DNA of 64,000 nt from the NCBI GenBank assembly GCA_002841495.1, contig PGZV01000022.1:31751-95750 (forward strand). Reading direction: 5' to 3'. Of the stretch, positions 1 through 64,000 are shown one piece after another. Source of the stretch: Firmicutes bacterium HGW-Firmicutes-2 (GTDB lineage Bacteria > Bacillota > Clostridia > Lachnospirales > Vallitaleaceae). Under the pieces are notes generated by a model. That model saw only the letters and a program-made list of their open reading frames with translations, made no database searches and was not told the origin of the DNA. Position numbers and translations under genes: made by a program. The stretch's first letter is position 1. Every line of letters starts with the position of its first letter.

Positions 1-449
1 TCGGGTTTACAATGCAATGGGGATGTTCACCATTTTACCCTTTTCAAACAATCTAACAATCATCTAAACTTAAGAATTGTGCTACTAAACTAATCCATGT
101 TCACAACATACTTATGAACTTCCATATATACGCTGTAGAGACCATATACAATTGCTACTTCAATCGTCATTTATATGTCTATCTAACGTATAGTCATTAA
201 ACGGCTTCTTTGCGCCTATTTAACCACAATATGTTGCTGATTGCCCCTTTACTCAAATACAGGGGCTTAATTAAACTGCTCGGATTGGTCCTACCGTCTG
301 GAGCATTTTCATTTTACATCCACTCCCTTTTCGGTCAGATACATTAATCGTACGTACATTTATCCGTTTAAAAAGGTATTCCGGAAGTTACCTTTGTCTT
401 ATTATACACCCTATAGTCAGTTATTTCAATCTCCAATTTAACAGATTTC
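1..449. other. Non-coding left edge with short leader-like ORFs and a hairpin
   Basis: No long reading frame is convincing here. A 6-bp hairpin (GCCCCT at 243-248 with AGGGGC at 261-266) is visible. On the minus strand a 13-codon ORF runs 312 to 271, with a GGGAG-type site upstream and the hairpin just downstream, which is a leader-peptide layout; any gene it controls would lie left of the window. A 38-codon plus-strand ORF (231-347) overlaps the same bases. Neither is recognisable by family, so I leave the region unassigned. Confidence 0.3.
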
Positions 450-1334
450 TTACACTATATTCATCCTGCCTAAAATATCTCTCAAATCGCTCAAATTGAA
501 GCTATATTCTGTGTTACAGAACTGACAGGACATAGCAATCGGCTTACCCTCTTGAATCATATCTTTTATCTCATCGGACCCCACCGTGATTAAGGCTTTC
601 TCAACCCTTTCTTTGGAGCAGTCGCATTCAAATCTAGGATAGATTTTCTCATGAAAAGTCAATGGCAAACCTTCTAGTACTCTATTAGCTATGCCCTCTC
701 CATCGGTGCCCGCATCCAGCATAGCTGTCACAGACGGTAGATTCTTGATATTGTCTTCAATTCTGTCAATAACTTCATCCTTGGCGCCGGGCATCAATTG
801 TAGAATAAAGCCTCCACTTTGTCTTACAGTATAATCTTTATCTACAAGAACGCCTAGTGCCACCACTGAAGGTGTTTGTTCACTAGTGGCAAAGTAGTAG
901 GTCAGATCTTCTGCAATCTCCCCACTGATTAGGTCAATTTGCCCATTATAGGGTTCTTTCATGCCTATGTCTTTGATGACGTTTAGAAAACCGTTTCCTA
1001 TAGCCCCGGATACATCCAGTTTACCGTTGGGCTTTAGTGGCAAGTCCACGTCGGGTCGATTCACATAGCCTTTTACAAGGGCATCTGAGTTCGCTGTAAC
1101 CAAAATGCCGCCCAAAGGTCCATCGCCTTTAAATTGGAGGGTCAACAAATCTTTGTCACCTTTCATCATACTGCCCATGATGGCGCCGGCCGTAAGGGTT
1201 CTACCTAGAGCTGCTGTGGCTACAGGACTTGTCTTATGTAGACTTCTAGCTTTTTCTACCAGTTCTTTTGTTATGGCAACATAGAGCCTAACTTGATGGT
1301 CCTTATCTGCCACTCTTACTATATAGTCTGACAT
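450..1334 (-). CDS. hslO: Hsp33 redox-regulated holdase chaperone
   Basis: This 294-residue protein is a full-length Hsp33, a cytoplasmic chaperone switched on by disulfide formation under oxidative and heat stress. The zinc-binding redox switch is at the C-terminus: a CxC pair at about residues 237 and 239 and a CxxC pair at about 270 and 273, in the usual spacing. The N-terminal half has the family's IVRVAD start and GRTLTAGAIMGSMMKG stretch. The start is set by GGAGAAATAAG just upstream of ATG. It lies 1 bp downstream of the methyltransferase gene on the same strand, so the two are probably cotranscribed. Confidence 0.96.
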   Translation of the reverse strand: MSDYIVRVADKDHQVRLYVAITKELVEKARSLHKTSPVATAALGRTLTAGAIMGSMMKGDKDLLTLQFKGDGPLGGILVTANSDALVKGYVNRPDVDLPLKPNGKLDVSGAIGNGFLNVIKDIGMKEPYNGQIDLISGEIAEDLTYYFATSEQTPSVVALGVLVDKDYTVRQSGGFILQLMPGAKDEVIDRIEDNIKNLPSVTAMLDAGTDGEGIANRVLEGLPLTFHEKIYPRFECDCSKERVEKALITVGSDEIKDMIQEGKPIAMSCQFCNTEYSFNLSDLRDILGRMNIV

Positions 1335-1335
1335 C

Positions 1336-2103
1336 TTATTTCTCCTTCATGGCTTCTTGTGCGATAAAATACATACGTTGGGTGGTTGACTTTAGATCCT
1401 CAAAAGTATTGTCATGATAGAGACCTAAAAGCTTTAAGCCTGACGCTTCAAGGCATTTTATCACTTCCTTGGGATCATATCCTCGCTCATGATGCACTTC
1501 TGTTGATTTTTCGTATAAACCGTCTTCATTTTTTATAAATACATTCACTTCGTATTCATTAATGGCTTCATCTTCGTAGTAATAGTTTTCCCAAATATAA
1601 GCATAGTCTTCATGATTTTCAGCATATGTCTTGTTCCCTAATACTTCTTTGAATTTGTAGACGGTGTTCATGTCAAATATAAAAAGGCCGCCGGGGTTTA
1701 AGAAAAGATTCACTTTTTCAAAAGTTTTTTCCAGATCTTCATCAAAGGTAATATAATTGAGCGCATCGCCTACGGAAATGACTGCATCCACTGTCCCGAA
1801 AAGATCCAGCTCCGTCATATCCTGGTTCAAGTACATCACTTCTAAGTTTTCATCCTTCGCCTTATCCCTTGCTATGGCCAACATATCTTCTGAAAGATCA
1901 ACACCGATCATTTCATAGCCCTTTTTAGCCATCAAATTGGTCATCGACCCTGTACCACAGCCTAGATCCAAGATGAGCTCCGGTTCAAGATTGAATTTCT
2001 TAAATATTGATTCTATATACGCAAGCCATGCCTCATATGGTAACTCATTAAGAGCACTGTCATAAATCATAGCAAATTGTTCATAGGAAGCCAATGACCT
2101 CAC
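1336..2103 (-). CDS. Class I SAM-dependent methyltransferase
   Basis: This 255-residue protein has the Rossmann methyltransferase fold. Motif I is visible as LDLGCGTGSMT at about residues 45-55, followed by an acidic SAM-ribose position (GVDLSEDML) and a motif IV region around AVISVGDALNYI. The substrate is unknown; the family includes small-molecule and protein methyltransferases. The annotated start is GTG at 2103; a TTG nine bases downstream is an alternative because the Shine-Dalgarno-like GGTGAGG lies between them. It follows the MATE gene by 11 bp and precedes hslO by 1 bp, suggesting one transcript. Confidence 0.85.
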   Translation of the reverse strand: MRSLASYEQFAMIYDSALNELPYEAWLAYIESIFKKFNLEPELILDLGCGTGSMTNLMAKKGYEMIGVDLSEDMLAIARDKAKDENLEVMYLNQDMTELDLFGTVDAVISVGDALNYITFDEDLEKTFEKVNLFLNPGGLFIFDMNTVYKFKEVLGNKTYAENHEDYAYIWENYYYEDEAINEYEVNVFIKNEDGLYEKSTEVHHERGYDPKEVIKCLEASGLKLLGLYHDNTFEDLKSTTQRMYFIAQEAMKEK

Positions 2104-2114
2104 CCACTTTCATT

Positions 2115-3512
2115 TTAATTATTATTATTTAGAATTGTTTTTTCTTCATCCACACTAAGAGGCCAATCTTTAACACTATGGGTATAGGTTTTTCTAAACA
2201 AAAGCAGTACCATGGTCACTCCGAAAATCTCCGCAATGAGAAAAGCGAACCATACAGCACGAAGGCCCCCAATCTCTCCAAGGATATAAGCGGCAGGTAA
2301 AAGAATAACCAGTTGCCTTATCATGGATATATACAAACTATAATGAGCTTTGCCCAGTCCTTGGAATGCTGTACTGAGTATAACACTGACGCCTAAGAAG
2401 GGAAACATCAAACTTATGGTTCTAAAAGCCGGCACCCCAAGTTCAAGCATCTTTGCGTTGGCATTATAAAGCCCTAACAATGCTGTCGGAAAGATTTGAA
2501 ATATGAGCATGCAAAATGTCATAAAGCATACAGCTACTAGGGTACTGAACTTAATAGCAGCAAGAAGGCGCTCTTTATTTTTTGCACCGAAGTTAAACCC
2601 TATGATTGGCATGGTTCCAGTAGATAGACCAAAAACCGGCATGAAAACTAAGGATTGCAATCTAAAATAGGAGCCCATTACATCAATGGCCAAATCACCA
2701 TATTTTGAAAGAATCAAATTAAAGCCCGTAAGCATAACAGATCCCAAACCTTGCATAATGGACACCGGGATCCCAACTACGAGGATTTGTTTGATAATTG
2801 ACAACTTGAATGTAAAGCTTTTAAGATTTGGCTTGATGATGTTATTTCCAAAAAACAAGACCGACCAAACAAAGATCATAGATATAATCTGAGCAACAAC
2901 GGTTGCAATGGCTGCACCTTCAATACCCATTGCCGGTACACCGAAAAGGCCGAAAATCAAAATCGGATCTAGTATAATATTCAGTACTGCTCCAATAAGC
3001 ATGGCGATCATCGGTTTGATCATTTCACCTGTGCCCTGAAGCACACTCATACCCACTTGTCCCAGTATTCTGCCAAAAGCAAACATCATGATAATCTTTG
3101 TATACGATGTGGCATAATCGATGACCAAAGTATTTTCTGTAAAGAGCTCGAAAAAATCTCTGGCAAAAAGAGTGCCCAGTACAGCCACAATGCTGTATAC
3201 AAAGATGCCAATAACAACACCATGTTCTGCAATCAAAACAGCCGTCTTATGATCTTTTTCCCCCAGTTTTCTTGATATGTTGGCGTTCATGCCCACACCT
3301 AATCCTACAAAAACCGCAATGACGATGAGTTGTAGTGGGAAGGCCAATGATATGGCTGTTAAAGCATCGTTATTTGTGTCACTGATTCTAGAGACGAAGA
3401 TGCTATCCACCACATTATACATAGCTTGTACCAACATGGCAAAAATAGCCGGTAAGGACATGCTTATTATAAGTTTGGGTATGGGCACAATGCCCATTTT
3501 ATTTTTTTCCAT
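2115..3512 (-). CDS. MATE family multidrug/cation antiporter
   Basis: This 465-residue, strongly hydrophobic protein has about twelve predicted membrane helices and the MATE family start (short polar N-terminus, then IPKLIISMSLPAIFAMLVQA and a DSIFVSRI segment near residue 40). Two MatE repeats of about 200 residues each are apparent. It is expected to export organic cations or drugs by Na+ or H+ antiport at the cytoplasmic membrane; the substrate cannot be read from the sequence. The ATG at 3512 is preceded by GAGG at suitable spacing. It lies 34 bp downstream of addA, so cotranscription is possible. Confidence 0.93.
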   Translation of the reverse strand: MEKNKMGIVPIPKLIISMSLPAIFAMLVQAMYNVVDSIFVSRISDTNNDALTAISLAFPLQLIVIAVFVGLGVGMNANISRKLGEKDHKTAVLIAEHGVVIGIFVYSIVAVLGTLFARDFFELFTENTLVIDYATSYTKIIMMFAFGRILGQVGMSVLQGTGEMIKPMIAMLIGAVLNIILDPILIFGLFGVPAMGIEGAAIATVVAQIISMIFVWSVLFFGNNIIKPNLKSFTFKLSIIKQILVVGIPVSIMQGLGSVMLTGFNLILSKYGDLAIDVMGSYFRLQSLVFMPVFGLSTGTMPIIGFNFGAKNKERLLAAIKFSTLVAVCFMTFCMLIFQIFPTALLGLYNANAKMLELGVPAFRTISLMFPFLGVSVILSTAFQGLGKAHYSLYISMIRQLVILLPAAYILGEIGGLRAVWFAFLIAEIFGVTMVLLLFRKTYTHSVKDWPLSVDEEKTILNNNN

Positions 3513-3546
3513 TGTTGCCTCTTCTTTCCTGGATGTTTCATCTACT

Positions 3547-6500
3547 CTAGGCTTCTATCTTGATTTCAACGGTCTCTGATATACCTAGAGCATATAGGTA
3601 TATGGCCTTTACCTTCTTACCGGTGCCTTGTTCCAAGGCTTTTTTATAGTAGCGCATTTGTGTGCTGTATCTTTTTGTCAGTTCATCTATAGCACCCTCT
3701 GATATATGGTCTGTTTTGTAATCCACAATCACAAGGCCTTCATCTTCTTCAAAAAACAAATCGATAACACCTTGAACCATTCTATACTCTGTTGTGACTA
3801 CACCTGCTTCAAGTTCCGGTTCAAGCCCAATTACAAATGGCTTTTCTTTAATCAACTGTCCCCTTGAAGCCGCATTTTTAGCCCGTTTTCCTATATCAGA
3901 ATCTAAAAACGCCTTAATTAACTTGGGGGATATACTTCCGGCTTCACGATCTGTTATAATCTGATTTTGACATAGTTCTTGAATACTATCTGCTATAGTT
4001 TTTTCCTCCATTTGAGACAAGAAATCCAGATGATACATAACTTTGTGATAAGCTTGCCCACGCTGGGCACCTGTCATAGGTTGCTCGCCTGCAATAAAAA
4101 CAGGCTTAATAGATGATTTTTCTCGGGTGGGCAACGTTGAATGGATTTCTTCTTCAAGCCTTTTGATTTCTGATACAGATTGACTGATATCCATCTTGGT
4201 TAGAGTATCATAAGGATATGTCCATGCCATTCTAGACTCAAAATCCAGATCCAACTGGGTTTTCTTTTCCTGACTTTCAGAAGTAAATTTCTTTAATATT
4301 GAAGGATCACTATGATAATCTATGTATGTCTTTTGATGTATGGTTACATCCGGCTCAATGGATTGAAGGGTAATCTTTCCAAAATATTCAATACCGGTAT
4401 TGGCGTAAAGAGCTTTTGCTTGACTATGACGTATCAACGCTAACATAATCCAATCCAAATAATTCTGACAACTTTTAATCGTCAGGTAACCTAGATGCGT
4501 GTTTTGGGTGCTTAGTGCTCTTGACCATTTTTCAATCTGCTTTTCCATATTTTTAACTGAACCTATGAGGATTAGTTTTTCTCTTGCTCTTGTTAAGGCT
4601 ACATATAGAATTCTAAGCTCTTCTGATTTCAATTCCTGATCCATTTTTGATTTTAGTACTTCTTTAATGGGCGACTGGATCTTAATACGTTCCTTAGAAA
4701 GTATCGTGTCTGTTCCGAAACCGAATTCCTGATGAATAAGCACCGATTGTTTGATGTCATTTTTATTAAAAAGCTTGCTTAGTGCAGGCAAAATGACCAC
4801 CGGATACTCAAGCCCCTTGCTGCCATGGATGCTCATAATGGTAACTTGATTCCCTTGCTCATCATGAAGCAATGCTTCCCCTTGATCAATACTATGCTTT
4901 TTCATATGGTCCATATATCTTAAGAAATTAAAAAGACCTTTAAAACTTGTCTGTTCGTACCTATGAACTTGATCTAAGAACATGTCCAGATTAGCTTGAC
5001 GCCTAGGACCTCCAAGCATCATAGATACATAATCATAATAACCCGTATCCTCAAAAATCTTTTGAACCAAGCCATATAAACTTAGGCTGTTTTTGACTTG
5101 ACGCCACCTATATAGAGCATCATGAAACTCTATCACTTTTTGATCTAAAGGTGTATTTCCAATAATACTGTTATAGTATATGGTCAAGGCGCTGTGAAAA
5201 TCCACATCCGTATCTGTTAACCTAAGTGTCACCAACTCATCACCTTTAAAGCCAAACATAGGTGCACGCAGTACTGCAAGCAATGGTATATCTTGCTTAG
5301 GGTTATCAATGATTCTGAGTATATTGAGTAACGTCTTAATCTCGATGGTATCAAAATAACCTGTAGCCACTCGACTGGCCACCGGTATGCCATAACCTGC
5401 AAAGGTTTCAACAAAGGCTTCTGACCAACCCGTCATGGTGCGCATAAGGATCACAATATCTTTATACGCCAATCTGCGCTCAATCTTTTCTTGACCATCA
5501 TAGACCATCATTGGCGGGTCCATGGCCATAAGTTTTTGTATCTCAACGGCGACTGTTTGCGCTTCAATCTGTCTGGTTGTTAGACCTCTAAAGCCTTCTC
5601 GTTCAATTAACACGACTTCCGTATTGTAGACATCTGACTCTATCTTGTAATCCGCTCCTAGATTCAAGGCTGCAGAAGCATCATAATGTACATCCCCAAT
5701 TTTCCTAGACATCAATTGTGTAAACAGGTAATTGGTCATGTCCAGAATCTGTTTTCGACTTCTAAAATTCTGATGTAACTCAATTTTTTGATAATGGCTA
5801 TCCTCTGTTGTATAGGTATCATATTTTTCTGAGAACAACTCCGGCTTAGCCAGACGAAATTTGTAGATGCTTTGCTTCATATCCCCTACCATAAAGATAT
5901 TAGGCTTTCCCTCTGTTATTCTTGATACGCTCTGAATCAATGTTTCTTGAACTAAGTTGCTGTCTTGGTATTCATCCACCATAATCTCCACAAAGCGGTC
6001 TGCATAGATCTTAGCCACCTCAGAAGGTATACCATTGTCCTCTAATAATATATCCAGAGCAAAATGTTCGATGTCATTAAAATCAATCATGTTCTTATCG
6101 GCTTTTTTTGCTTGATAGGCTTCTGAAAATGCTTGTATGATAGAGGCCAGTGTTTTCATATGACCATGACTGATGGCTGTCATCTTTATGAAGTGCTCAT
6201 CATAATCAAAGCCATATTGGTTTTGCATGGTTTTCAGCTGATCTTTGATACGGCCAATCAGAGCTTTAACCGGCTCACATACTTCCGGTTCTGTTCCTCT
6301 CTTGGCAGACTTGGCTCTTGGGTAGTCTAAATTATTCAATATCTCAAAAACAAATATTCTATTGTCCTTAACGGACTCAAGATCACTTAGATAGGTGTCG
6401 TAGATTATAAGGGTTTCCATCATTGGCTTAAGACGTATATCTGTTTCTATAATCTCAGCGGCTTCTCTAGATAGAAGTTTAAGGTCTTTGATCTGTTCAA

Positions 6501-7164
6501 ATATTTCTTCCATCATATAAGTGATATAAGGCGATTCATACCATTGATCCAGATTTTTAATATCTAATAAATCTATGCTGCTAGCCAACCATTTTTCCGG
6601 CATGGGATGACTTCGACTGAGTTTATATACGGAAAGTACCAAGGCTTCAACCGCTTTATCACTTTTTCCAGGTGCATAACTTTCAATGAATTCCAGATAA
6701 TTTGCATCACCCTCTGTATAGAACGTCTCTATAACTTCACCAAGGACTTCATTTTGCATAAGCGTGAGTTCAATTTCATCCCCAATCTTGAAGCTTGGGT
6801 CTAGGTTGATTTTGTAAAAATAGTTTTTGATAACCTGCAGGCAAAAAGCATGCAAAGTCATGATACTGGCTGAGGGCAATAGGGTAAGCTGCTGCTGCAA
6901 ATATAGGTTCGTCGGATCTTGTTCAATTGCACTGTAGAGTGCACTTGCAACCCTTTCTCTCATCTCGGATGCAGCTGCGTTGGTAAACGTCACAACAAGT
7001 AAGCTGTCAATTGATATAGGTTCTGACTGGTCTGTAATCATGCGAATAATGCGTTCAACTAAGACAGCCGTTTTCCCTGATCCGGCTGCTGCTGAAACCA
7101 ACAGATTTCTTCCGTGGGTCATAATAACTTTACTTTGTTGCTCTGTAAATCTTACTTCACTCAT
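3547..7164 (-). CDS. addA: AddA helicase-nuclease subunit (RecBCD-type recombination)
   Basis: This is AddA, the UvrD-like 3'-5' helicase and nuclease subunit of AddAB, which resects double-strand breaks for RecA. The protein is about 1205 residues, the family's normal length. Motif order: Walker A AAAGSGKTAVL near residue 30; Walker B VDEYQDSN; QNFRSR; MSIHGSKGLEYP; YVALTRAREKL; and the C-terminal nuclease motif VIVDYKTD. I place the start at the ATG at 7164 (MSEVRFTEQQ); an in-frame GTG lies four codons upstream. The partner addB lies at 18700-22122, with the pyk and V-ATPase genes between, which is unlike the usual adjacent addB-addA order. Confidence 0.97.
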   Translation of the reverse strand: MSEVRFTEQQSKVIMTHGRNLLVSAAAGSGKTAVLVERIIRMITDQSEPISIDSLLVVTFTNAAASEMRERVASALYSAIEQDPTNLYLQQQLTLLPSASIMTLHAFCLQVIKNYFYKINLDPSFKIGDEIELTLMQNEVLGEVIETFYTEGDANYLEFIESYAPGKSDKAVEALVLSVYKLSRSHPMPEKWLASSIDLLDIKNLDQWYESPYITYMMEEIFEQIKDLKLLSREAAEIIETDIRLKPMMETLIIYDTYLSDLESVKDNRIFVFEILNNLDYPRAKSAKRGTEPEVCEPVKALIGRIKDQLKTMQNQYGFDYDEHFIKMTAISHGHMKTLASIIQAFSEAYQAKKADKNMIDFNDIEHFALDILLEDNGIPSEVAKIYADRFVEIMVDEYQDSNLVQETLIQSVSRITEGKPNIFMVGDMKQSIYKFRLAKPELFSEKYDTYTTEDSHYQKIELHQNFRSRKQILDMTNYLFTQLMSRKIGDVHYDASAALNLGADYKIESDVYNTEVVLIEREGFRGLTTRQIEAQTVAVEIQKLMAMDPPMMVYDGQEKIERRLAYKDIVILMRTMTGWSEAFVETFAGYGIPVASRVATGYFDTIEIKTLLNILRIIDNPKQDIPLLAVLRAPMFGFKGDELVTLRLTDTDVDFHSALTIYYNSIIGNTPLDQKVIEFHDALYRWRQVKNSLSLYGLVQKIFEDTGYYDYVSMMLGGPRRQANLDMFLDQVHRYEQTSFKGLFNFLRYMDHMKKHSIDQGEALLHDEQGNQVTIMSIHGSKGLEYPVVILPALSKLFNKNDIKQSVLIHQEFGFGTDTILSKERIKIQSPIKEVLKSKMDQELKSEELRILYVALTRAREKLILIGSVKNMEKQIEKWSRALSTQNTHLGYLTIKSCQNYLDWIMLALIRHSQAKALYANTGIEYFGKITLQSIEPDVTIHQKTYIDYHSDPSILKKFTSESQEKKTQLDLDFESRMAWTYPYDTLTKMDISQSVSEIKRLEEEIHSTLPTREKSSIKPVFIAGEQPMTGAQRGQAYHKVMYHLDFLSQMEEKTIADSIQELCQNQIITDREAGSISPKLIKAFLDSDIGKRAKNAASRGQLIKEKPFVIGLEPELEAGVVTTEYRMVQGVIDLFFEEDEGLVIVDYKTDHISEGAIDELTKRYSTQMRYYKKALEQGTGKKVKAIYLYALGISETVEIKIEA

Positions 7165-7254
7165 AGTGCACCCCACTTTCTCTGTCTATTTTAGCTGAAA
7201 ACATGAGATTATGCCATAGATAAACAGGTATTTCATAGAAAATATTCCCTCATG

Positions 7255-7283
7255 TTTACAGACATCCATCAGAAAGGTATAAT
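7255..7283 (+). promoter_or_regulatory. Sigma-A type promoter of pyk
   Basis: A TTTACA -35 element (7255-7260), a 17-bp spacer and a consensus TATAAT -10 element (7278-7283) stand about 50 bp upstream of the pyk ATG at 7335. The spacing and match to the vegetative consensus are close to ideal. Confidence 0.75.
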
Positions 7284-7334
7284 AAATGTGTATGCATTCA
7301 ATAGAATAGATTATATGATAGGAGAACCCTTCTC

Positions 7335-8753
7335 ATGAATAAAACCAAAATAATATGTACCTTAGGTCCTGCAAGTGACAATAAGGAAACACTAACCGCG
7401 CTCATAAAAAACGGATTAAATGTGGCACGCCTAAACTTATCCCATGGTAATCAAGATTATCTTCTACAAAATATGAATCTGATTAAGGAAGTACGAGAGG
7501 AACTGAACCTTCCCATCGCAATCCTTATGGATACCCGAGGCCCTGAGATTCGTACCAAGACTTTTGTAGATGGTGGTGTTGACTTGTTTGCAGGGGAAGA
7601 AATCCGTCTGTGTCTTGGTGACTTTGAGGGAACAGCAGAAAGGTTCTGTATTACTTACGATAATCTCTATAAAGATGTTAAGCTTGGTAGTAGCATTTTA
7701 ATTGATGACGGACTTATTGAAGTCGAAGTAACCGAAATTGATGGTACCGATATTGTCTGTGTTGTCAAAAATGGTGGTCGTGTTAAAAATAGAAAAGGTA
7801 TTAATGTCCCCGGCGTAGATGTGAGACTGCCGGCTCTTACTGAAGCTGACATTAATGATATTCTTTTCGGTATAAAAGAAGGCATCGATTATTTAGCCGC
7901 TTCTTTCATTCGAAGCAAAAGAGATGTGGAAGAAATTCGTACTCTACTGGATCAAAATGATGGTGAGCACGTTCATATTATATCAAAAATAGAAAGCCAA
8001 ACCGGTGTCGATAATATCGATGAGATTATCGAAGCATCTAATGGTGTCATGGTTGCCAGAGGCGACTTAGGTGTAGAGACACCTGCTGAGTTCATCCCTC
8101 AGATTCAAAAGAAAATCATTCATAAGTGTAACGCTGCTGGTATTCCGGTTATAACTGCAACTCAGATGTTAGATTCCATGATCATTAACCCAAGACCAAC
8201 ACGAGCAGAAGTATCTGATGTTGCTAATGCCATCTTAGACGGTACGGATGTTATTATGTTGTCCGGTGAAACAGCAGCTGGATCCTACCCTGTTGAAGCC
8301 ATTAGAATTATGCGAAAAATTGCAGAAGCATCCGAAGAAACCGCTGACTACGAAGCTGTTTACAAAAGAATCACAGAGGTTCTTGATAAAAGCGTGACTA
8401 ACGCCGTCAGCTATGCAACCTGTACAACCGCTATGAATCTTAATGCAGCGGCTATCATTTGTCCTACTTATAGTGGTAAAACCGCTCGACTCATTTCCAT
8501 GTTCCGACCGGAATCACCGATTATCGCACCTACCATTAACCCCATTACCCAACGTCAATTAAATATGTTATGGGGTGTTATACCGATTATAATGAAAGCA
8601 GAAAATTCTTCTGACATCTTATTCTACAAGTCTATAGAGCATGCTAAGGATATGGGAATTGCTAAAAATGGTGATACCATTGTCATTACAGCCGGTGTAC
8701 CTCTCAATACAAAAGGCAATACCAACTTAATGAAAGTCATGGAAGTGGAATAA
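7335..8753 (+). CDS. pyk: Pyruvate kinase
   Basis: This is pyruvate kinase, the last step of glycolysis (phosphoenolpyruvate plus ADP to pyruvate plus ATP). The 472-residue length matches the short form that lacks the C-terminal PEP-utiliser extension seen in Bacillus and some Clostridia. Motifs include TKIICTLGPAS at the start, NLSHG, MDTRGPEIRTK, the catalytic lysine region ISKIESQ, and VARGDLGVE. It is transcribed from its own promoter, opposite to its neighbours addA and the V-ATPase operon. No terminator is evident before the next gene (91 bp downstream), so read-through is likely. Confidence 0.97.
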   Translation: MNKTKIICTLGPASDNKETLTALIKNGLNVARLNLSHGNQDYLLQNMNLIKEVREELNLPIAILMDTRGPEIRTKTFVDGGVDLFAGEEIRLCLGDFEGTAERFCITYDNLYKDVKLGSSILIDDGLIEVEVTEIDGTDIVCVVKNGGRVKNRKGINVPGVDVRLPALTEADINDILFGIKEGIDYLAASFIRSKRDVEEIRTLLDQNDGEHVHIISKIESQTGVDNIDEIIEASNGVMVARGDLGVETPAEFIPQIQKKIIHKCNAAGIPVITATQMLDSMIINPRPTRAEVSDVANAILDGTDVIMLSGETAAGSYPVEAIRIMRKIAEASEETADYEAVYKRITEVLDKSVTNAVSYATCTTAMNLNAAAIICPTYSGKTARLISMFRPESPIIAPTINPITQRQLNMLWGVIPIIMKAENSSDILFYKSIEHAKDMGIAKNGDTIVITAGVPLNTKGNTNLMKVMEVE

Positions 8754-8844
8754 CTTATTAGCTAAAAATAATTAAAGTCGACTTAAGTATCATCCGATAT
8801 TACCTATGGACACTATTGTTTTATTATCCTATAGAGGTGATTTT

Positions 8845-9876
8845 ATGAAGATACAAAGTTCAAGCATTGAGATGTATGCCCATTCAAAACGCAAAGAAGA
8901 GACCACAGTACAAATATCCAAGCTCGATGAAGAAAAGCAAGCTACCGGACTTTCACTAAAAGATGCTTTTAAAGATCTTTTTGACCTCCAAATTCAACAA
9001 AAGTCAAAGGACATTGCCGGGTCATCAAATGTTGGTGGTACGAAGATCTATGAGATTCGCGAAGAAGACTACCAGAAAGTCTTGCTCCTTGAAAAACTCC
9101 TTAGTTTTCTTACGGGAAAAGACATTAAATTTGTTTTACCAAAAAAGCTAGAAGTAACGGATGCAAATGGTAAAACAGCGGGTCAAAGTGGTGTGCAGGC
9201 TTTAAATGAAGCACCTATGCCTTATTATAGAAGAAAAGTCAGTTACGATATGTCACAATCTATGACCTTTAAGGCAGCCGGTACCGTTAAAACCTCAGAT
9301 GGACGAACCATTGATTTTTCCATCCAATTACAACGTCACGAATCCTTTCATTTCAGAAGTGAGAATCTGCTTTCAAAAGACGGTAAGGTTGTTGATCCTT
9401 TAGTCATTAATTATGACGGTCCTTCTTCTAAGTTGACTCAATCAAAATATGCTTTTGATTTGGACTTTGACGGTACGGATGACCAGATTTCTTTTTTACA
9501 AAAAGGTAGTGGCTTCTTAGCTATTGATTTAAATGGTAACGGTAAAATTGATGACGGCCGTGAACTATTTGGACCGTCTTCCGGTAACGGGTTCAAAGAT
9601 CTTGCCCTTCATGATGAAGATCATAATGGTTGGATTGATGAAAATGACTCTGTTTTTTCCAAGCTACGTATATGGAATAAAAATGAACTGGGGCAAGATG
9701 TATTGCTAGGACTTGGAGAAGTTGGTATTGGCGCCATCTATCTTGGTCATGTGGCTACAGATTTCTCCCTTGGCACTAGCCCTTTATCACCGGATGGCTA
9801 CATAAGACAAACCGGTATATTCCTAAAGGAAAATGGACAAGTCGGTACGGTTCACCATATTGATTTAACTTTATAG
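8845..9876 (+). CDS. Uncharacterised protein with EF-hand-like calcium loops
   Basis: This 343-residue protein has no signal peptide or membrane segment that I can see. I place the start at the ATG at 8845, which follows AGAGGTGATTTT; an in-frame ATG thirteen codons upstream has no good binding site. The C-terminal third carries two dockerin or EF-hand-like loops, DLNGNGKIDDG and DEDHNGWIDEND, separated by a RELFGPSSGNGF segment, followed by FSKLRIWN and a GEVGIGAIYLG stretch. This arrangement belongs to a family found beside flagellar and secreted proteins in several phyla; its role is unknown. Calcium binding is an inference from the loops. It probably shares a transcript with pyk. Confidence 0.7.
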   Translation: MKIQSSSIEMYAHSKRKEETTVQISKLDEEKQATGLSLKDAFKDLFDLQIQQKSKDIAGSSNVGGTKIYEIREEDYQKVLLLEKLLSFLTGKDIKFVLPKKLEVTDANGKTAGQSGVQALNEAPMPYYRRKVSYDMSQSMTFKAAGTVKTSDGRTIDFSIQLQRHESFHFRSENLLSKDGKVVDPLVINYDGPSSKLTQSKYAFDLDFDGTDDQISFLQKGSGFLAIDLNGNGKIDDGRELFGPSSGNGFKDLALHDEDHNGWIDENDSVFSKLRIWNKNELGQDVLLGLGEVGIGAIYLGHVATDFSLGTSPLSPDGYIRQTGIFLKENGQVGTVHHIDLTL

Positions 9877-9894
9877 ATTTATACTAATAAATAT

Positions 9895-9947
9895 AAAGGC
9901 TTATTTTGGTTTCAGTCCCTCACGGACTGTCTCTTCAATAAGCCTTT
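9895..9947. terminator. Bidirectional terminator between convergent genes
   Basis: An 11-bp outer stem (AAAGGCTTATT at 9895-9905 with AATAAGCCTTT at 9937-9947) encloses an inner CAGTCC/GGACTG stem. It lies between the convergent EF-hand gene and the last gene of the V-ATPase operon and could serve both. Confidence 0.7.
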
Positions 9948-9979
9948 AATAATAGAATCTGTCTGAAAATCTTTATGTA

Positions 9980-10591
9980 TTAACCTCTTTTTTTGATCAT
10001 CTTAAGTCTTGTAAATTCTTCCCGTTCTTTTTCTTCAAGTGCATTCACGATATTTTTTGTGACCGCTTCATATCTTGGAATCATAATGTTCTTTAAGGCA
10101 TTGGACCTTTTTTGTGTTTTTTTGATATTAGCTGCCAATCTATAAATGGCATTTTCCACCTCTGCCAGGTGTACTGTCAAGTTTTTCACTTTTACGAACA
10201 TGGAAAATGCTTCATCAAGTGACGAATTGGTTCTGGAAAAACCGTATTGAGGCTCCAAATCCGTTGACAATTCCTTAATTACCGGCATTTCTACACCCAT
10301 TACTGAACGTACTTTGATTTCTATTCCGTCTTCTTCTTCAATGGCTTCACCAATCTGCTCTACTGTATTAATGCCGATGGTGAGGTTAGCTTCTTGAAGT
10401 GCGGCATAAGCATTGGCAAACGTGCTACTGATGGCACTCTGAATCTCTCTTGCCTCATCAATTAAGAGCATAACCTCCCGTACTAGGATATTTCTTTTCT
10501 GTTCCAAAAGATCATAACCTTGCTTCGAAAGAGATAATGTATTCTTAGCCAGTATTAAATTACCTTTTGTTGGAAATAATGTACTGTCCAT
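9980..10591 (-). CDS. atpD: V-type ATP synthase subunit D (central rotor stalk)
   Basis: Subunit D is the central coiled-coil rotor of the V/A-type ATPase, turning inside the A3B3 head. The 203-residue protein begins with the family signature PTKGNLILAKNTLSLSKQGYD (shown here as positions 7-27) and is mostly helical, with long heptad-like stretches at both ends that would form the antiparallel coiled coil. It is the final gene of the nine-gene operon, 14 bp after subunit B, and is followed by the terminator at 9895-9947. Confidence 0.95.
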   Translation of the reverse strand: MDSTLFPTKGNLILAKNTLSLSKQGYDLLEQKRNILVREVMLLIDEAREIQSAISSTFANAYAALQEANLTIGINTVEQIGEAIEEEDGIEIKVRSVMGVEMPVIKELSTDLEPQYGFSRTNSSLDEAFSMFVKVKNLTVHLAEVENAIYRLAANIKKTQKRSNALKNIMIPRYEAVTKNIVNALEEKEREEFTRLKMIKKRG

Positions 10592-10605
10592 GACGACTCA
10601 CTTCC

Positions 10606-11994
10606 TTACTCTGTCGTTGGTTTATAATACTTATTCAATATGACATCATCCAGTCTGGTCAATTCTTCTTTGGGAAGCATGCCTAGCAAGTTCCAACCTA
10701 TATCTAAGGTTGCTTCCATGACCCGATCTTCATCGAATCTTTGTGCTACAAATCCGGTTTCAAAAGCCCGACCAAAGTCCATATATTTCTTGTCTATTTC
10801 TGTCAGTTCATCTTCACCGATAACCGATGCTAGAGCTTTAACCTCTTGGACCCTTGCATAGGAAGCAAAAAGCTGATTCGCTACCTGAGGATGGTCAGCT
10901 CTTGTATATCCTTCACCTATACCATCTTTCATCAGTCTTGATAAGGATGGTAATACAATAATCGGTGGATAAATGCCTTTCTGATGCAAACTTCGATCCA
11001 GTACCACCTGACCTTCAGTAATGTAGCCGGTCAAGTCCGGAATGGGGTGGGTAATATCATCATTGGGCATGGTTAATATGGGTACTTGGGTAATGGAACC
11101 TTTTCTGTCTTTCAACATACCTGCACGTTCATATAGAGAAGCCAAGTCGCTATACATATAGCCCGGGAAACCTTTTCGACTGGGAATTTCGCCTTTGGAA
11201 GATGATATCTCCCTAAGCGCTTCACAATAGGATGTCATATCCGTTAGTATGACAAGTACATGCATATTATGTTCAAATGCAAGGTACTCCGCTGCTGTCA
11301 AAGCACATCTTGGTGTTACAATTCTTTCTACTACAGGGTCGTTGGCCAGATTCATAAAGGTTACAACCTTTTCCATAACACCACTACTGGTAAAGCTCTG
11401 GGTGAAATAATCCGCCACATCATTTTTGACCCCCATAGCTGCGAAAACAATAGCAAAGTTATCTTCGTCATCACTTTCTGCAGAGAGTTGGGCTTGATTA
11501 ACGATTTGCACAGCCAGTGCATCATGGGGTAAACCATTTCCGGAAAAAACCGGTAATTTTTGCCCTCGTATGAGAGTGGTTAATCCATCAATAGCAGAAA
11601 TACCAGTCTGAATAAAGTTTCTTGGATACTTTCTTGCTATCGGATTAATAGGATCGCCGTTAATATCCCATCTGACATCTGCAAAGAGCTTGCCTAAACC
11701 ATCAATCGGTTTTCCAAGACCGTTCATCTTTCGACCTAGAATTTCTTTGGACAAAGGTATTTTAAGAGGCTTACCTGTAAATCTGGTTCTTGTGTTGGAG
11801 CTGGACATACCTGTTGTACCTTCAAAAACCTGTATAACTGCCACATCTTCAAGCAACTCAATGACACGACCTAGCCTCACCTCGCCGCTATCCATAGTGA
11901 TTTCAACCATCTCTTCAAAAACAGCATCTTTAACGCCTTCTAGGATTATGATGGATCCAGTTATATCTCTTACGCCTAAGTATTCAATACTCAT
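10606..11994 (-). CDS. atpB: V-type ATP synthase subunit B
   Basis: Subunit B is the non-catalytic nucleotide-site subunit of the A3B3 head. The 462-residue protein starts with the [17 protein letters not shown] beta-barrel domain. It contains [29 protein letters not shown] in place of a canonical P-loop, and the conserved [21 protein letters not shown] stretch around residue 270. The ATG overlaps the end of subunit A by 4 bp, indicating translational coupling that would help fix the A:B ratio. Confidence 0.97.
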
Positions 11995-13781
11995 CCGTTC
12001 TTCACCCTTTCAAAGCTTTTATAACTCTCACGAAGTGTTGTAAATATTTTGTCAACACGAGCAAATATTGGCTCAAAAGCATCCAAACTCTCATTGCCTA
12101 CCGTGTATTTGATTTTTATTAATTCTTCATAGATGCCTGTTTTGCGCATTTGTGAAACCGGTATGCCAAACTCCAGTAGTTCTTTAGACTTCTCGTAGGC
12201 ATAAAGTGTAATTCGCATCATTTCCTTTTGTTTGCCTAAGGGTACATAGGTATCCACATCATGGAATGCATTTTGTTGTAAAAAGCCTAATCTTAATACG
12301 GAGCATATCTCAAGGATCAGTTTTTGCTCCTCCGGTAATATATCAGCGCCAATCAACTTAACAATATCCATCAACTTACTTTCTTCTTGTAATAATGCCA
12401 TGACTTCCTGTCGAATTGTTAGAAAATCTTCTGATACATTTTCTTGATACCAACTTGCCATGCCTGCCATATACTCACTATAAGAGTTCAACCAGTGAAT
12501 AGCCGGATAGTGCCTTGAATAGGCCAATTGTCGATCAAGGGCCCAAAAACATCGTATAAAACGTTTGGTATTTTGGGTGACTGGCTCCGAGAAGTCGCCA
12601 CCTTGAGGTGAAACCGCACCGATGATGCTTACAGATCCTTCTTGCCCATTTAATGTTTCTACATAACCGGCACGTTCATAAAACTGAGAAAGCCTAGATG
12701 GAAGGTATGATGGAAAGCCTTCTTCTGCCGGCATTTCTTCCAGTCTCCCTGAGATTTCTCTTAAAGCCTCCGCCCATCTTGACGTTGAATCCGCCATGAT
12801 GGCAACATGATAGCCCATATCTCTATAGTATTCAGCAATGGTAATACCTGTGTATATTGATGCCTCACGGGCAGCAACAGGCATATTCGAAGTATTGGCA
12901 ATGAGTATGGTTCTTTCCATTAATGGTTTACCTGATTTTGGGTCTATAAGCTTAGGAAAATCTTCTAACACTTCTGTGATTTCATTCCCCCGTTCACCAC
13001 AACCAATATATACAATGATATCTGCATCACTCCATTTTGCCAATTGATGTTGAGTCATGGTTTTACCTGTTCCAAATCCACCTGGAATGGCAGCTGCACC
13101 ACCTTTGGCTATGGGAAAGAGGCTATCAATAATCCGCTGGCCGGTAATGAGTGGCTTTGATAAGGGTTTACGTGAACCAAAAGGTCTTGGCTGTCTAACC
13201 GGCCACTTCTGATACAACTTTAATTCAATAATATCCTCGTATCGGTCCATGATTTTTACAACAGTTTGGTCTATGGTATAGGCACCTGAATCAACGACCT
13301 CAATGACTTTACCTGATTGATTGGGTCCAAGCATAACTTTATGCATAACAAGTTCCGTCTCTTGAACCAAGGCATAAACATCACCGCTTTTAAGCTCATC
13401 ACCGACTTTGACCGGCAACTCAACTTGCCATTTAATCTCTCGATCAAGTGCGACTACGTCCAGCCCGCGTCCGATAAAAGCACCTGATTTCTTATTTATA
13501 GTGGTCAAGGGTCTTTGTATACCGTCAAATACACCACCTACAATACCCGGTCCAAGTTCCAGAGACATTGGCTCTCCTGTTGCATACACAGGTTCTCCTA
13601 TTCCAAGACCTGTTGTCGACTCATAAACTTGAGCAATTACGTCTTGTCCTTCTATATTAATAACTTCACCAATAAGCTTTAGATGTCCTACAAATATCAT
13701 TTCAAGCATCTGATATTTTTTACTGCCTCTAATGGTAATAACCGGTCCATTGATACCGGCAATTGTACCTTGTTCAATCAT
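11991..13781 (-). CDS. atpA: V-type ATP synthase catalytic subunit A
   Basis: Subunit A carries the catalytic ATP site. At 596 residues it has the usual length. The P-loop is GGFGTGKTM near residue 230 (the family more often has GPFGSGKT), followed by [14 protein letters not shown] and the [21 protein letters not shown] region near residue 330. The extra non-homologous region between the barrel and the nucleotide domain, characteristic of A-type rather than F-type subunits, is present at roughly residues 110-190. It is 15 bp after subunit E and overlaps subunit B. Confidence 0.97.
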
Positions 13782-13796
13782 GTTATGACACCCCCT

Positions 13797-14393
13797 TTAT
13801 CCCACTTCCAAATTACATTTGTGCAAGAAATCTTCCCGCAAATCTTCCAATGCATTAGCAAAAGAATAATCTACAACCTTTTGGCTGGTTCTATTATATA
13901 TTTTACATCCTCCGATCAGATTAACCTGTTTAGATTCTAGAACCACCTTCAATCCGGTTGTTGCACTAACCTGCTCTTTAATTAAATGATCACTGTAATT
14001 CAGATACACTTCCAAATTACCTACACCTAAGATATGCCTTCCTTCTTCAATCAGACCAAGTAAATGTGGCATGTAAGCCTCTGATTTAGCAAATGCTTGA
14101 AGGCGTAAAACGGCTTCATTAAAAATCTCATCAATTAGTTCCAGACGTTTATGCAACAGCCGCGTCCTATTATCTACCAATGTTTTTGACATGAGCTCAT
14201 TCTTCTCCTTATCAATCTTAAGGAGGGCTGATTGTATTTTCTCATAGGCTTGGGTCAATAAAGCAAGTTCCTTTGTCTCAAAGGCTTGCCTTTCTCTTTC
14301 TTCAACCTCGTTTAGCATCATATTACGCTCTTCACCAAGATCTGTCATAATATCATTGGAAAAGCGTGCAAGTTTTTCATCTACTTTACTCAT
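13797..14393 (-). CDS. atpE: V-type ATP synthase subunit E (peripheral stalk)
   Basis: Subunit E forms, with the small H/G subunit, the peripheral stalk that holds the A3B3 head still. The 198-residue protein has a charged helical N-terminal half (about residues 1-95) and a globular C-terminal domain ending in VVDYSFANALEDLREDF, typical of the family. Assignment rests on this architecture, the length and its place between F and A; primary sequence conservation in subunit E is low. Confidence 0.88.
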   Translation of the reverse strand: MSKVDEKLARFSNDIMTDLGEERNMMLNEVEERERQAFETKELALLTQAYEKIQSALLKIDKEKNELMSKTLVDNRTRLLHKRLELIDEIFNEAVLRLQAFAKSEAYMPHLLGLIEEGRHILGVGNLEVYLNYSDHLIKEQVSATTGLKVVLESKQVNLIGGCKIYNRTSQKVVDYSFANALEDLREDFLHKCNLEVG

Positions 14394-14404
14394 CTTATAC
14401 CACC

Positions 14405-14713
14405 TTATATCTTAAGTCCAAGAGCATCACGCACATAACGGGTTATTGAATCTGATTTTCTTTCAGAACCATGTCGGTCAGGAATCTCGACAATCAAAGG
14501 GGTCTGATAATTCATTCGCACATCATCAATCATCTCCGGTATTAACAATGCAATCTTTTCGGTCATTAGTACAATATCTATTTCCGGTTTTTTTAATATA
14601 TCGTTAAAAACTTCAATAACTTCTTCTTTTGTATGCACCACAACACCTGATACACCTGCTAGACGCATACCTGTTTTTGTGTCAATATTATCACTAATCA
14701 AAAACATCTTCAT
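14405..14713 (-). CDS. atpF: V-type ATP synthase subunit F (central stalk)
   Basis: Subunit F binds the rotor subunit D and helps regulate catalysis. The family signature MKMFLISDNIDTKTGMRLAG opens the protein, and DIVLMTEKIALLI lies in the middle of the flavodoxin-like fold. I set the start at the ATG at 14713, giving 102 residues, because AAGGAGGTG lies at ideal distance; the GTG at 14722 falls inside that site. It is 12 bp before subunit E and is separated from subunit K by a 135-bp gap with a hairpin. Confidence 0.93.
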   Translation of the reverse strand: MKMFLISDNIDTKTGMRLAGVSGVVVHTKEEVIEVFNDILKKPEIDIVLMTEKIALLIPEMIDDVRMNYQTPLIVEIPDRHGSERKSDSITRYVRDALGLKI

Positions 14714-14740
14714 AACAAGCACCTCCTTAAGTTAAACAAA

Positions 14741-14765
14741 GAAGCTACGCTTCGTTTTGCGAAGC
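14741..14765 (-). promoter_or_regulatory. Hairpin in the K-F intergenic gap of the ATPase operon
   Basis: GCTTCG (14749-14754) pairs with CGAAGC (14760-14765) across a 5-base loop, and GAAGC at 14741-14745 could pair with GCTTC instead. There is no U-tract, so it is not a clear terminator. Being just downstream of the membrane-ring gene, it could act in mRNA processing or stability. That role is inference. Confidence 0.35.
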
Positions 14766-14848
14766 AAATTGTTCACGGTGGAAAAAACTTCCTTGTTAGT
14801 TAATATAGCATTTTTCCTAGAGTATTATGTATGCTTGGTAACTCTTAC

Positions 14849-15277
14849 TTAATTTCCAAGAATCATAATCGAAATGATCAATCCATAGATCGCAATACCT
14901 TCTGCCAGTCCAACAAATATAACCGTCTTACCCAGAAGTTTAGGATCTTCTGAAATCGCTCCAATAGCTGCAGATCCGGATATCGCAACCGCTATGCCTG
15001 CACCAATAGATGCTAGTCCCGTTGATAGCGCAGCTGCAATAAACTTTAGGCCTTCTTGTGATGCAACAGCCACCGCAAGGTCTTCTGTAGCCGCCATAGA
15101 CTCCGGTCCGCTAAAAATAAATATAGTCGCACCAATCATCAATATGAAAAAAGTCGTAAGATTAATGCCGATATATGCTTTTGCATGAGATTGCTTAATA
15201 TTTCTTCTTATGCTCCATATACCTACAACTACTGTTGATAATACCAATACTAATGCCATTACTAAAATAAAACTCAT
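14849..15277 (-). CDS. atpK: V-type ATP synthase subunit K (membrane ring proteolipid)
   Basis: Subunit K forms the ion-carrying rotor ring. The 142-residue protein has four hydrophobic segments (about 1-23, 36-57, 73-100 and 115-140). Only the second hairpin has the glycine-rich ring signature (GLASIGAGIAVAISGSAAIG) and the ion-binding glutamate, in FVGLAEGIAIYG. The first pair of helices lacks both, so each monomer contributes one carboxylate. The canonical Na+-ligand serine or threonine after the glutamate is replaced by glycine; ion choice cannot be decided by eye. The long gap to subunit F may allow higher expression of this multi-copy subunit. Confidence 0.92.
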   Translation of the reverse strand: MSFILVMALVLVLSTVVVGIWSIRRNIKQSHAKAYIGINLTTFFILMIGATIFIFSGPESMAATEDLAVAVASQEGLKFIAAALSTGLASIGAGIAVAISGSAAIGAISEDPKLLGKTVIFVGLAEGIAIYGLIISIMILGN

Positions 15278-15317
15278 CTTGATTCCTCCATTTTTTAATC
15301 CCGCTGTTGCGATTATT

Positions 15318-17237
15318 TTATGACTTTTTTATGGTAAATGGTTTAAATTCCGTTCCTTCGCCTTCAAAAAAACGGCTAAATAATTCATAATACTCAAGTC
15401 TGATACCTTGTATCCCAACAATCAAACCCTCAAGTACTAGAATTAATATGTTCCCAAAGATCATCACCAATACACCGTTTATGGAATTGTCCGTCTTTGA
15501 TACCATTTCGGATAATATCTTGAAAACAAGGAAAAAGCCGACATGGTTTAATGCAAAGGCGCCAACACGCATGAAGGAAATGGTATTACTCAAAAATGCC
15601 AATAATGTTTCTACAAGCTCAAATAAAGCTTCAATGATGTAACTACCTTTGTCCTCCGGGAAAATATGCTCCTTTTTCTGAATCCAATTGTCCAAGGGAT
15701 GAGCCAAGAATATCAGAATTAAAGGTGCAACCACGAATGATAAAATAATGATTGGATGAACCTCAACTTTCAAAACAATGGATAGTGCAATACCTAGTAC
15801 CGCAATATAAAAGATTAAGCCTGCCACACCATTACGATCAAAGAGCATCTTTGCAATATTCTTCTGTTTATATGCATTACGGATATTAATGACCATAACG
15901 ATTAGGATTAACACCACACCTAAAACTATGGCACTACCTAACATTTGCATCATATTCTCCATACTGTTTATGGGTGTATAATTGAATGTATTACTCAGAA
16001 GATGCTCATCCCCGAAAAAGGATCCGTAAATGAAACCAAAAATAACTGAAGCACCGCCTAAGTAAATCATTATCTGTCCTAGAGCATTTTGGGACTTTCG
16101 GTAGAGCAAGTATCCCACAAGACTGATCACCAGACCTTGTCCAACATCTCCGAACATCGCTCCAAACATGAGCATATACGTTAAGGCGACAAATACTGTC
16201 GGATCAAACTCATTATATGAAGGTGTACCATACATCTTGACGACCGGTTCAAAGGGTCTGAAAAACCAATTGTTTCTAAGTTTGGTCGGTGGCCTTGAGT
16301 TTTTATTCGTATCGTCATCCTCAAAAACACATGTCACACTTGGAAAGACATCCATCTTTGCTTTAAAAGAAGAGAGTTCACTATCTGCCACCCAACCAGT
16401 CATATAAAAAGCATCTTTTGACCTTACAGCCATAGACCTAACATCAAAAGTCCCGTTTAACTGAGCCACATAGGTATATAACTCCTGAATACGCTTGATG
16501 TGCTTTTGTATATAGGATTTTGACTGCTGATCTAATTCTTCAACCCTTAGTGTTAGCTCTTCAATCTCTTCGTTTAATTGCTCTAAGGTTTGTTTCGGAT
16601 AGCCTTTGATGTCGTTTGATAATCGAATTCTAGTGAAATACAAAGATGCAAAAAGACTGTCAATGTTGAATTTTTTTGTTCTCGGCGTGAAGTAGAACAA
16701 ATATACCAGTTTGTCTGTTCTTGAAACTTCAAAAGCAATGACATCCATAGCTTCAATATAATCCTGAAGCTTTTTGAAGTTATCAATTGCCATGGATCCA
16801 AATCTAAATTTCATATAGTCAAAATCAAACAGTTCATTCACCTTAACATCCAGATTCTGTATGGGAAGTATCTGATTTCTAAGTTGGATCTTGTATTCTA
16901 AATCTTCTTTAAGAGAATTACTGATATGTTTAATGGTTTCTATCTGCCGCTCATAACCTTCAATCTCCGGTTCCAACATATGGACCGGCATGATACCAAC
17001 CGGGGCCGTATCGTCGTATTCAAAAACAACATCAGCCACCTCGCCTAATTTATTTACTTTTTCTTCAAGCTTTTGATAAGGATTTTCATCATCAAACTTA
17101 AATAATCCTTTAACCGAGTGAAGAATGTTATAAGCATTTTCCAGCTGAATCTCATGTGGTATAAAGCTTTGAATCACGAATGTATCAAATGATTTAAGCG
17201 GTCCGACTATGTTTACAAAATGCATTTTCTCAATCAT
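15318..17237 (-). CDS. atpI: V-type ATP synthase subunit I (stator membrane subunit)
   Basis: Subunit I (equivalent to eukaryotic subunit a) links the peripheral stalk to the ring and provides the half-channels for ion entry. The 639-residue protein has a soluble N-terminal half with coiled coil (about 70-110 and 215-260) and a membrane half from about residue 345 with seven or so helices. The essential arginine region is in the C-terminal helices near SFMRVGAFALNHVG (about 565-578). It overlaps the end of subunit C by 8 bp. Confidence 0.96.
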   Translation of the reverse strand: MIEKMHFVNIVGPLKSFDTFVIQSFIPHEIQLENAYNILHSVKGLFKFDDENPYQKLEEKVNKLGEVADVVFEYDDTAPVGIMPVHMLEPEIEGYERQIETIKHISNSLKEDLEYKIQLRNQILPIQNLDVKVNELFDFDYMKFRFGSMAIDNFKKLQDYIEAMDVIAFEVSRTDKLVYLFYFTPRTKKFNIDSLFASLYFTRIRLSNDIKGYPKQTLEQLNEEIEELTLRVEELDQQSKSYIQKHIKRIQELYTYVAQLNGTFDVRSMAVRSKDAFYMTGWVADSELSSFKAKMDVFPSVTCVFEDDDTNKNSRPPTKLRNNWFFRPFEPVVKMYGTPSYNEFDPTVFVALTYMLMFGAMFGDVGQGLVISLVGYLLYRKSQNALGQIMIYLGGASVIFGFIYGSFFGDEHLLSNTFNYTPINSMENMMQMLGSAIVLGVVLILIVMVINIRNAYKQKNIAKMLFDRNGVAGLIFYIAVLGIALSIVLKVEVHPIIILSFVVAPLILIFLAHPLDNWIQKKEHIFPEDKGSYIIEALFELVETLLAFLSNTISFMRVGAFALNHVGFFLVFKILSEMVSKTDNSINGVLVMIFGNILILVLEGLIVGIQGIRLEYYELFSRFFEGEGTEFKPFTIKKS

Positions 17238-18291
17238 AATTCCCTACTCCCTTACTCTGTCGTGCCAAGTATGACTCAACCTTTTTTGGATCAACTTTAT
17301 ATCTAACACCTTCAATAATGGTTGTCAGATTCAAAATCTCAATCTCTTTAATAAAAATATAGCCGATAATCGGTGCGATTGTAAATGGTAATAGACGCAT
17401 CTGTCTCAGTTGTCTATTGCCATAATATTTGTTAAAGCTGTTATCCCAATGACCACTATCAAAGTCAACAATCTCTCCATAAGGCCCGGCTTTTAGAAGT
17501 TTTAAGACCGCTTCTCCTGTATCTGCCTCCACCAGTTTGATGATATCCTGCTTTTTCAACTTATGCCCGTTGGGTATGATATAACTGTAAATGATTTCTT
17601 TTCTAAGGTTATAAAACTGTTTGCTTCGATAAATCCACATCATATTTCTAAAATCTGCATCCAGACCAAAACTCATGTGCATAAGTTCATAGTCTTTTCC
17701 AGATATATTCTTGTGAATCTGAGCATGAACCTGGTTATAATAATAAAGGTCAAGTGCCATCTCTGCTGCAAAGAGGTTGATCTTATTGTCTTCTAAAAGT
17801 AAAGGTGATAGAATCGGATAAAAATTGGTATCTGCTAAGGTATCAATTAACTCACGAATGGTATTGGCCTTTAATGCTGTATTAAAGTCAATGTTACTAT
17901 GGTGGCTGATAAAAAGGGTTTTTCGATCTATTTTGTCCAATGGCTTACCCATCTGTAGGGCACGTAACATTTTCTTGAGATCCTCAATCTCTTGTTTTCG
18001 GTAGACGAACCTATAAATAGATTTTTCTTTCCCTTTTAAGTATTTGGCAATCTTGAGGGCATCTTGAATCAATGCACGGTTTAGCATAATCTCTAACTGT
18101 CCACGATGAATGTCTTGATTGTCCATATCCTCAAAATTCTGTTTATAATAAGTGTTGTTCTTTAAATAATTTGCTATTTCCTTAACAGACTGTAATCTAA
18201 GCAAATTAACAAAGTCTTCATCTTTAAGCATCTTACCTTGCATGGCCCTGATTTTAGTTGTTAGATGTGCGTATTTAAAAGCATTTAACAT
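17230..18291 (-). CDS. atpC: V-type ATP synthase subunit C (rotor-ring socket)
   Basis: Subunit C (equivalent to eukaryotic d) is the socket between the central stalk and the membrane ring. The 353-residue protein is all-helical, with YAHLTTKIRAMQGKML at the start and a second internal repeat, as in the three-fold pseudo-symmetric family. The C-terminal part contains IGYIFIKEIEILNLTTIIEG, a well-conserved family segment. It lies 8 bp after the small stalk subunit and overlaps subunit I by 8 bp. Confidence 0.94.
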   Translation of the reverse strand: MLNAFKYAHLTTKIRAMQGKMLKDEDFVNLLRLQSVKEIANYLKNNTYYKQNFEDMDNQDIHRGQLEIMLNRALIQDALKIAKYLKGKEKSIYRFVYRKQEIEDLKKMLRALQMGKPLDKIDRKTLFISHHSNIDFNTALKANTIRELIDTLADTNFYPILSPLLLEDNKINLFAAEMALDLYYYNQVHAQIHKNISGKDYELMHMSFGLDADFRNMMWIYRSKQFYNLRKEIIYSYIIPNGHKLKKQDIIKLVEADTGEAVLKLLKAGPYGEIVDFDSGHWDNSFNKYYGNRQLRQMRLLPFTIAPIIGYIFIKEIEILNLTTIIEGVRYKVDPKKVESYLARQSKGVGNYD

Positions 18292-18299
18292 AACTCTAC

Positions 18300-18611
18300 C
18301 TACCTATTTAAGACTTGATTAACCAAATCCGTAACCCATACTTCTTTATGCTTTCTGATTTTTTCTTCAATGGTCTTCATTTTCAGATCACATTGGGCTT
18401 CGACTGCTTTTCTTTCAGCTGCGCTGTCACTCAGTTCTTTTTTTCTAATCTGTTCTATTTTTGTGACTGCTTCTTCATGAATTCTCTTTTCCATTGCTAC
18501 AGTTTTTTCTTCATACTCTTTTATTAGCGCTTCTTTTTCTTGTAAAGTATGATTCATCAATGCCTGTGCTTTCTCTTCAATATCAATAATTCTCTTAATG
18601 ACATCTTCCAT
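18300..18611 (-). CDS. V-type ATP synthase small stalk subunit (H/G-like)
   Basis: This is a 103-residue, almost entirely charged coiled-coil protein rich in Glu and Lys, with heptad-like spacing from about residue 5 to 95. In size, composition and position (first gene of the ATPase operon) it corresponds to subunit H or G, which pairs with subunit E in the peripheral stalk. Sequence alone would not distinguish it from other short coiled coils, so the call depends on context. Confidence 0.8.
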   Translation of the reverse strand: MEDVIKRIIDIEEKAQALMNHTLQEKEALIKEYEEKTVAMEKRIHEEAVTKIEQIRKKELSDSAAERKAVEAQCDLKMKTIEEKIRKHKEVWVTDLVNQVLNR

Positions 18612-18699
18612 CTTTGAAACCTCTTTTCATTGGACTGCTTATACATAGCTCCATTTTACGTGGTTTAAAAATTGCCCTATAGTATAGTGTAACACTGAA

Positions 18700-21600
18700 T
18701 TAATCCTGTTGACAATGTTTTTTCATCATTTCTAGAGAATCCTTATCTTGTTCAAGGTCCGTTCTTCTGTATTCAAAGTTTGGCATCTTTTCATCAAAAC
18801 GACATATGCCCCCATATTTGCAATAATCGCAAGCACTTTGTTCCCCTTTTTTATAGGGTTTGACTTCAATATTGCCTTTTACGATTTCATTGCCTATTCT
18901 TTGGGTTTCATCTCGAACATAACCACACAATATGTCAAAATCCTCTAGCTCTAAGACTTTCGAAGCCTTCGATAGTTGACCGTCCTTATTCTTTGACACG
19001 GGTATGACTTTGGATGATTTTATAAATAAATTGTCCAGTTTTTTTATAACATCGGAATCATTTAAAGCCACACCTTTTAACTGCATAGACTCAAGTAATC
19101 CATCTTCAATATGTGCTTCATTGTAATCAGCAGTTCCGGTAACAAAAGGATCATCAATCTTAAAATAGAATAAACCGGCCGGTATAACTTTCTTATCCGA
19201 TGCCTTTTTTTGTACTTGAAGTGCGGCATTTAAATACACCAATAATTGTAATTGAAGACCGTGATAGACATCGCCAAAATCTAGGTCCTGACTGGATGAC
19301 TTATAATCAATAATTGTTATATAGGTATAGGTATCATTCGAATAACTATCGATCCTATCGATTGTACCTCTTAATATCATTTTTCTCCCGTTATCCAATT
19401 CTAGATTTAAGCTGTTCACATCATAATCGGCACCGTCAAAATGCCACTCAGTAAACTGTGGTCTAAAGTCACCTTGACTGATTTGATAAGCAATAGCCCA
19501 TATGGATCGATTCAGGATTTTCTTTAGACGGTTCAATAAAAAGATGTTTCTATTGGAGTCAAAAAATACCCTTTGTGTCTCTTCACCAACAAGATCCATT
19601 ACAAATTCTTCGATCCATTCTTTTCGCATCGTCTCAGTGACCTCTGACCATGCTAAGTGCCGCATCTGTACACGATTGGATATCAGCTCGATGACCTTAT
19701 GAAAGATTAAACCCAGCTGAGGCATGGTAATCTCGTAAGCTTCTCTTTCATGTGCCTTTAAGCCATAAGTTACAAAGTGGGCAAAAGGACACTTAGAAAA
19801 CTGTTCAAGCCGAGACACACTGTTCTTGAGTGTCTCTCCGTATAACCTATGATGATCTGACAAATGATCTTCTAACAAATGATCCCTGCGACCTCTTAGG
19901 GCCATCTCTAACCTTGATGACCACATCGGCTCATTTCTATACCAACTTAGAATCGATTCCACATCCGCATCACCCTTTATATGGATATCCTTATCCTCTT
20001 GTAGCTTTTGTAACAGCTGCTTAAATACCACACTCGGTCTATTGATAACGATCTTATCTTTATAAAGTTGATCAATATTATAATGTTTTACGAGAGGACA
20101 TATCTTCTTAACCATATGAATTAAATGAGAGGGTCTTGTTGCTTTTCCTTCTTCATTCATAAGGGTATAGCTTAAATATAGACTCTTACTTGTATTTAAC
20201 AAGGCCATATAGATATAAAACTGTTCTCGGTATAGGTTCTTAATGGTCGTTGGGGCTAATTTTATCCCTTTTTCTACCATCCATTCTCTTTCACGGTCTG
20301 TTAATAACCCAGAACCTTCTTTTAGCATGGGTACAACACCTTCGTTTAAACCAATGGCAAAAATAGCTTTTTTACACGGCATTCGACTTCTTGTCAGATC
20401 CCCGATAATCACCTGATCCATCCTAGGCGGTACAAGGCCAAGTTCAAGTTGTTCAATGCCCGCTTCCATTAGATTATAGAAAGTCCCATCATCCACCTTT
20501 TCCTCTGTAGACATCAAGGCCAATTGATCAAACAATGTCATTAAAACCTTATAGACTTGGTTATAAGTCCTTGCTTCGTCATAAAGATACGTCGATAGGT
20601 AATCATCTGCCTTAACCTGAATCTTCGATTCTACTTGGTGATGGACCAATAGCTCATAAATACACACTAAGTGATCTTTGACACTTTGTTTTTTAGCATG
20701 TTTGACGGTCACAAAAGGTAAAATAATCACTTCCCTTAATTCATTGATGGCTGCTAACAGATGTTTGGTTTGTGGCGTATCTTTTTCCCTGTGTATATCC
20801 GGAACTTTATAGACCCAATCTTTTGACCAGGCTGATAGACCTCTAATCCCGTAACGGATGACATAGTTTTCTAAATGGTCTAATACTTCCTGATCATAAT
20901 CCACATAGTCTGATTTTAGATATTCAAAAATCGCCTCATAACTAAAATTGCTTTTAAATACTTTAATCATGGACATCACGAAAATCACCGCGTCGTTGGA
21001 TGCAAAAGGCTTTTTCTTGTCAAAATAAATAGGGATACCGGCTTCCGGAAGCATTTCATTGATGAGGCGTTCATAACGGTTTAGATCACCAGCTAACACA
21101 CCTATGTCGTTATATGTATAACCTTTATCCATAACCAACTTGAGTATGCTGTCTCTTAAGTAAGCCACTTCTTTTTTCATCGATGAAGCATGGGCCAAAT
21201 GCAACCCTTTCGGGCCCGACCTAAATGCATCATATGGGTACTGATAGAGGTTTTCTCTTAAGTGCCAAATGAAGTTCACTTCACCTGTTGGTTCTTCTAT
21301 CCATTCTTCTTCTGTATAATCATGAATCCTTTGCTCATGAATCTTTTGCAGCAACCCATGATAGGTATAGTAGCTCTCATAGTATAGATGGCTCTCGTCT
21401 AAGGGTTTTCCCTTAAGAACAGAAGCTTCACCAGTTAAGGTTAGGGTCAAATCCTTAGCGGTATACATGAGTTTTTCTATTAATAGATATTGTATCGGTG
21501 TGAAACCATAGAAACCATCTATCATGATGGTGGCTTTTTTCAACCACTGACTCTCATGAGCAATCTCAACTAAGCGTTCGAAAAGGGTTTCACCACTTAA

Positions 21601-22122
21601 AAAGTTGGCAAGCAATTGTTCTTTGTATGTATTATAGAGTTTTCCACAGTCTCTTAGTTTTAACTTTAGGATCTCCACATCGGTCTGCTCCACGATACTT
21701 TCAAAGTCATGCTCTGAGATACCATACCTTGAGAATTCTGACATCAAATCACGCAACTCATTCACATAGCCTTTTTTCTGTATATGCCTACTTAAAAAAG
21801 GATATTCTGCTTTTGAGGTGTCAATAATCTTACGAATCATCATGGTCTTTCCAACATCTGAGAGCAATGCTTTACCTGCAACGCCGAGTTCATCCACCAT
21901 TCTATAAGAAAGCCTTCCAAAGCTTAGAACTTCAATATTGGTAATGCAATGATTGGGATGGGCCTTTATCATCTCATGTTGAACATTCAAAGTGGCTTGT
22001 TCTGGTACAATAAGCAAAATGGTTTCATCTGCAGGCAACGCCATAGAAGCCTTTATGATTTCACTATATAGTTTTTCCGCTTTACCACTGTCTGGCTTAT
22101 TCATAACAATTCGAACGCCCAA
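18700..22122 (-). CDS. addB: AddB helicase-like nuclease subunit
   Basis: AddB is the partner of AddA; it recognises Chi-like sites and cleaves the 5'-ended strand. The 1140-residue length fits. The nuclease motif IIDYKSSSQDLD lies near residue 935, and the iron-sulfur cysteines are CPFAHF near residue 800 plus a C-terminal CDYCKYGGIC. The N-terminal ATP site is unusual: the normal GRAGSGKT is here NKPDSGKAE, so only SGK is kept. The start is TTG at 22122 behind GGGGTGAT. addB lies 11.5 kb upstream of addA on the same strand. Confidence 0.95.
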   Translation of the reverse strand: MGVRIVMNKPDSGKAEKLYSEIIKASMALPADETILLIVPEQATLNVQHEMIKAHPNHCITNIEVLSFGRLSYRMVDELGVAGKALLSDVGKTMMIRKIIDTSKAEYPFLSRHIQKKGYVNELRDLMSEFSRYGISEHDFESIVEQTDVEILKLKLRDCGKLYNTYKEQLLANFLSGETLFERLVEIAHESQWLKKATIMIDGFYGFTPIQYLLIEKLMYTAKDLTLTLTGEASVLKGKPLDESHLYYESYYTYHGLLQKIHEQRIHDYTEEEWIEEPTGEVNFIWHLRENLYQYPYDAFRSGPKGLHLAHASSMKKEVAYLRDSILKLVMDKGYTYNDIGVLAGDLNRYERLINEMLPEAGIPIYFDKKKPFASNDAVIFVMSMIKVFKSNFSYEAIFEYLKSDYVDYDQEVLDHLENYVIRYGIRGLSAWSKDWVYKVPDIHREKDTPQTKHLLAAINELREVIILPFVTVKHAKKQSVKDHLVCIYELLVHHQVESKIQVKADDYLSTYLYDEARTYNQVYKVLMTLFDQLALMSTEEKVDDGTFYNLMEAGIEQLELGLVPPRMDQVIIGDLTRSRMPCKKAIFAIGLNEGVVPMLKEGSGLLTDREREWMVEKGIKLAPTTIKNLYREQFYIYMALLNTSKSLYLSYTLMNEEGKATRPSHLIHMVKKICPLVKHYNIDQLYKDKIVINRPSVVFKQLLQKLQEDKDIHIKGDADVESILSWYRNEPMWSSRLEMALRGRRDHLLEDHLSDHHRLYGETLKNSVSRLEQFSKCPFAHFVTYGLKAHEREAYEITMPQLGLIFHKVIELISNRVQMRHLAWSEVTETMRKEWIEEFVMDLVGEETQRVFFDSNRNIFLLNRLKKILNRSIWAIAYQISQGDFRPQFTEWHFDGADYDVNSLNLELDNGRKMILRGTIDRIDSYSNDTYTYITIIDYKSSSQDLDFGDVYHGLQLQLLVYLNAALQVQKKASDKKVIPAGLFYFKIDDPFVTGTADYNEAHIEDGLLESMQLKGVALNDSDVIKKLDNLFIKSSKVIPVSKNKDGQLSKASKVLELEDFDILCGYVRDETQRIGNEIVKGNIEVKPYKKGEQSACDYCKYGGICRFDEKMPNFEYRRTDLEQDKDSLEMMKKHCQQD

Positions 22123-22195
22123 AATGTATCACCCCAATCGGCTCTGTCATTTATCACAAAAAATCATAATCATCGATATCTTCGTTAAACAAGAA

Positions 22196-22219
22196 TGCTC
22201 TATATTATATTATAGAGCA
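22196..22219. promoter_or_regulatory. AT-rich palindrome upstream of addB
   Basis: TGCTCTATA (22196-22204) and TATAGAGCA (22211-22219) form a perfect 9-bp inverted repeat with an AT-only centre. On the minus strand it contains overlapping TATAAT hexamers, so it may be an operator or the -10 region for addB. I see no good -35 element. The rest of the 22123-22367 gap holds nothing I recognise. Confidence 0.35.
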
Positions 22220-22367
22220 ATATCCGCAAATTTACCTCATAAAATATACACATTATTTTTTTCATAGAATTGTTTTTTTTAGTAACTTTCTACATGGGCG
22301 ACAAGGAAGTTGATCCAATAATAGTTGTCTCCGCTAAGTACTAGATACAAATTTCACATTAAAATAA

Positions 22368-22395
22368 GGATATGAAAATAAAAATCTTCATATCC
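22368..22395 (-). terminator. Probable terminator of rsgA
   Basis: GGATATGAA (22368-22376) and TTCATATCC (22387-22395) form a perfect 9-bp stem directly after the rsgA stop, followed on the minus strand by TTATTTTAATG. The U-tract is interrupted, so efficiency may be moderate. Confidence 0.55.
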
Positions 22396-22407
22396 CTAAA
22401 TGTTCAA

Positions 22408-23460
22408 CTATTTTTTGTTCTTGTGAAGCTTCGAAATATTTTTGAACTTTTCGTTTTTCTTCTTTAAATACGCGTCAGGATTTTCTGAGAACGCATCTTC
22501 TGCTTTCAGTTTCAAATAGGATAGCCAGCGCTTTTCTGACAAAGCCCCTTCTTTGATAGCAGCATAAATCGCACAACCAGGTTCATTTGTGTGCTTGCAA
22601 TCACGAAAATGACAGCTTCCAAAGTAGACTTCAATATCACCAAATGTTTTATCTAACCCACTTTCAGAATCCATCAAACCAAGTTCACGCATACCAGGGG
22701 TATCGATAATCATCCCACCATTTGGCATCAACATTAATTCTCGCCTCGTGGTTGTATGTCGTCCTTTATCGTCATTTCTGATTGTCTGTGTTTCGAGTGT
22801 TTCTATTCCTGTCAACCAATTAATTAGCGTCGATTTTCCAACGCCTGATGAACCCAACAGTGCAACTGTTTTCCCTTCTGTAATATAGGACATCACATCT
22901 TCAAAGCCTTCTTTTTCTATAGTGGAAATCCCCAGTATGTCAACCCCCATCCCCACAGAATCAACTGCGCGAAACAAGGTGTTGATATCCTCGCATAAAT
23001 CGATTTTTGTCAATACCACCACAGGTATTGAACCACTTTCCCATACGAGCACCAAATATCTTTCCAATCTACGAAGATTAAAATCATTATTTACAGACAT
23101 ACAAATAAATGTTGTATCAATATTTGTCGCAACTACTTGTTCTTTGGTAGCTTTTCCAGCTGCTTTACGTATAAAGGCACTTCTTCTCGAAAGGACATGA
23201 TGAATGATGCCATTCCCATTAGTTCCTGAGTCTCGATCTAACATCACAAAGTCACCAACAGCAGGATATGAACTGTGCTGCTCTATTTGAAATCTAAACT
23301 TTCCAGATATTTCAGCAAAAAATTCACCTTTTTCTGAAACCACACGATAAATATCTTTGGATTGTACTAAGACTCTTCCTAGAAATAAGCCTTCGTATTG
23401 CATGGCTTCTTTAATGATTTTCTCATTAAGACCATATTTTTTTACAAAATCATAACACAT
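22408..23460 (-). CDS. rsgA: Ribosome small-subunit-dependent GTPase A
   Basis: RsgA is a circularly permuted GTPase that helps mature the 30S subunit. The permuted order is visible: VVLTKIDL (G4) comes before GSSGVGKSTLINWL (G1) and DTPGMREL (G3). An OB-fold precedes them (about residues 25-90). The zinc knuckle follows with C, H and C residues in FGSCHFRDCKHTNEPGC. The 350-residue length is somewhat longer than typical because of a lysine-rich C-terminal tail (KKKNEKFKNISKLHKNKK), likely for rRNA binding. It starts 3 bp after the RNHCP gene. Confidence 0.96.
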   Translation of the reverse strand: MCYDFVKKYGLNEKIIKEAMQYEGLFLGRVLVQSKDIYRVVSEKGEFFAEISGKFRFQIEQHSSYPAVGDFVMLDRDSGTNGNGIIHHVLSRRSAFIRKAAGKATKEQVVATNIDTTFICMSVNNDFNLRRLERYLVLVWESGSIPVVVLTKIDLCEDINTLFRAVDSVGMGVDILGISTIEKEGFEDVMSYITEGKTVALLGSSGVGKSTLINWLTGIETLETQTIRNDDKGRHTTTRRELMLMPNGGMIIDTPGMRELGLMDSESGLDKTFGDIEVYFGSCHFRDCKHTNEPGCAIYAAIKEGALSEKRWLSYLKLKAEDAFSENPDAYLKKKNEKFKNISKLHKNKK

Positions 23461-23462
23461 TA

Positions 23463-23855
23463 TTAACGCCCCCCTTCCTTAAATCCAAATCCGTTTAGTG
23501 GGAAAGGTGGCCTTGCTAATGGTTGTAATGCTATTGACATTAATTTTACTGGGTTGTCATCTGCTGCGATTCGATTAGAACTTAAGTGCCCACATCTGTT
23601 GCATCGATGAATAATTGCCCATTCACCATTTTTACGAACCCAAACACCAATCGGATCCATAAGTCCCCTGCAACTAGCAGCACGATCTCCTGGCAACTCA
23701 TCGACATGTTTGCTACTTAAACAATGAGGACAATGATTTCTATGATTGCTCCCTGCACCTTCTGGTACAACCATACTTCCACAGTTATTGCATATAAAGT
23801 CATCAAAACACGCTTGTGTTTGATAATTGTTTTTTTCTCTTCCTGAATACTTCAA
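23463..23855 (-). CDS. RNHCP domain-containing zinc-ribbon protein
   Basis: This 130-residue protein has the RNHCP motif literally (HRNHCPHC), four CxxC-type pairs (ICNNC, CPHC, HRCNRC and a single SCRG), and a conserved GDRAASCRGLMDPIGVWV stretch. Such proteins are usually encoded next to rsgA, as here, which suggests a ribosome-related role; the biochemical function is not known. Start is TTG at 23855 behind AGGAGG. The gene is followed by rsgA at 2 bp. Confidence 0.85.
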   Translation of the reverse strand: MKYSGREKNNYQTQACFDDFICNNCGSMVVPEGAGSNHRNHCPHCLSSKHVDELPGDRAASCRGLMDPIGVWVRKNGEWAIIHRCNRCGHLSSNRIAADDNPVKLMSIALQPLARPPFPLNGFGFKEGGR

Positions 23856-24202
23856 CGTTCGCTCCTCCTAAAGTTTTTATACTTTATGGGAGGCTCTATT
23901 CAATTATTTTTTGCAAGCCTCCCGGATTGCGACACACTCTTTTCTATTACATAACATAAACGTTACCTCTTTCTAGTTAATTTTAACATTCTTATAACAC
24001 ATTAGTGGTCTAATTAAGACTGTTTCGCGCATATTATAACATTTAAATTTCCATCTTTCAATCACTGAATGTTTACGTTATACGAAATTTCAATAGGTTA
24101 AAAATCGTATACTCCATATGATGAACTAAAGATAACCCATAACACCATACAAGCCAGCATCGACCATGAAGTTCCTGGAAGCAGTGTATATGACAGGCTC
24201 AT
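23856..24202. other. Intergenic region between RNHCP gene and dhaK
   Basis: No gene is visible. A hairpin (GGGAGGCT 23888-23895 with AGCCTCCC 23916-23923) sits 30-65 bp upstream of the RNHCP start and could be a 5'-leader element of that operon. Part of a dispersed repeat lies at 24159-24190 (listed separately). The rest is A+T-rich with nothing I can name. Confidence 0.4.
24159..24190. repeat. Half-copy of a dispersed repeat
   Basis: The bases from ATCGACCATGAAGTTCCTG onward match 47443-47474 over about 32 positions with only single-base insertions and one substitution. The copy here lacks the hairpins that follow in the second copy. Both lie in intergenic DNA and are richer in G+C than their surroundings. 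Confidence 0.6.
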
Positions 24203-24237
24203 AAAAAAAGTCCCTAAGCTTTTTCACTTAGAGACTT
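24203..24237 (-). terminator. Terminator of the dha operon
   Basis: An 11-bp stem with one mismatch (24208-24218 with 24227-24237) is followed on the minus strand by a run of seven U residues (24203-24209). It lies 55 bp after the dhaK stop codon. Confidence 0.8.
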
Positions 24238-24292
24238 GGTTGATTCATTTAACACTCAGAGTTCTACAACCTTTAAGTTTTTACTAATAATC

Positions 24293-25290
24293 TTAGTTTT
24301 GAACAAGTGCTGGTGTATCTGCAGGAGCAAATAATAGGTCTTTAAGCTCAGCATCTAATTTTAGAACTGTTATTGAAAAACCAGCCATGTCTAAAGAAGT
24401 CATATAGTTACCTACATATGTCTTTGCAATTCTAACACCTTTTTCTGCTAATACTTCTGCTACTCTTAAATTCGCAACATAAAGTTCCATAATTGGTGTT
24501 CCGCCTAAGCCATTTACCAATACAGCTACTTCATCATCTTCAACAAGACTTAAGTCATCTAATACTTTACCAAGTAAATGGTCGACTGTTTCATTAGCTG
24601 AACGTAAGGTCTCTCTATGTGTGCCTGGCTCGCCATGGATACCCATACCGATTTCAACTTCATCATCACCAAGAACAAAACTTGGTTTTCCAGCTGCCGG
24701 AACTGTACAAGTGGTCAGTGCCATACCCATTGATTTCACATTCGCTATAACTTTCTCTGCAATACGCTTAACTTCTTGAAGGTCGCCACCAGCTTCAGCT
24801 TTTGCACCTGCAATCTTGTGAATCAATATCGTACCGGCTATACCTCTTCTACCTGTTGTCCATGTACTATCTTCTACGGCTACGTCATCGTTGACAACGA
24901 CATGTTCAACGGTGATGCCTTCTTCTGCTGCCATTTCTGCTGCCATTTCAAAGTTCATTACATCCCCAGTGTAATTTTTAACAACCAGTAACACACCTTT
25001 GCCGCCATCAACTGCTTTGATTGCTTCATAAACTTGGTCTGGTGTAGGTGATGTAAATACTGCACCGGCAACCGCACCATCTAGCATGCCTTTTCCAACA
25101 AAGCCACCATGTGAAGGCTCATGACCACTGCCTCCGCCACTAACCAAGGCAACTTTGGGTTGTGGTGTGCATTGGCTCTTACCAATACCTCAAAACCTTC
25201 TACTCTCTTTACGTAGCTTGGATGTGCTGCGATAATCCCTTTGAGCATTTCATCTACTACATTGTCTGGATTGTTGATAATTTTTTTCAT
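24293..25290 (-). pseudogene. dhaK: DhaK, PTS-dependent dihydroxyacetone kinase subunit, frameshifted
   Basis: DhaK binds dihydroxyacetone covalently and presents it to DhaL-ADP/ATP for phosphorylation. Two overlapping frames give the complete protein: residues 1-45 from 25290 down (ends VRANA) and the remainder from VSGGGSGHEPSHGGF to the end. The catalytic histidine segment GMGIHGEPG is intact. The break is at 25166-25169, where TGTG on the plus strand replaces the TG expected from the family reading NAPQPKVALVSGGG; a two-base duplication explains everything. It could be a sequencing error, a recent mutation or a slippable site. A sigma-54 promoter lies 43 bp upstream of the ATG. Confidence 0.85.
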
Positions 25291-25317
25291 TTTTCATCCT
25301 CCTTTTGATTAATGGTA

Positions 25318-27030
25318 TCACTTTATATTATTAGCAAGAACTGTGCCAGCTAATAGTTGCCTTACTTTTTTCACTTCTTTTTGCTTAAGAACTTCTTCTA
25401 CAATTTTTTCCTTAACATCCATTTTTCGAATGATCTCTTTGATTTTGGGTATGGATGGCCCGCTCATACTCAGCTCATCAACACCCATTTCAACCAACAG
25501 CTTTGTTGCTAATGGATCACCGGCCATTTCACCACAGATGCCAACCCATTTCCCATGCTTATGCGCCCCATCTACAACTGTTTTTATAGACCTTAGAACA
25601 GCCGGATTAAAATGATCGTACATATGACTGATCCTTTGGTTACCCCTGTCTACCGCTAGAGTATATTGAACTAGGTCATTGGTACCGATACTAAAGAAAT
25701 CCATCTCTTGGGCCAATTCATCCGACATGATTACCGCAGCAGGGGTCTCTATCATGATGCCGACTTCAATATTTTTGTCATAGACTTGACCTTGACTCTC
25801 TAATAGGTTCTTGGCTTCTTCAATTAAAGATTTTGCGGCTATAACTTCTTCATAACTAATAATCATCGGTAACATAATCGCTAGTTTCCCATAGGCGGAT
25901 GCCCTAAGAATCGCTTTGATCTGTGCTAAGAATATGTCTGTTCTCTCTAGACAAATACGAATCGCTCGCCATCCTAAGAAAGGATTTTCTTCTTTACCTA
26001 TGTCCAAATAACTTAAAGGTTTATCGCCTCCTATATCCATCGTTCTAATGACACACAGATTGCCCTCGCATCTTTCAACAACATATCGATAGGCTTCAAA
26101 TTGCTCTTCCTCTGTTGGCATTTTCTTTTTACCCATGAAAACAAATTCAGTTCTGAAAAGTCCAACGCCTTTTCCCCCATATTTCAAAGCATCATCAATG
26201 TCCTTGGGGTTTCCTATATTGGTCGCTAAGGTTATTTCTCGTCCTGTCACTGTAACTGCCGGAAGGTCTTTTAGACTCAGATAATACGCGCGCTTCGCTT
26301 CTTCTTTCTTCAATGCTTCTTCATACTTCCTGACTGTTGCTTCATCCGGATGTATAACCAGTATGCCTTCATAACCATCTACAATGGCTATATCATCATT
26401 CTTAAGTTCGCTAACCTCTTCTCCAATACCTACTATGGTAACAATGCCTTTAGACTTGGCGATGATGACCGAATGAGAAGTGGCGCTACCACTGCCCATA
26501 ACGATACCTACCACTTGCTCTGATGATAAGTTTGCAATCACCGATGGTTCAATGTCTTCACCACATAAGATAATATTTTCCCCATCCAACTTGGGATCAG
26601 GAATTCCAAGCAGTAACCTTATGATTCTTTTCCCCACATCTTTGACATCCGCTGCTCGTTCTCTAATATAAGGATCATCCAAGCTTCCCAAAACAGCTGC
26701 TACCTCATCTGAGGCTCTTAATGTTGCTTCCGGTGCCGATAGACCATCTTCAATATATCGATCTATTGTATCCTGCAACATCGGATCATCCATCATAAGT
26801 ACATGGGCTTCCATAATAGCAATCTGGTCTTTATTGGTACCATTTCTTGCCTGATCCAGTATTTTGTCTATTTGTTCAAGACCACCTTCGATGGCTTTTT
26901 GAAGTTTCTCTTTCTCTGCTTTTTGATCTTCTTTTTCATATGCTTCAAGCTCATGATCAAATGTAGATAGAAGAAGTTGTACTTTACCCATGCCGATGCC
27001 TTCAACAACAGCTTTGCCTAGATATTCCAT
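25318..27030 (-). CDS. ptsI: PTS enzyme I (phosphoenolpyruvate-protein phosphotransferase)
   Basis: Enzyme I takes phosphate from PEP and passes it to HPr. The 570-residue protein has the phospho-histidine site GSGSATSHSVIIA near residue 190, the PEP-binding barrel (FRTEFVFMG, VRTMDIGGDK-like IRTMDIGGDKPL, SIGTNDLVQYTLAVDRGN) and the active-site GICGEMAGDP near residue 500. Start ATG at 27030 follows GAGGTG. Lying between HPr and dhaK, it is most simply a dedicated EI for DhaM; it could also be the cell's general EI. Its last codons contain a sigma-54 promoter for dhaK. Confidence 0.95.
   Translation of the reverse strand: MEYLGKAVVEGIGMGKVQLLLSTFDHELEAYEKEDQKAEKEKLQKAIEGGLEQIDKILDQARNGTNKDQIAIMEAHVLMMDDPMLQDTIDRYIEDGLSAPEATLRASDEVAAVLGSLDDPYIRERAADVKDVGKRIIRLLLGIPDPKLDGENIILCGEDIEPSVIANLSSEQVVGIVMGSGSATSHSVIIAKSKGIVTIVGIGEEVSELKNDDIAIVDGYEGILVIHPDEATVRKYEEALKKEEAKRAYYLSLKDLPAVTVTGREITLATNIGNPKDIDDALKYGGKGVGLFRTEFVFMGKKKMPTEEEQFEAYRYVVERCEGNLCVIRTMDIGGDKPLSYLDIGKEENPFLGWRAIRICLERTDIFLAQIKAILRASAYGKLAIMLPMIISYEEVIAAKSLIEEAKNLLESQGQVYDKNIEVGIMIETPAAVIMSDELAQEMDFFSIGTNDLVQYTLAVDRGNQRISHMYDHFNPAVLRSIKTVVDGAHKHGKWVGICGEMAGDPLATKLLVEMGVDELSMSGPSIPKIKEIIRKMDVKEKIVEEVLKQKEVKKVRQLLAGTVLANNIK
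25333..25348 (-). promoter_or_regulatory. Sigma-54 promoter for dhaK, inside the 3' end of ptsI
   Basis: The minus strand reads TGGCAC-AGTTC-TTGCT, an exact match to the -24/-12 consensus with correct 5-bp spacing. It lies within the codons for the last residues of enzyme I and 43 bp upstream of the dhaK ATG. Sixteen of seventeen bases match the dhaL promoter. Confidence 0.75.
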
Positions 27031-27041
27031 TACTTGCACCT

Positions 27042-27308
27042 CTAATCCTCGTAAAAGTTATTTGTTATCAGGACATCCAAGGCTTCTATAGCCTTGTCTT
27101 CATCCGGTCCATTTACAGCTATGGTTACCTCTTGTCCGTTTTTAATGCCTAAGGCCATTATCATAAGTAAGCTTTTTGCATTTGCCTGTTTATTATTACC
27201 GAGTAATGTTACATCACAATCATATTTGGATGCTATTTTTGCAATCTCCGCAGCCGGTCTTGCGTGAATACCCAAACGGTTTACAATCAAATAAGCAACT
27301 TCTTTCAC
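27042..27308 (-). CDS. HPr phosphocarrier protein of the dha operon
   Basis: HPr relays phosphate from enzyme I to DhaM. With the GTG at 27308 as start (preceded by GAGGAGGT), the protein is 88 residues and the active histidine is exactly His15 (in LGIHARPAA) and the regulatory serine exactly Ser46 (in AKSLLMIMALG). An upstream ATG at 27332 would place them at odd positions. It precedes EI by 11 bp and follows dhaM by 32 bp. Whether Ser46 is used by an HPr kinase is not shown here. Confidence 0.93.
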   Translation of the reverse strand: MKEVAYLIVNRLGIHARPAAEIAKIASKYDCDVTLLGNNKQANAKSLLMIMALGIKNGQEVTIAVNGPDEDKAIEALDVLITNNFYED

Positions 27309-27340
27309 CTTAGCACCTCCTCGTTGTCTCATTTATGACT

Positions 27341-27739
27341 CTATTGTAGCTTGAGTACATCTCTTGCCAGTTCTGCTGCTGAAACAACCTCTTCAATTGT
27401 TCCACCAATATAGGCTTGTACAGAAGCACTGACAGCACCTTCAAGTACCGGTCCGTCTGCTATACGAATATCTATGTTCAAGCCTTCTTCTTCTAGAAGT
27501 TCAATAGCCAGATTGGAACTGATGACAGCACTACCAAGATCTACCAATACGACAACACCTTTTCCTGTTTCCGCTTCCTTAATTGCCGTTGCTATTTTAA
27601 CGGCGTCTGTTCCTATTTCGCCATCTTCCATACCACCTGCCGGTACTATTTTCTGGTTAGGTCCGGCCATTTGCATCGATAACTCTACAATGCCTTCCGC
27701 TACTTTTTTACTATGGGATACAACTACTATACCTACCAT
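27341..27739 (-). CDS. dhaM: DhaM, EIIA-type phosphotransfer subunit
   Basis: DhaM is a mannose-EIIA-like protein that rephosphorylates the ADP on DhaL. At 132 residues it is the single-domain form, with His9 in VVSHSKKVAEG, DLGSAVISSNLAIELL, and the late IADGPVLEGAVSAS. In E. coli the same gene is fused to HPr and part of EI; here those are separate neighbouring genes. It starts 2 bp after dhaL. Confidence 0.95.
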   Translation of the reverse strand: MVGIVVVSHSKKVAEGIVELSMQMAGPNQKIVPAGGMEDGEIGTDAVKIATAIKEAETGKGVVVLVDLGSAVISSNLAIELLEEEGLNIDIRIADGPVLEGAVSASVQAYIGGTIEEVVSAAELARDVLKLQ

Positions 27740-27741
27740 TT

Positions 27742-28377
27742 TTATACCCCCAATACTTCTTTTTTATAATGATCGGTTAAAGTTTTCAAAATAATGGTAA
27801 ATGAAGTCGCTCCGGGATCTTGATGACCAATACTACGATCACCTAAGTAACTTGCTCTTCCTTTTGTAGCTCGAATGGTCTTGGTATACTCTATACCCGC
27901 TTCTGCCGCTTCAACAGCGCGTTCAAGGCCCGCTTCAATCGTAGCCCCTTCTTCCATGGCTTTTTTAAATGCCTCCATAGCCGGCTCAATGGCATCGATC
28001 ATAGTTTTTTCACCAAGCGTTGCCTTACCTCTTGCTTTTATGCCCTCAAGTGCTGCCAACCACATCTTGATGATGGTTTCACCATCCAAAGTTGTTTTAC
28101 CTACAGCTTCACCTCCAGCTTTCATAAAAGCTGTACCATATAGAGGACCTGAAGCACCTCCAACTGTTGAGATGAGTGTCATACCTACTTTTTTCAGTGT
28201 CGCACCTACATCTGTATCTTCCTCACTCACTTTCAACACGACAGCATTAAAACCTCGGGTCATATTAATACCATGGTCTGCATCACCTATTACTCCATCT
28301 AGATCTGTCAAAAAAACCTTATTGCTTGTTATTGAATCATTGATTGCACTTATAAAACTGCTTACTGTTGCTGCCAT
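27742..28377 (-). CDS. dhaL: DhaL, nucleotide-binding subunit of dihydroxyacetone kinase
   Basis: DhaL carries a permanently bound ADP that DhaM phosphorylates. The 211-residue protein shows the metal and nucleotide site GDADHGINM, SGPLYGTAFM, and GATSFTIIL near the C-terminus. The ATG at 28377 is preceded by GGAGGAATTT; an upstream in-frame ATG at 28392 overlaps that site. It is the first gene of the operon, with about a 95-base leader after the sigma-54 promoter at 28483-28498. Confidence 0.95.
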   Translation of the reverse strand: MAATVSSFISAINDSITSNKVFLTDLDGVIGDADHGINMTRGFNAVVLKVSEEDTDVGATLKKVGMTLISTVGGASGPLYGTAFMKAGGEAVGKTTLDGETIIKMWLAALEGIKARGKATLGEKTMIDAIEPAMEAFKKAMEEGATIEAGLERAVEAAEAGIEYTKTIRATKGRASYLGDRSIGHQDPGATSFTIILKTLTDHYKKEVLGV

Positions 28378-28482
28378 AATAAATTCCTCCATTTTTTCCT
28401 TCTTAGCTGTTTTTAGTTTTCAAGGAAAGTCATACTCTAGTTTTAAGCCTTAAACCATCTATAACAACTCTAATTAACTAGT

Positions 28483-28498
28483 AGCAAAAACTGTGCCA
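28483..28498 (-). promoter_or_regulatory. Sigma-54 promoter of the dha operon
   Basis: The minus strand reads TGGCAC-AGTTT-TTGCT, a full match to the -24/-12 consensus with the correct spacing. It lies between the activator's stop codon and dhaL. The bases around it agree with the second site at 25333. Confidence 0.85.
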
Positions 28499-28500
28499 AC

Positions 28501-30558
28501 TTAATCGGATACCTCATCAAAACCTATATCATACTTCCTTGCTTTTGCTGCTACAGTATTATGTGTCAGCCCCAGTGCTTTACCGGCTTTATTATAACTA
28601 CCATGTTTTTTTAGGGCTTTTTTTATAATTATTTTTTCATATTCTTCAAATGTAAGCTCATGATCTAAGTCCATAATCAAGGATTCTACTGGCTTTTTCA
28701 AGTTTTCTTGATGATTCCCTACAACGTAGGATGGAATATTACCCAGTCTAATAACATCACCTTCTAGAAGTATGATGGTCCTTTCCATAATATTTTCAAG
28801 TTCCCGTACATTACCCGGCCAATCATATTGAATCAAGGCACGCATCGCCTCTTTTTCAATTGTTATTGTATCTCTTTCCAAATCTTTACATATTTTCTCT
28901 GCAAAATATTCAACAAGAACCGGTATATCCTCTTTTCGTTCTCTAAGAGGCGGTAGCCATATTGGAATCACATTCAGCCTATAATACAAATCTTCTCTAA
29001 AATCACCTGTTTTAAGGAGCTCTTCTAGATTTTGATTGGTTGCTGCGACAATACGAACATCTACTTTTATGGTTTTTTCTCCACCCACTCTTTGGAATTC
29101 TTTGTTTTGAACCACTCTAAGCAGCTTCACCTGCATGCTTTTATCTAACTCACCGATTTCATCTAGAAAAATCGTACCTTTGTGTGCTAACTCAAAGCGT
29201 CCCAGTTTGGTCTTTACAGCACTTGTAAAAGCACCTTTTTCATGTCCAAATAACTCACTCTCAAGGAGTGTGGGTGGTATAGCACCACAATTAACCCTAA
29301 TAAAAGGTTCTTTGTCTCTAGCACTTGAATAATGAATGGCTTCAGCAATTAGTTCCTTACCGGTACCACTCTCACCTCTAATTAAAACTGTGTAGTTACT
29401 AAGGGAAGCCTTAGCTGCAATGGCCATCGAGTCATATATTTTACCACTGACACCAATAATACGGTCAAAGGCAGGACCAAGTCTTTTGGTTCTAATCAGT
29501 TCTTCTTGAAGGTAATCTGCCTTTGCTGAAATCTGATTCAGTTTTTCCATCATATCTTGTAATTCTGTAATATCTTTGATGGTGGATATACCACCACGTA
29601 TCTGTCCATCTACAATGAGTGGGTTGATGTTCGCTACAATGGTAACACCGTTTTCTTTTTCACTAATCCCACCCAGTATCGGTTGGCCCGTCTTTAGAAC
29701 CTTAACCCGATCACCCTCCGGTGATAAATCATGAATATTTTTTCCCATGAGTTCCTTAATATTTTTTCCCACAATTTGGCAATAGGCCACATTCACATAA
29801 GTAATTTTGCCTTTGTGATCAAAAACACAGATACCATCTTGCACGGACTCTAAGATCAGTTGATACTTTTCTTTTAACTCTTTGATTTCCTTTAGTTGCC
29901 ACGAAATTTTAACCAGCTTTGAAATGTCTTCAAAAACACTGACAGCGCCCCTTGTTTCATTTTCAACAATCAAAGGCGTGGTATTGGTTACAATGGTATA
30001 CTTCCCTCTATTTTGTGTATAGCCGATTTTTGATTTCTTGGTTCTAGCCACTTCCGGCAATTCTGATTCCGGCATCACTTCTTTTATATTCTTACCTATA
30101 ATCTGATCGGAGGTTATACCAAAAAGTCGTTCTGCTTCAGCATTGAAAAGTGTTACGATATCGTTCTCATCTATGACCAACAAGCCGTTTCCAATATTAT
30201 TAAATATATTCTCTGCCGTCAGAATATTATCCTGCAAAATATTGTCAATGCTGTTCATGGAAGTCTGATCATAATCAAAATCACTTTCCAAATACAGCCC
30301 CATTCTTTCAGATGCCTCTTTTGTATCCTTACCGATTGTTAAGATCTCTATTTCTTCTCCTGCTTTGATTTTCATGGAGATTAACAGCAAAATACTGGTT
30401 AAAGGCACTTCTTTAAAGGCGCCTTTTTGCACCTTATAAATAACTTCATATTCCTTTTGTAATTCTACGGCCTTTTGAACAATCATTGCAGCTACTCTTG
30501 CATGCAAACCCTTTTTATGCTTAATCATGACTTTTCTCGTAATGCTGTTTGAACTCAT
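28501..30558 (-). CDS. Sigma-54-dependent activator with N-terminal HPr domain and two PAS domains
   Basis: This 685-residue protein is an enhancer-binding activator for sigma-54 RNA polymerase. Domains in order: an HPr-like domain (about 1-90) with His19 in KGLHARVAA and Ser55 in LTSILLLIS; PAS at about 115-215 and 230-335; AAA+ at about 370-600 with Walker A GESGTGKELIAEAIH and Walker B GTIFLDEIGELD; a Fis-type HTH at the end. The sigma-54 contact loop reads GAFTSA, not GAFTGA. Placed between rpoN and the dha genes, it is probably their regulator. The HPr domain would let phosphorelay state control it; this is inference. Confidence 0.93.
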   Translation of the reverse strand: MSSNSITRKVMIKHKKGLHARVAAMIVQKAVELQKEYEVIYKVQKGAFKEVPLTSILLLISMKIKAGEEIEILTIGKDTKEASERMGLYLESDFDYDQTSMNSIDNILQDNILTAENIFNNIGNGLLVIDENDIVTLFNAEAERLFGITSDQIIGKNIKEVMPESELPEVARTKKSKIGYTQNRGKYTIVTNTTPLIVENETRGAVSVFEDISKLVKISWQLKEIKELKEKYQLILESVQDGICVFDHKGKITYVNVAYCQIVGKNIKELMGKNIHDLSPEGDRVKVLKTGQPILGGISEKENGVTIVANINPLIVDGQIRGGISTIKDITELQDMMEKLNQISAKADYLQEELIRTKRLGPAFDRIIGVSGKIYDSMAIAAKASLSNYTVLIRGESGTGKELIAEAIHYSSARDKEPFIRVNCGAIPPTLLESELFGHEKGAFTSAVKTKLGRFELAHKGTIFLDEIGELDKSMQVKLLRVVQNKEFQRVGGEKTIKVDVRIVAATNQNLEELLKTGDFREDLYYRLNVIPIWLPPLRERKEDIPVLVEYFAEKICKDLERDTITIEKEAMRALIQYDWPGNVRELENIMERTIILLEGDVIRLGNIPSYVVGNHQENLKKPVESLIMDLDHELTFEEYEKIIIKKALKKHGSYNKAGKALGLTHNTVAAKARKYDIGFDEVSD

Positions 30559-30603
30559 TTTTTTACCCCTTATCTATTACAATCTTGTATGCTTCATAGT
30601 TGT

Positions 30604-30619
30604 AGCAATTATCATGCCC
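30604..30619 (-). promoter_or_regulatory. Possible weak sigma-54 promoter upstream of the activator
   Basis: The minus strand reads GGGCAT-GATAA-TTGCT, which differs from TGGCAC-N5-TTGCT in the first and sixth bases. It stands about 46 bp upstream of the activator ATG. The match is partial, so autoregulation is only suggested. Confidence 0.35.
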
Positions 30620-30705
30620 GACTTATAACATCACTATCCCCCTAATGCCAATCGTAGTTGTCAATTTTTTACAAGGGCGATTAAGTTTGGTAATTATTAC
30701 CCATT

Positions 30706-32055
30706 TCATGCATAATGCTTTCTAATTTTTCCGGATGGTATGTCTAACTGTTCTCTATATTTTGCTACTGTTCTTCTGGATATACGGATTTCCTCTTTCT
30801 CTAATAATGTACATATCTTCGAATCACTATATGGGTTATATTTATCTTCACGCTCCACAATACGTTGTATGGCAAATTTTGCCATAGCTGATGAAGCATC
30901 TTCCCCTATCTCTTGTTTAATACCTTTGCTTGAAAAAAAATATTTCAACTCGAATAAGCCCCATTGACATAATAAGTATTTTCCGTTAACCGTTCGGCTG
31001 ATGGTTGATTCGTGAAGGTTCAAAGCATCTGCCACTTCCCTCTGGTTCATAGGAATGAGATAAGCTCTACCTTTATCAAAAAAAGTCAACTGCTGGAAGA
31101 ATATGGTCTTTGCCACTTTTTCCAAGGTTTCCATTCTTTGATCAATACAATGAATCAACCAATTGGCACTGTTAATCTTATTCTGTATATAAGGATAGGC
31201 ATCGCCTAATTTTTTATCCCCTTCTTTGAGTAGGTCCAGATAGTATGGATTAACCTTTATTATTGGTATCTTGTCCTTGCATATATCAATTACATAATTT
31301 TCATCTTGCTTCGATATAATAACATCGGGACGGATATAATGGGTTACATCTGTTTGAAACCCACTTGCCGGCTTAGGGTTGAGTTTGCGTATATCTTCGA
31401 TTAACGACTGCACTTCACTTATGGGTATGCCCATACTTTTAGAAATCTTAGGTAGTGCATTATCACCTACCGCCTCTAGATGATGATCAATTAATGCCCT
31501 CAACTCTTTATTAACTGGTTGATCATCTAACTGTAATTTCAAGCATTCCTTCAAGTCTCGGGCACATATCCCCGGTGGGTCGAATTTTTGGATTTTTTGG
31601 CGTACCAAATCTACGTGCTCCACTTCTACATGAAGCATACTCGCAACATCCTTGTTATCAATATTTAGATAACCCTTTTCATCTAGACTTTCTATCAGAA
31701 ACTCGCCGATTTCTGTCATGACCTTGGGTAAATCTAATATATGTAACTGTAACTTCAGATGGCTCACTAAGTCTGTTTTATATGAGCTCATATCCGGTAT
31801 ACCATTGGTATGAATGTCATCGTCCTCCTTATAATCACGGTTATAGCTTAAATGATCACCATCACTGTCATCATTTCTTATTTTTATCTTAATTTCCCTT
31901 GGCTCTATATATTCTAAGATTGGGTTCGATAGCATTTCTTCTTGTATAAAATCAACCAATTCCTCGTAGCTAAGCTTTAGAATCTTCAATGAATATTCTA
32001 ACTGAGGGGTCATTATGATTTTTTGAGTCATTTCCATATTCATTTCCATATTCAT
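30706..32055 (-). CDS. rpoN: RNA polymerase sigma-54 factor
   Basis: RpoN directs RNA polymerase to -24/-12 promoters and needs an AAA+ activator. The 449-residue protein has region I (TQKIIMTPQLEYSLKILKLS), the core-binding region, the HTH (NLHESTISRTVNGKYL) and a C-terminal RpoN box, ISRRTVAKYREQL. The N-terminus starts MNMEMNMEM, coded by two tandem copies of a 12-bp unit, so the exact initiation codon is uncertain by up to eight residues. Its position beside a sigma-54 activator and a sigma-54-controlled operon suggests a coherent module. Confidence 0.95.
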   Translation of the reverse strand: MNMEMNMEMTQKIIMTPQLEYSLKILKLSYEELVDFIQEEMLSNPILEYIEPREIKIKIRNDDSDGDHLSYNRDYKEDDDIHTNGIPDMSSYKTDLVSHLKLQLHILDLPKVMTEIGEFLIESLDEKGYLNIDNKDVASMLHVEVEHVDLVRQKIQKFDPPGICARDLKECLKLQLDDQPVNKELRALIDHHLEAVGDNALPKISKSMGIPISEVQSLIEDIRKLNPKPASGFQTDVTHYIRPDVIISKQDENYVIDICKDKIPIIKVNPYYLDLLKEGDKKLGDAYPYIQNKINSANWLIHCIDQRMETLEKVAKTIFFQQLTFFDKGRAYLIPMNQREVADALNLHESTISRTVNGKYLLCQWGLFELKYFFSSKGIKQEIGEDASSAMAKFAIQRIVEREDKYNPYSDSKICTLLEKEEIRISRRTVAKYREQLDIPSGKIRKHYA

Positions 32056-32111
32056 ATGCCTAACCGCTCCTATATGGTTTTGTATGGGTCCTTATCTTTA
32101 TTCTAACACAA

Positions 32112-32157
32112 GAAAAAACAAAAAAGAAAGTGCTTTCAAATTACAAAAGCACTTTCT
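32112..32157 (-). terminator. Terminator after the polysaccharide deacetylase gene
   Basis: AGAAAGTGCTTT (32125-32136) pairs perfectly with AAAGCACTTTCT (32146-32157), followed on the minus strand by a U-rich run. It lies 17 bp after the stop codon at 32174 and upstream of rpoN. Confidence 0.8.
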
Positions 32158-32173
32158 CATACTTATTCATTTC

Positions 32174-33286
32174 TTACTCATATACAATCAGTTCCATATC
32201 TATCACCTTGTCAATATTTACCAAGTCTGCTTTTTCTTTGGGCACTACTATGGTATTGGGGTTGCCATCCGATATATAACGCTGATCTGGATGTTTTTCA
32301 TAATAGTCAAGGAACCACCATAAATCTTGTAGATCCCCTTCTGAACCTCTTACTCTGGGAGCATTATAAGGATCAAACTTTATGTGACTTGGTGCTACCA
32401 TTTTACTACTAGGACCTTCTCTAAAACCAATCTTATATCCAAATTCAACACCCTCATATTCACCCAAAGATAGATGTTCGACTAATGATGCTTCGGGGCG
32501 TTTGCCGTACGGGTAGGTTATGGCCATCATATTATATTCCGGCATTATTTCTTTGAGAAAATAATCGACCTGCCCGATTTCTTTTATAAGTGCCTCTTTT
32601 GATAACTTACTTAGATCTGCATGGGTTGCTGAGTGATTTCCAATCTCATAGCCATTTTCCACCAACCATTCCAAACGTTGTGAAGCCGTTCCATCACCTT
32701 GGAAGTTTTGCTTGGTCGCATGTATAAATAATGTAGCGGCTTTTCCAAAGTCATTGTGGTCTTTTACAAACGCTTCAAGGATACCAATAGCGGATTCAGG
32801 ATCCGCTTCATTTTCAACAAGAGCAAAAGTAGAGGACAAGCCATCATCAAAAGTTAATACAATGGGTGTTTTACCAGGAGGTACATCTAATTTTTGACTT
32901 AGATAATCTTTCATTGAAATCAAATAATAGTTATTGTCATAAAAAAATTGTAAATCACGAATAAAATCTTCTTTGCTCCTGTGATACGGCGGATTATCTT
33001 TAATGCCATGATACATGACAACCATGATATCACCAATCTCATTTACACCTAAAGTTTTATAATCTATGGTTACTTGAGGAACTACTTCTTCCTGATCTTC
33101 TTGCTCTTTTGATTCATCACTTATATCCGCTACCACAGTTGAACTTTCATCCTGGTAATCTATAGTTTGGCTTTGCTCATCCGCATCACCCACTTGACGT
33201 TCTTCTATGTTAATGCCCATTGTGCATGAAGAAAAAACCATCATAGTCCCTAGTGCAACTAATAGTTTCGTATGAATCGCTTTCAT
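32174..33286 (-). CDS. Lipoprotein polysaccharide deacetylase (NodB domain)
   Basis: This 370-residue protein starts with a lipoprotein signal (MKAIHTKLLVALGTMMVFSS followed by C), so it is probably anchored to the outer face of the membrane. After an acidic linker (about 40-75) comes a NodB domain: MYHGIK, VLTFDDGLSS with the catalytic and metal aspartates, NHSATHADLSK with the two metal histidines, and TYPYGKRP. It would remove acetyl groups from a cell-wall or capsular glycan, substrate unknown. The downstream partner in the transcript is none; the upstream gene is a 90-residue protein 10 bp away. Confidence 0.9.
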   Translation of the reverse strand: MKAIHTKLLVALGTMMVFSSCTMGINIEERQVGDADEQSQTIDYQDESSTVVADISDESKEQEDQEEVVPQVTIDYKTLGVNEIGDIMVVMYHGIKDNPPYHRSKEDFIRDLQFFYDNNYYLISMKDYLSQKLDVPPGKTPIVLTFDDGLSSTFALVENEADPESAIGILEAFVKDHNDFGKAATLFIHATKQNFQGDGTASQRLEWLVENGYEIGNHSATHADLSKLSKEALIKEIGQVDYFLKEIMPEYNMMAITYPYGKRPEASLVEHLSLGEYEGVEFGYKIGFREGPSSKMVAPSHIKFDPYNAPRVRGSEGDLQDLWWFLDYYEKHPDQRYISDGNPNTIVVPKEKADLVNIDKVIDMELIVYE

Positions 33287-33296
33287 GTCAATCTCC

Positions 33297-33569
33297 TTAA
33301 AATGTCCAATCCGTGAAATAATTTTCCAAATCCTCGTTCACAATAGCTGCTAAATAGCGGTCCACCATCATAAATAAATCTGTTTCATCCTTTAATGTCA
33401 CATCCACATTTGAGCCTTTGTATATTAATTGGCTACTTGGTCGTTTTGCTTCAATAAAAGCATCAAAATTCTCAAACCATTTCTCAATCAATGCTTCCGT
33501 TATTTCCTCATAACCGAGCATCTCTGTTTTTATTTCATCTCTAAATTCAATTAAATTCATTTTTAACAT
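33297..33569 (-). CDS. Uncharacterised 90-residue acidic protein
   Basis: This small protein (MLKMNLIEFRDEIKTEM at the start) is rich in Glu, Asp and aromatic residues, with no signal peptide, membrane segment or metal motif. I do not recognise the family. The ATG at 33569 follows GAGGACCAAA, which makes it a better start than the internal ATG three codons later. Its stop lies 10 bp before the deacetylase start, so the two are likely cotranscribed, but the deacetylase has an export signal and this protein does not. Confidence 0.65.
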   Translation of the reverse strand: MLKMNLIEFRDEIKTEMLGYEEITEALIEKWFENFDAFIEAKRPSSQLIYKGSNVDVTLKDETDLFMMVDRYLAAIVNEDLENYFTDWTF

Positions 33570-33607
33570 TTTGGTCCTCTTTCTTTCTACTCATAATGCA
33601 TTGCTAT

Positions 33608-34498
33608 TTACATGATTACATTCAATCGTTTGTGCAAAACCTCAATATCCAAAGGAAAATGGGGTCCCGCTTCACCGTCTATATCCGATTCTTCAAAGCC
33701 TTCAACACCTTCTAAACACTTAATTGATATATGTTTGCTTTGAAAGCTTACAATGTTCTTGTCTTTTAAATGCTCACCAATTAAAATTTTACCAAAAAGC
33801 CCTGGCATATCCGCTAACGGGCAAGCTTTAATGCCTACAAAGTCCATAAGGCCGTCGCTGATGTCAGCATTTTGTCCTAGTTTTGAAAAGCCACCAGCAC
33901 TGGAGCCATTGAGCACTAAAAACAAATAAAAATAATCATCAATCTCACCTTGGTCATGCTGTATCTTGAACCTAAGCTTTTTAAATCCCGGTAGCTGTTG
34001 AACGCCCTTAATATAATAAGCCAGTTTACCAATAGTATTTTTTAGTTCACCATCAATATTTTGAGATATATTGGTAAAGAGTCCGCCACAGCACACATTT
34101 ACAAAATAGCGATCGTTCACTTTGCCCACATCTACTTGAGATATCTGCATTTTTGAAAGCATCTCAATGGATTTAGGTATATCAGTTGGCATACCTAGAT
34201 GTTTCGCAAAATCATTTGCCGTACCTGCCGGTATTACGCCTAGAGGAATATCAATCTTTTGTTGCATCATAACATTGACCACACTATTGACTGTACCGTC
34301 TCCTCCGGCAATAATCAGGGCAACACAGTCCTTTAACATGTTTTTCTTGAGTATTTTATCGAAATTATCTTCTATGGATGTCCGATGTACTCGTACTTCA
34401 ATGCCTTTTTCTTGAAATTTGGCTAAAAATGTGTCTATATGAACAGAAAAAAGTTTTTGTCCTGAGTTAGGGTTGTATATGAGCTGTACGTATGACAT
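33608..34498 (-). CDS. YegS/DagK family lipid kinase
   Basis: This 296-residue protein belongs to the diacylglycerol kinase catalytic family. Seen are NPNSGQKL near residue 10, GGDGTVNSVVN near 60 and IPAGTANDFAKHLG, the nucleotide and metal motifs of the family. It would phosphorylate a lipid or diacylglycerol at the membrane. The start at 34498 (MSYVQLIYNP) has GGAGGTG at ideal distance; the longer frame to 34522 does not. Its gene lies 38 bp upstream of the 90-residue protein. Confidence 0.92.
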   Translation of the reverse strand: MSYVQLIYNPNSGQKLFSVHIDTFLAKFQEKGIEVRVHRTSIEDNFDKILKKNMLKDCVALIIAGGDGTVNSVVNVMMQQKIDIPLGVIPAGTANDFAKHLGMPTDIPKSIEMLSKMQISQVDVGKVNDRYFVNVCCGGLFTNISQNIDGELKNTIGKLAYYIKGVQQLPGFKKLRFKIQHDQGEIDDYFYLFLVLNGSSAGGFSKLGQNADISDGLMDFVGIKACPLADMPGLFGKILIGEHLKDKNIVSFQSKHISIKCLEGVEGFEESDIDGEAGPHFPLDIEVLHKRLNVIM

Positions 34499-34560
34499 AT
34501 CGCACCTCCCCTTATCCTTCAAATCATCGTTGAGAATTATTTTAGTTTATGAGTATAAAC

Positions 34561-35010
34561 CTATAATTCCGGCAAAACTGAATGTACGTCCTTGATTGTA
34601 GACAAAACAATGGTCGTCTTGGTTTTTAACAACCCTTCTACGTTTTTTATCTTTCCAATCAAAGTCTCTAAAGTAGCCGTGTCTTTTGTTACTATTTTTA
34701 GCGCATAGTCATAATCTCCTGCTAGATAATAGCAATCTAAGATATCTTTTTCATTATTAACAAACTCTTCAAATACTTCTGCATATTTGGGTCGTTCAAG
34801 AGCAACCATAATAATTGCAGTAAGAGACTTCCCAAGCATTGTTGAATTTAAGATGGTGGTATAGTTTTCTATCATACCCGACGCTTCTAGTTTCTTTAGC
34901 CGATCACCTACCGCTGATACGGATAGATTGATTTGATTGCTGATTTCTGAGGCTGTTATTCTTGCATTCTTATGTAAAATATGTAAAATTCGCTTATCTA
35001 TTATATCCAT
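34561..35010 (-). CDS. Lrp/AsnC family transcriptional regulator
   Basis: This 149-residue protein has an N-terminal winged HTH (IDKRILHILHKNARITASEISNQI) and a C-terminal RAM/ASNC ligand-binding domain of about 80 residues with DCYYLAGDYDYALKI. It would bind an amino acid or similar effector. I place the start at 35010 because a TATAAT -10 element lies at 35042-35047 and would put the longer start at 35043 outside the transcript. The target genes cannot be told from context. Confidence 0.9.
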   Translation of the reverse strand: MDIIDKRILHILHKNARITASEISNQINLSVSAVGDRLKKLEASGMIENYTTILNSTMLGKSLTAIIMVALERPKYAEVFEEFVNNEKDILDCYYLAGDYDYALKIVTKDTATLETLIGKIKNVEGLLKTKTTIVLSTIKDVHSVLPEL

Positions 35011-35219
35011 CTCCAACAACTCCCTGCTTATATTTCTTAACATTATAACACTCGAACTTATTTTATTAAAGAGTTTTGTAGATAAAGCTATATTAATTCT
35101 TGGTAAATAGCGAATTGAACAAATTATATTCTACATCCAGCCTAATAATAACACAATCTATGGCATCATTGGCTTAATATATCAGTTTATTTCATAGGAA
35201 AGGCGTCATGGCAATGAAT

Positions 35220-35258
35220 AAAATAATCCTACCAATATATAATTGGTAGGATTATTTT
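35220..35258 (-). terminator. Terminator of deoD
   Basis: A perfect 17-bp stem (35220-35236 with 35242-35258) with a 5-base loop overlaps the deoD stop codon by one base. Its ends are A/T runs on both sides, so it could work in both directions. Confidence 0.85.
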
Positions 35259-35980
35259 TATTCTGCTATCTCTAATGCAATTTCCATCATTTTCACAAAA
35301 GAATTTTGTCGTTCTTCTGATGTTGTAAGGTCCCCTTTTACTAAGGAATCACTCACCGTTAAAATACAGGATGCCTCTTTACCAAGGATACTTGCATTGG
35401 CAAACAAAGCAAAGGATTCCATTTCGACTGCCATGCAGCCATATTCATCTCTTATATTCTTGTAGACATTGAAATTTTCTCTATAGAAAACATCAGAGGA
35501 ATGAATCTTACCTCTTTTCATTGGAATATCCAATACTTTTGCTATATTCGCAAGCTTGTCATTAAGCTTAGGTGTTGCATAAGTTGTATCCGACGCATAG
35601 CCGCTTTGTGTTTTTGCATAACTGGACTCTGACCATGCTTCATCGACCAACAGAACATCATAAACATCTAAATCCTCTGTATATGCACCGCAAGAACCAA
35701 TTCTTATAATCCGCTTCACATCATAAAAGGCATAAAGCTCATAAGAATAGATGCCAATACTGGGCATACCCATGCCAGAACCCATAACAGAAATTTTTCT
35801 GCCTTTATAAGTACCTGTGTAACCTAGCATACCTCTTACACTGTTAAATTGTTCAACATTTTCTAAGAATTTTTCTGCAATGAACTTTGCTCTTAATGGA
35901 TCACCCGGCATCAAAACAGTATCTGCGATAACCCCTTTGTCTTTCACCTCAATATGTGGTGTTGGTATATTCATACTCAT
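35258..35980 (-). CDS. deoD: Purine nucleoside phosphorylase (DeoD type)
   Basis: DeoD splits purine nucleosides with phosphate to give the base and (deoxy)ribose-1-phosphate. The 240-residue hexameric-type protein contains ADTVLMPGDPLRAKFIA, GSGMGMPSIGIYSYEL, RIGSCGAYTEDLDVYDVL and the base-recognition CMAVEMESFALF with catalytic SDSL near the end. It has its own promoter at 36032-36060 and terminator, so it forms a single-gene unit although guaB is next upstream; both are purine salvage/synthesis genes. Confidence 0.97.
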   Translation of the reverse strand: MSMNIPTPHIEVKDKGVIADTVLMPGDPLRAKFIAEKFLENVEQFNSVRGMLGYTGTYKGRKISVMGSGMGMPSIGIYSYELYAFYDVKRIIRIGSCGAYTEDLDVYDVLLVDEAWSESSYAKTQSGYASDTTYATPKLNDKLANIAKVLDIPMKRGKIHSSDVFYRENFNVYKNIRDEYGCMAVEMESFALFANASILGKEASCILTVSDSLVKGDLTTSEERQNSFVKMMEIALEIAE

Positions 35981-36031
35981 TTTATCTGCTCCTTTTCCAT
36001 ACTATATAGTTTTGATACCTTAACCAATCTC

Positions 36032-36060
36032 AGTATAAACTTTTTGGTATGTAATTGCAA
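36032..36060 (-). promoter_or_regulatory. Sigma-A promoter of deoD
   Basis: On the minus strand TTGCAA (36055-36060), a 17-bp spacer and TATACT (36032-36037) form a good vegetative promoter about 50 bp upstream of the deoD start. Confidence 0.65.
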
Positions 36061-36105
36061 CAAACCATGAAAGTATTATGTATTGAAATTAAGCTTAAGT
36101 TCCAC

Positions 36106-36142
36106 AAAAATAGCAACCACAGTTTAACACCATGATTGCTAT
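36106..36142 (-). terminator. Terminator of guaB
   Basis: An 11-bp stem with two or three G-U pairs (36110-36120 with 36132-36142) follows the guaB stop at 36158, then a UUUU run on the minus strand. Confidence 0.65.
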
Positions 36143-36157
36143 CTTTAAATTTATATT

Positions 36158-37630
<1,473 letters not shown>

Positions 37631-37676
37631 TTAAGGCCTCTCTTTCATTATAAGCGCGTTGTTGAATCTATCAGGC

Positions 37677-37738
37677 CCATAGTCAGTATGCTATGGATGG
37701 TAGATACAATGAAGATTAGAGTGTCTTCACTCTAATCT
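37677..37738 (-). promoter_or_regulatory. Two hairpins upstream of guaB
   Basis: An 11-bp perfect stem (37713-37723 with 37728-37738, 4-base loop) and a 6-bp stem (CCATAG 37677-37682 with CTATGG 37691-37696) lie 50-110 bp upstream of the guaB ATG. The first may be the terminator of the preceding HD-GYP gene, though the following minus-strand bases are not U-rich. I do not recognise a riboswitch class. Confidence 0.4.
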
Positions 37739-37826
37739 GTTATGTATTGTTTTTATCAAATTATTGCACGATTGTTTATTGAATTTTCACATTGGTTATT
37801 AATTCGAGAGTTTAACAAATATCAGC

Positions 37827-38888
37827 CTATTTGTCAATCTCTTTTTCATCTATGATTAAGGTACTCAAGTTTACAGATAGGTCTACTTCACCTATGGCTA
37901 CCATTGAAGCTTCATCAATGATTCTGATGACTGGTCTTGTTGGAAAGTCTTCATTAAGTCTTGCTACGATACCAATTCGACCATCATTAAGCACAACACC
38001 TGTTGAAACCGGGTACGGAGATATGGATTTTCTAAATATTTTTATAATTTCAGGGTCAAACCATGTATAAGCTCTTGAAACAATCATTTCAACAATTTCA
38101 TAATGTCGCATCTGTGTATCTTTTGGTAGGTTATAAAGTAGGTTGTCATACTCATTGGCGACAGCAACAATGCGTGAAAACTCATGAATCGATGTGTTCT
38201 TTTTCCCTAGAGGAAAACCGGTTCCATCGTAATGCTCATGATGGGTTAAGGCTATATTGGCAGCTAACAATGAGGAATCCGGAATAGACTTAATCATTTC
38301 ATAGCCTAACCTTACATGTTCTTTGTAAATCTTATACTCTTTGTCGACATAATCTTCCCTATATCTTATAACATCATAATTTATCTGAGTTTTTCCCACA
38401 TCATGAAGAATAGCACCCAATGCTAAGTGCTTTAATTGAGCATCATTATAATTTAATTTCTTACCAATCAAAAGCGAAATGACACATACATTAATAGAAT
38501 GCATATGTAAATACTCATCTCTACTTCGTATTTCCTGGAGACTAACCATCACATGTGGATTGGCAACCACTTCTGAAATGACCGCATCCACTTTCTCTAC
38601 GATACTTTGGCTGGCACTGAAATAGCCCTTTCGCATTTTTTCCATGCTGTCTTCCAACGCTTTCTTTGTGGATAATACGGTTTCTTCACTAATAAGCGCT
38701 TCAATCTCAATACCCTCTGACAATTCATCTCTGATATAAATGTAGTCTACATCAATGTCATGAATCTTATCAATGAATTTTTCAGTTAATAAAGTGCCCT
38801 CTTTTAGGAGTATAACACCATTGCTGGTATATATGGGTTTTGCTAATACCATATCCTTTTTTAGTTTGTCTATTCCGACTCTACGCAT
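37827..38888 (-). CDS. HD-GYP domain cyclic-di-GMP phosphodiesterase candidate
   Basis: This 353-residue protein has an HD-GYP domain at about 130-300: HSINVCVISLLIG, HDVGKTQI, EHVRLGYEMI, LTHHEHYDGTGFPLG. The GYP position is GTGFP, not the most canonical GYP triplet. The N-terminal part (about 1-100) has a DUF3391-like segment with LLKEGTLLTEKFIDKI. No membrane segment is visible. It probably cleaves cyclic di-GMP, or senses it. The ATG at 38888 has AAGGTGG upstream; the GTG at 38900 is too close to it. It is followed by guaB, on the other side of the leader hairpins. Confidence 0.9.
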   Translation of the reverse strand: MRRVGIDKLKKDMVLAKPIYTSNGVILLKEGTLLTEKFIDKIHDIDVDYIYIRDELSEGIEIEALISEETVLSTKKALEDSMEKMRKGYFSASQSIVEKVDAVISEVVANPHVMVSLQEIRSRDEYLHMHSINVCVISLLIGKKLNYNDAQLKHLALGAILHDVGKTQINYDVIRYREDYVDKEYKIYKEHVRLGYEMIKSIPDSSLLAANIALTHHEHYDGTGFPLGKKNTSIHEFSRIVAVANEYDNLLYNLPKDTQMRHYEIVEMIVSRAYTWFDPEIIKIFRKSISPYPVSTGVVLNDGRIGIVARLNEDFPTRPVIRIIDEASMVAIGEVDLSVNLSTLIIDEKEIDK

Positions 38889-38919
38889 ATGAACAACCAC
38901 CTTGCCAATCTTTATCTAT

Positions 38920-39432
38920 CTATTTTTTGATTTTTCTTGGGATATAAGCTCGGATTGCGTTAAACATCTTCTCGTTTGGTTCAAAGACCAGCTTGATTTT
39001 TTTTGAATCTTTATCAAAAATAGCCGCATATGTATTATCATGAAGTACCCCGCTACTAACGTCATAAAGCTTTGAATACTTATCAACATCTTTTCCATAA
39101 TCCTTGTTTGAGATTGGAACCATAATCATAAAACTGTCTACATGAACGGACAATAGCCTTTTTCGTTTGTTTTTATTCGTGATCTGATCAATATCTAACT
39201 CGCCATTGGTAAAAATATATTCATATTCTACATTAAATCGTCTCAGTAAAATGACGATAGCGGCGATGATGCCTATGGCGATTACATAGATTAAACTTCT
39301 AAGTCCAGGAATTAAGAAAGCTGTAGCTAACAATAAAACACCCGCTGCCAGGATAGTTACCTTTTTAAGATTATCGGTCATATTTTGTTTTCTTTCTACA
39401 AGTTGTTCATTAAAAATATCATTTACCTTCAT
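38920..39432 (-). CDS. Uncharacterised two-helix membrane protein
   Basis: This 170-residue protein has a cytoplasmic-type start (MKVNDIFNEQLVERKQN), two hydrophobic segments at about 26-45 and 48-66, and a soluble domain with beta-rich character (YEYIFTNGELDIDQI, AAIFDKDSKKIKLVFEPNEKMF). This resembles a small membrane family common in Clostridia (I think DUF6106, not certain) with a PH-like fold. No function is known. It precedes the HD-GYP gene by about 30 bp, so the two may be cotranscribed. Confidence 0.7.
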   Translation of the reverse strand: MKVNDIFNEQLVERKQNMTDNLKKVTILAAGVLLLATAFLIPGLRSLIYVIAIGIIAAIVILLRRFNVEYEYIFTNGELDIDQITNKNKRKRLLSVHVDSFMIMVPISNKDYGKDVDKYSKLYDVSSGVLHDNTYAAIFDKDSKKIKLVFEPNEKMFNAIRAYIPRKIKK

Positions 39433-39577
39433 TATGGCCTCCGAAGTCTATGGTTCTATCTTACATTCGGGAAATTGAGTCAATTACATTATATAGGATT
39501 GATCTTACAGAAACAACCGTTATTCATATTTTATGTTTTGTATATCGAAGTCCGCCTTGTTTAGGCATAGATCATAC

Positions 39578-39606
39578 AAAAAAGGAGACTGTCGTCTCCT
39601 TTTTTT
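39578..39606 (-). terminator. Terminator of groESL
   Basis: GGAGAC (39584-39589) pairs with GTCTCC (39594-39599) and is flanked by A6 on one side and T7 on the other, extending the stem. It lies 33 bp after the groEL stop and could act in both directions. Confidence 0.8.
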
Positions 39607-39638
39607 GATTATATGATGATTAATGTGACGATGTCACT

Positions 39639-41276
<1,638 letters not shown>

Positions 41277-41561
41277 CTATTCCACAACTGCAAGTATATC
41301 GTTTTGTTTTACAATAATATACTCGACACCATCTAATTTAACTTCTGTTCCAGCGTATTTTGAGTAAATGACTTTATCACCAACAACAACCTGCATGGTT
41401 ATTTCTTTGCCATCTACATTGCCACCTGGGCCAACGGCTACAACTTCAGCTTCTTGTGGCTTTTCTTGTGCTTGACCTGGCAACACTATACCCGACTTGG
41501 TTTTCTCTTCAGCTTTAAGCTGTTTTAGGACAACACGATCATTCAATGGTTTTAAATTCAT
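41277..41561 (-). CDS. groES: 10-kDa co-chaperonin GroES
   Basis: GroES caps the GroEL chamber. The 94-residue protein starts NLKPLNDRVVLKQL and has the mobile loop EKTKSGIVLPGQAQEKPQ at about residues 18-35, with the GPGG turn (VAVGPGG) and KYAGTEVKLDG near the end. First gene of the operon. Confidence 0.98.
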   Translation of the reverse strand: MNLKPLNDRVVLKQLKAEEKTKSGIVLPGQAQEKPQEAEVVAVGPGGNVDGKEITMQVVVGDKVIYSKYAGTEVKLDGVEYIIVKQNDILAVVE

Positions 41562-41597
41562 GATATTCCTCCTCTTTCATAAATAATTATTTTCTTG

Positions 41598-41624
41598 TCA
41601 GCACTCTATATTGGAGAGTGCTAA
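41598..41624 (-). promoter_or_regulatory. CIRCE operator (HrcA binding site) of groESL
   Basis: The inverted repeat TCAGCACTC-N9-GAGTGCTAA differs from the consensus TTAGCACTC-N9-GAGTGCTAA in one base. It lies between the promoter and groES, where HrcA binding would block transcription until heat shock. Confidence 0.95.
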
Positions 41625-41635
41625 ATCATGTTCTT

Positions 41636-41664
41636 ATATTACCAAAAAAATTCATGATATGCAA
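41636..41664 (-). promoter_or_regulatory. Sigma-A promoter of groESL
   Basis: On the minus strand TTGCAT (41659-41664), a 17-bp spacer and TAATAT (41636-41641) form a vegetative promoter. CIRCE starts about 12 bp after the -10 element, as usual. Confidence 0.7.
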
Positions 41665-41702
41665 GCAAAAAAACAAAGCATAGACAGCAAATTTTTCAGT
41701 GT

Positions 41703-42551
41703 TTATTTTCCAATCTGATGGTCTCTTCCATAATAAAAAAGATATTGTTGTGCCAAACCGCCTAACCCTTTAAAATACCTGTCTGCAAATTCAAGAATAA
41801 TCTGATCCGTGATCATTTGATCGTTGAAGTAGGCATGGGTCATCATACGTCTAACCCAAATATCCAGCGGAAATACCTCTACTCTTCCGAATGCAAACAA
41901 CAAAATACAGTCCGCTACTTTTTGTCCGACACCATTAATCTCCATAAGTTTATCACGGGCCATGTTATCATCCATTTCTTCAATAGTTGCAAAATCTATA
42001 ACACCTTCCACAACCTTCTGTATTGCATCATATAAATAGGGCGCCCTGAAGCCAACTTTTAGCTTTCTCCATGCCTCTACCGAAACCTCTGCAAGAACTT
42101 CTGCAGTTGGAAACGTATAATAAGAACCGTAGTGATCTAAAACCATATGACCGTATGTTTCGCATAATCGCTCTACTAAGACTTTTATCTGAGGAATGGC
42201 TTTATTTTGTGACAGAATAAAAGTAAGCAACATCTCAAAAGGTGCTTGCCTTAAAATTCTAAGCCCTTTTTTTTCAGTAATGGCTTTTTTCAATACCGGA
42301 TCAATTTTGACTAAAACAGATTGAATCTGTTCATAATCCCTATCCATATCAAAGTAGCGTACCCACAAACGATTATATTCTTCATTCGAACAATCCATAT
42401 AGACATGTTTCCCAACTTGATTGATTCGAATACGTTTTTCAAAAGCAATAATATCGTAGATATTATTTTCAATATGTTTGTACCTAAAGCTTTGTCCGCA
42501 TTCCAATATCTGACTAATCAAAAAACTATCATCCACTACGATCTCAACCAT
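41703..42551 (-). CDS. ogg: OGG1-like 8-oxoguanine DNA glycosylase
   Basis: This 282-residue protein has the OGG-type arrangement: an N-terminal beta domain with ECGQSFRY; LSQNKAIPQI; then a helix-hairpin-helix with EINGVGQKVADCILLFAF, where the lysine is the catalytic Schiff-base residue; and PLDIWVRRMM with the catalytic aspartate. It would remove 8-oxoguanine from DNA. The clostridial form is shorter than eukaryotic OGG1 and resembles the C. acetobutylicum enzyme. It is divergent from the next gene on the plus strand. Confidence 0.88.
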   Translation of the reverse strand: MVEIVVDDSFLISQILECGQSFRYKHIENNIYDIIAFEKRIRINQVGKHVYMDCSNEEYNRLWVRYFDMDRDYEQIQSVLVKIDPVLKKAITEKKGLRILRQAPFEMLLTFILSQNKAIPQIKVLVERLCETYGHMVLDHYGSYYTFPTAEVLAEVSVEAWRKLKVGFRAPYLYDAIQKVVEGVIDFATIEEMDDNMARDKLMEINGVGQKVADCILLFAFGRVEVFPLDIWVRRMMTHAYFNDQMITDQIILEFADRYFKGLGGLAQQYLFYYGRDHQIGK

Positions 42552-42690
42552 TTTACCACCTCGATTTCAAACGTGGAAATTGATGCAACTTCCGCACCGC
42601 TATGTTATACTGATGTAATAGGCTTTGTTTATTTATTATACCTTAAATACGATTTATCAACCTCTATTTTATTGAGATTAAGGTGGTTTT

Positions 42691-43407
42691 ATGTCTAAAG
42701 AAGAAATCTATACCATACCGATCCTAGATGCATTTAATACCGATTGTGAGTGCCCTTTTTGTCATCTATCTGATAGCCTTGAAAAGGATACCATTGACTT
42801 TGTTTTAGGCCCATCTTATATGGATGTCAGTATCAGACAAATCACCAACACAACCGGTTTTTGTCCTACCCACTTTGCCAAGCTTTTTAATGAAACAAAC
42901 CGGTTAGGGATGGCTTTAATTCTTGAATCGCATATGAAAAAAGTACGCCAGGATCTTGAAGATCGTATGAACTCCGATAAACCGAAAGGCTTTAAAATGG
43001 GTAAACGTACAGCACTTGATCCAGTAAAAGACTTCACAGATACGCTGGTAGATCATTGCTACATTTGTGACCGGATTCAAGATTTTTTGGATCGATATAT
43101 GGATACTTTTTTTTATCTTTGGAAAAAAGATTCATCTTTCCGTGTTCTAGTTACAGCTTCTAAAGGTTTTTGCATCAAGCATTTTGGTCAACTATACGGT
43201 ATCGGCGAACATGTCTTGAAGGACAAAGACTTTCAAGACTTCAAAACCGACCTCATAGCCATCCAGCAAACCAACTTTGACCGTGTTATAAAAGACCTTG
43301 AGTGGTTCATCACTAAATTCGATTACAGATACGAGAATGAGTCCTGGAAGCAATCAAAAGATGCTGTAAGTAGGAGTATCCAAAAGCTTTCAGGTATTAA
43401 GCCTTAA
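42691..43407 (+). CDS. DUF6062-like zinc-ribbon protein
   Basis: This 238-residue protein has two similar halves, each with a CxxC and a GFCxxHF element: CPFCHL and GFCPTHF, then CYICDRI and GFCIKHF. The repeats suggest two metal sites or redox sites. There is no signal peptide. It belongs to a Clostridia-specific family I know as DUF6062, function unknown. The start follows AAGGTGG at 8 bp. Its 3' end overlaps the convergent YaiI/YqxD gene by 11 bp. Confidence 0.75.
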   Translation: MSKEEIYTIPILDAFNTDCECPFCHLSDSLEKDTIDFVLGPSYMDVSIRQITNTTGFCPTHFAKLFNETNRLGMALILESHMKKVRQDLEDRMNSDKPKGFKMGKRTALDPVKDFTDTLVDHCYICDRIQDFLDRYMDTFFYLWKKDSSFRVLVTASKGFCIKHFGQLYGIGEHVLKDKDFQDFKTDLIAIQQTNFDRVIKDLEWFITKFDYRYENESWKQSKDAVSRSIQKLSGIKP

Positions 43408-43837
43408 CTTGTAATAATAAGGCTTCAAAATTAAGACTAAATAACTCATCCGCATGACGATCTCTTTTTTTAGGACCTTTATGTCTTTTTTTCATCATTC
43501 TTAATGATTTATGCATATGTCTTTCAAACAAAAGCTGATCAATATTGTTCAGGGTGAAGGCTCTGCCATTAGCATCCATAGCATATCCTTTCTTTCCGAG
43601 TACCAAAGATGCTAACCCATAATCATTGGTAATAACAACATCGCCAACTCTCATATCCCTAATGATGGCTAAATCCACTGAATCAATACCTTGATCCACT
43701 GTAATCACACAAGTTGTCTCATAAGAGAACTCATGATTGACATCTGTGTACATGACCGTTTCAACCCCATGTTTATTTGTGATTTTCAAGATCGATGCCC
43801 GCACCGGACAGGCATCACCGTCGACTCTTACGACCAT
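43397..43837 (-). CDS. YaiI/YqxD family protein (UPF0178, PIN-like)
   Basis: This 146-residue protein starts VVRVDGDACPV, the family signature, followed by VITVDQGIDSVDLAII and VVITNDYGLASLVL, the acidic residues of a NYN/PIN-like nuclease fold, and KKRHKGPKKRDRHADE in the C-terminal half. Nuclease activity is presumed from fold only. The reading frame extends upstream to 44011, but the conserved start and the binding site favour 43837. Confidence 0.88.
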   Translation of the reverse strand: MVVRVDGDACPVRASILKITNKHGVETVMYTDVNHEFSYETTCVITVDQGIDSVDLAIIRDMRVGDVVITNDYGLASLVLGKKGYAMDANGRAFTLNNIDQLLFERHMHKSLRMMKKRHKGPKKRDRHADELFSLNFEALLLQVKA

Positions 43838-43952
43838 ATGGTTTCCTTTCCTTTCAGATTCATTCAAAGCTAACCTTGATTTTATTATATAGGATTTCAT
43901 AAACATTGCAACCAAGATCAATGTGTCAAAACTCGAAAAAGCAGGTGACAAT

Positions 43953-46900
43953 ATGATACAACTCACTTTACAATGGATTAAGACTTTTGCCGGTAATGAT
44001 CGGAAGTTCAAATCCGGCTTTATGATTCATCAACAAAATAATATACTCAGCATTGAAGCCAGCTCAAAAAATGGCTTTCATGTTATCTTAAAAGACTTAA
44101 AAGATGAACCTTTTGATCTCTATTTATCTTTTTATTCTGATACCGGCACCTTTAAAAATTCCAGATGCACCTGCTATGATCCAGAGCCATGTATTCACAC
44201 AATAGCGGCTTTGTTATATATACTTTATAAGAAAGAGTCCTTGACTCTTGATCTCACCCATAACCAAACCCTGAAAATGTTCCAGTCCTTTGAACATGTA
44301 CTCTATGATCCTACATCTTCCAATCAACAGGCGCTCTTAAATCTAGAAGTGAATCTGCATCCGAAGGATGCTTATCACAAAACCCTTCAATCGGCCATCT
44401 CTCTAAAAGTAGGGCTCTACCAAACCTATGTGGTCAAAAATATTGAAGCTTTCATCTATGCCGTTATGGAAAAACATGTTTATGAATTATCAAAAAACTT
44501 AACTTATGACCCAAATACGTTTACTTTCAATGAGGAAGACGGCAAACTTATCGCTTTGCTTTATGATTTTTATAAAACGCGTCTATTTTTACTGCCAAAA
44601 CGTCAGAGCTTAGTCACCACGCCGATTAAGGCGTCTTACCAAATCTTGCCGGATACGTATTTGAAAAGGTTGCTAGAACTTCTAAAATACAGGCCCTTTA
44701 ATTTGGACTATGATGGTATGCTCTTTAAAGACCAGGAAATCATAGACCATTTGGAGGTGGATCTCTTCTTGATGGAAGAGAACGGTCACTATAACATCTC
44801 CGTCAACGCCTATGATATATATTTTCCATTAACAGAAGATTTTTCATTTGCTTTTTATAACAACCAGATTAGTTACCTATCTTCCAAAAAAGCAGACGCA
44901 TTCAAGCTCTTTTACACCTATTTCAATGATAAATCCCTAGATATTCAATTTGACCATATTCATAATTTTATGAATCAAATCTTACCTGTACTTGAAATGA
45001 TTGGTTATGTTACCCTTGAACCTACTGTTGCTCAAAAAGTACTACGCTATCCTTTAGATGCAAAAATCTATTTGGATAAGGATATGGAACAACTTAAGCT
45101 TAGGGCATTTTTCATCTATGGTCCTTATGAATTTGGCCTCTATCCCGAATCCGATCCTGAACCGGGTGACCAAATTATTTTCAGACACTTGGATATTGAG
45201 CAACGTATTCGACAATTACTCAAAGATACCCCTCATACCATTGATTCAAGAGGACTCTTAACACTTGCATCCGAAGATGATCAATTTCATTTCATCGATC
45301 AAGTTCTACCAAAGCTCCAAAAGCTTGGGAGCCTTTATTACTCAGATACGTTTAAAGACACTTACTTACGATCTGAAAAACAGCTCAGTGCCTCTGTTGC
45401 ATACAACAGCAGTTCCAATCTTTTGGATCTAAGCTTTGAAATGGAGGGTATCAGTCAAGAAGAAATATTCACACTTTTAAAAGCCATTGTAGAGAAGAAA
45501 CGCTACTTCAAATTATCTGATGGCAGCTTTTTCAAGATACAAGATACCTTAGCCCATCAAATGAGTGTTCTAGATAGCCACTATCCTCTTATGGACTCCT
45601 ATCAAGAAGGTAACCCCTTAAGCCTTCCGGGACACCATGCTTTCTTCTTAGATCATCTTATGAGCAATACACAAACCGTCCACTACAATCAAGCTTATAA
45701 GAAGCTATTAACTGCCATTCAAAATCCTGAAACTTACTTGATTGAGGTGCCAAAACATCTTGACAGCATATTAAGGGATTACCAAAAAACCGGTTATCGC
45801 TGGCTTAGTGCGCTTACTTCATATGGACTTGGCGGCATTTTAGCGGATGACATGGGACTTGGTAAGACATTACAAGCCATCACGCTGATGACGAGTTATG
45901 GTGCAAGCTTACCCTCTCTCGTTATTGCTCCCACATCTTTACTCTATAATTGGGAGGAAGAAGTACATAAATTTGCACCCAATCAGAAAACCATTGTCAT
46001 TTCAGGTAATAAAAATGAACGTATTGAGCAAATTGAAAACCTATGCAATGATGTCATCATCATTACCTCTTACGGTGCCCTTAAAAGAGATCTACACCAT
46101 TATAAACAGACTTTTATGTTTTGTATTATTGATGAAGCCCAACATATCAAAAATCCAAAATCTCAAAACGCCATTGCCGTTAAACATATTCACGCTTTGC
46201 ATCGTTTTGCTTTGACCGGTACACCTATAGAAAATACGCTAACAGAACTATGGTCCATATTCGATTTTATTTTACCGGGCTTCTTAGGCAATGCCCATTA
46301 TTTTGCTAAAACCTATGAACGGCCCATCACCAAGGACAACGATTATCATTGTTTAAAGCAGCTAAATCAAATGATTGCACCTTTTATTCTAAGGCGCATC
46401 AAACAAGATGTGTTAAAAGAGCTACCACCTAAGATTGAAACTAAGGTGACCATTGAGCTTAATAAACATCAGAAAAAAATATATATGGCCTACATTGAAA
46501 AAGCAAAAATGGAAATGGAAAGCTTTAAATATGTGTCCGGCGGTCAAAAAAATATGAAGATCCTCTCTATACTCATGCGCTTACGACAGATTTGTTGTCA
46601 TCCATCCTTGTTCATCGATCAGTATACCCATGGATCTTCTAAAATGGACTTGCTTTTGGAATTGGTCATGGACAGTATTGAAAGTGGTCATCGTATGTTG
46701 ATTTTTTCACAGTTCACTTCCATGTTAGGTATGATACAGACTTTACTGGATAAGCATAAAATCGAATCCTATTATCTTGATGGTTCTGTACCACCTAACA
46801 AGCGGCAGGAAATGGTCCATGACTTCAATACAGGTTTCCACAGTGTTTTCTTAATATCACTTAAAGCCGGCGGAACGGGACTTAACTTAACCGGTGCTGA

Positions 46901-47156
46901 TGTTGTGATTCATGTTGATCCGTGGTGGAATCCTGCGGTAGAAAGCCAAGCGACGGATCGTGTCTATCGCATCGGTCAAAAAAAATGTGTTCAAGTCTAC
47001 AAGTTAATCACAGCCGGTACCATCGAAGAAAAGATATTTACATTGCAGCAGAAAAAGCAAAATCTCATTGAACATGTTATTAAGCCTGGTGAAACGTTCA
47101 TTAATAAATTAACCGCCCATGAACTTCAAAATCTTTTTGATTCAGAACCAAAATAA
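43953..47156 (+). CDS. SNF2-family helicase with SWIM zinc finger
   Basis: This 1067-residue protein has an N-terminal SWIM finger (CTCYDPEPCIH at about residue 68), a long middle region with repeated hydrophobic segments, and a C-terminal SNF2/Rad54 ATPase: DDMGLGKTLQAI (motif I), IIDEAQHIKN (motif II), GTPIENTLTELWSIFDF, and QATDRVYRIGQKK (motif VI). Related proteins are translocases associated with DNA or transcription; the target is unknown. The start is at 43953, after GCAGGTGAC. The gene's 3' end meets the structured region at 47157, whose 17-bp inverted repeat with a T-run may terminate it. Confidence 0.93.
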   Translation: MIQLTLQWIKTFAGNDRKFKSGFMIHQQNNILSIEASSKNGFHVILKDLKDEPFDLYLSFYSDTGTFKNSRCTCYDPEPCIHTIAALLYILYKKESLTLDLTHNQTLKMFQSFEHVLYDPTSSNQQALLNLEVNLHPKDAYHKTLQSAISLKVGLYQTYVVKNIEAFIYAVMEKHVYELSKNLTYDPNTFTFNEEDGKLIALLYDFYKTRLFLLPKRQSLVTTPIKASYQILPDTYLKRLLELLKYRPFNLDYDGMLFKDQEIIDHLEVDLFLMEENGHYNISVNAYDIYFPLTEDFSFAFYNNQISYLSSKKADAFKLFYTYFNDKSLDIQFDHIHNFMNQILPVLEMIGYVTLEPTVAQKVLRYPLDAKIYLDKDMEQLKLRAFFIYGPYEFGLYPESDPEPGDQIIFRHLDIEQRIRQLLKDTPHTIDSRGLLTLASEDDQFHFIDQVLPKLQKLGSLYYSDTFKDTYLRSEKQLSASVAYNSSSNLLDLSFEMEGISQEEIFTLLKAIVEKKRYFKLSDGSFFKIQDTLAHQMSVLDSHYPLMDSYQEGNPLSLPGHHAFFLDHLMSNTQTVHYNQAYKKLLTAIQNPETYLIEVPKHLDSILRDYQKTGYRWLSALTSYGLGGILADDMGLGKTLQAITLMTSYGASLPSLVIAPTSLLYNWEEEVHKFAPNQKTIVISGNKNERIEQIENLCNDVIIITSYGALKRDLHHYKQTFMFCIIDEAQHIKNPKSQNAIAVKHIHALHRFALTGTPIENTLTELWSIFDFILPGFLGNAHYFAKTYERPITKDNDYHCLKQLNQMIAPFILRRIKQDVLKELPPKIETKVTIELNKHQKKIYMAYIEKAKMEMESFKYVSGGQKNMKILSILMRLRQICCHPSLFIDQYTHGSSKMDLLLELVMDSIESGHRMLIFSQFTSMLGMIQTLLDKHKIESYYLDGSVPPNKRQEMVHDFNTGFHSVFLISLKAGGTGLNLTGADVVIHVDPWWNPAVESQATDRVYRIGQKKCVQVYKLITAGTIEEKIFTLQQKKQNLIEHVIKPGETFINKLTAHELQNLFDSEPK

Positions 47157-47314
47157 GTTGTCTTTGGTTATGAGATAGCTTTAATTCTCAACTGTAACTC
47201 TTGGTTATAATCGTAGATATAACACACAGCTTTTCCTCGCCTTACACTTCGTACGGTCATCGGAAAACCTATGTATCACATCTACTCGGTAATAGGTCGT
47301 CATTTCGTCAATAC

Positions 47315-47405
47315 AAAGCGCTGATCAATCATCCTTCTCTTTTACATCCATGTAAAAATGAAGGACGTTCTACATCCATGTAGAACTGTGATTGATCAGC
47401 GCTTT
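47315..47405. repeat. Inverted-repeat element with two CA(TGGA)TG-loop hairpins
   Basis: A perfect 17-bp inverted repeat (47315-47331 with 47389-47405) encloses two hairpins: TTTTACA-TCCA-TGTAAAA (47340-47357, with TCCTTC/GAAGGA outside) and GTTCTACA-TCCA-TGTAGAAC (47367-47386). The right arm runs into TTTTTCTTT, so on the plus strand it can terminate the SNF2 gene. On the minus strand the loops read TGGA in the context ACATGGATGT, the CsrA/RsmE hairpin consensus. Confidence 0.6.
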
Positions 47406-47442
47406 TTCTTTCCTCATTCCAGAAATGCAATAATAGGCCAAA

Positions 47443-47573
47443 ATCGACCATGAAGTTCCTGAAGCAGCGTGTAAGATGGAGCTAGTCAGCATGGATGCTG
47501 ACCGTCGACTTTTGGTGCATGGATGCACCAATTGGAGACCGTAATCATACACACTGTGAAAGGGTTTTCATGG
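47443..47573. repeat. Second element, opposite orientation, with two CA(TGGA)TG hairpins
   Basis: Two hairpins, GTCAGCA-TGGA-TGCTGAC (47485-47502) and TTGGTGCA-TGGA-TGCACCAA (47512-47531), share the apical octamer of the first element but have different stems. They are enclosed by imperfect outer stems (47465-47477 with 47544-47556; CCATGAA 47448-47454 with TTCATGG 47567-47573). The first 32 bases match the half-copy at 24159. Confidence 0.55.
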
Positions 47574-47626
47574 GACCTACTTCAAAAATGCTCTCATTTT
47601 GTCACTTAAAAAAGCGCTTTTAACCC

Positions 47627-48655
47627 CTATAACTTCCTAGCAATTTCTCTTATCAGTGCTTCAGAAGCTTCCCAACCTAGGCAAGGATCTGTTATGGATT
47701 TTCCGTAAATGCCCCCGTCTATCCCTTGAGCGCCTTCTTCAATGTAGCTTTCTATCATCAAACCTTTGACGTACTTCTTAAAGTCAGCATCATAGTGACG
47801 ATTCCTTATGACCTCATAAGCAATGCGCGGTTGTTCTTCGAAATGTTTGTTCGAATTGGCATGATTTAAGTCTATAATCACACTTGGATGTTGTAACTCT
47901 CTTTCTTCATATAACTTAATTAAATGACGAATATCCTCATAATGATAGTTAGGAAAACTTCTACCATATTGGTCAACATAACCACGCATGATAGAGTGGG
48001 TAAGAGGATTCCCCGTTGTTGCCACTTCCCATCCTCTGTAAATGAATGTATGCTCAATCTGACCCGCTTTTATCGCGTTTAACATAACCGATAAATCACC
48101 ACTGGTTGGGTTCTTCATACCTGATGGAATTTCTAACCCGCTTATAGTCAAACGATGCTGTTGGTTTTCGACAGACCTTGCACCGATGGCAACATAGCTT
48201 AGAAGGTCCTCAAGATAGGCATAATTATCCGGATATAGCATTTCATCCGCACAAGATAGCCCGGCTTCTTCTATGGCTCTTATATGTAGATTTCTGATGG
48301 CCTTAATGCCTTCTACCATATTGGACTCTTTATTGGCATCCGGTTGATGCACCATCCCCTTATAGCCCTCTCCTGTTGTTCTAGGCTTGTTGGTATAGAT
48401 CCTTGGAATGATAACAATCTTATCTTCTACTTCTTTTTGAATCTGACTTAGGCGTTTCACATAATCAATAACCGCCGTTTCATTGTCCGCTGAACAAGGT
48501 CCGATAATCAAAATAAAACGCGAATCTGTTCCTTCGAATATATTCTTAATGATTCGATCCCTTTCAGCTTTTATTTTGTGACCCTTTTCAGACAGAGGTA
48601 ACATATCGATAATCTCTTGTGATGATGGTATTTCCTGTACAAAATTAAAACTCAT
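47627..48655 (-). CDS. aroF: 3-deoxy-7-phosphoheptulonate synthase (DAHP synthase, type I)
   Basis: DAHP synthase joins PEP and erythrose-4-phosphate at the start of the shikimate pathway. The 342-residue length and the order of motifs (LIIGPCSADNE, RIYTNKPRTTGEGYKGM with the PEP-binding KPRTT, EEAGLSCADEML, WLAIGARSVENQ-type VAIGARSVENQQHR, HANSNK) fit the AroF/G/H type I enzyme. Feedback type cannot be told from this view. It stands alone, without other shikimate genes nearby, and the ATG follows GAGGATT. Confidence 0.95.
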   Translation of the reverse strand: MSFNFVQEIPSSQEIIDMLPLSEKGHKIKAERDRIIKNIFEGTDSRFILIIGPCSADNETAVIDYVKRLSQIQKEVEDKIVIIPRIYTNKPRTTGEGYKGMVHQPDANKESNMVEGIKAIRNLHIRAIEEAGLSCADEMLYPDNYAYLEDLLSYVAIGARSVENQQHRLTISGLEIPSGMKNPTSGDLSVMLNAIKAGQIEHTFIYRGWEVATTGNPLTHSIMRGYVDQYGRSFPNYHYEDIRHLIKLYEERELQHPSVIIDLNHANSNKHFEEQPRIAYEVIRNRHYDADFKKYVKGLMIESYIEEGAQGIDGGIYGKSITDPCLGWEASEALIREIARKL

Positions 48656-48856
48656 TTTTAATCCTCATTTCCACTTATATTTGAACGATTGATAAAAGTC
48701 ATCTAAATTCATCCTCTTGTAATCTATCAATTTCCATTATTATAATGATTTCAGCACCTCTTGACAAGGACTATTTTGTCATTTTTAAGTTTATGGTATT
48801 ATTTATCTGTATTTTTTCTTATTTACCAAGTGGTAAGTGTTTTAACCTCTAATAAA

Positions 48857-48882
48857 AAAAAAAGTGGCAAGCCACTTTTTTT
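48857..48882 (-). terminator. Terminator of ppk2
   Basis: AAAAAAAGTGG (48857-48867) and CCACTTTTTTT (48872-48882) form an 11-bp stem with a 4-base loop and continuous T/A runs, just after the ppk2 stop at 48890. The 230-bp gap to aroF holds nothing else I recognise. Confidence 0.8.
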
Positions 48883-48889
48883 CTAATCT

Positions 48890-49705
48890 TTATGATTTAT
48901 CTTTGATGAGCGTTTTTGCAACATCCGGTACTAAAGTCTGTTCTTCAAAAGGAGGTCGAATATAATTGGTCTCTTCCTGTCTTTCCGGTAGTTTAATTTT
49001 TTCCGGTGTTAAATCTTGATAATCAATTTTACTTAATAAATGGGATATGCAATTAATACGGGCATGCTTTTTAATATCTGCATCCACCACATACCATGGT
49101 GCCTGTTTTATATCTGTATAGGCAAACATCGTGTCTTTTGCCCTGGAATACTCAACCCAAAACCTTCTGGATTCCACATCCATAGGGCTAATCTTCCACC
49201 GTTTTGTAGGATCATTGATGCGATCTTGGAATCTACTTTCTTGTTCATCATCGCTCACTGAAAACCAGTATTTGATCAATATAATACCTGACCGCACGAG
49301 CATTTTTTCGAATTCAGGGGCACTTCTTAAGAACTCCTGATATTCCTCTTCCGTACAAAAACTCATAACACGCTCAACACCGGCTCTGTTGTACCAGCTA
49401 CGGTCAAAAAGCACGATTTCTCCTGCCGCTGGAAGATGCGACACATATCTTTGAAAATACCACTGGGTCTTTTCTTTTTCCGTTGGGATACCAAGGGCAA
49501 CAACTCTACAAACACGAGGATTGAGCTTTTCCGTTATACGCTTAATGACGCCACCTTTACCGGCTGCGTCCCTACCTTCGAAGACCACAACAACCCTAAG
49601 TCCTTTTGCTTTTACCCACTCCTGTAATTTTACCAGTTCCACTTGCAATTCATCTAGCTTCTTCAAATAAACCTTATTGGCTATTTTTTTCTTTTTATCA
49701 CCCAA
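48890..49705 (-). CDS. ppk2: Polyphosphate kinase 2 (PPK2 family)
   Basis: This 271-residue P-loop protein has VFEGRDAAGKGGVIKRI (Walker A), PTEKEKTQWYFQRYVSHLPAAGE (lid region), FDRSWYNRAGVERVM (Walker B type) and RFQDRINDPTKRWK near residue 180. PPK2 enzymes move phosphate between polyphosphate and nucleotides; single-domain forms of this size mostly phosphorylate ADP/GDP or NMPs. Start is TTG at 49705. Which nucleotide is preferred cannot be read here. Confidence 0.93.
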   Translation of the reverse strand: MGDKKKKIANKVYLKKLDELQVELVKLQEWVKAKGLRVVVVFEGRDAAGKGGVIKRITEKLNPRVCRVVALGIPTEKEKTQWYFQRYVSHLPAAGEIVLFDRSWYNRAGVERVMSFCTEEEYQEFLRSAPEFEKMLVRSGIILIKYWFSVSDDEQESRFQDRINDPTKRWKISPMDVESRRFWVEYSRAKDTMFAYTDIKQAPWYVVDADIKKHARINCISHLLSKIDYQDLTPEKIKLPERQEETNYIRPPFEEQTLVPDVAKTLIKDKS

Positions 49706-49836
49706 AACCTAACCCCCCATACAAAAACTAATTTTACTGTTACTCATATTCTAACATACTATCTATATCAATAATACACTAAAAAGACTTAGTGGGATTA
49801 TATCACCATAAGCCTCGCATTTATATTTTATAGCGT

Positions 49837-49865
49837 TTGCTTTTTTTATATGAATTCGCTATAAT
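49837..49865 (+). promoter_or_regulatory. Sigma-A promoter of the DUF1294 gene
   Basis: TTGCTT (49837-49842), a 17-bp spacer and TATAAT (49860-49865) form a good promoter. Because the -35 element covers the upstream ATG-like start of the frame, translation must begin further downstream. Confidence 0.7.
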
Positions 49866-49896
49866 CAATTTAGATTTATTGAGAGGAGCAACAACT

Positions 49897-50169
49897 TTGA
49901 TTGACAACTTCCTATTAATTACAATTGCAGTTATTAATTGTTTCACCTTTGCCGTTTACGGCATTGATAAAATAAAAGCCGTTAACAATGAATGGCGTGT
50001 TTCTGAAAAAAGATTGTTAAGTTTATCTATGTTAGGACCCTTTGGCTCTTTACTTGGTATGAAGCTTTTTCGCCATAAAGTTAAAAAACCTAGATTCTAT
50101 GTCGGCATTCCTTTTTTTGCTATCGTTCAGCTTATTCTCATCAGCCTTTACATGGCCTTTATTCACTAG
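49897..50169 (+). CDS. DUF1294 membrane protein
   Basis: This 90-residue protein has three hydrophobic segments and the DUF1294 signature: TFAVYGIDKIKAVNNEWRVSE, followed by LSLSMLGPFGSLLGMKLFRHKV and FYVGIP. The start is TTG at 49897, behind GAGAGGAG at proper distance; the longer frame from 49837 is excluded by the promoter. Function is unknown. It converges with the DUF2225 gene and overlaps it by 11 bp. Confidence 0.85.
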   Translation: MIDNFLLITIAVINCFTFAVYGIDKIKAVNNEWRVSEKRLLSLSMLGPFGSLLGMKLFRHKVKKPRFYVGIPFFAIVQLILISLYMAFIH

Positions 50170-51001
50170 AAGTGGCTTCTTTTTCTTCTTTTATTTTTTG
50201 ATTGACCAAATCTTTAACGTCTCGTGCCTTGTCTTTTAGTCTCTGATGGCTACCTTCAGCTACCATTACCTTAGACAGCCAACGTTTTGAATGGCTATGG
50301 TCACCTAATTCATAAGCCAAAACACCTAATAAGTAATAATAAGTGGGTTGGTTCATACCAAAAACAGGAAAACTGATGGTCTCATAAGCTTCAAGAAAAC
50401 CCATATAGGCATTTTTTACAAAATTGAGGCGTTCTAAGGTTAATGCCTCTTTTTTATCCTCTTCTGTAAGCGTCTCCAAATACCCGTCAAGGATCCAGGA
50501 AATTCTTAAGCAAAGATATGCCTTGTTAATGCTTTTAGAGCCCATAACAATAGCGTTATACAACGCAAGCTTATTGTTAACCAAAGCCGTTTTATAATCA
50601 TAATCCTTTTGTTCTTCCTTAGGTATGAATTTGGAGGATATCTTTTCTCTTATGGCCTTAACCTGACGCTCAGAAATCTTATTATAACTTGTATTTAGAG
50701 CCGCGTAGCCACAAGCATTACATTGAACAACGTCATAAAGCAATGGATCAATCTTTGAGTAAACAGGGCGTAATGTCAGACTGGTTTTTTCAAATCTATT
50801 GACACTTGTTTTCACCGTTTTTGATAAAAATTCATGGTCGCAAACCGGACATTTGATTTTTCTATCAAATACCAGTTGTTGTGTCTTCTTTGTTGTTACC
50901 ACTTTTTTTACCTGTTTTTCATCTTTGGGTTGACTATTAAAATCCAAAGGTTGATCACTATCTAATCCAAAAGCGCCTAAATCTGAAAACATTGATTCCA
51001 T
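50159..51001 (-). CDS. DUF2225 protein with zinc-ribbon and TPR-like tail
   Basis: This 280-residue protein has CPVCDHEF near residue 60 and CNACGYAA near 105, a zinc ribbon typical of DUF2225, followed by a helical region (about 130-270) with repeats like those of TPR proteins (YYLLGVLAYELGDHSHSKRWL). The N-terminal 45 residues are low in order and rich in Lys and Gln. Function is unknown. Confidence 0.83.
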   Translation of the reverse strand: MESMFSDLGAFGLDSDQPLDFNSQPKDEKQVKKVVTTKKTQQLVFDRKIKCPVCDHEFLSKTVKTSVNRFEKTSLTLRPVYSKIDPLLYDVVQCNACGYAALNTSYNKISERQVKAIREKISSKFIPKEEQKDYDYKTALVNNKLALYNAIVMGSKSINKAYLCLRISWILDGYLETLTEEDKKEALTLERLNFVKNAYMGFLEAYETISFPVFGMNQPTYYYLLGVLAYELGDHSHSKRWLSKVMVAEGSHQRLKDKARDVKDLVNQKIKEEKEATSSE

Positions 51002-51045
51002 TATATACTCCTTATTGATTCATTCATAGCTACTCCAAAACCAAA

Positions 51046-51075
51046 GTTCTTCAATCCGTATCTAAATTGAAGAAC
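51046..51075 (-). terminator. Terminator of glnS
   Basis: A perfect 10-bp stem (51046-51055 with 51066-51075) lies just after the glnS stop codon, followed on the minus strand by a U-rich stretch (TTTGGTTTTGG). Confidence 0.65.
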
Positions 51076-51086
51076 CTTCTTATAAA

Positions 51087-52733
51087 CTAAAAATTACTCT
51101 TTAATGAAACAATCTGATTCATGACCAATAGCTCTTTCGTTGTAAGTTCTTTATCTACAACATAGTACCCATTTCGAATGAACTGGAAACGTTTCTCCCC
51201 TTGATCTATAAACTTCAAAATAGATCTTTCAACAAGAGCATCCTCATATACTTTTTTCGAATTCATATTAATGGACTCTACCAACTGATCATCACTGGGT
51301 TCTTCTAAAAATAAATCTTCATACAGCCTAACTGTACACTTGGTGACGTCTGACGCACTTAACCAATGAATGGTGCCTTTGGGTTTTCTTTCATTAAAGC
51401 CTGACCCACTTTTAGTTGCAGGATCATAGGTGCATCGAAGTTCAACCACTTCACCTTGATCATCTTTTATAACCTCATTACATTTTATAAAATATGCCGA
51501 TCTTAAACGAACTTCTTCTCCCGGAGATAATCTTTTGAATTTTTTAGAAGGTTGCTCACAAAAATCCTCACGTTCGATATACAGTTCTTTCGTAAAAGGC
51601 AGTTTTCTTGAACCAAATTCCGGATTTGAGAAATGGTTATCCACATCCACATATTCCGTTTCTTCAAGATTGGTTATGACAACTTTCAAGGGGCTTTGTA
51701 CCATCATTAGGCACATCACTTTTTCCTTCAAATCTTGTCGTACAAAGTGCTCCAACATTTTGTAGTCTACGGTTGTTGATGTTTTCGGTACACCGATTTC
51801 ATTCACAAAATCAAATATGGCTTCCTTAGTAACACCACGTCGTCTAAGACCTTTAATGGTAGGCAATCTAGGATCATCCCACCCATCCAAAATACCACTG
51901 TCCACCAATTGCTTCAGATAGCGTTTGGACGTTACCACGCCTGTAAGGTTCAATCTTCCAAACTCGATTTGTCTTGGTAATACGCCTTTTAAATCAAGGG
52001 CATCAAGTACCCAATCATACAATGGTCTGTGGTTAATAAATTCATTTGAACATAAGGAATGGGTTACACCTTCAATATAATCTTGAATGGGATGGGCAAA
52101 ATCATACATAGGATAAATACACCATTCACTACCGGTTCTATAGTGTTTTTCTTTTAGTACACGATAAATAACCGGATCTCTAAGGATTAGATTGGGGCTT
52201 TCCATATCAATTTTCGCTCTTAGGACACGTACACCTTCATCAACCAGACCAAGTCGCATGTCCTCAAACAATTTCAAATTTTCTTCCGGTGAACGATCTC
52301 TATATGGGCTATTCTTACCTGATTCAGTTAAAGTACCTCGGTAAGTTCGCATTTCTTCCATGGTCAAATCACAAACATAGGCTTTGCCTTGTCTAATTAA
52401 AAAGGTAGCATAATCAAAAATCTGCTTAGAATAGTCCGAGCCAAAGAAAGGTTCTTTACCATAATCACAACCAAGCCATGCCATATCTTCTATAATCGCA
52501 TGGACGTACTCCATATCTTCCTTCATTGGGTTTGTATCGTCAAATCTCAAATTAAACTGACCACCATATTTTTTTGCTATACCATAACTGATGTTGATGG
52601 CATAAGCACTTCCGATATGTAGATAGCCATTAGGCTCAGGGGGGAATCTGGTAACAACTTTGTCTATATTTCTGTTTTCTTTATCCTCATATACCAATCG
52701 GTCGACAAAATTCAACGCAACATTTTCACTCAT
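51087..52733 (-). CDS. glnS: Glutaminyl-tRNA synthetase
   Basis: GlnRS charges tRNA-Gln directly, so this organism need not use only the transamidation route. The 548-residue protein has the class I signatures PEPNGYLHIGSA (HIGH box) and VTSKRYLKQLV (KMSKS box, which E. coli has as VMSKRKL), the RFDDTNPMKE element and the PTIKGLRRRGVT loop, and a C-terminal anticodon-binding beta-barrel. No YqeY-type extension is present. It is the only aminoacyl-tRNA synthetase in the window. Confidence 0.96.
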   Translation of the reverse strand: MSENVALNFVDRLVYEDKENRNIDKVVTRFPPEPNGYLHIGSAYAINISYGIAKKYGGQFNLRFDDTNPMKEDMEYVHAIIEDMAWLGCDYGKEPFFGSDYSKQIFDYATFLIRQGKAYVCDLTMEEMRTYRGTLTESGKNSPYRDRSPEENLKLFEDMRLGLVDEGVRVLRAKIDMESPNLILRDPVIYRVLKEKHYRTGSEWCIYPMYDFAHPIQDYIEGVTHSLCSNEFINHRPLYDWVLDALDLKGVLPRQIEFGRLNLTGVVTSKRYLKQLVDSGILDGWDDPRLPTIKGLRRRGVTKEAIFDFVNEIGVPKTSTTVDYKMLEHFVRQDLKEKVMCLMMVQSPLKVVITNLEETEYVDVDNHFSNPEFGSRKLPFTKELYIEREDFCEQPSKKFKRLSPGEEVRLRSAYFIKCNEVIKDDQGEVVELRCTYDPATKSGSGFNERKPKGTIHWLSASDVTKCTVRLYEDLFLEEPSDDQLVESINMNSKKVYEDALVERSILKFIDQGEKRFQFIRNGYYVVDKELTTKELLVMNQIVSLKSNF

Positions 52734-52917
52734 ATACTGACTCCTTAGCCATTTATATTTTTTTCAGCCTTTGCTGATTATTTCATGACTCTTCAAATTC
52801 TCTGTAGCATTCCTATTATACTATAGGTCTTAGGAATTTGAAAGCATGAAGTCTTCTTAAACGTCTTTACAATTCTAACAAGGAAAGACCAATGTGTCAA
52901 ATCATGACTCAGAGTAC

Positions 52918-52963
52918 AAAAAAGTAACAATCCACTATGTATCTCATAGATTGCTACTTTTTT
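52918..52963 (-). terminator. Terminator after the membrane protein gene
   Basis: A 15-bp stem with one mismatch (52918-52932 with 52949-52963) plus an inner CTATG/CATAG stem, flanked by A6 and T6 runs. It follows the stop at 52985 and precedes glnS. Confidence 0.8.
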
Positions 52964-52984
52964 ATTCTAAAACTATTATCAGTG

Positions 52985-53590
52985 CTAAAAAAATCTATTT
53001 TTTTGATCCATTTCACTTTGTATGCCAAAATCAATTCTCTCATGTATACACTCAAATAGACTCAGACTGGATACATCATAGGCTTGTCCCGTTCTGTTAT
53101 TATATATAATGCCTTTATTGCTGATGGTTATGGAATCAAGCATTTCCATAGCCAGAAACTCTACGGTAATGTCGCCACTTAGTGTCGGGCTTTTTGTAAT
53201 GGTTGTAGATTCCTTAAAAGAAGGTATGTACATGGTTTCTTCAAGTGTTGTTATGATGTCATGTATAACCGCTGGATCTTTAATCCAATAAGCTTCATGC
53301 TGTCCTTTGCTCACTTTTAATGAAAAAATACTCGCCGTATGCTCAGACGCAATCACATCGTTAAAACTCTGAACCTGATAATAATTGAATATGGTAATGA
53401 GACTGGTAATAATCATAAATATCATCATGAATTGAGTCCTTGGACTACCGATCCACAAAACCGCCAAATGATTTTTACCTATATTATGTTTTTCAATGTT
53501 AAGCATATGTATCATGCTGTTAATAATAATCAACATGAAAATGACACCATAGAATATAGCACCATAAAATATAAACTCAGTAAAAATCAT
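52985..53590 (-). CDS. Uncharacterised membrane protein
   Basis: This 201-residue protein has two hydrophobic segments, at about 7-27 and 52-71, followed by a soluble domain with a repeated pattern of Thr and Ser (ESTTITKSPTLSGDITVEF). I do not recognise the family. The ATG at 53590 follows GGGAGG; the GTG at 53602 overlaps it. It is divergent from the deacetylase at 53768. Confidence 0.65.
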   Translation of the reverse strand: MIFTEFIFYGAIFYGVIFMLIIINSMIHMLNIEKHNIGKNHLAVLWIGSPRTQFMMIFMIITSLITIFNYYQVQSFNDVIASEHTASIFSLKVSKGQHEAYWIKDPAVIHDIITTLEETMYIPSFKESTTITKSPTLSGDITVEFLAMEMLDSITISNKGIIYNNRTGQAYDVSSLSLFECIHERIDFGIQSEMDQKNRFF

Positions 53591-53670
53591 AATGCCTCCC
53601 ACTAGATTGATAATTATTTTTTGATGACTTTAGTCACTTTTTTCCGCTCATTATTTTTTTATAGCCCTAC

Positions 53671-53700
53671 TTGGCATGTTTTAACTTCTAGTATTATAAT
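53671..53700 (+). promoter_or_regulatory. Sigma-A promoter upstream of the deacetylase gene
   Basis: TTGGCA (53671-53676), an 18-bp spacer and TATAAT (53695-53700) precede the gene at 53768; a second TATAAT lies at 53712-53717. Confidence 0.5.
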
Positions 53701-53767
53701 GATGAATATGCTATAATTTTTAATTGTTAGTCCATCCAGCACAACATGATCAGGGAGGCGTTATCGC

Positions 53768-54520
53768 ATGTCCTTTACGACTTTATTATATCACGAGATC
53801 AGGGAAAGTCTTACACTAAGACCCGATTCACCATCCCCCATAAAAGTCAAACAAAGTTATACAGATCTATTACCTACCATACTTTTTGTTACTTTAGAGA
53901 ATTTCGAAGCACAAATGCAGAATCTGTACGAACAAAATTATCATACATTAACCTTAAATGAAGTCATAGATTACTATTACAGTGGTGCCGAAATACCTAA
54001 GAAGTCTGTGTTGATTACTTTTGATGACTGTTATCAATCTCTATGGTATTATGCTTATCCTGTGTTAAAAAAATATAACTTTCATGCAGTAGCTTTTGTA
54101 GTTACAGGTTGGTTAAACGAGCACTCAGAACCATTTAACCCCAATCAATCTATTTGTTTAACTGCCGAGAGCCTTAAAAATATGAGTGATGTCTTTGAGT
54201 ATGCCAACCATACACACGCATTTCATATACGACTTAATCCAACAACAAATAAAGCGATGATTTCAAGTGGTCTGGAATTTTCCCAAGATTTAGACCGTTG
54301 TAATGCTAACCCATTGATTACTTCACCACAAGTTTTTGCTTATACTTTCGGTCTATATAATGATGCCAATATCGCTTTACTTAAAGACAAAAGTTTCAAA
54401 CTGGCATTCACCAGTGCCACGGGCAAAAATACAAGGGATACGAATCCATTATTGTTAAATAGAAATGTAATCCCTCACTTCATGGACTTGTCGACTTTCA
54501 ATCTGATTCTCAACTCATAA
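53768..54520 (+). CDS. NodB-type polysaccharide deacetylase, cytoplasmic type
   Basis: This 250-residue protein has LLYHEIRE, ITFDDCYQSL (the metal aspartate motif) and NHTHAFH. In the NodB family the two metal histidines stand as H-S/T-x-x-H; here the order HTHAFH leaves no strict match, so activity is uncertain. There is no signal peptide. It precedes the substrate-binding lipoprotein by 18 bp and shares its transcript, so it may serve the same pathway. Confidence 0.8.
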   Translation: MSFTTLLYHEIRESLTLRPDSPSPIKVKQSYTDLLPTILFVTLENFEAQMQNLYEQNYHTLTLNEVIDYYYSGAEIPKKSVLITFDDCYQSLWYYAYPVLKKYNFHAVAFVVTGWLNEHSEPFNPNQSICLTAESLKNMSDVFEYANHTHAFHIRLNPTTNKAMISSGLEFSQDLDRCNANPLITSPQVFAYTFGLYNDANIALLKDKSFKLAFTSATGKNTRDTNPLLLNRNVIPHFMDLSTFNLILNS

Positions 54521-54538
54521 AATATAAAGGAGAACATC

Positions 54539-55489
54539 ATGAAAAAAACAATCACATTACTGATGCTAATTACCCTTCTTTCCGTCCTCTTTGGTTGTTC
54601 AAAAGAAATGAACTCCGGTACCTCAATAGACTTATTACCTTCAGGTGAGGTCTTAAATATCGGTATTCTGCCAGCCGAAGCCTCCATTCCTATCATCATT
54701 GCAAAAGAAAAAGGCTTTTTCGAAGAGATTGGTGTCAATGTTTCGATAAAAACATTTACATCACCTAACGATAGAAATATTGCTGTTCAAGCCAAAGAGA
54801 TTGATGGTACAATCGGTGATGTTATGACGGCTGCTGTTTTTGTTGATCGTGGTATACCCATGAAAATCACCTCGGATATACGAGAGGATTTCAAAATACT
54901 CTCTTCACCTAATTCTTCAGTTAGGACCATAAAAGCATTAGATGGCAAAACAGTTTCTCTTGTTCCTAACTTCATTTTAGAATATATTATGGATACCTTT
55001 GCTAAAGAGAACGATATCACTTATGACATTGTCGAGATACCTTCTTTTGCTGCAAGAGCGGAAGCACTCATGTCTGACCAAATTGATGGTGTTGTTTTCA
55101 CTGAGCCTCAAGCCGGTATGTTGGTTACAAATGGCGCTCATTTATTGGGCAGTTCAAAAACAGCAGGTATTAAAGGTGGCGCCTTTATCTTCACGGAAGA
55201 TGTGTTACTAGGTCGACCCGGTGATGTAAAAGCATTTTATGAAAGTTATAATGAAGCTATAGATTATATGAACGAAGTTGAAGTCAGTGCGTATAGTGAA
55301 ATCTTAGCCAATTATCAGTTTCCTGAATCTATTAATGACTATTTGTCCAATCAAGAAGAAGTTTTCCAATATGCGGGACATATAAGCGTTGAACAATTTG
55401 ATGATATTATGGAATGGACCAAAGAAAAAGAACAGATTAGTCGATTATATTCTTTTGAAGAGCTTACAGATTTTTCTTATATTGACTAA
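54539..55489 (+). CDS. ABC transporter substrate-binding lipoprotein (SsuA/ThiY-like)
   Basis: This 316-residue protein has a lipoprotein signal with a LLSVLFGC lipobox (cysteine near residue 21). The rest is an NMT1/SsuA-like fold: LNIGILPAEASIPIIIAKEKGFFEEIGV, an IDGTIGDVMTAAV segment and DGVVFTEPQAGML. It probably captures a small sulfonate- or thiamine-precursor-like ligand; ligand unknown. The partner permease and ATPase are on the opposite strand next to it, converging on a shared terminator. Confidence 0.9.
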   Translation: MKKTITLLMLITLLSVLFGCSKEMNSGTSIDLLPSGEVLNIGILPAEASIPIIIAKEKGFFEEIGVNVSIKTFTSPNDRNIAVQAKEIDGTIGDVMTAAVFVDRGIPMKITSDIREDFKILSSPNSSVRTIKALDGKTVSLVPNFILEYIMDTFAKENDITYDIVEIPSFAARAEALMSDQIDGVVFTEPQAGMLVTNGAHLLGSSKTAGIKGGAFIFTEDVLLGRPGDVKAFYESYNEAIDYMNEVEVSAYSEILANYQFPESINDYLSNQEEVFQYAGHISVEQFDDIMEWTKEKEQISRLYSFEELTDFSYID

Positions 55490-55501
55490 GATGCCAAAAA
55501 T

Positions 55502-55547
55502 AAAAGAAGCTGCAAATCAGTTTAAATGCTGATTTGCAGCTTCTTTT
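55502..55547. terminator. Shared terminator between SBP and permease genes
   Basis: A perfect 19-bp stem (55502-55520 with 55529-55547), with A/T runs at both ends, serves both convergent genes. Confidence 0.9.
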
Positions 55548-56226
55548 TATTGCCAAGGTGTTAGGCATACTTCTATATAGTCTAAAATTTTAAATAACAA
55601 AATACCTACAAATCCCAATACCAAAATGCCACTAAACATCTCAATATAATTCATCTTTGTCCAAGCGCTTAACACATAATAACCAATACCATAGGTTGTT
55701 GCATAGTTTTCAGCAAAAAACAAGGATGCAAGTGCTATGCCTATACTCATTCTTAAGCCTGTGAAAAGATTGGGTAATATGGCCGGTAGTATCAGATATC
55801 TTATTCTCTGCTTCCTGTTTACAAGGTAGCTATCCATTACTTTAAAATATATATTGTCAATATGCTTAATGCCATCTCTAATAGATAAAATAATCTGAAA
55901 TACAATAATCCAAACCATCAAAATAATCTTGGACGTATTACCAAGTCCGAACATCAGCATAAACACCGGTAGAAAAGCCACCTTTGGTATTGGATATATA
56001 AAATAGAGAAAGTCAACAGCGAGATACCAATGGCTGCTACTACCCTTAAAATACTTGCTAAAGAGTGTTGAGAAAGTATTAAGATATGACTTAAAGTATA
56101 GATGATTGTTGTTATGGGCGACGGCACTGTATGTGTCTTTAATACGACATGAAAAAGTTGCCATATCAGCAAAAAACTAATTAAACCTACAGCCATGTTT
56201 TTAAATAGAAAAGTATTATCTTTCAC
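55547..56226 (-). pseudogene. ABC transporter permease with internal deletion and frameshift
   Basis: Two frames together give a SsuC-type permease. The N-terminal 50 or so residues come from the GTG at 56226 (behind GGAGGTG), ending LASILRVVAAIGISLL. The remainder from the other frame continues with FIYPIPKVAFLPVFMLMFGLGNTSK to the end. Between the two the family usually has 15-20 more residues, so about 50 bases appear lost, with a shift of frame. The ATPase gene upstream overlaps the start by 11 bp. The transporter is likely inactive, unless this is an assembly error. Confidence 0.7.
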
Positions 56227-56962
56227 CTAACACCTCCATATTTAATCTTTTTCGAATTTTGATACATGCATCATAAAATCCCAATTGTTCCCTCGGTTTA
56301 GTTATACCAAAATATGGGTTAGTTATTGAGGAAATATGACCATCATCATTAATGATTAGAATGGTCTGGCCTAAGATCATAGCCTCTTCGACATCGTGGG
56401 TCACAAACAATAAGGTCCCCTTCTGCTTCATTTGCTCCTTTAAGATTAATTTTTGTAATACTTCTTTGGTCATAGCATCCAAAGCCGATGTGGGTTCATC
56501 CATCAGAAGAAGGTCCGGCTTTTCTATGAGCGTCCTAGCCAGAGCCACCCTTTGCCGTTCACCGCCACTTAATTCTTTTGGATACTTATGTTGATGACCA
56601 TCAAGGCCAATCTCTTTTATCATATCCTCAACAACCCAGTTATCATCCTTCTTCCATCCTTTAATCTTTAACGGCATGGCGATTGCCTCTCCCACCGTTT
56701 GCCACGGAAATAATCCAAGCTCTTGGAACAAAAATGAAGTTTCTCTTCTTGGTTGATTGAGGATAGAACCTTTTATGGTTATTCTCCCTTTATCCGGATT
56801 AAGAAATCCTGCGATTAGATTGAGTAAAGTGCTTTTGCCTGAACCTGATTTTCCAATAAGGGCATAAGCTATATTCTCTTCTAAGACCAAATTCAATCGG
56901 TCAAAAACCTGCTGATTCTCAAAACATATTGTAACGTCATTGAGTTCCACAAATATACTCAT
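56216..56962 (-). CDS. ABC transporter ATP-binding protein (nitrate/sulfonate type)
   Basis: This 248-residue ATPase has Walker A GKSGSGKSTLLNLI, the Q-loop LFQELGLFPWQTV, the signature LSGGERQRVALARTL, Walker B LLLMDEPTSALD and the switch histidine FVTHDVEEA. It fits the SsuB/TauB family, in line with the SsuA-like binding protein and SsuC-like permease next to it. Intact, in contrast to the permease. Confidence 0.93.
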   Translation of the reverse strand: MSIFVELNDVTICFENQQVFDRLNLVLEENIAYALIGKSGSGKSTLLNLIAGFLNPDKGRITIKGSILNQPRRETSFLFQELGLFPWQTVGEAIAMPLKIKGWKKDDNWVVEDMIKEIGLDGHQHKYPKELSGGERQRVALARTLIEKPDLLLMDEPTSALDAMTKEVLQKLILKEQMKQKGTLLFVTHDVEEAMILGQTILIINDDGHISSITNPYFGITKPREQLGFYDACIKIRKRLNMEVLGER

Positions 56963-57028
56963 AACTAACTCCTACTCATTTAATCTGTCTTTGAGACATG
57001 GTTCATTAATCTAGCTTATACCTTTCTC

Positions 57029-59293
57029 CTAGGATATAAGGAGTTTTCTTAACTTTTCAATGGACATCGGTCGATGGTAGTAATAGCCTTGTATGGCATC
57101 ACACCCAATAGACTTTAAGTAATCTGCTTGGTCCTTCTCTTCAACACCTTCAACCACTACATTATAGCCTAAGTCATGCAATAGACCGACTATATACTCC
57201 ATCATTGCCCTTGATTTTTGGTTGCCTGGCAACTTAACGACAAAGGAACGGTCGATTTTAATGGTATCTACTTGCATTTCAGTCAAATAGGATAATGAAG
57301 AATACCCAGTTCCAAAATCATCTAATGCCACCCCAACACCCATAGTACGAATGCCTTTCAAAATTTCATTTGCATGCTCAGCATCTTCAATAAAAATCGT
57401 TTCTGTTAGTTCAATATATAAATGCCTCGCTGTGATTTCGTACTTTTCCATAACCTCACGGAGGATTGTGATGATTGAATCATCCTGAAGTTGAAGAGGT
57501 GACAGATTAACATGAATAACAAAATCTCTGTTGTCTCCAAGTAAATCTTTACAATCCTCACACGCTTTTGATAGAATTTGTTCTCCTATGATATTAATCA
57601 ATTCAGTTTCCTCTGCTATAGGAATAAAAGTATTTGGATAGATCATAGACCCGTCTTTTTTTATCCATCTAGCTAAAACTTCTGTTCCCACAATTTCTCC
57701 TGAATGGGGTTGAATAATTGGTTGATAATAAGGAATAAACTCTCCTGATTCAATACCTAAACGCATATCTCTTTCGATGTTAATTCTTGTGATAAAAACT
57801 TCTTTCTCTTTCGTTGAATAAAACTCAATGCGCCCTCTACCTTTACTTTTTGCAAGGTTAAGAGCAAGGTCTGAATTTTTAAGTAACTCCATTGGTTGTG
57901 TTGTTTCAGATTCGGGAAAAGCCACACCCATACACACACTTATATTCACTTGTTGACCTTGAATCTCAAAATTATCATTAAAAACCGACTGAATCCTTTC
58001 TAAAGGTAAATATATGCGATTTGTATGAATCAGTTTATCCATAATCACAACAAACTCATCCCCACCAAGCCTAGTTAAAGTAACCTCACTCTTAAAGACT
58101 GAAGTAACTTTATGCGCAACTTGACGTAATAATTCATCACCTACTTCATGGCCATACTCATCATTGATTTCTTTAAAGTTATCTATGTTAAAAGCAATAA
58201 GGGCTACCTGATTATACCTTTCATCTAAAAAGCGGGCCAATCTGTCAATAAATAATTCTCGTTTCGGCAAAAATGTCACTGCATCATAATACTTATGGAA
58301 ATTAATCTCTTCCTCATAGGCATAATTGGCCGTCATATCTCTAATAACCGCAGCAAATTCGCCTCCCTCTAATAAAAAAAGAGAAATTTCGCAATTAATC
58401 CTCCTACCATTTGCACTTGTATGAATCCAGTCAAATCTCGTGATTTTACCCTCAGATGCACTACTAAATAATTCGGTTCCATAATCATAAGATTCTCGCC
58501 CATTGTCTTGAACCGATTCCGAAATATCCATTGGACTACGTCCAATAATATCTTCTCTAGATCGCTCAAAGATCTCTTCTGCCCGTCTGTTACAATCAAA
58601 AATAATTTCATTGCTGATGAGTAAAATGGCATCGGAAGAGTTATTGAATAAGTTGATGTATTTACTATAAGTTATGTCATCTAATTCTTTAAGATAATTG
58701 AAATTTAAAAAAACCAAAGAAATAGTTATGATTGCTTCAAATGCCGCTGCAACCATGTACCCTAAGATAAGAAATTCTTCATCGTACTGTACGATAATGA
58801 AATTCATGATATGCAAACCAAAAAGTATGAACGTTACACCAACAATTTTTGATGGAAGAAGATGACGCAGTACTTTTTTCATCCAGAAGAAACCAACAAA
58901 AATAGATGTTATGCCAAATAAAACATAGCCAATGCCTTCAAGTTGATCAGCCTTCTCAAGAATAACTAGAGTCATTAGCGTTAATATTAAGATTCCAATC
59001 ATCCCATAAAACCTAACTAAGCGAAATGTCTTATTTGAACCGGCCGAAAAACTCACGTATATATACACACTGATAATGACTAAAAGAGTATATTTTAATA
59101 GACCATTAAATACCACTTGTTCTTCAAAGAGATTGAGTGTTGTTAGTACGATCAGTATAAAATAGCCTATGAAAGCAATTCTTAAATTGTAAATATACTT
59201 AATCCCACCGAAGCGGTGCAGCATTGTCAAAACCAAGATAAGCACTAACACAGTAGCGATTTCTAGAAGTTGAGCAAAAAGCAACATTTCCAT
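57029..59293 (-). CDS. Membrane PAS-GGDEF-EAL protein (cyclic di-GMP turnover)
   Basis: This 754-residue protein has about seven hydrophobic segments at 1-215, a PAS domain at about 220-330 (NSSDAILLISNEII, DIIGRSPMDI), a GGDEF domain with the intact site RLGGDEFVVIMD, and an EAL domain with EVLARW (EAL as EVL) and DDFGTGYSSLSYL. Both catalytic motifs look mostly intact, so cyclase and phosphodiesterase roles are both possible; the EAL change may lower the latter. The start follows AGGAG at 59293. Confidence 0.93.
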   Translation of the reverse strand: MEMLLFAQLLEIATVLVLILVLTMLHRFGGIKYIYNLRIAFIGYFILIVLTTLNLFEEQVVFNGLLKYTLLVIISVYIYVSFSAGSNKTFRLVRFYGMIGILILTLMTLVILEKADQLEGIGYVLFGITSIFVGFFWMKKVLRHLLPSKIVGVTFILFGLHIMNFIIVQYDEEFLILGYMVAAAFEAIITISLVFLNFNYLKELDDITYSKYINLFNNSSDAILLISNEIIFDCNRRAEEIFERSREDIIGRSPMDISESVQDNGRESYDYGTELFSSASEGKITRFDWIHTSANGRRINCEISLFLLEGGEFAAVIRDMTANYAYEEEINFHKYYDAVTFLPKRELFIDRLARFLDERYNQVALIAFNIDNFKEINDEYGHEVGDELLRQVAHKVTSVFKSEVTLTRLGGDEFVVIMDKLIHTNRIYLPLERIQSVFNDNFEIQGQQVNISVCMGVAFPESETTQPMELLKNSDLALNLAKSKGRGRIEFYSTKEKEVFITRINIERDMRLGIESGEFIPYYQPIIQPHSGEIVGTEVLARWIKKDGSMIYPNTFIPIAEETELINIIGEQILSKACEDCKDLLGDNRDFVIHVNLSPLQLQDDSIITILREVMEKYEITARHLYIELTETIFIEDAEHANEILKGIRTMGVGVALDDFGTGYSSLSYLTEMQVDTIKIDRSFVVKLPGNQKSRAMMEYIVGLLHDLGYNVVVEGVEEKDQADYLKSIGCDAIQGYYYHRPMSIEKLRKLLIS

Positions 59294-59336
59294 ATAAGCT
59301 CCTAACCTAGTATAGCCTCGTTATATCTTATTTATA

Positions 59337-59954
59337 TTATAACATCATATCCACCAGGTTCCCAGCTGCTTGATGCGTCATAACATCTTTATAAGGGTTG
59401 GTTTTTCCAACGGTTGTGGTCTTGGTAAGACCTCCCGATACATAGCTTATTCCACATTCCGGACAGATGCTTTGAAATATTTGTACACTTTGAGCAATAA
59501 TCTCTTTTCCCTCTTCTTTGGCATCTGCCTGTTCATTAGAGACATGCTCCATCTCATGAGAAATCACCGCTGAAGCCGCCTGAGTTGGGCTTAGATGTGT
59601 AGGAGTTTGAAAGGACACACTTGCATCATCGGACTTGTCCTGATAAGTTCTTGATGCGCAAGTTGCACATTCAACAGCGCCCATGCGCTTTAATGTTTTG
59701 TCATCAAAGACGTCTGCAAGTGTTGACAGTCGCTGCTCAGAAGGCACTAATTTATTGCTTAATTGTAAAGGGCGATCTGCTTTTGACAAATAAGCCAATT
59801 GTTGGTGCGACTTTTTCCCACCATCAAGAAAAGGTCCACCCATTGTCTTAACATTTTCAAAAGACTGCTGAACCTCACTAGCGTTTACTTTTTCTTTAAA
59901 TATCTGAACATTTCGAACTTGATTGGCTGCTTGAGCCTGATATATTCTATCCAT
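59337..59954 (-). CDS. Uncharacterised HExxH zinc-site protein
   Basis: This 205-residue protein has ECATCASRTYQD (a CxxC pair) near residue 95, ISHEMEHVSNEQ (an HExxH zinc motif) near residue 130 and ICPECGISYVSGG near 165. The pattern resembles a Clostridia family with no known function; a zinc protease-like role is suggested by HExxH but not shown. The frame extends to 60113, but the ATG at 59954 (after AGGTGAT) is the better start. Confidence 0.78.
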   Translation of the reverse strand: MDRIYQAQAANQVRNVQIFKEKVNASEVQQSFENVKTMGGPFLDGGKKSHQQLAYLSKADRPLQLSNKLVPSEQRLSTLADVFDDKTLKRMGAVECATCASRTYQDKSDDASVSFQTPTHLSPTQAASAVISHEMEHVSNEQADAKEEGKEIIAQSVQIFQSICPECGISYVSGGLTKTTTVGKTNPYKDVMTHQAAGNLVDMML

Positions 59955-60153
59955 AAAATCACCTGTTTTTATTATACACGCGATTGGAAGGTTTGAAAAG
60001 TGGTCGTTTCTCTGTCTGAGCGATAAATAAGAAAAGAGCTTCGCTTCGTTATGAACTCTGCTCATATTTCTGAACGGTTCGACAGGAAAGGTCTTTGACG
60101 TATTCAGCCACACTTTTTGGCTGAATACTAAAGTATGACTTTCTTAAAGAACA

Positions 60154-60189
60154 AAAGAAAAGGAATCTCCAAAGAGATTCCTTTTCTTT
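60154..60189. terminator. Strong hairpin terminator
   Basis: A perfect 16-bp stem (60154-60169 with 60174-60189) with a 4-base loop, A-rich at one side and T-rich at the other. It lies between the PTS operon and the HExxH gene and would stop minus-strand transcription from the PTS genes. Confidence 0.85.
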
Positions 60190-60193
60190 ACTA

Positions 60194-60224
60194 AGCTAGT
60201 AACGAGATTCGAACTCGTGACCTC
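60194..60224 (-). tRNA. 3' fragment of a threonine-type tRNA
   Basis: On the minus strand, GAGGTCACGAGTTCGAATC followed by TCGTTACTAGCT gives a variable loop, a T-arm (ACGAG/CTCGT stem with TTCGAAT loop) and an acceptor end TACTAGCT. No matching 5' half (GCTAGTA) occurs in the preceding 70 bases, so this is a remnant and not a functional tRNA. The T-arm resembles that of clostridial tRNA-Thr. Confidence 0.6.
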
Positions 60225-60306
60225 ATTACTATAAAAGTTGGTACCCAATAAATATAGAAAAACGATTCTTGCAATGATCTAAAAATCTAGTAAACAGCCA
60301 TCCTCA

Positions 60307-60558
60307 TTATACCTCGAAAAAATTATTTATTTTTTGAACAACTTCATCTTCATCTTCACCTGAAATCTCCATTGTTAAAGTATCATTATATTTTGCACCT
60401 AATGTTAAAATGCCTAAAATACTTTTTGGATTCACTTCAGTTGTTCCTTTAATAATTTTAATATCAGATTTTGCACTCTGACAAACCTTAACCAATTGTG
60501 ATGCTGGTCTTGCATGCAATCCTTCCTCAAATGGTACTATTATAGTAAATGATTTCAT
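60307..60558 (-). CDS. HPr phosphocarrier protein of the ascorbate-type PTS
   Basis: This 83-residue HPr has His15 in GLHARPAS and Ser46 in PKSILGILTLG at the canonical positions. It is the last gene of the PTS operon, 98 bp after EIIC. It is a second HPr in this window, separate from the dha one. It may be dedicated to the EIIA of this operon. Confidence 0.93.
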   Translation of the reverse strand: MKSFTIIVPFEEGLHARPASQLVKVCQSAKSDIKIIKGTTEVNPKSILGILTLGAKYNDTLTMEISGEDEDEVVQKINNFFEV

Positions 60559-60656
60559 AATTAATCCTACACTTCCTTCATATCATTTGTTTTTAATCGA
60601 CTAACTTTTGTTTCTATTATACATCATCTCTCATATTCAATGCCTTCACGATCTAT

Positions 60657-61925
60657 CTATAAAAATAACTTTGCAATATTACCAATAATTATTCCAATAA
60701 TCCCGAAGTCAGAGTCACCAAACGTAGTATTTGCATATCCTAATGCTCCTAGAACAGGTAATAATAATACCGGTAGAAAAGAAATAATTAAACCATTAGC
60801 AAATGCACCCATAACAGCGCCTCTTCTACCACCCGTTGAGTTTCCAAAGACACCTGCAGCTGCACCTGTAAAGAAATGCGGTATAACCCCTGGAATAATA
60901 ACAGTTGCACCTACAAATGATAATACAAACATACCTACAATACCCGCTACAAAACTTGAGATGAAGCCAACAAGAACTGCTACAGGTGCGAAAGGAAATA
61001 CGACCGGACAATCAAGAGCAGGTTTTGCGTTTGGAACAATCTTATCTGCAATACCTTTAAATGCAGGAACAATTTCACTAATAATCATTCTAACACCTGC
61101 AAGAACGATATAAACACCACCAGAGAATACTAAACTCTGCATGATTGCAAACATGATAAAGTTTTGGCCTCCGCTTACTTGACTTTCAACGAATGTCGGT
61201 CCGGCAAATAAAACTGAAACCAAGAAGAGCACTAACATGGTTAAGCCAGTGGCAATTGTCGTATCTCTAAGAAACATTAAGCCTTTGGGAAACTTCATAT
61301 GTTCAGTTGAGTGTTCTTTGTTTCCAACTACTTTTCCAACCAAGGCTGCCGCTACATATCCCGTGGTGCCAAAATGACCTAGTGCAACGTCATCAGAACC
61401 TGTTATCGCTTTCATATATGGCTGAGCCATTGCAGGGAACAATACCATGACAAATCCCAGTATAACTGATCCGATAGTAATCAGTGTGACACCTTTAAAG
61501 CCGGCACCTACAAGGATTGCTGATAACATAGCAGCCATAAACAATGTATGGTGACCTGTTAAGAATATATACTTAAATTTTGTGAATCTTGCTAATAAAA
61601 TATTTACTAACATACCAAATACCATAATCATAGCTGTTTCAGTACCTAATACCTCTTGAGCTATTGAGACTACTGCTTCATTATTAGGTATTACACCTGT
61701 AATATTAAATGCTTCCGTAAATATTACGCTGAAATGATTAAGTGCTCCAACTAATGTTCCTGCACCCGCCCCGAGAATCAAGAAGCCAATAGTTGCTTTA
61801 AGCGAACCTGAAACAACATCTGCAGCTGACTTTTTTTGTGCCAATAAACCAATCAGTGCAAAAAGACCAATCAAAACAGCAGGTTGACTAAGTACCTCAC
61901 TCATTAAAAATTGTAATATATTCAT
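60657..61925 (-). CDS. PTS EIIC component, UlaA/SgaT (ascorbate) family
   Basis: This 422-residue membrane protein has ten or more hydrophobic segments and the family features QPAVLIGLFALIGLLAQKK at the start, GHHTLFMAAML near residue 145, and a late FGNSTGGRRGAVMGAF segment. UlaA-type EIIC proteins take up L-ascorbate and, in some cases, other sugar acids with phosphorylation. The actual substrate here is not shown, and no ulaG or downstream catabolic gene is in the window. Confidence 0.9.
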   Translation of the reverse strand: MNILQFLMSEVLSQPAVLIGLFALIGLLAQKKSAADVVSGSLKATIGFLILGAGAGTLVGALNHFSVIFTEAFNITGVIPNNEAVVSIAQEVLGTETAMIMVFGMLVNILLARFTKFKYIFLTGHHTLFMAAMLSAILVGAGFKGVTLITIGSVILGFVMVLFPAMAQPYMKAITGSDDVALGHFGTTGYVAAALVGKVVGNKEHSTEHMKFPKGLMFLRDTTIATGLTMLVLFLVSVLFAGPTFVESQVSGGQNFIMFAIMQSLVFSGGVYIVLAGVRMIISEIVPAFKGIADKIVPNAKPALDCPVVFPFAPVAVLVGFISSFVAGIVGMFVLSFVGATVIIPGVIPHFFTGAAAGVFGNSTGGRRGAVMGAFANGLIISFLPVLLLPVLGALGYANTTFGDSDFGIIGIIIGNIAKLFL

Positions 61926-61973
61926 ATTAAACCTCCTCTTATACCATCATATTTTATTATTTAGCATAGTTTC

Positions 61974-62258
61974 TTATTGATTTTCGAATTTTTCTAGTGC
62001 TTTAACCACTTTTTCTCTCATGTCTTCTAAATCAAGAATATTATTTAGTTCGACCAACTCTTTAGCATAACCACTCAATTGACTCGTTATGTCTTTTGTT
62101 CCAACGATGATATCAGCATGGTAGCCTTTTGCTGATGTTAAGTCACTGTGATCTACCTCTACCTCTGCACCAATTTCCTTTAAGACTTTTTTGATATTCA
62201 TCTCCATTAAAAAACTACTTCCCAAGCCATTACCACATACTACAAGAATTTTTAGCAT
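61974..62258 (-). CDS. PTS EIIB component (ascorbate/galactitol type)
   Basis: This 94-residue protein has the phospho-cysteine loop VVCGNGLGSS with Cys8. It takes phosphate from EIIA and passes it to the sugar bound to EIIC. Gene order EIIA-EIIB-EIIC is as in ula operons. Confidence 0.92.
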   Translation of the reverse strand: MLKILVVCGNGLGSSFLMEMNIKKVLKEIGAEVEVDHSDLTSAKGYHADIIVGTKDITSQLSGYAKELVELNNILDLEDMREKVVKALEKFENQ

Positions 62259-62284
62259 TTCTTTCCTCCTCCAATCGTTTTCTT

Positions 62285-62734
62285 TTATGAGTGTTTGTTG
62301 ATTACTTCTACAATCTTGTCTACATCTTTTGTAGTAAAGAGAATATCCATATCACTACTTTCAGTCATCACACCCATAAGCTGTCGTAGTGACTCAAGGT
62401 GACTTTTATTATCTGTTGTTGCTAGTGTAAATATCAATTTAACAGGATCATTTTCCTCATGACCAAACTTAACAGGATTTTTCAACTGAATTAAACTCAT
62501 TGATGTTTTATTTACACCATTTTCGGGTCTCGCATGGGACAGCGCTATTCCTGGCGCAATGACAATATATGGACCAATTTCTCTTTTAGTCTTTTTGACT
62601 GCCTCAATATATGACAGTTCGATTAACTTTTCCTTAAGCAAAATTTCTCCGCCAAGATCAATTGCTTTTTCCCAGTCTTTTGCTTCCACATTAACTTGAA
62701 TATGATTTTTTGATAACATTTCATTTAGTAACAT
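62285..62734 (-). CDS. PTS EIIA component (mannitol/fructose fold)
   Basis: This 149-residue EIIA has the phospho-histidine at about His67 in GIALSHARPENG. It is the first gene of the PTS operon. The ATG at 62734 has AAGGTGG at 5 bp; the GTG at 62743 overlaps it. Phosphate would come from HPr and go to EIIB. Confidence 0.92.
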   Translation of the reverse strand: MLLNEMLSKNHIQVNVEAKDWEKAIDLGGEILLKEKLIELSYIEAVKKTKREIGPYIVIAPGIALSHARPENGVNKTSMSLIQLKNPVKFGHEENDPVKLIFTLATTDNKSHLESLRQLMGVMTESSDMDILFTTKDVDKIVEVINKHS

Positions 62735-63161
62735 ATTAACCACCTTTTTAACTGTTGGACTCCTTTATGCTCGAGCAACTTTATAAATTAATTATAACCT
62801 GCATATTAGTATTATTCTATCAATAAACCATCCAAAATACTTCCGAATCAATTCTGCACTTTTGTACTAATTCTCTCTATGGTTTTCAGACTCTTAATAT
62901 TTTTATACTTAAAACCTTTCTTATACTTATTGTTCGTGCTATGTATAAGGCTTATTTCGACGAATATATATGAGTATGAAACAAAAAAAAATGCTCAAAG
63001 TAACCATTATTGACATAAGTATGCATATATGAGTATCTCAAATAACTTTATATGATTATCAACTTTCTGCAATTTTGAACAATTTTTTTGCTATTTTGTT
63101 GAAAATATACTCTGTTTATGCTTAAATTATAGAAGAAGTTCATATTAATGGAGGTATCAAC
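62735..63161. promoter_or_regulatory. Divergent regulatory region of PTS operon and PRD regulator
   Basis: This 420-bp A+T-rich region separates the divergent PTS and regulator genes. A 12-mer ATATATGAGTAT occurs as a direct repeat at 62966-62977 and 63025-63036, 59 bp apart, a possible operator. I see no sigma-54 consensus here. Confidence 0.4.
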
Positions 63162-64000
63162 ATGGCTCTCAATAAACGTTGCATAGGTATCCTGATTCAA
63201 TTGGCTTCATCCGATCAGCCAATGGCTATAGTAGACCTTAAAAAAAGCTACAAGGTCTCGGAGAGAACCATACGTTATGATTTAAAAGAAATTGAAGATT
63301 GGTTAAAACATAATAACTTAGGATCCATCAAAACCATATATGCTAAAGGTATAACCTTAAGTTGTGATCAACAGCAAAAGGCCAAGATTTTAAATCAACT
63401 TCAAATAAATGAACCTTCTTATGACTACTATTCAAGTGAAGAGCGTCAGAAGATTATTATTATTGAACTGCTAAATTCTGATGAGCCTATAAAGACAGAA
63501 TACCTTCAGATGAGATTAATAGTTAGTCGAGGGACCATTATCAAAGAACTGAAAATTGTGGAACAATGGCTTAATAAGTACAAACTTGTCCTTTTGAAGA
63601 AACCCAATTATGGTATAAAAATTCAAGGCACAGAAACCTCCAAAAGAAATGCCTTAATTGGTATGGCCAAAGATTTCATGTCTACAGAGCAAATACTTGG
63701 CATAATCCGAACTATTGATCTCAACAAAAAATCTCCTGTAAATAATCAGAAGTACTTGTACAATGATATACTTATGTCTAATATAAACCTTGAATTGCTA
63801 GAAGAATCATTGTTTAAATTACAAGATTTGCTAGGTGTTAAATTGGGTGGCAATTCATTTGCAAGTCTTTTCACACATCTGGCTATTGCTTTACAACGTA
63901 TCCAAATTGGTAAGAATATTTTCTTTCCACCTGAGGATTTGGTTTTAATGGAAAAAACAAAAGAATATAAAATTTGTGAAGTCTTTGCTGAAATATTAAA
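63162..64000 (+). CDS. BglG/MtlR-type PRD transcription regulator, partial
   Basis: The gene runs off the window. Its ATG at 63162 follows GGAGGT. The visible 279 residues have an N-terminal HTH (KKSYKVSERTIRYDLKEIEDWL), a second, Mga-like HTH at about 105-150 (KTEYLQMRLIVSRGTIIKEL) and the start of a PRD domain (THLAIALQRIQIG) with its histidine. Such regulators activate PTS operons and are controlled by EIIB and HPr phosphorylation of the PRDs. It is divergent from the PTS genes and probably controls them. Confidence 0.88.
   Translation, partial: MALNKRCIGILIQLASSDQPMAIVDLKKSYKVSERTIRYDLKEIEDWLKHNNLGSIKTIYAKGITLSCDQQQKAKILNQLQINEPSYDYYSSEERQKIIIIELLNSDEPIKTEYLQMRLIVSRGTIIKELKIVEQWLNKYKLVLLKKPNYGIKIQGTETSKRNALIGMAKDFMSTEQILGIIRTIDLNKKSPVNNQKYLYNDILMSNINLELLEESLFKLQDLLGVKLGGNSFASLFTHLAIALQRIQIGKNIFFPPEDLVLMEKTKEYKICEVFAEIL

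Follow-up and report, generated by a model that had tools for sequence, protein, structure and literature searches.

The 64,000-nucleotide stretch of DNA analysed here (the window) belongs to a draft genome of 3.52 Mb in 35 contigs that is 98.19 percent complete. A SNF2-family helicase gene and a DAHP synthase gene converge in it on a composite repeat unit of three modules, C, A and B (Table 1). The first-pass annotation had described four hairpins with an ATGGAT loop, an outer inverted repeat around each pair and one two-site unit per orientation, and all of this is borne out: the hairpin pair at 47339-47386 is on the minus strand and the pair at 47485-47531 on the plus strand, a larger inverted repeat encloses each pair, and the sense strand is minus for module A and plus for module B. 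The span given there (47315-47573) comes close to the repeat unit but is short of its actual extent. The hairpin at 47339-47358 has a T-G outermost pair and six Watson-Crick inner pairs. In this convergent setting, each gene has one two-hairpin unit in sense, whichever way the composite unit is oriented.

Table 1. Features at the locus, and two element-carrying insertion sequences of the related genome G003. R1 and R2 are models of modules A and B, respectively.
Feature	Position	Strand	Basis or remark
SNF2-family helicase gene on the left, transcribed towards the element	43923-47156	+	Pfam PF00176, PF08455
Composite repeat unit (modules C + A + B)	47204-47576		Core common to the window copy and the inverted G003 copy at the same site
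Module C, long near-perfect hairpin, repeats together with module A	47213-47293 (ends approximate)		20 full ungapped copies aligned
Module A, outer stem and two AUGGAU hairpins	47304-47417	- (GGA strand)	R1 match, 133.8 bits
Module A outer stem, left arm AAAGCGCTGATCAATCA	47315-47331		Sequence
Module A hairpin TTTTTAC-ATGGAT-GTAAAAG, candidate CsrA-type site	47339-47358	-	Sequence/fold
Module A hairpin GTTCTAC-ATGGAT-GTAGAAC, candidate CsrA-type site	47367-47386	-	Sequence/fold
Module A outer stem, right arm TGATTGATCAGCGCTTT, then T-rich run on plus strand	47389-47405		Sequence
Module B, palindromic outer stem CCATGAA..TTCATGG and two AUGGAU hairpins	47445-47576	+ (GGA strand)	R2 match, 147.7 bits
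Module B hairpin 1, GTCAGC-ATGGAT-GCTGAC, candidate CsrA-type site	47485-47502	+	Sequence/fold
Module B hairpin 2, TTGGTGC-ATGGAT-GCACCAA, candidate CsrA-type site	47512-47531	+	Basal stem with tandem G-A pairs
DAHP synthase gene on the right, transcribed towards the element (convergent)	47627-48655	-	Pfam PF00793
UPF0236-type insertion sequence with B element	L100 3601-5536		G003
ISL3-type insertion sequence with B element	L102 3685-5381		G003

A single hairpin of such size is unremarkable by chance. The window holds four hairpins with an ANGGAN loop and a stem of at least 6 pairs (G-T allowed), and 40 dinucleotide shuffles gave 1.7 on average and no more than 5. Chance does not give four hairpins with one loop within 200 bp, repeated genome-wide with covarying stems. 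Rfam matches to miRNA and snoRNA families in the window were all far below the gathering score and were discarded.

Model R1 was built from 11 copies of module A and R2 from 9 copies of module B. The search of the genome and its relatives proposed in the first-pass annotation found many scattered copies of both modules, mainly in one genus. In a set of 59 genomes of relatives that includes the source genome, R1 matches five and R2 six. Within the genus, R2 gives at least 38 matches in the source genome (G000), at least 27 in G001, at least 24 in G002 (86 percent complete) and at least 52 in G003; outside it, there are at least 6 in G004 and at least 2 in G013, with up to 57 candidates scored in each genome. 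The raw R1 counts for the four genomes of the genus (33, 11, 22 and 29) include opposite-strand shadow matches, because the outer stem of module A is palindromic; the source genome has 17 distinct module A places among the matches listed. A third model, R3, was built from an alignment of 26 diverse members, dispersed elements only. It also matches module A (71 bits at 47311-47403) and module B (76.6 bits at 47468-47559) of the window.

A pattern scan of genome contigs returned 20 stretches, nine from Petrocella FN5, six from a Firmicutes MAG and five from other groups; R3 matched all three of the Firmicutes stretches tested and none of the five from other groups. Petrocella is placed in Lachnospirales, Vallitaleaceae by the NCBI taxonomy. 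Carriage by phages or plasmids was considered and dropped, as blastn found no match to 47200-47580 in either collection. Viral carriage was likewise rejected: ten viral stretches fit a loose pattern and R3 matched none of them. Five module B copies (L024, L102, L010, L154 and L156) have an extra inserted hairpin, GCATCATGTCAGTCTTCAAGACATGATGC or close variants, and a AAACTTTCTTATGAAATTTG-like stretch inside the outer stem.

The site itself differs among relatives. In G001 it is empty, with 49 bases between matching flanks that end at both stop codons; G003 has the whole unit in opposite orientation, and G002 has a shorter version, likewise inverted. Thus, the unit comes, goes or flips. Exchange of the interior between orthologous copies was also considered and was dropped because element and flanks show similar identity.

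The empty site, the inverted copies and the dozens of copies in composite and inverted arrangements could all arise from a miniature mobile DNA element (REP/BIME, MITE or similar), in which a transposase would recognize single-stranded or cruciform hairpins and the GGA loop would be the transposase signal. Y1-type transposase genes (PF01797) occur in 11 of 17 element-bearing genomes, which fits such an element; PF01797 also covers IS200/IS605-type enzymes. Against it, the other six genomes, the source included and some of them drafts, have no Y1-type gene, and no target duplication was found at the one site compared, that of the window. The elements resemble REP/BIME in being dispersed palindromic intergenic repeats with many copies and inverted pairs; they differ from them in that no Y1-type transposase was found in the source genome and in having an RNA-type pairing bias. 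The first-pass annotation had set a two-site sponge against a REP-type element and held that scattered copies flanking a RAYT gene would favor the latter. Both readings proved partly true, the elements being dispersed, multi-copy and variable in site while carrying CsrA-type RNA sites; the scattered copies exist, and the Y1-type transposase is absent from the source genome.

Selection on structure, which the first-pass annotation had claimed, is upheld by the alignments: the stems covary while the loops keep GGA. Among the 26 diverse members the covariation score was 0.687, compared to 0.198 after shuffling and 0.15-0.21 after sliding. Twenty of 22 pairs are changed on both sides; this count by itself is no higher than in shuffled data, 245 of 500 shuffles attaining it. 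In the same alignment hairpin 1 shows no variation in the columns C-A-.-G-G-A-.-G, and conservation in hairpin 2 is at least 90 percent for each of C, G, G, A and the closing G. GGA is kept in 157 of 158 module B loops (79 distinct copies) and in 51 of 54 module A loops (27 copies), with loops of varying length (AUGGAU, AGGA, AGGAA, AGGAC, AGGGAC and others). The outer stem of module A also covaries among aligned copies. At the base of B hairpin 2, a tandem G-A motif is present in 58 of the 79 distinct copies, and the pairs flanking it switch together, GTC/GAC in 29 copies and GCC/GGC in another 29.

The pairing also indicates which strand is used. At Watson-Crick-majority pairs of module B, read on the GGA strand, there are 84 G-U and 12 A-C cells (24 vs. 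9 columns, p 0.014). Module A has 30 and 9 cells, respectively, and its columns do not differ significantly (15 vs. 9, p 0.31). The cell counts are not independent because the rows are related. Of the two strands, the one with GGA gives the more stable fold in 78 of 80 B sequences and in 25 of 27 A sequences. In a wider set the strand test is weak (14 G-U vs. 9 A-C, with the sense strand more stable in 14 of 18). Module C, with an inner sequence conserved across its 20 full ungapped aligned copies, has 8 G-U and 3 A-C, counts that do not inform on its strand. A cruciform should tolerate G-T and A-C equally, and the 84:12 ratio of module B therefore speaks against a mobile DNA element, as does the recurrence of a similar loop in flagellin leaders (see below). 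Such an element is considered unlikely as an explanation of the hairpins.

An RNA of this architecture is already known from the Rfam family TwoAYGGAY (RF01731), which was linked to CsrA in a 2014 paper by Gardner and Eldai. The sites of modules A and B themselves fit the same protein, as discussed further on. In that paper TwoAYGGAY and the reverse complement of Bacillaceae-1 were proposed as CsrA-binding RNAs, so the CsrA idea for such an architecture is not new (PMC4333381). Modules A and B share with TwoAYGGAY the outer stem and the two hairpins with AYGGAY-type loops. Tandem G-A pairs in one stem are also named for TwoAYGGAY (PMC4333381). In module B such pairs are those of the basal part of hairpin 2, in the loci of relatives they are, by eye, in hairpin 1, and none were seen in module A. 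Unlike TwoAYGGAY, however, modules A and B have no RF01731 match, reach tens of copies per genome and are carried inside IS elements. RF01731 has no match in the source genome at E up to 1, in the window at gathering score or in 47100-47700 at E up to 10. It matches 12 of the 59 relatives at E up to 1, three of them above gathering score, and 39 of 43 loops in 20 RF01731-matched loci keep GGA.

In the shared alignment and in R3, both modules show the TwoAYGGAY architecture, in which an outer stem surrounds two hairpins with loops of the form A-N-GGA-N. R3 matches at least 33 of 392 genomes of the order at E up to 0.01 (best 10 or fewer candidates per genome). On the shared alignment and the R3 matches, modules A and B are best regarded as a divergent and greatly multiplied branch of the TwoAYGGAY architecture, though non-members by the Rfam cut-off. 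What is new here is the Petrocella branch missed by the Rfam model, its multiplication, inversion, site turnover and carriage in two IS families, as well as the strand test, the co-occurrence with csrA and the flagellin-leader match. Tandem arrays of elements were found in G055 and G021; loci L202, L201 and L217 are such arrays of two-hairpin TwoAYGGAY-like units, with a period near 175 bp in G055. Arrays of this kind would make multi-site CsrA decoys.

The source genome does contain csrA, whose presence the first-pass annotation had suggested checking, in the gene order fliW-csrA-flagellin. The CsrA site obtained by SELEX is RUACARGGAUGU, mostly with six-nucleotide loops (PMC7652899). With GGA in a hairpin loop, the element sequence ACAUGGAUGU resembles this site, in line with the match to the CsrA/RsmE consensus noted earlier. 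The element stems of 6-8 pairs are longer than in most SELEX ligands, among which very stable hairpins looked unfavorable (PMC7652899).

The flagellin leader of the source genome contains the hairpin GTGCCAGC-ATGGAA-GCTGGCAT. An ANGGAN hairpin with a stem of at least 5 pairs is present in 10 of 18 flagellin leaders (0.1 expected from shuffles). Of the eight that fail this strict rule, seven have a GGA hairpin whose stem is shorter or whose loop differs in size, and that of G005 has only the Shine-Dalgarno one. R3, although derived from dispersed elements only, also matches the G013 flagellin leader. Repression of hag by CsrA in Bacillus subtilis works through two sites in the hag leader, with binding upstream of and at the Shine-Dalgarno sequence (PMC7652899); the fliW-csrA-flagellin order and the GGA hairpin in the leader are similar here. 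The hag site acts in cis in a 5' leader, in contrast to the dispersed elements, which are two-hairpin units mostly at gene ends. Taken together, the covariation with GGA loops, the G-U excess and the flagellin-leader hairpin favor a CsrA-binding RNA over a DNA palindrome.

The distribution of csrA agrees with this. It is present in all 24 genomes with a best R3 E-value up to 1e-4, compared to 225 of 392 overall (Fisher p 9e-7, uncorrected for phylogeny), many of the 24 having contributed rows to R3. One of these matches, in G064, proved to be false, as it lies in coding sequence (an MDGVLID-type hydrolase motif by eye); without it, the count is 23 of 23 (p 1.7e-6). By genus, it is 10 of 10 vs. 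110 of 174 (p 0.009). At the looser cut of E up to 0.01, csrA is found in 31 of 33 genomes, the exceptions being G049 and G111 with one weak match each. In the smaller set, all 17 genomes with any R1, R2 or RF01731 match have csrA, vs. 49 of 59. Many element-free genomes also have csrA. RNA elements of this form could in principle bind a GGA-loop protein other than CsrA; this is considered very improbable, since a like hairpin stands in the flagellin leader beside csrA and the co-occurrence, for which csrA and Y1_Tnp were compared, is with csrA.

The setting of the elements was counted at 89 module B places with a crude open-frame caller, more than one copy of the same IS being included. The gene on the 3' side faces module B in 62 of the 75 cases called, at a median distance of 59.5 nt and within 150 nt in 53 of the 62; the gene on the 5' side is co-directional with it in 45 of 68. 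Since the 3'-side neighbor is thus mostly on the opposite strand, the nearest gene reads module B antisense, and sense transcription of B needs the other neighbor or a promoter of its own. A promoter scan within the element was at chance level (3 found vs. 3.4 expected).

A position behind and between convergent genes is also expected of bidirectional terminators or mRNA 3'-end stabilizers, in which the loop would be incidental. A terminator scan of 46900-48000 gave two sites vs. 0.4 expected, both on the minus strand within or beside the modules, and T-rich runs lie outside the stem of module A in most aligned copies. However, none of the B copies listed has a T-run directly after the stem, and a plain terminator needs neither a near-invariant GGA loop nor a second hairpin at fixed spacing. 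This explanation is regarded as improbable.

Two insertion sequences of G003, unrelated to each other, have a B element on the strand of their transposase gene, 12-30 nt past its stop codon. Further copies of them are 98-99.9 percent identical, element included. UPF0236 proteins are taken here to be ISLre2-type transposases. Just outside the UPF0236-type insertion sequence lies a c-di-GMP-I riboswitch (L100 3434-3520, minus strand, 85.9 bits).

As a homodimer, CsrA can bind two RNA motifs, one per half (PMC4333381). In the elements two GGA hairpins, 27-28 nt apart, are held by the outer stem, and such a pair looks built for one CsrA dimer. Modules A and B are thus probably a dispersed structured RNA family, each apparently seating a CsrA dimer and all together acting as a distributed decoy. 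The CsrA reading of the elements is well supported by computation; binding, transcription and net titration are what we infer from sequence. Most of the elements sit just behind genes, often between convergent ones, and two IS families have one immediately after the transposase gene. When the GGA strand is transcribed, as a 3' end or by read-through, its paired hairpins would bind CsrA. Present in tens of copies per genome, the elements would form a shared decoy that may release flagellin mRNA and other targets from CsrA; G003 would have over 100 GGA hairpins if each of its at least 52 module B matches carries two. The elements may also stabilize or mark the transcripts carrying them, and they may equally well act in cis on the host transcript.

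CsrB, CsrC and RsmX/Y/Z are single sRNA genes with many sites. The present elements resemble them in their repeated GGA hairpin loops as (here predicted) CsrA sites; unlike them, the elements have two sites each and are scattered over the genome, in Clostridia. CsrA RNA decoys were described in 2014 as known only from Gammaproteobacteria (PMC4333381). Among the matches listed in a search covering mostly open-access literature, no publication was found that connects dispersed repeats or IS elements of Clostridia with CsrA sites.

A further, tentative suggestion is a genome-wide and partly IS-borne CsrA buffer, in which FliW and the distributed RNA decoy might jointly set CsrA and the element-carrying insertion sequences might be under CsrA control or exploit it. 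According to a 2020 review, it has yet to be established for any species whether FliW and sRNAs act jointly on CsrA (PMC7652899). As the source genome has fliW beside csrA together with dozens of candidate CsrA RNAs, this question becomes directly testable there. The elements also suggest how a regulatory RNA site may multiply into a family of repeats that transposons then acquire.
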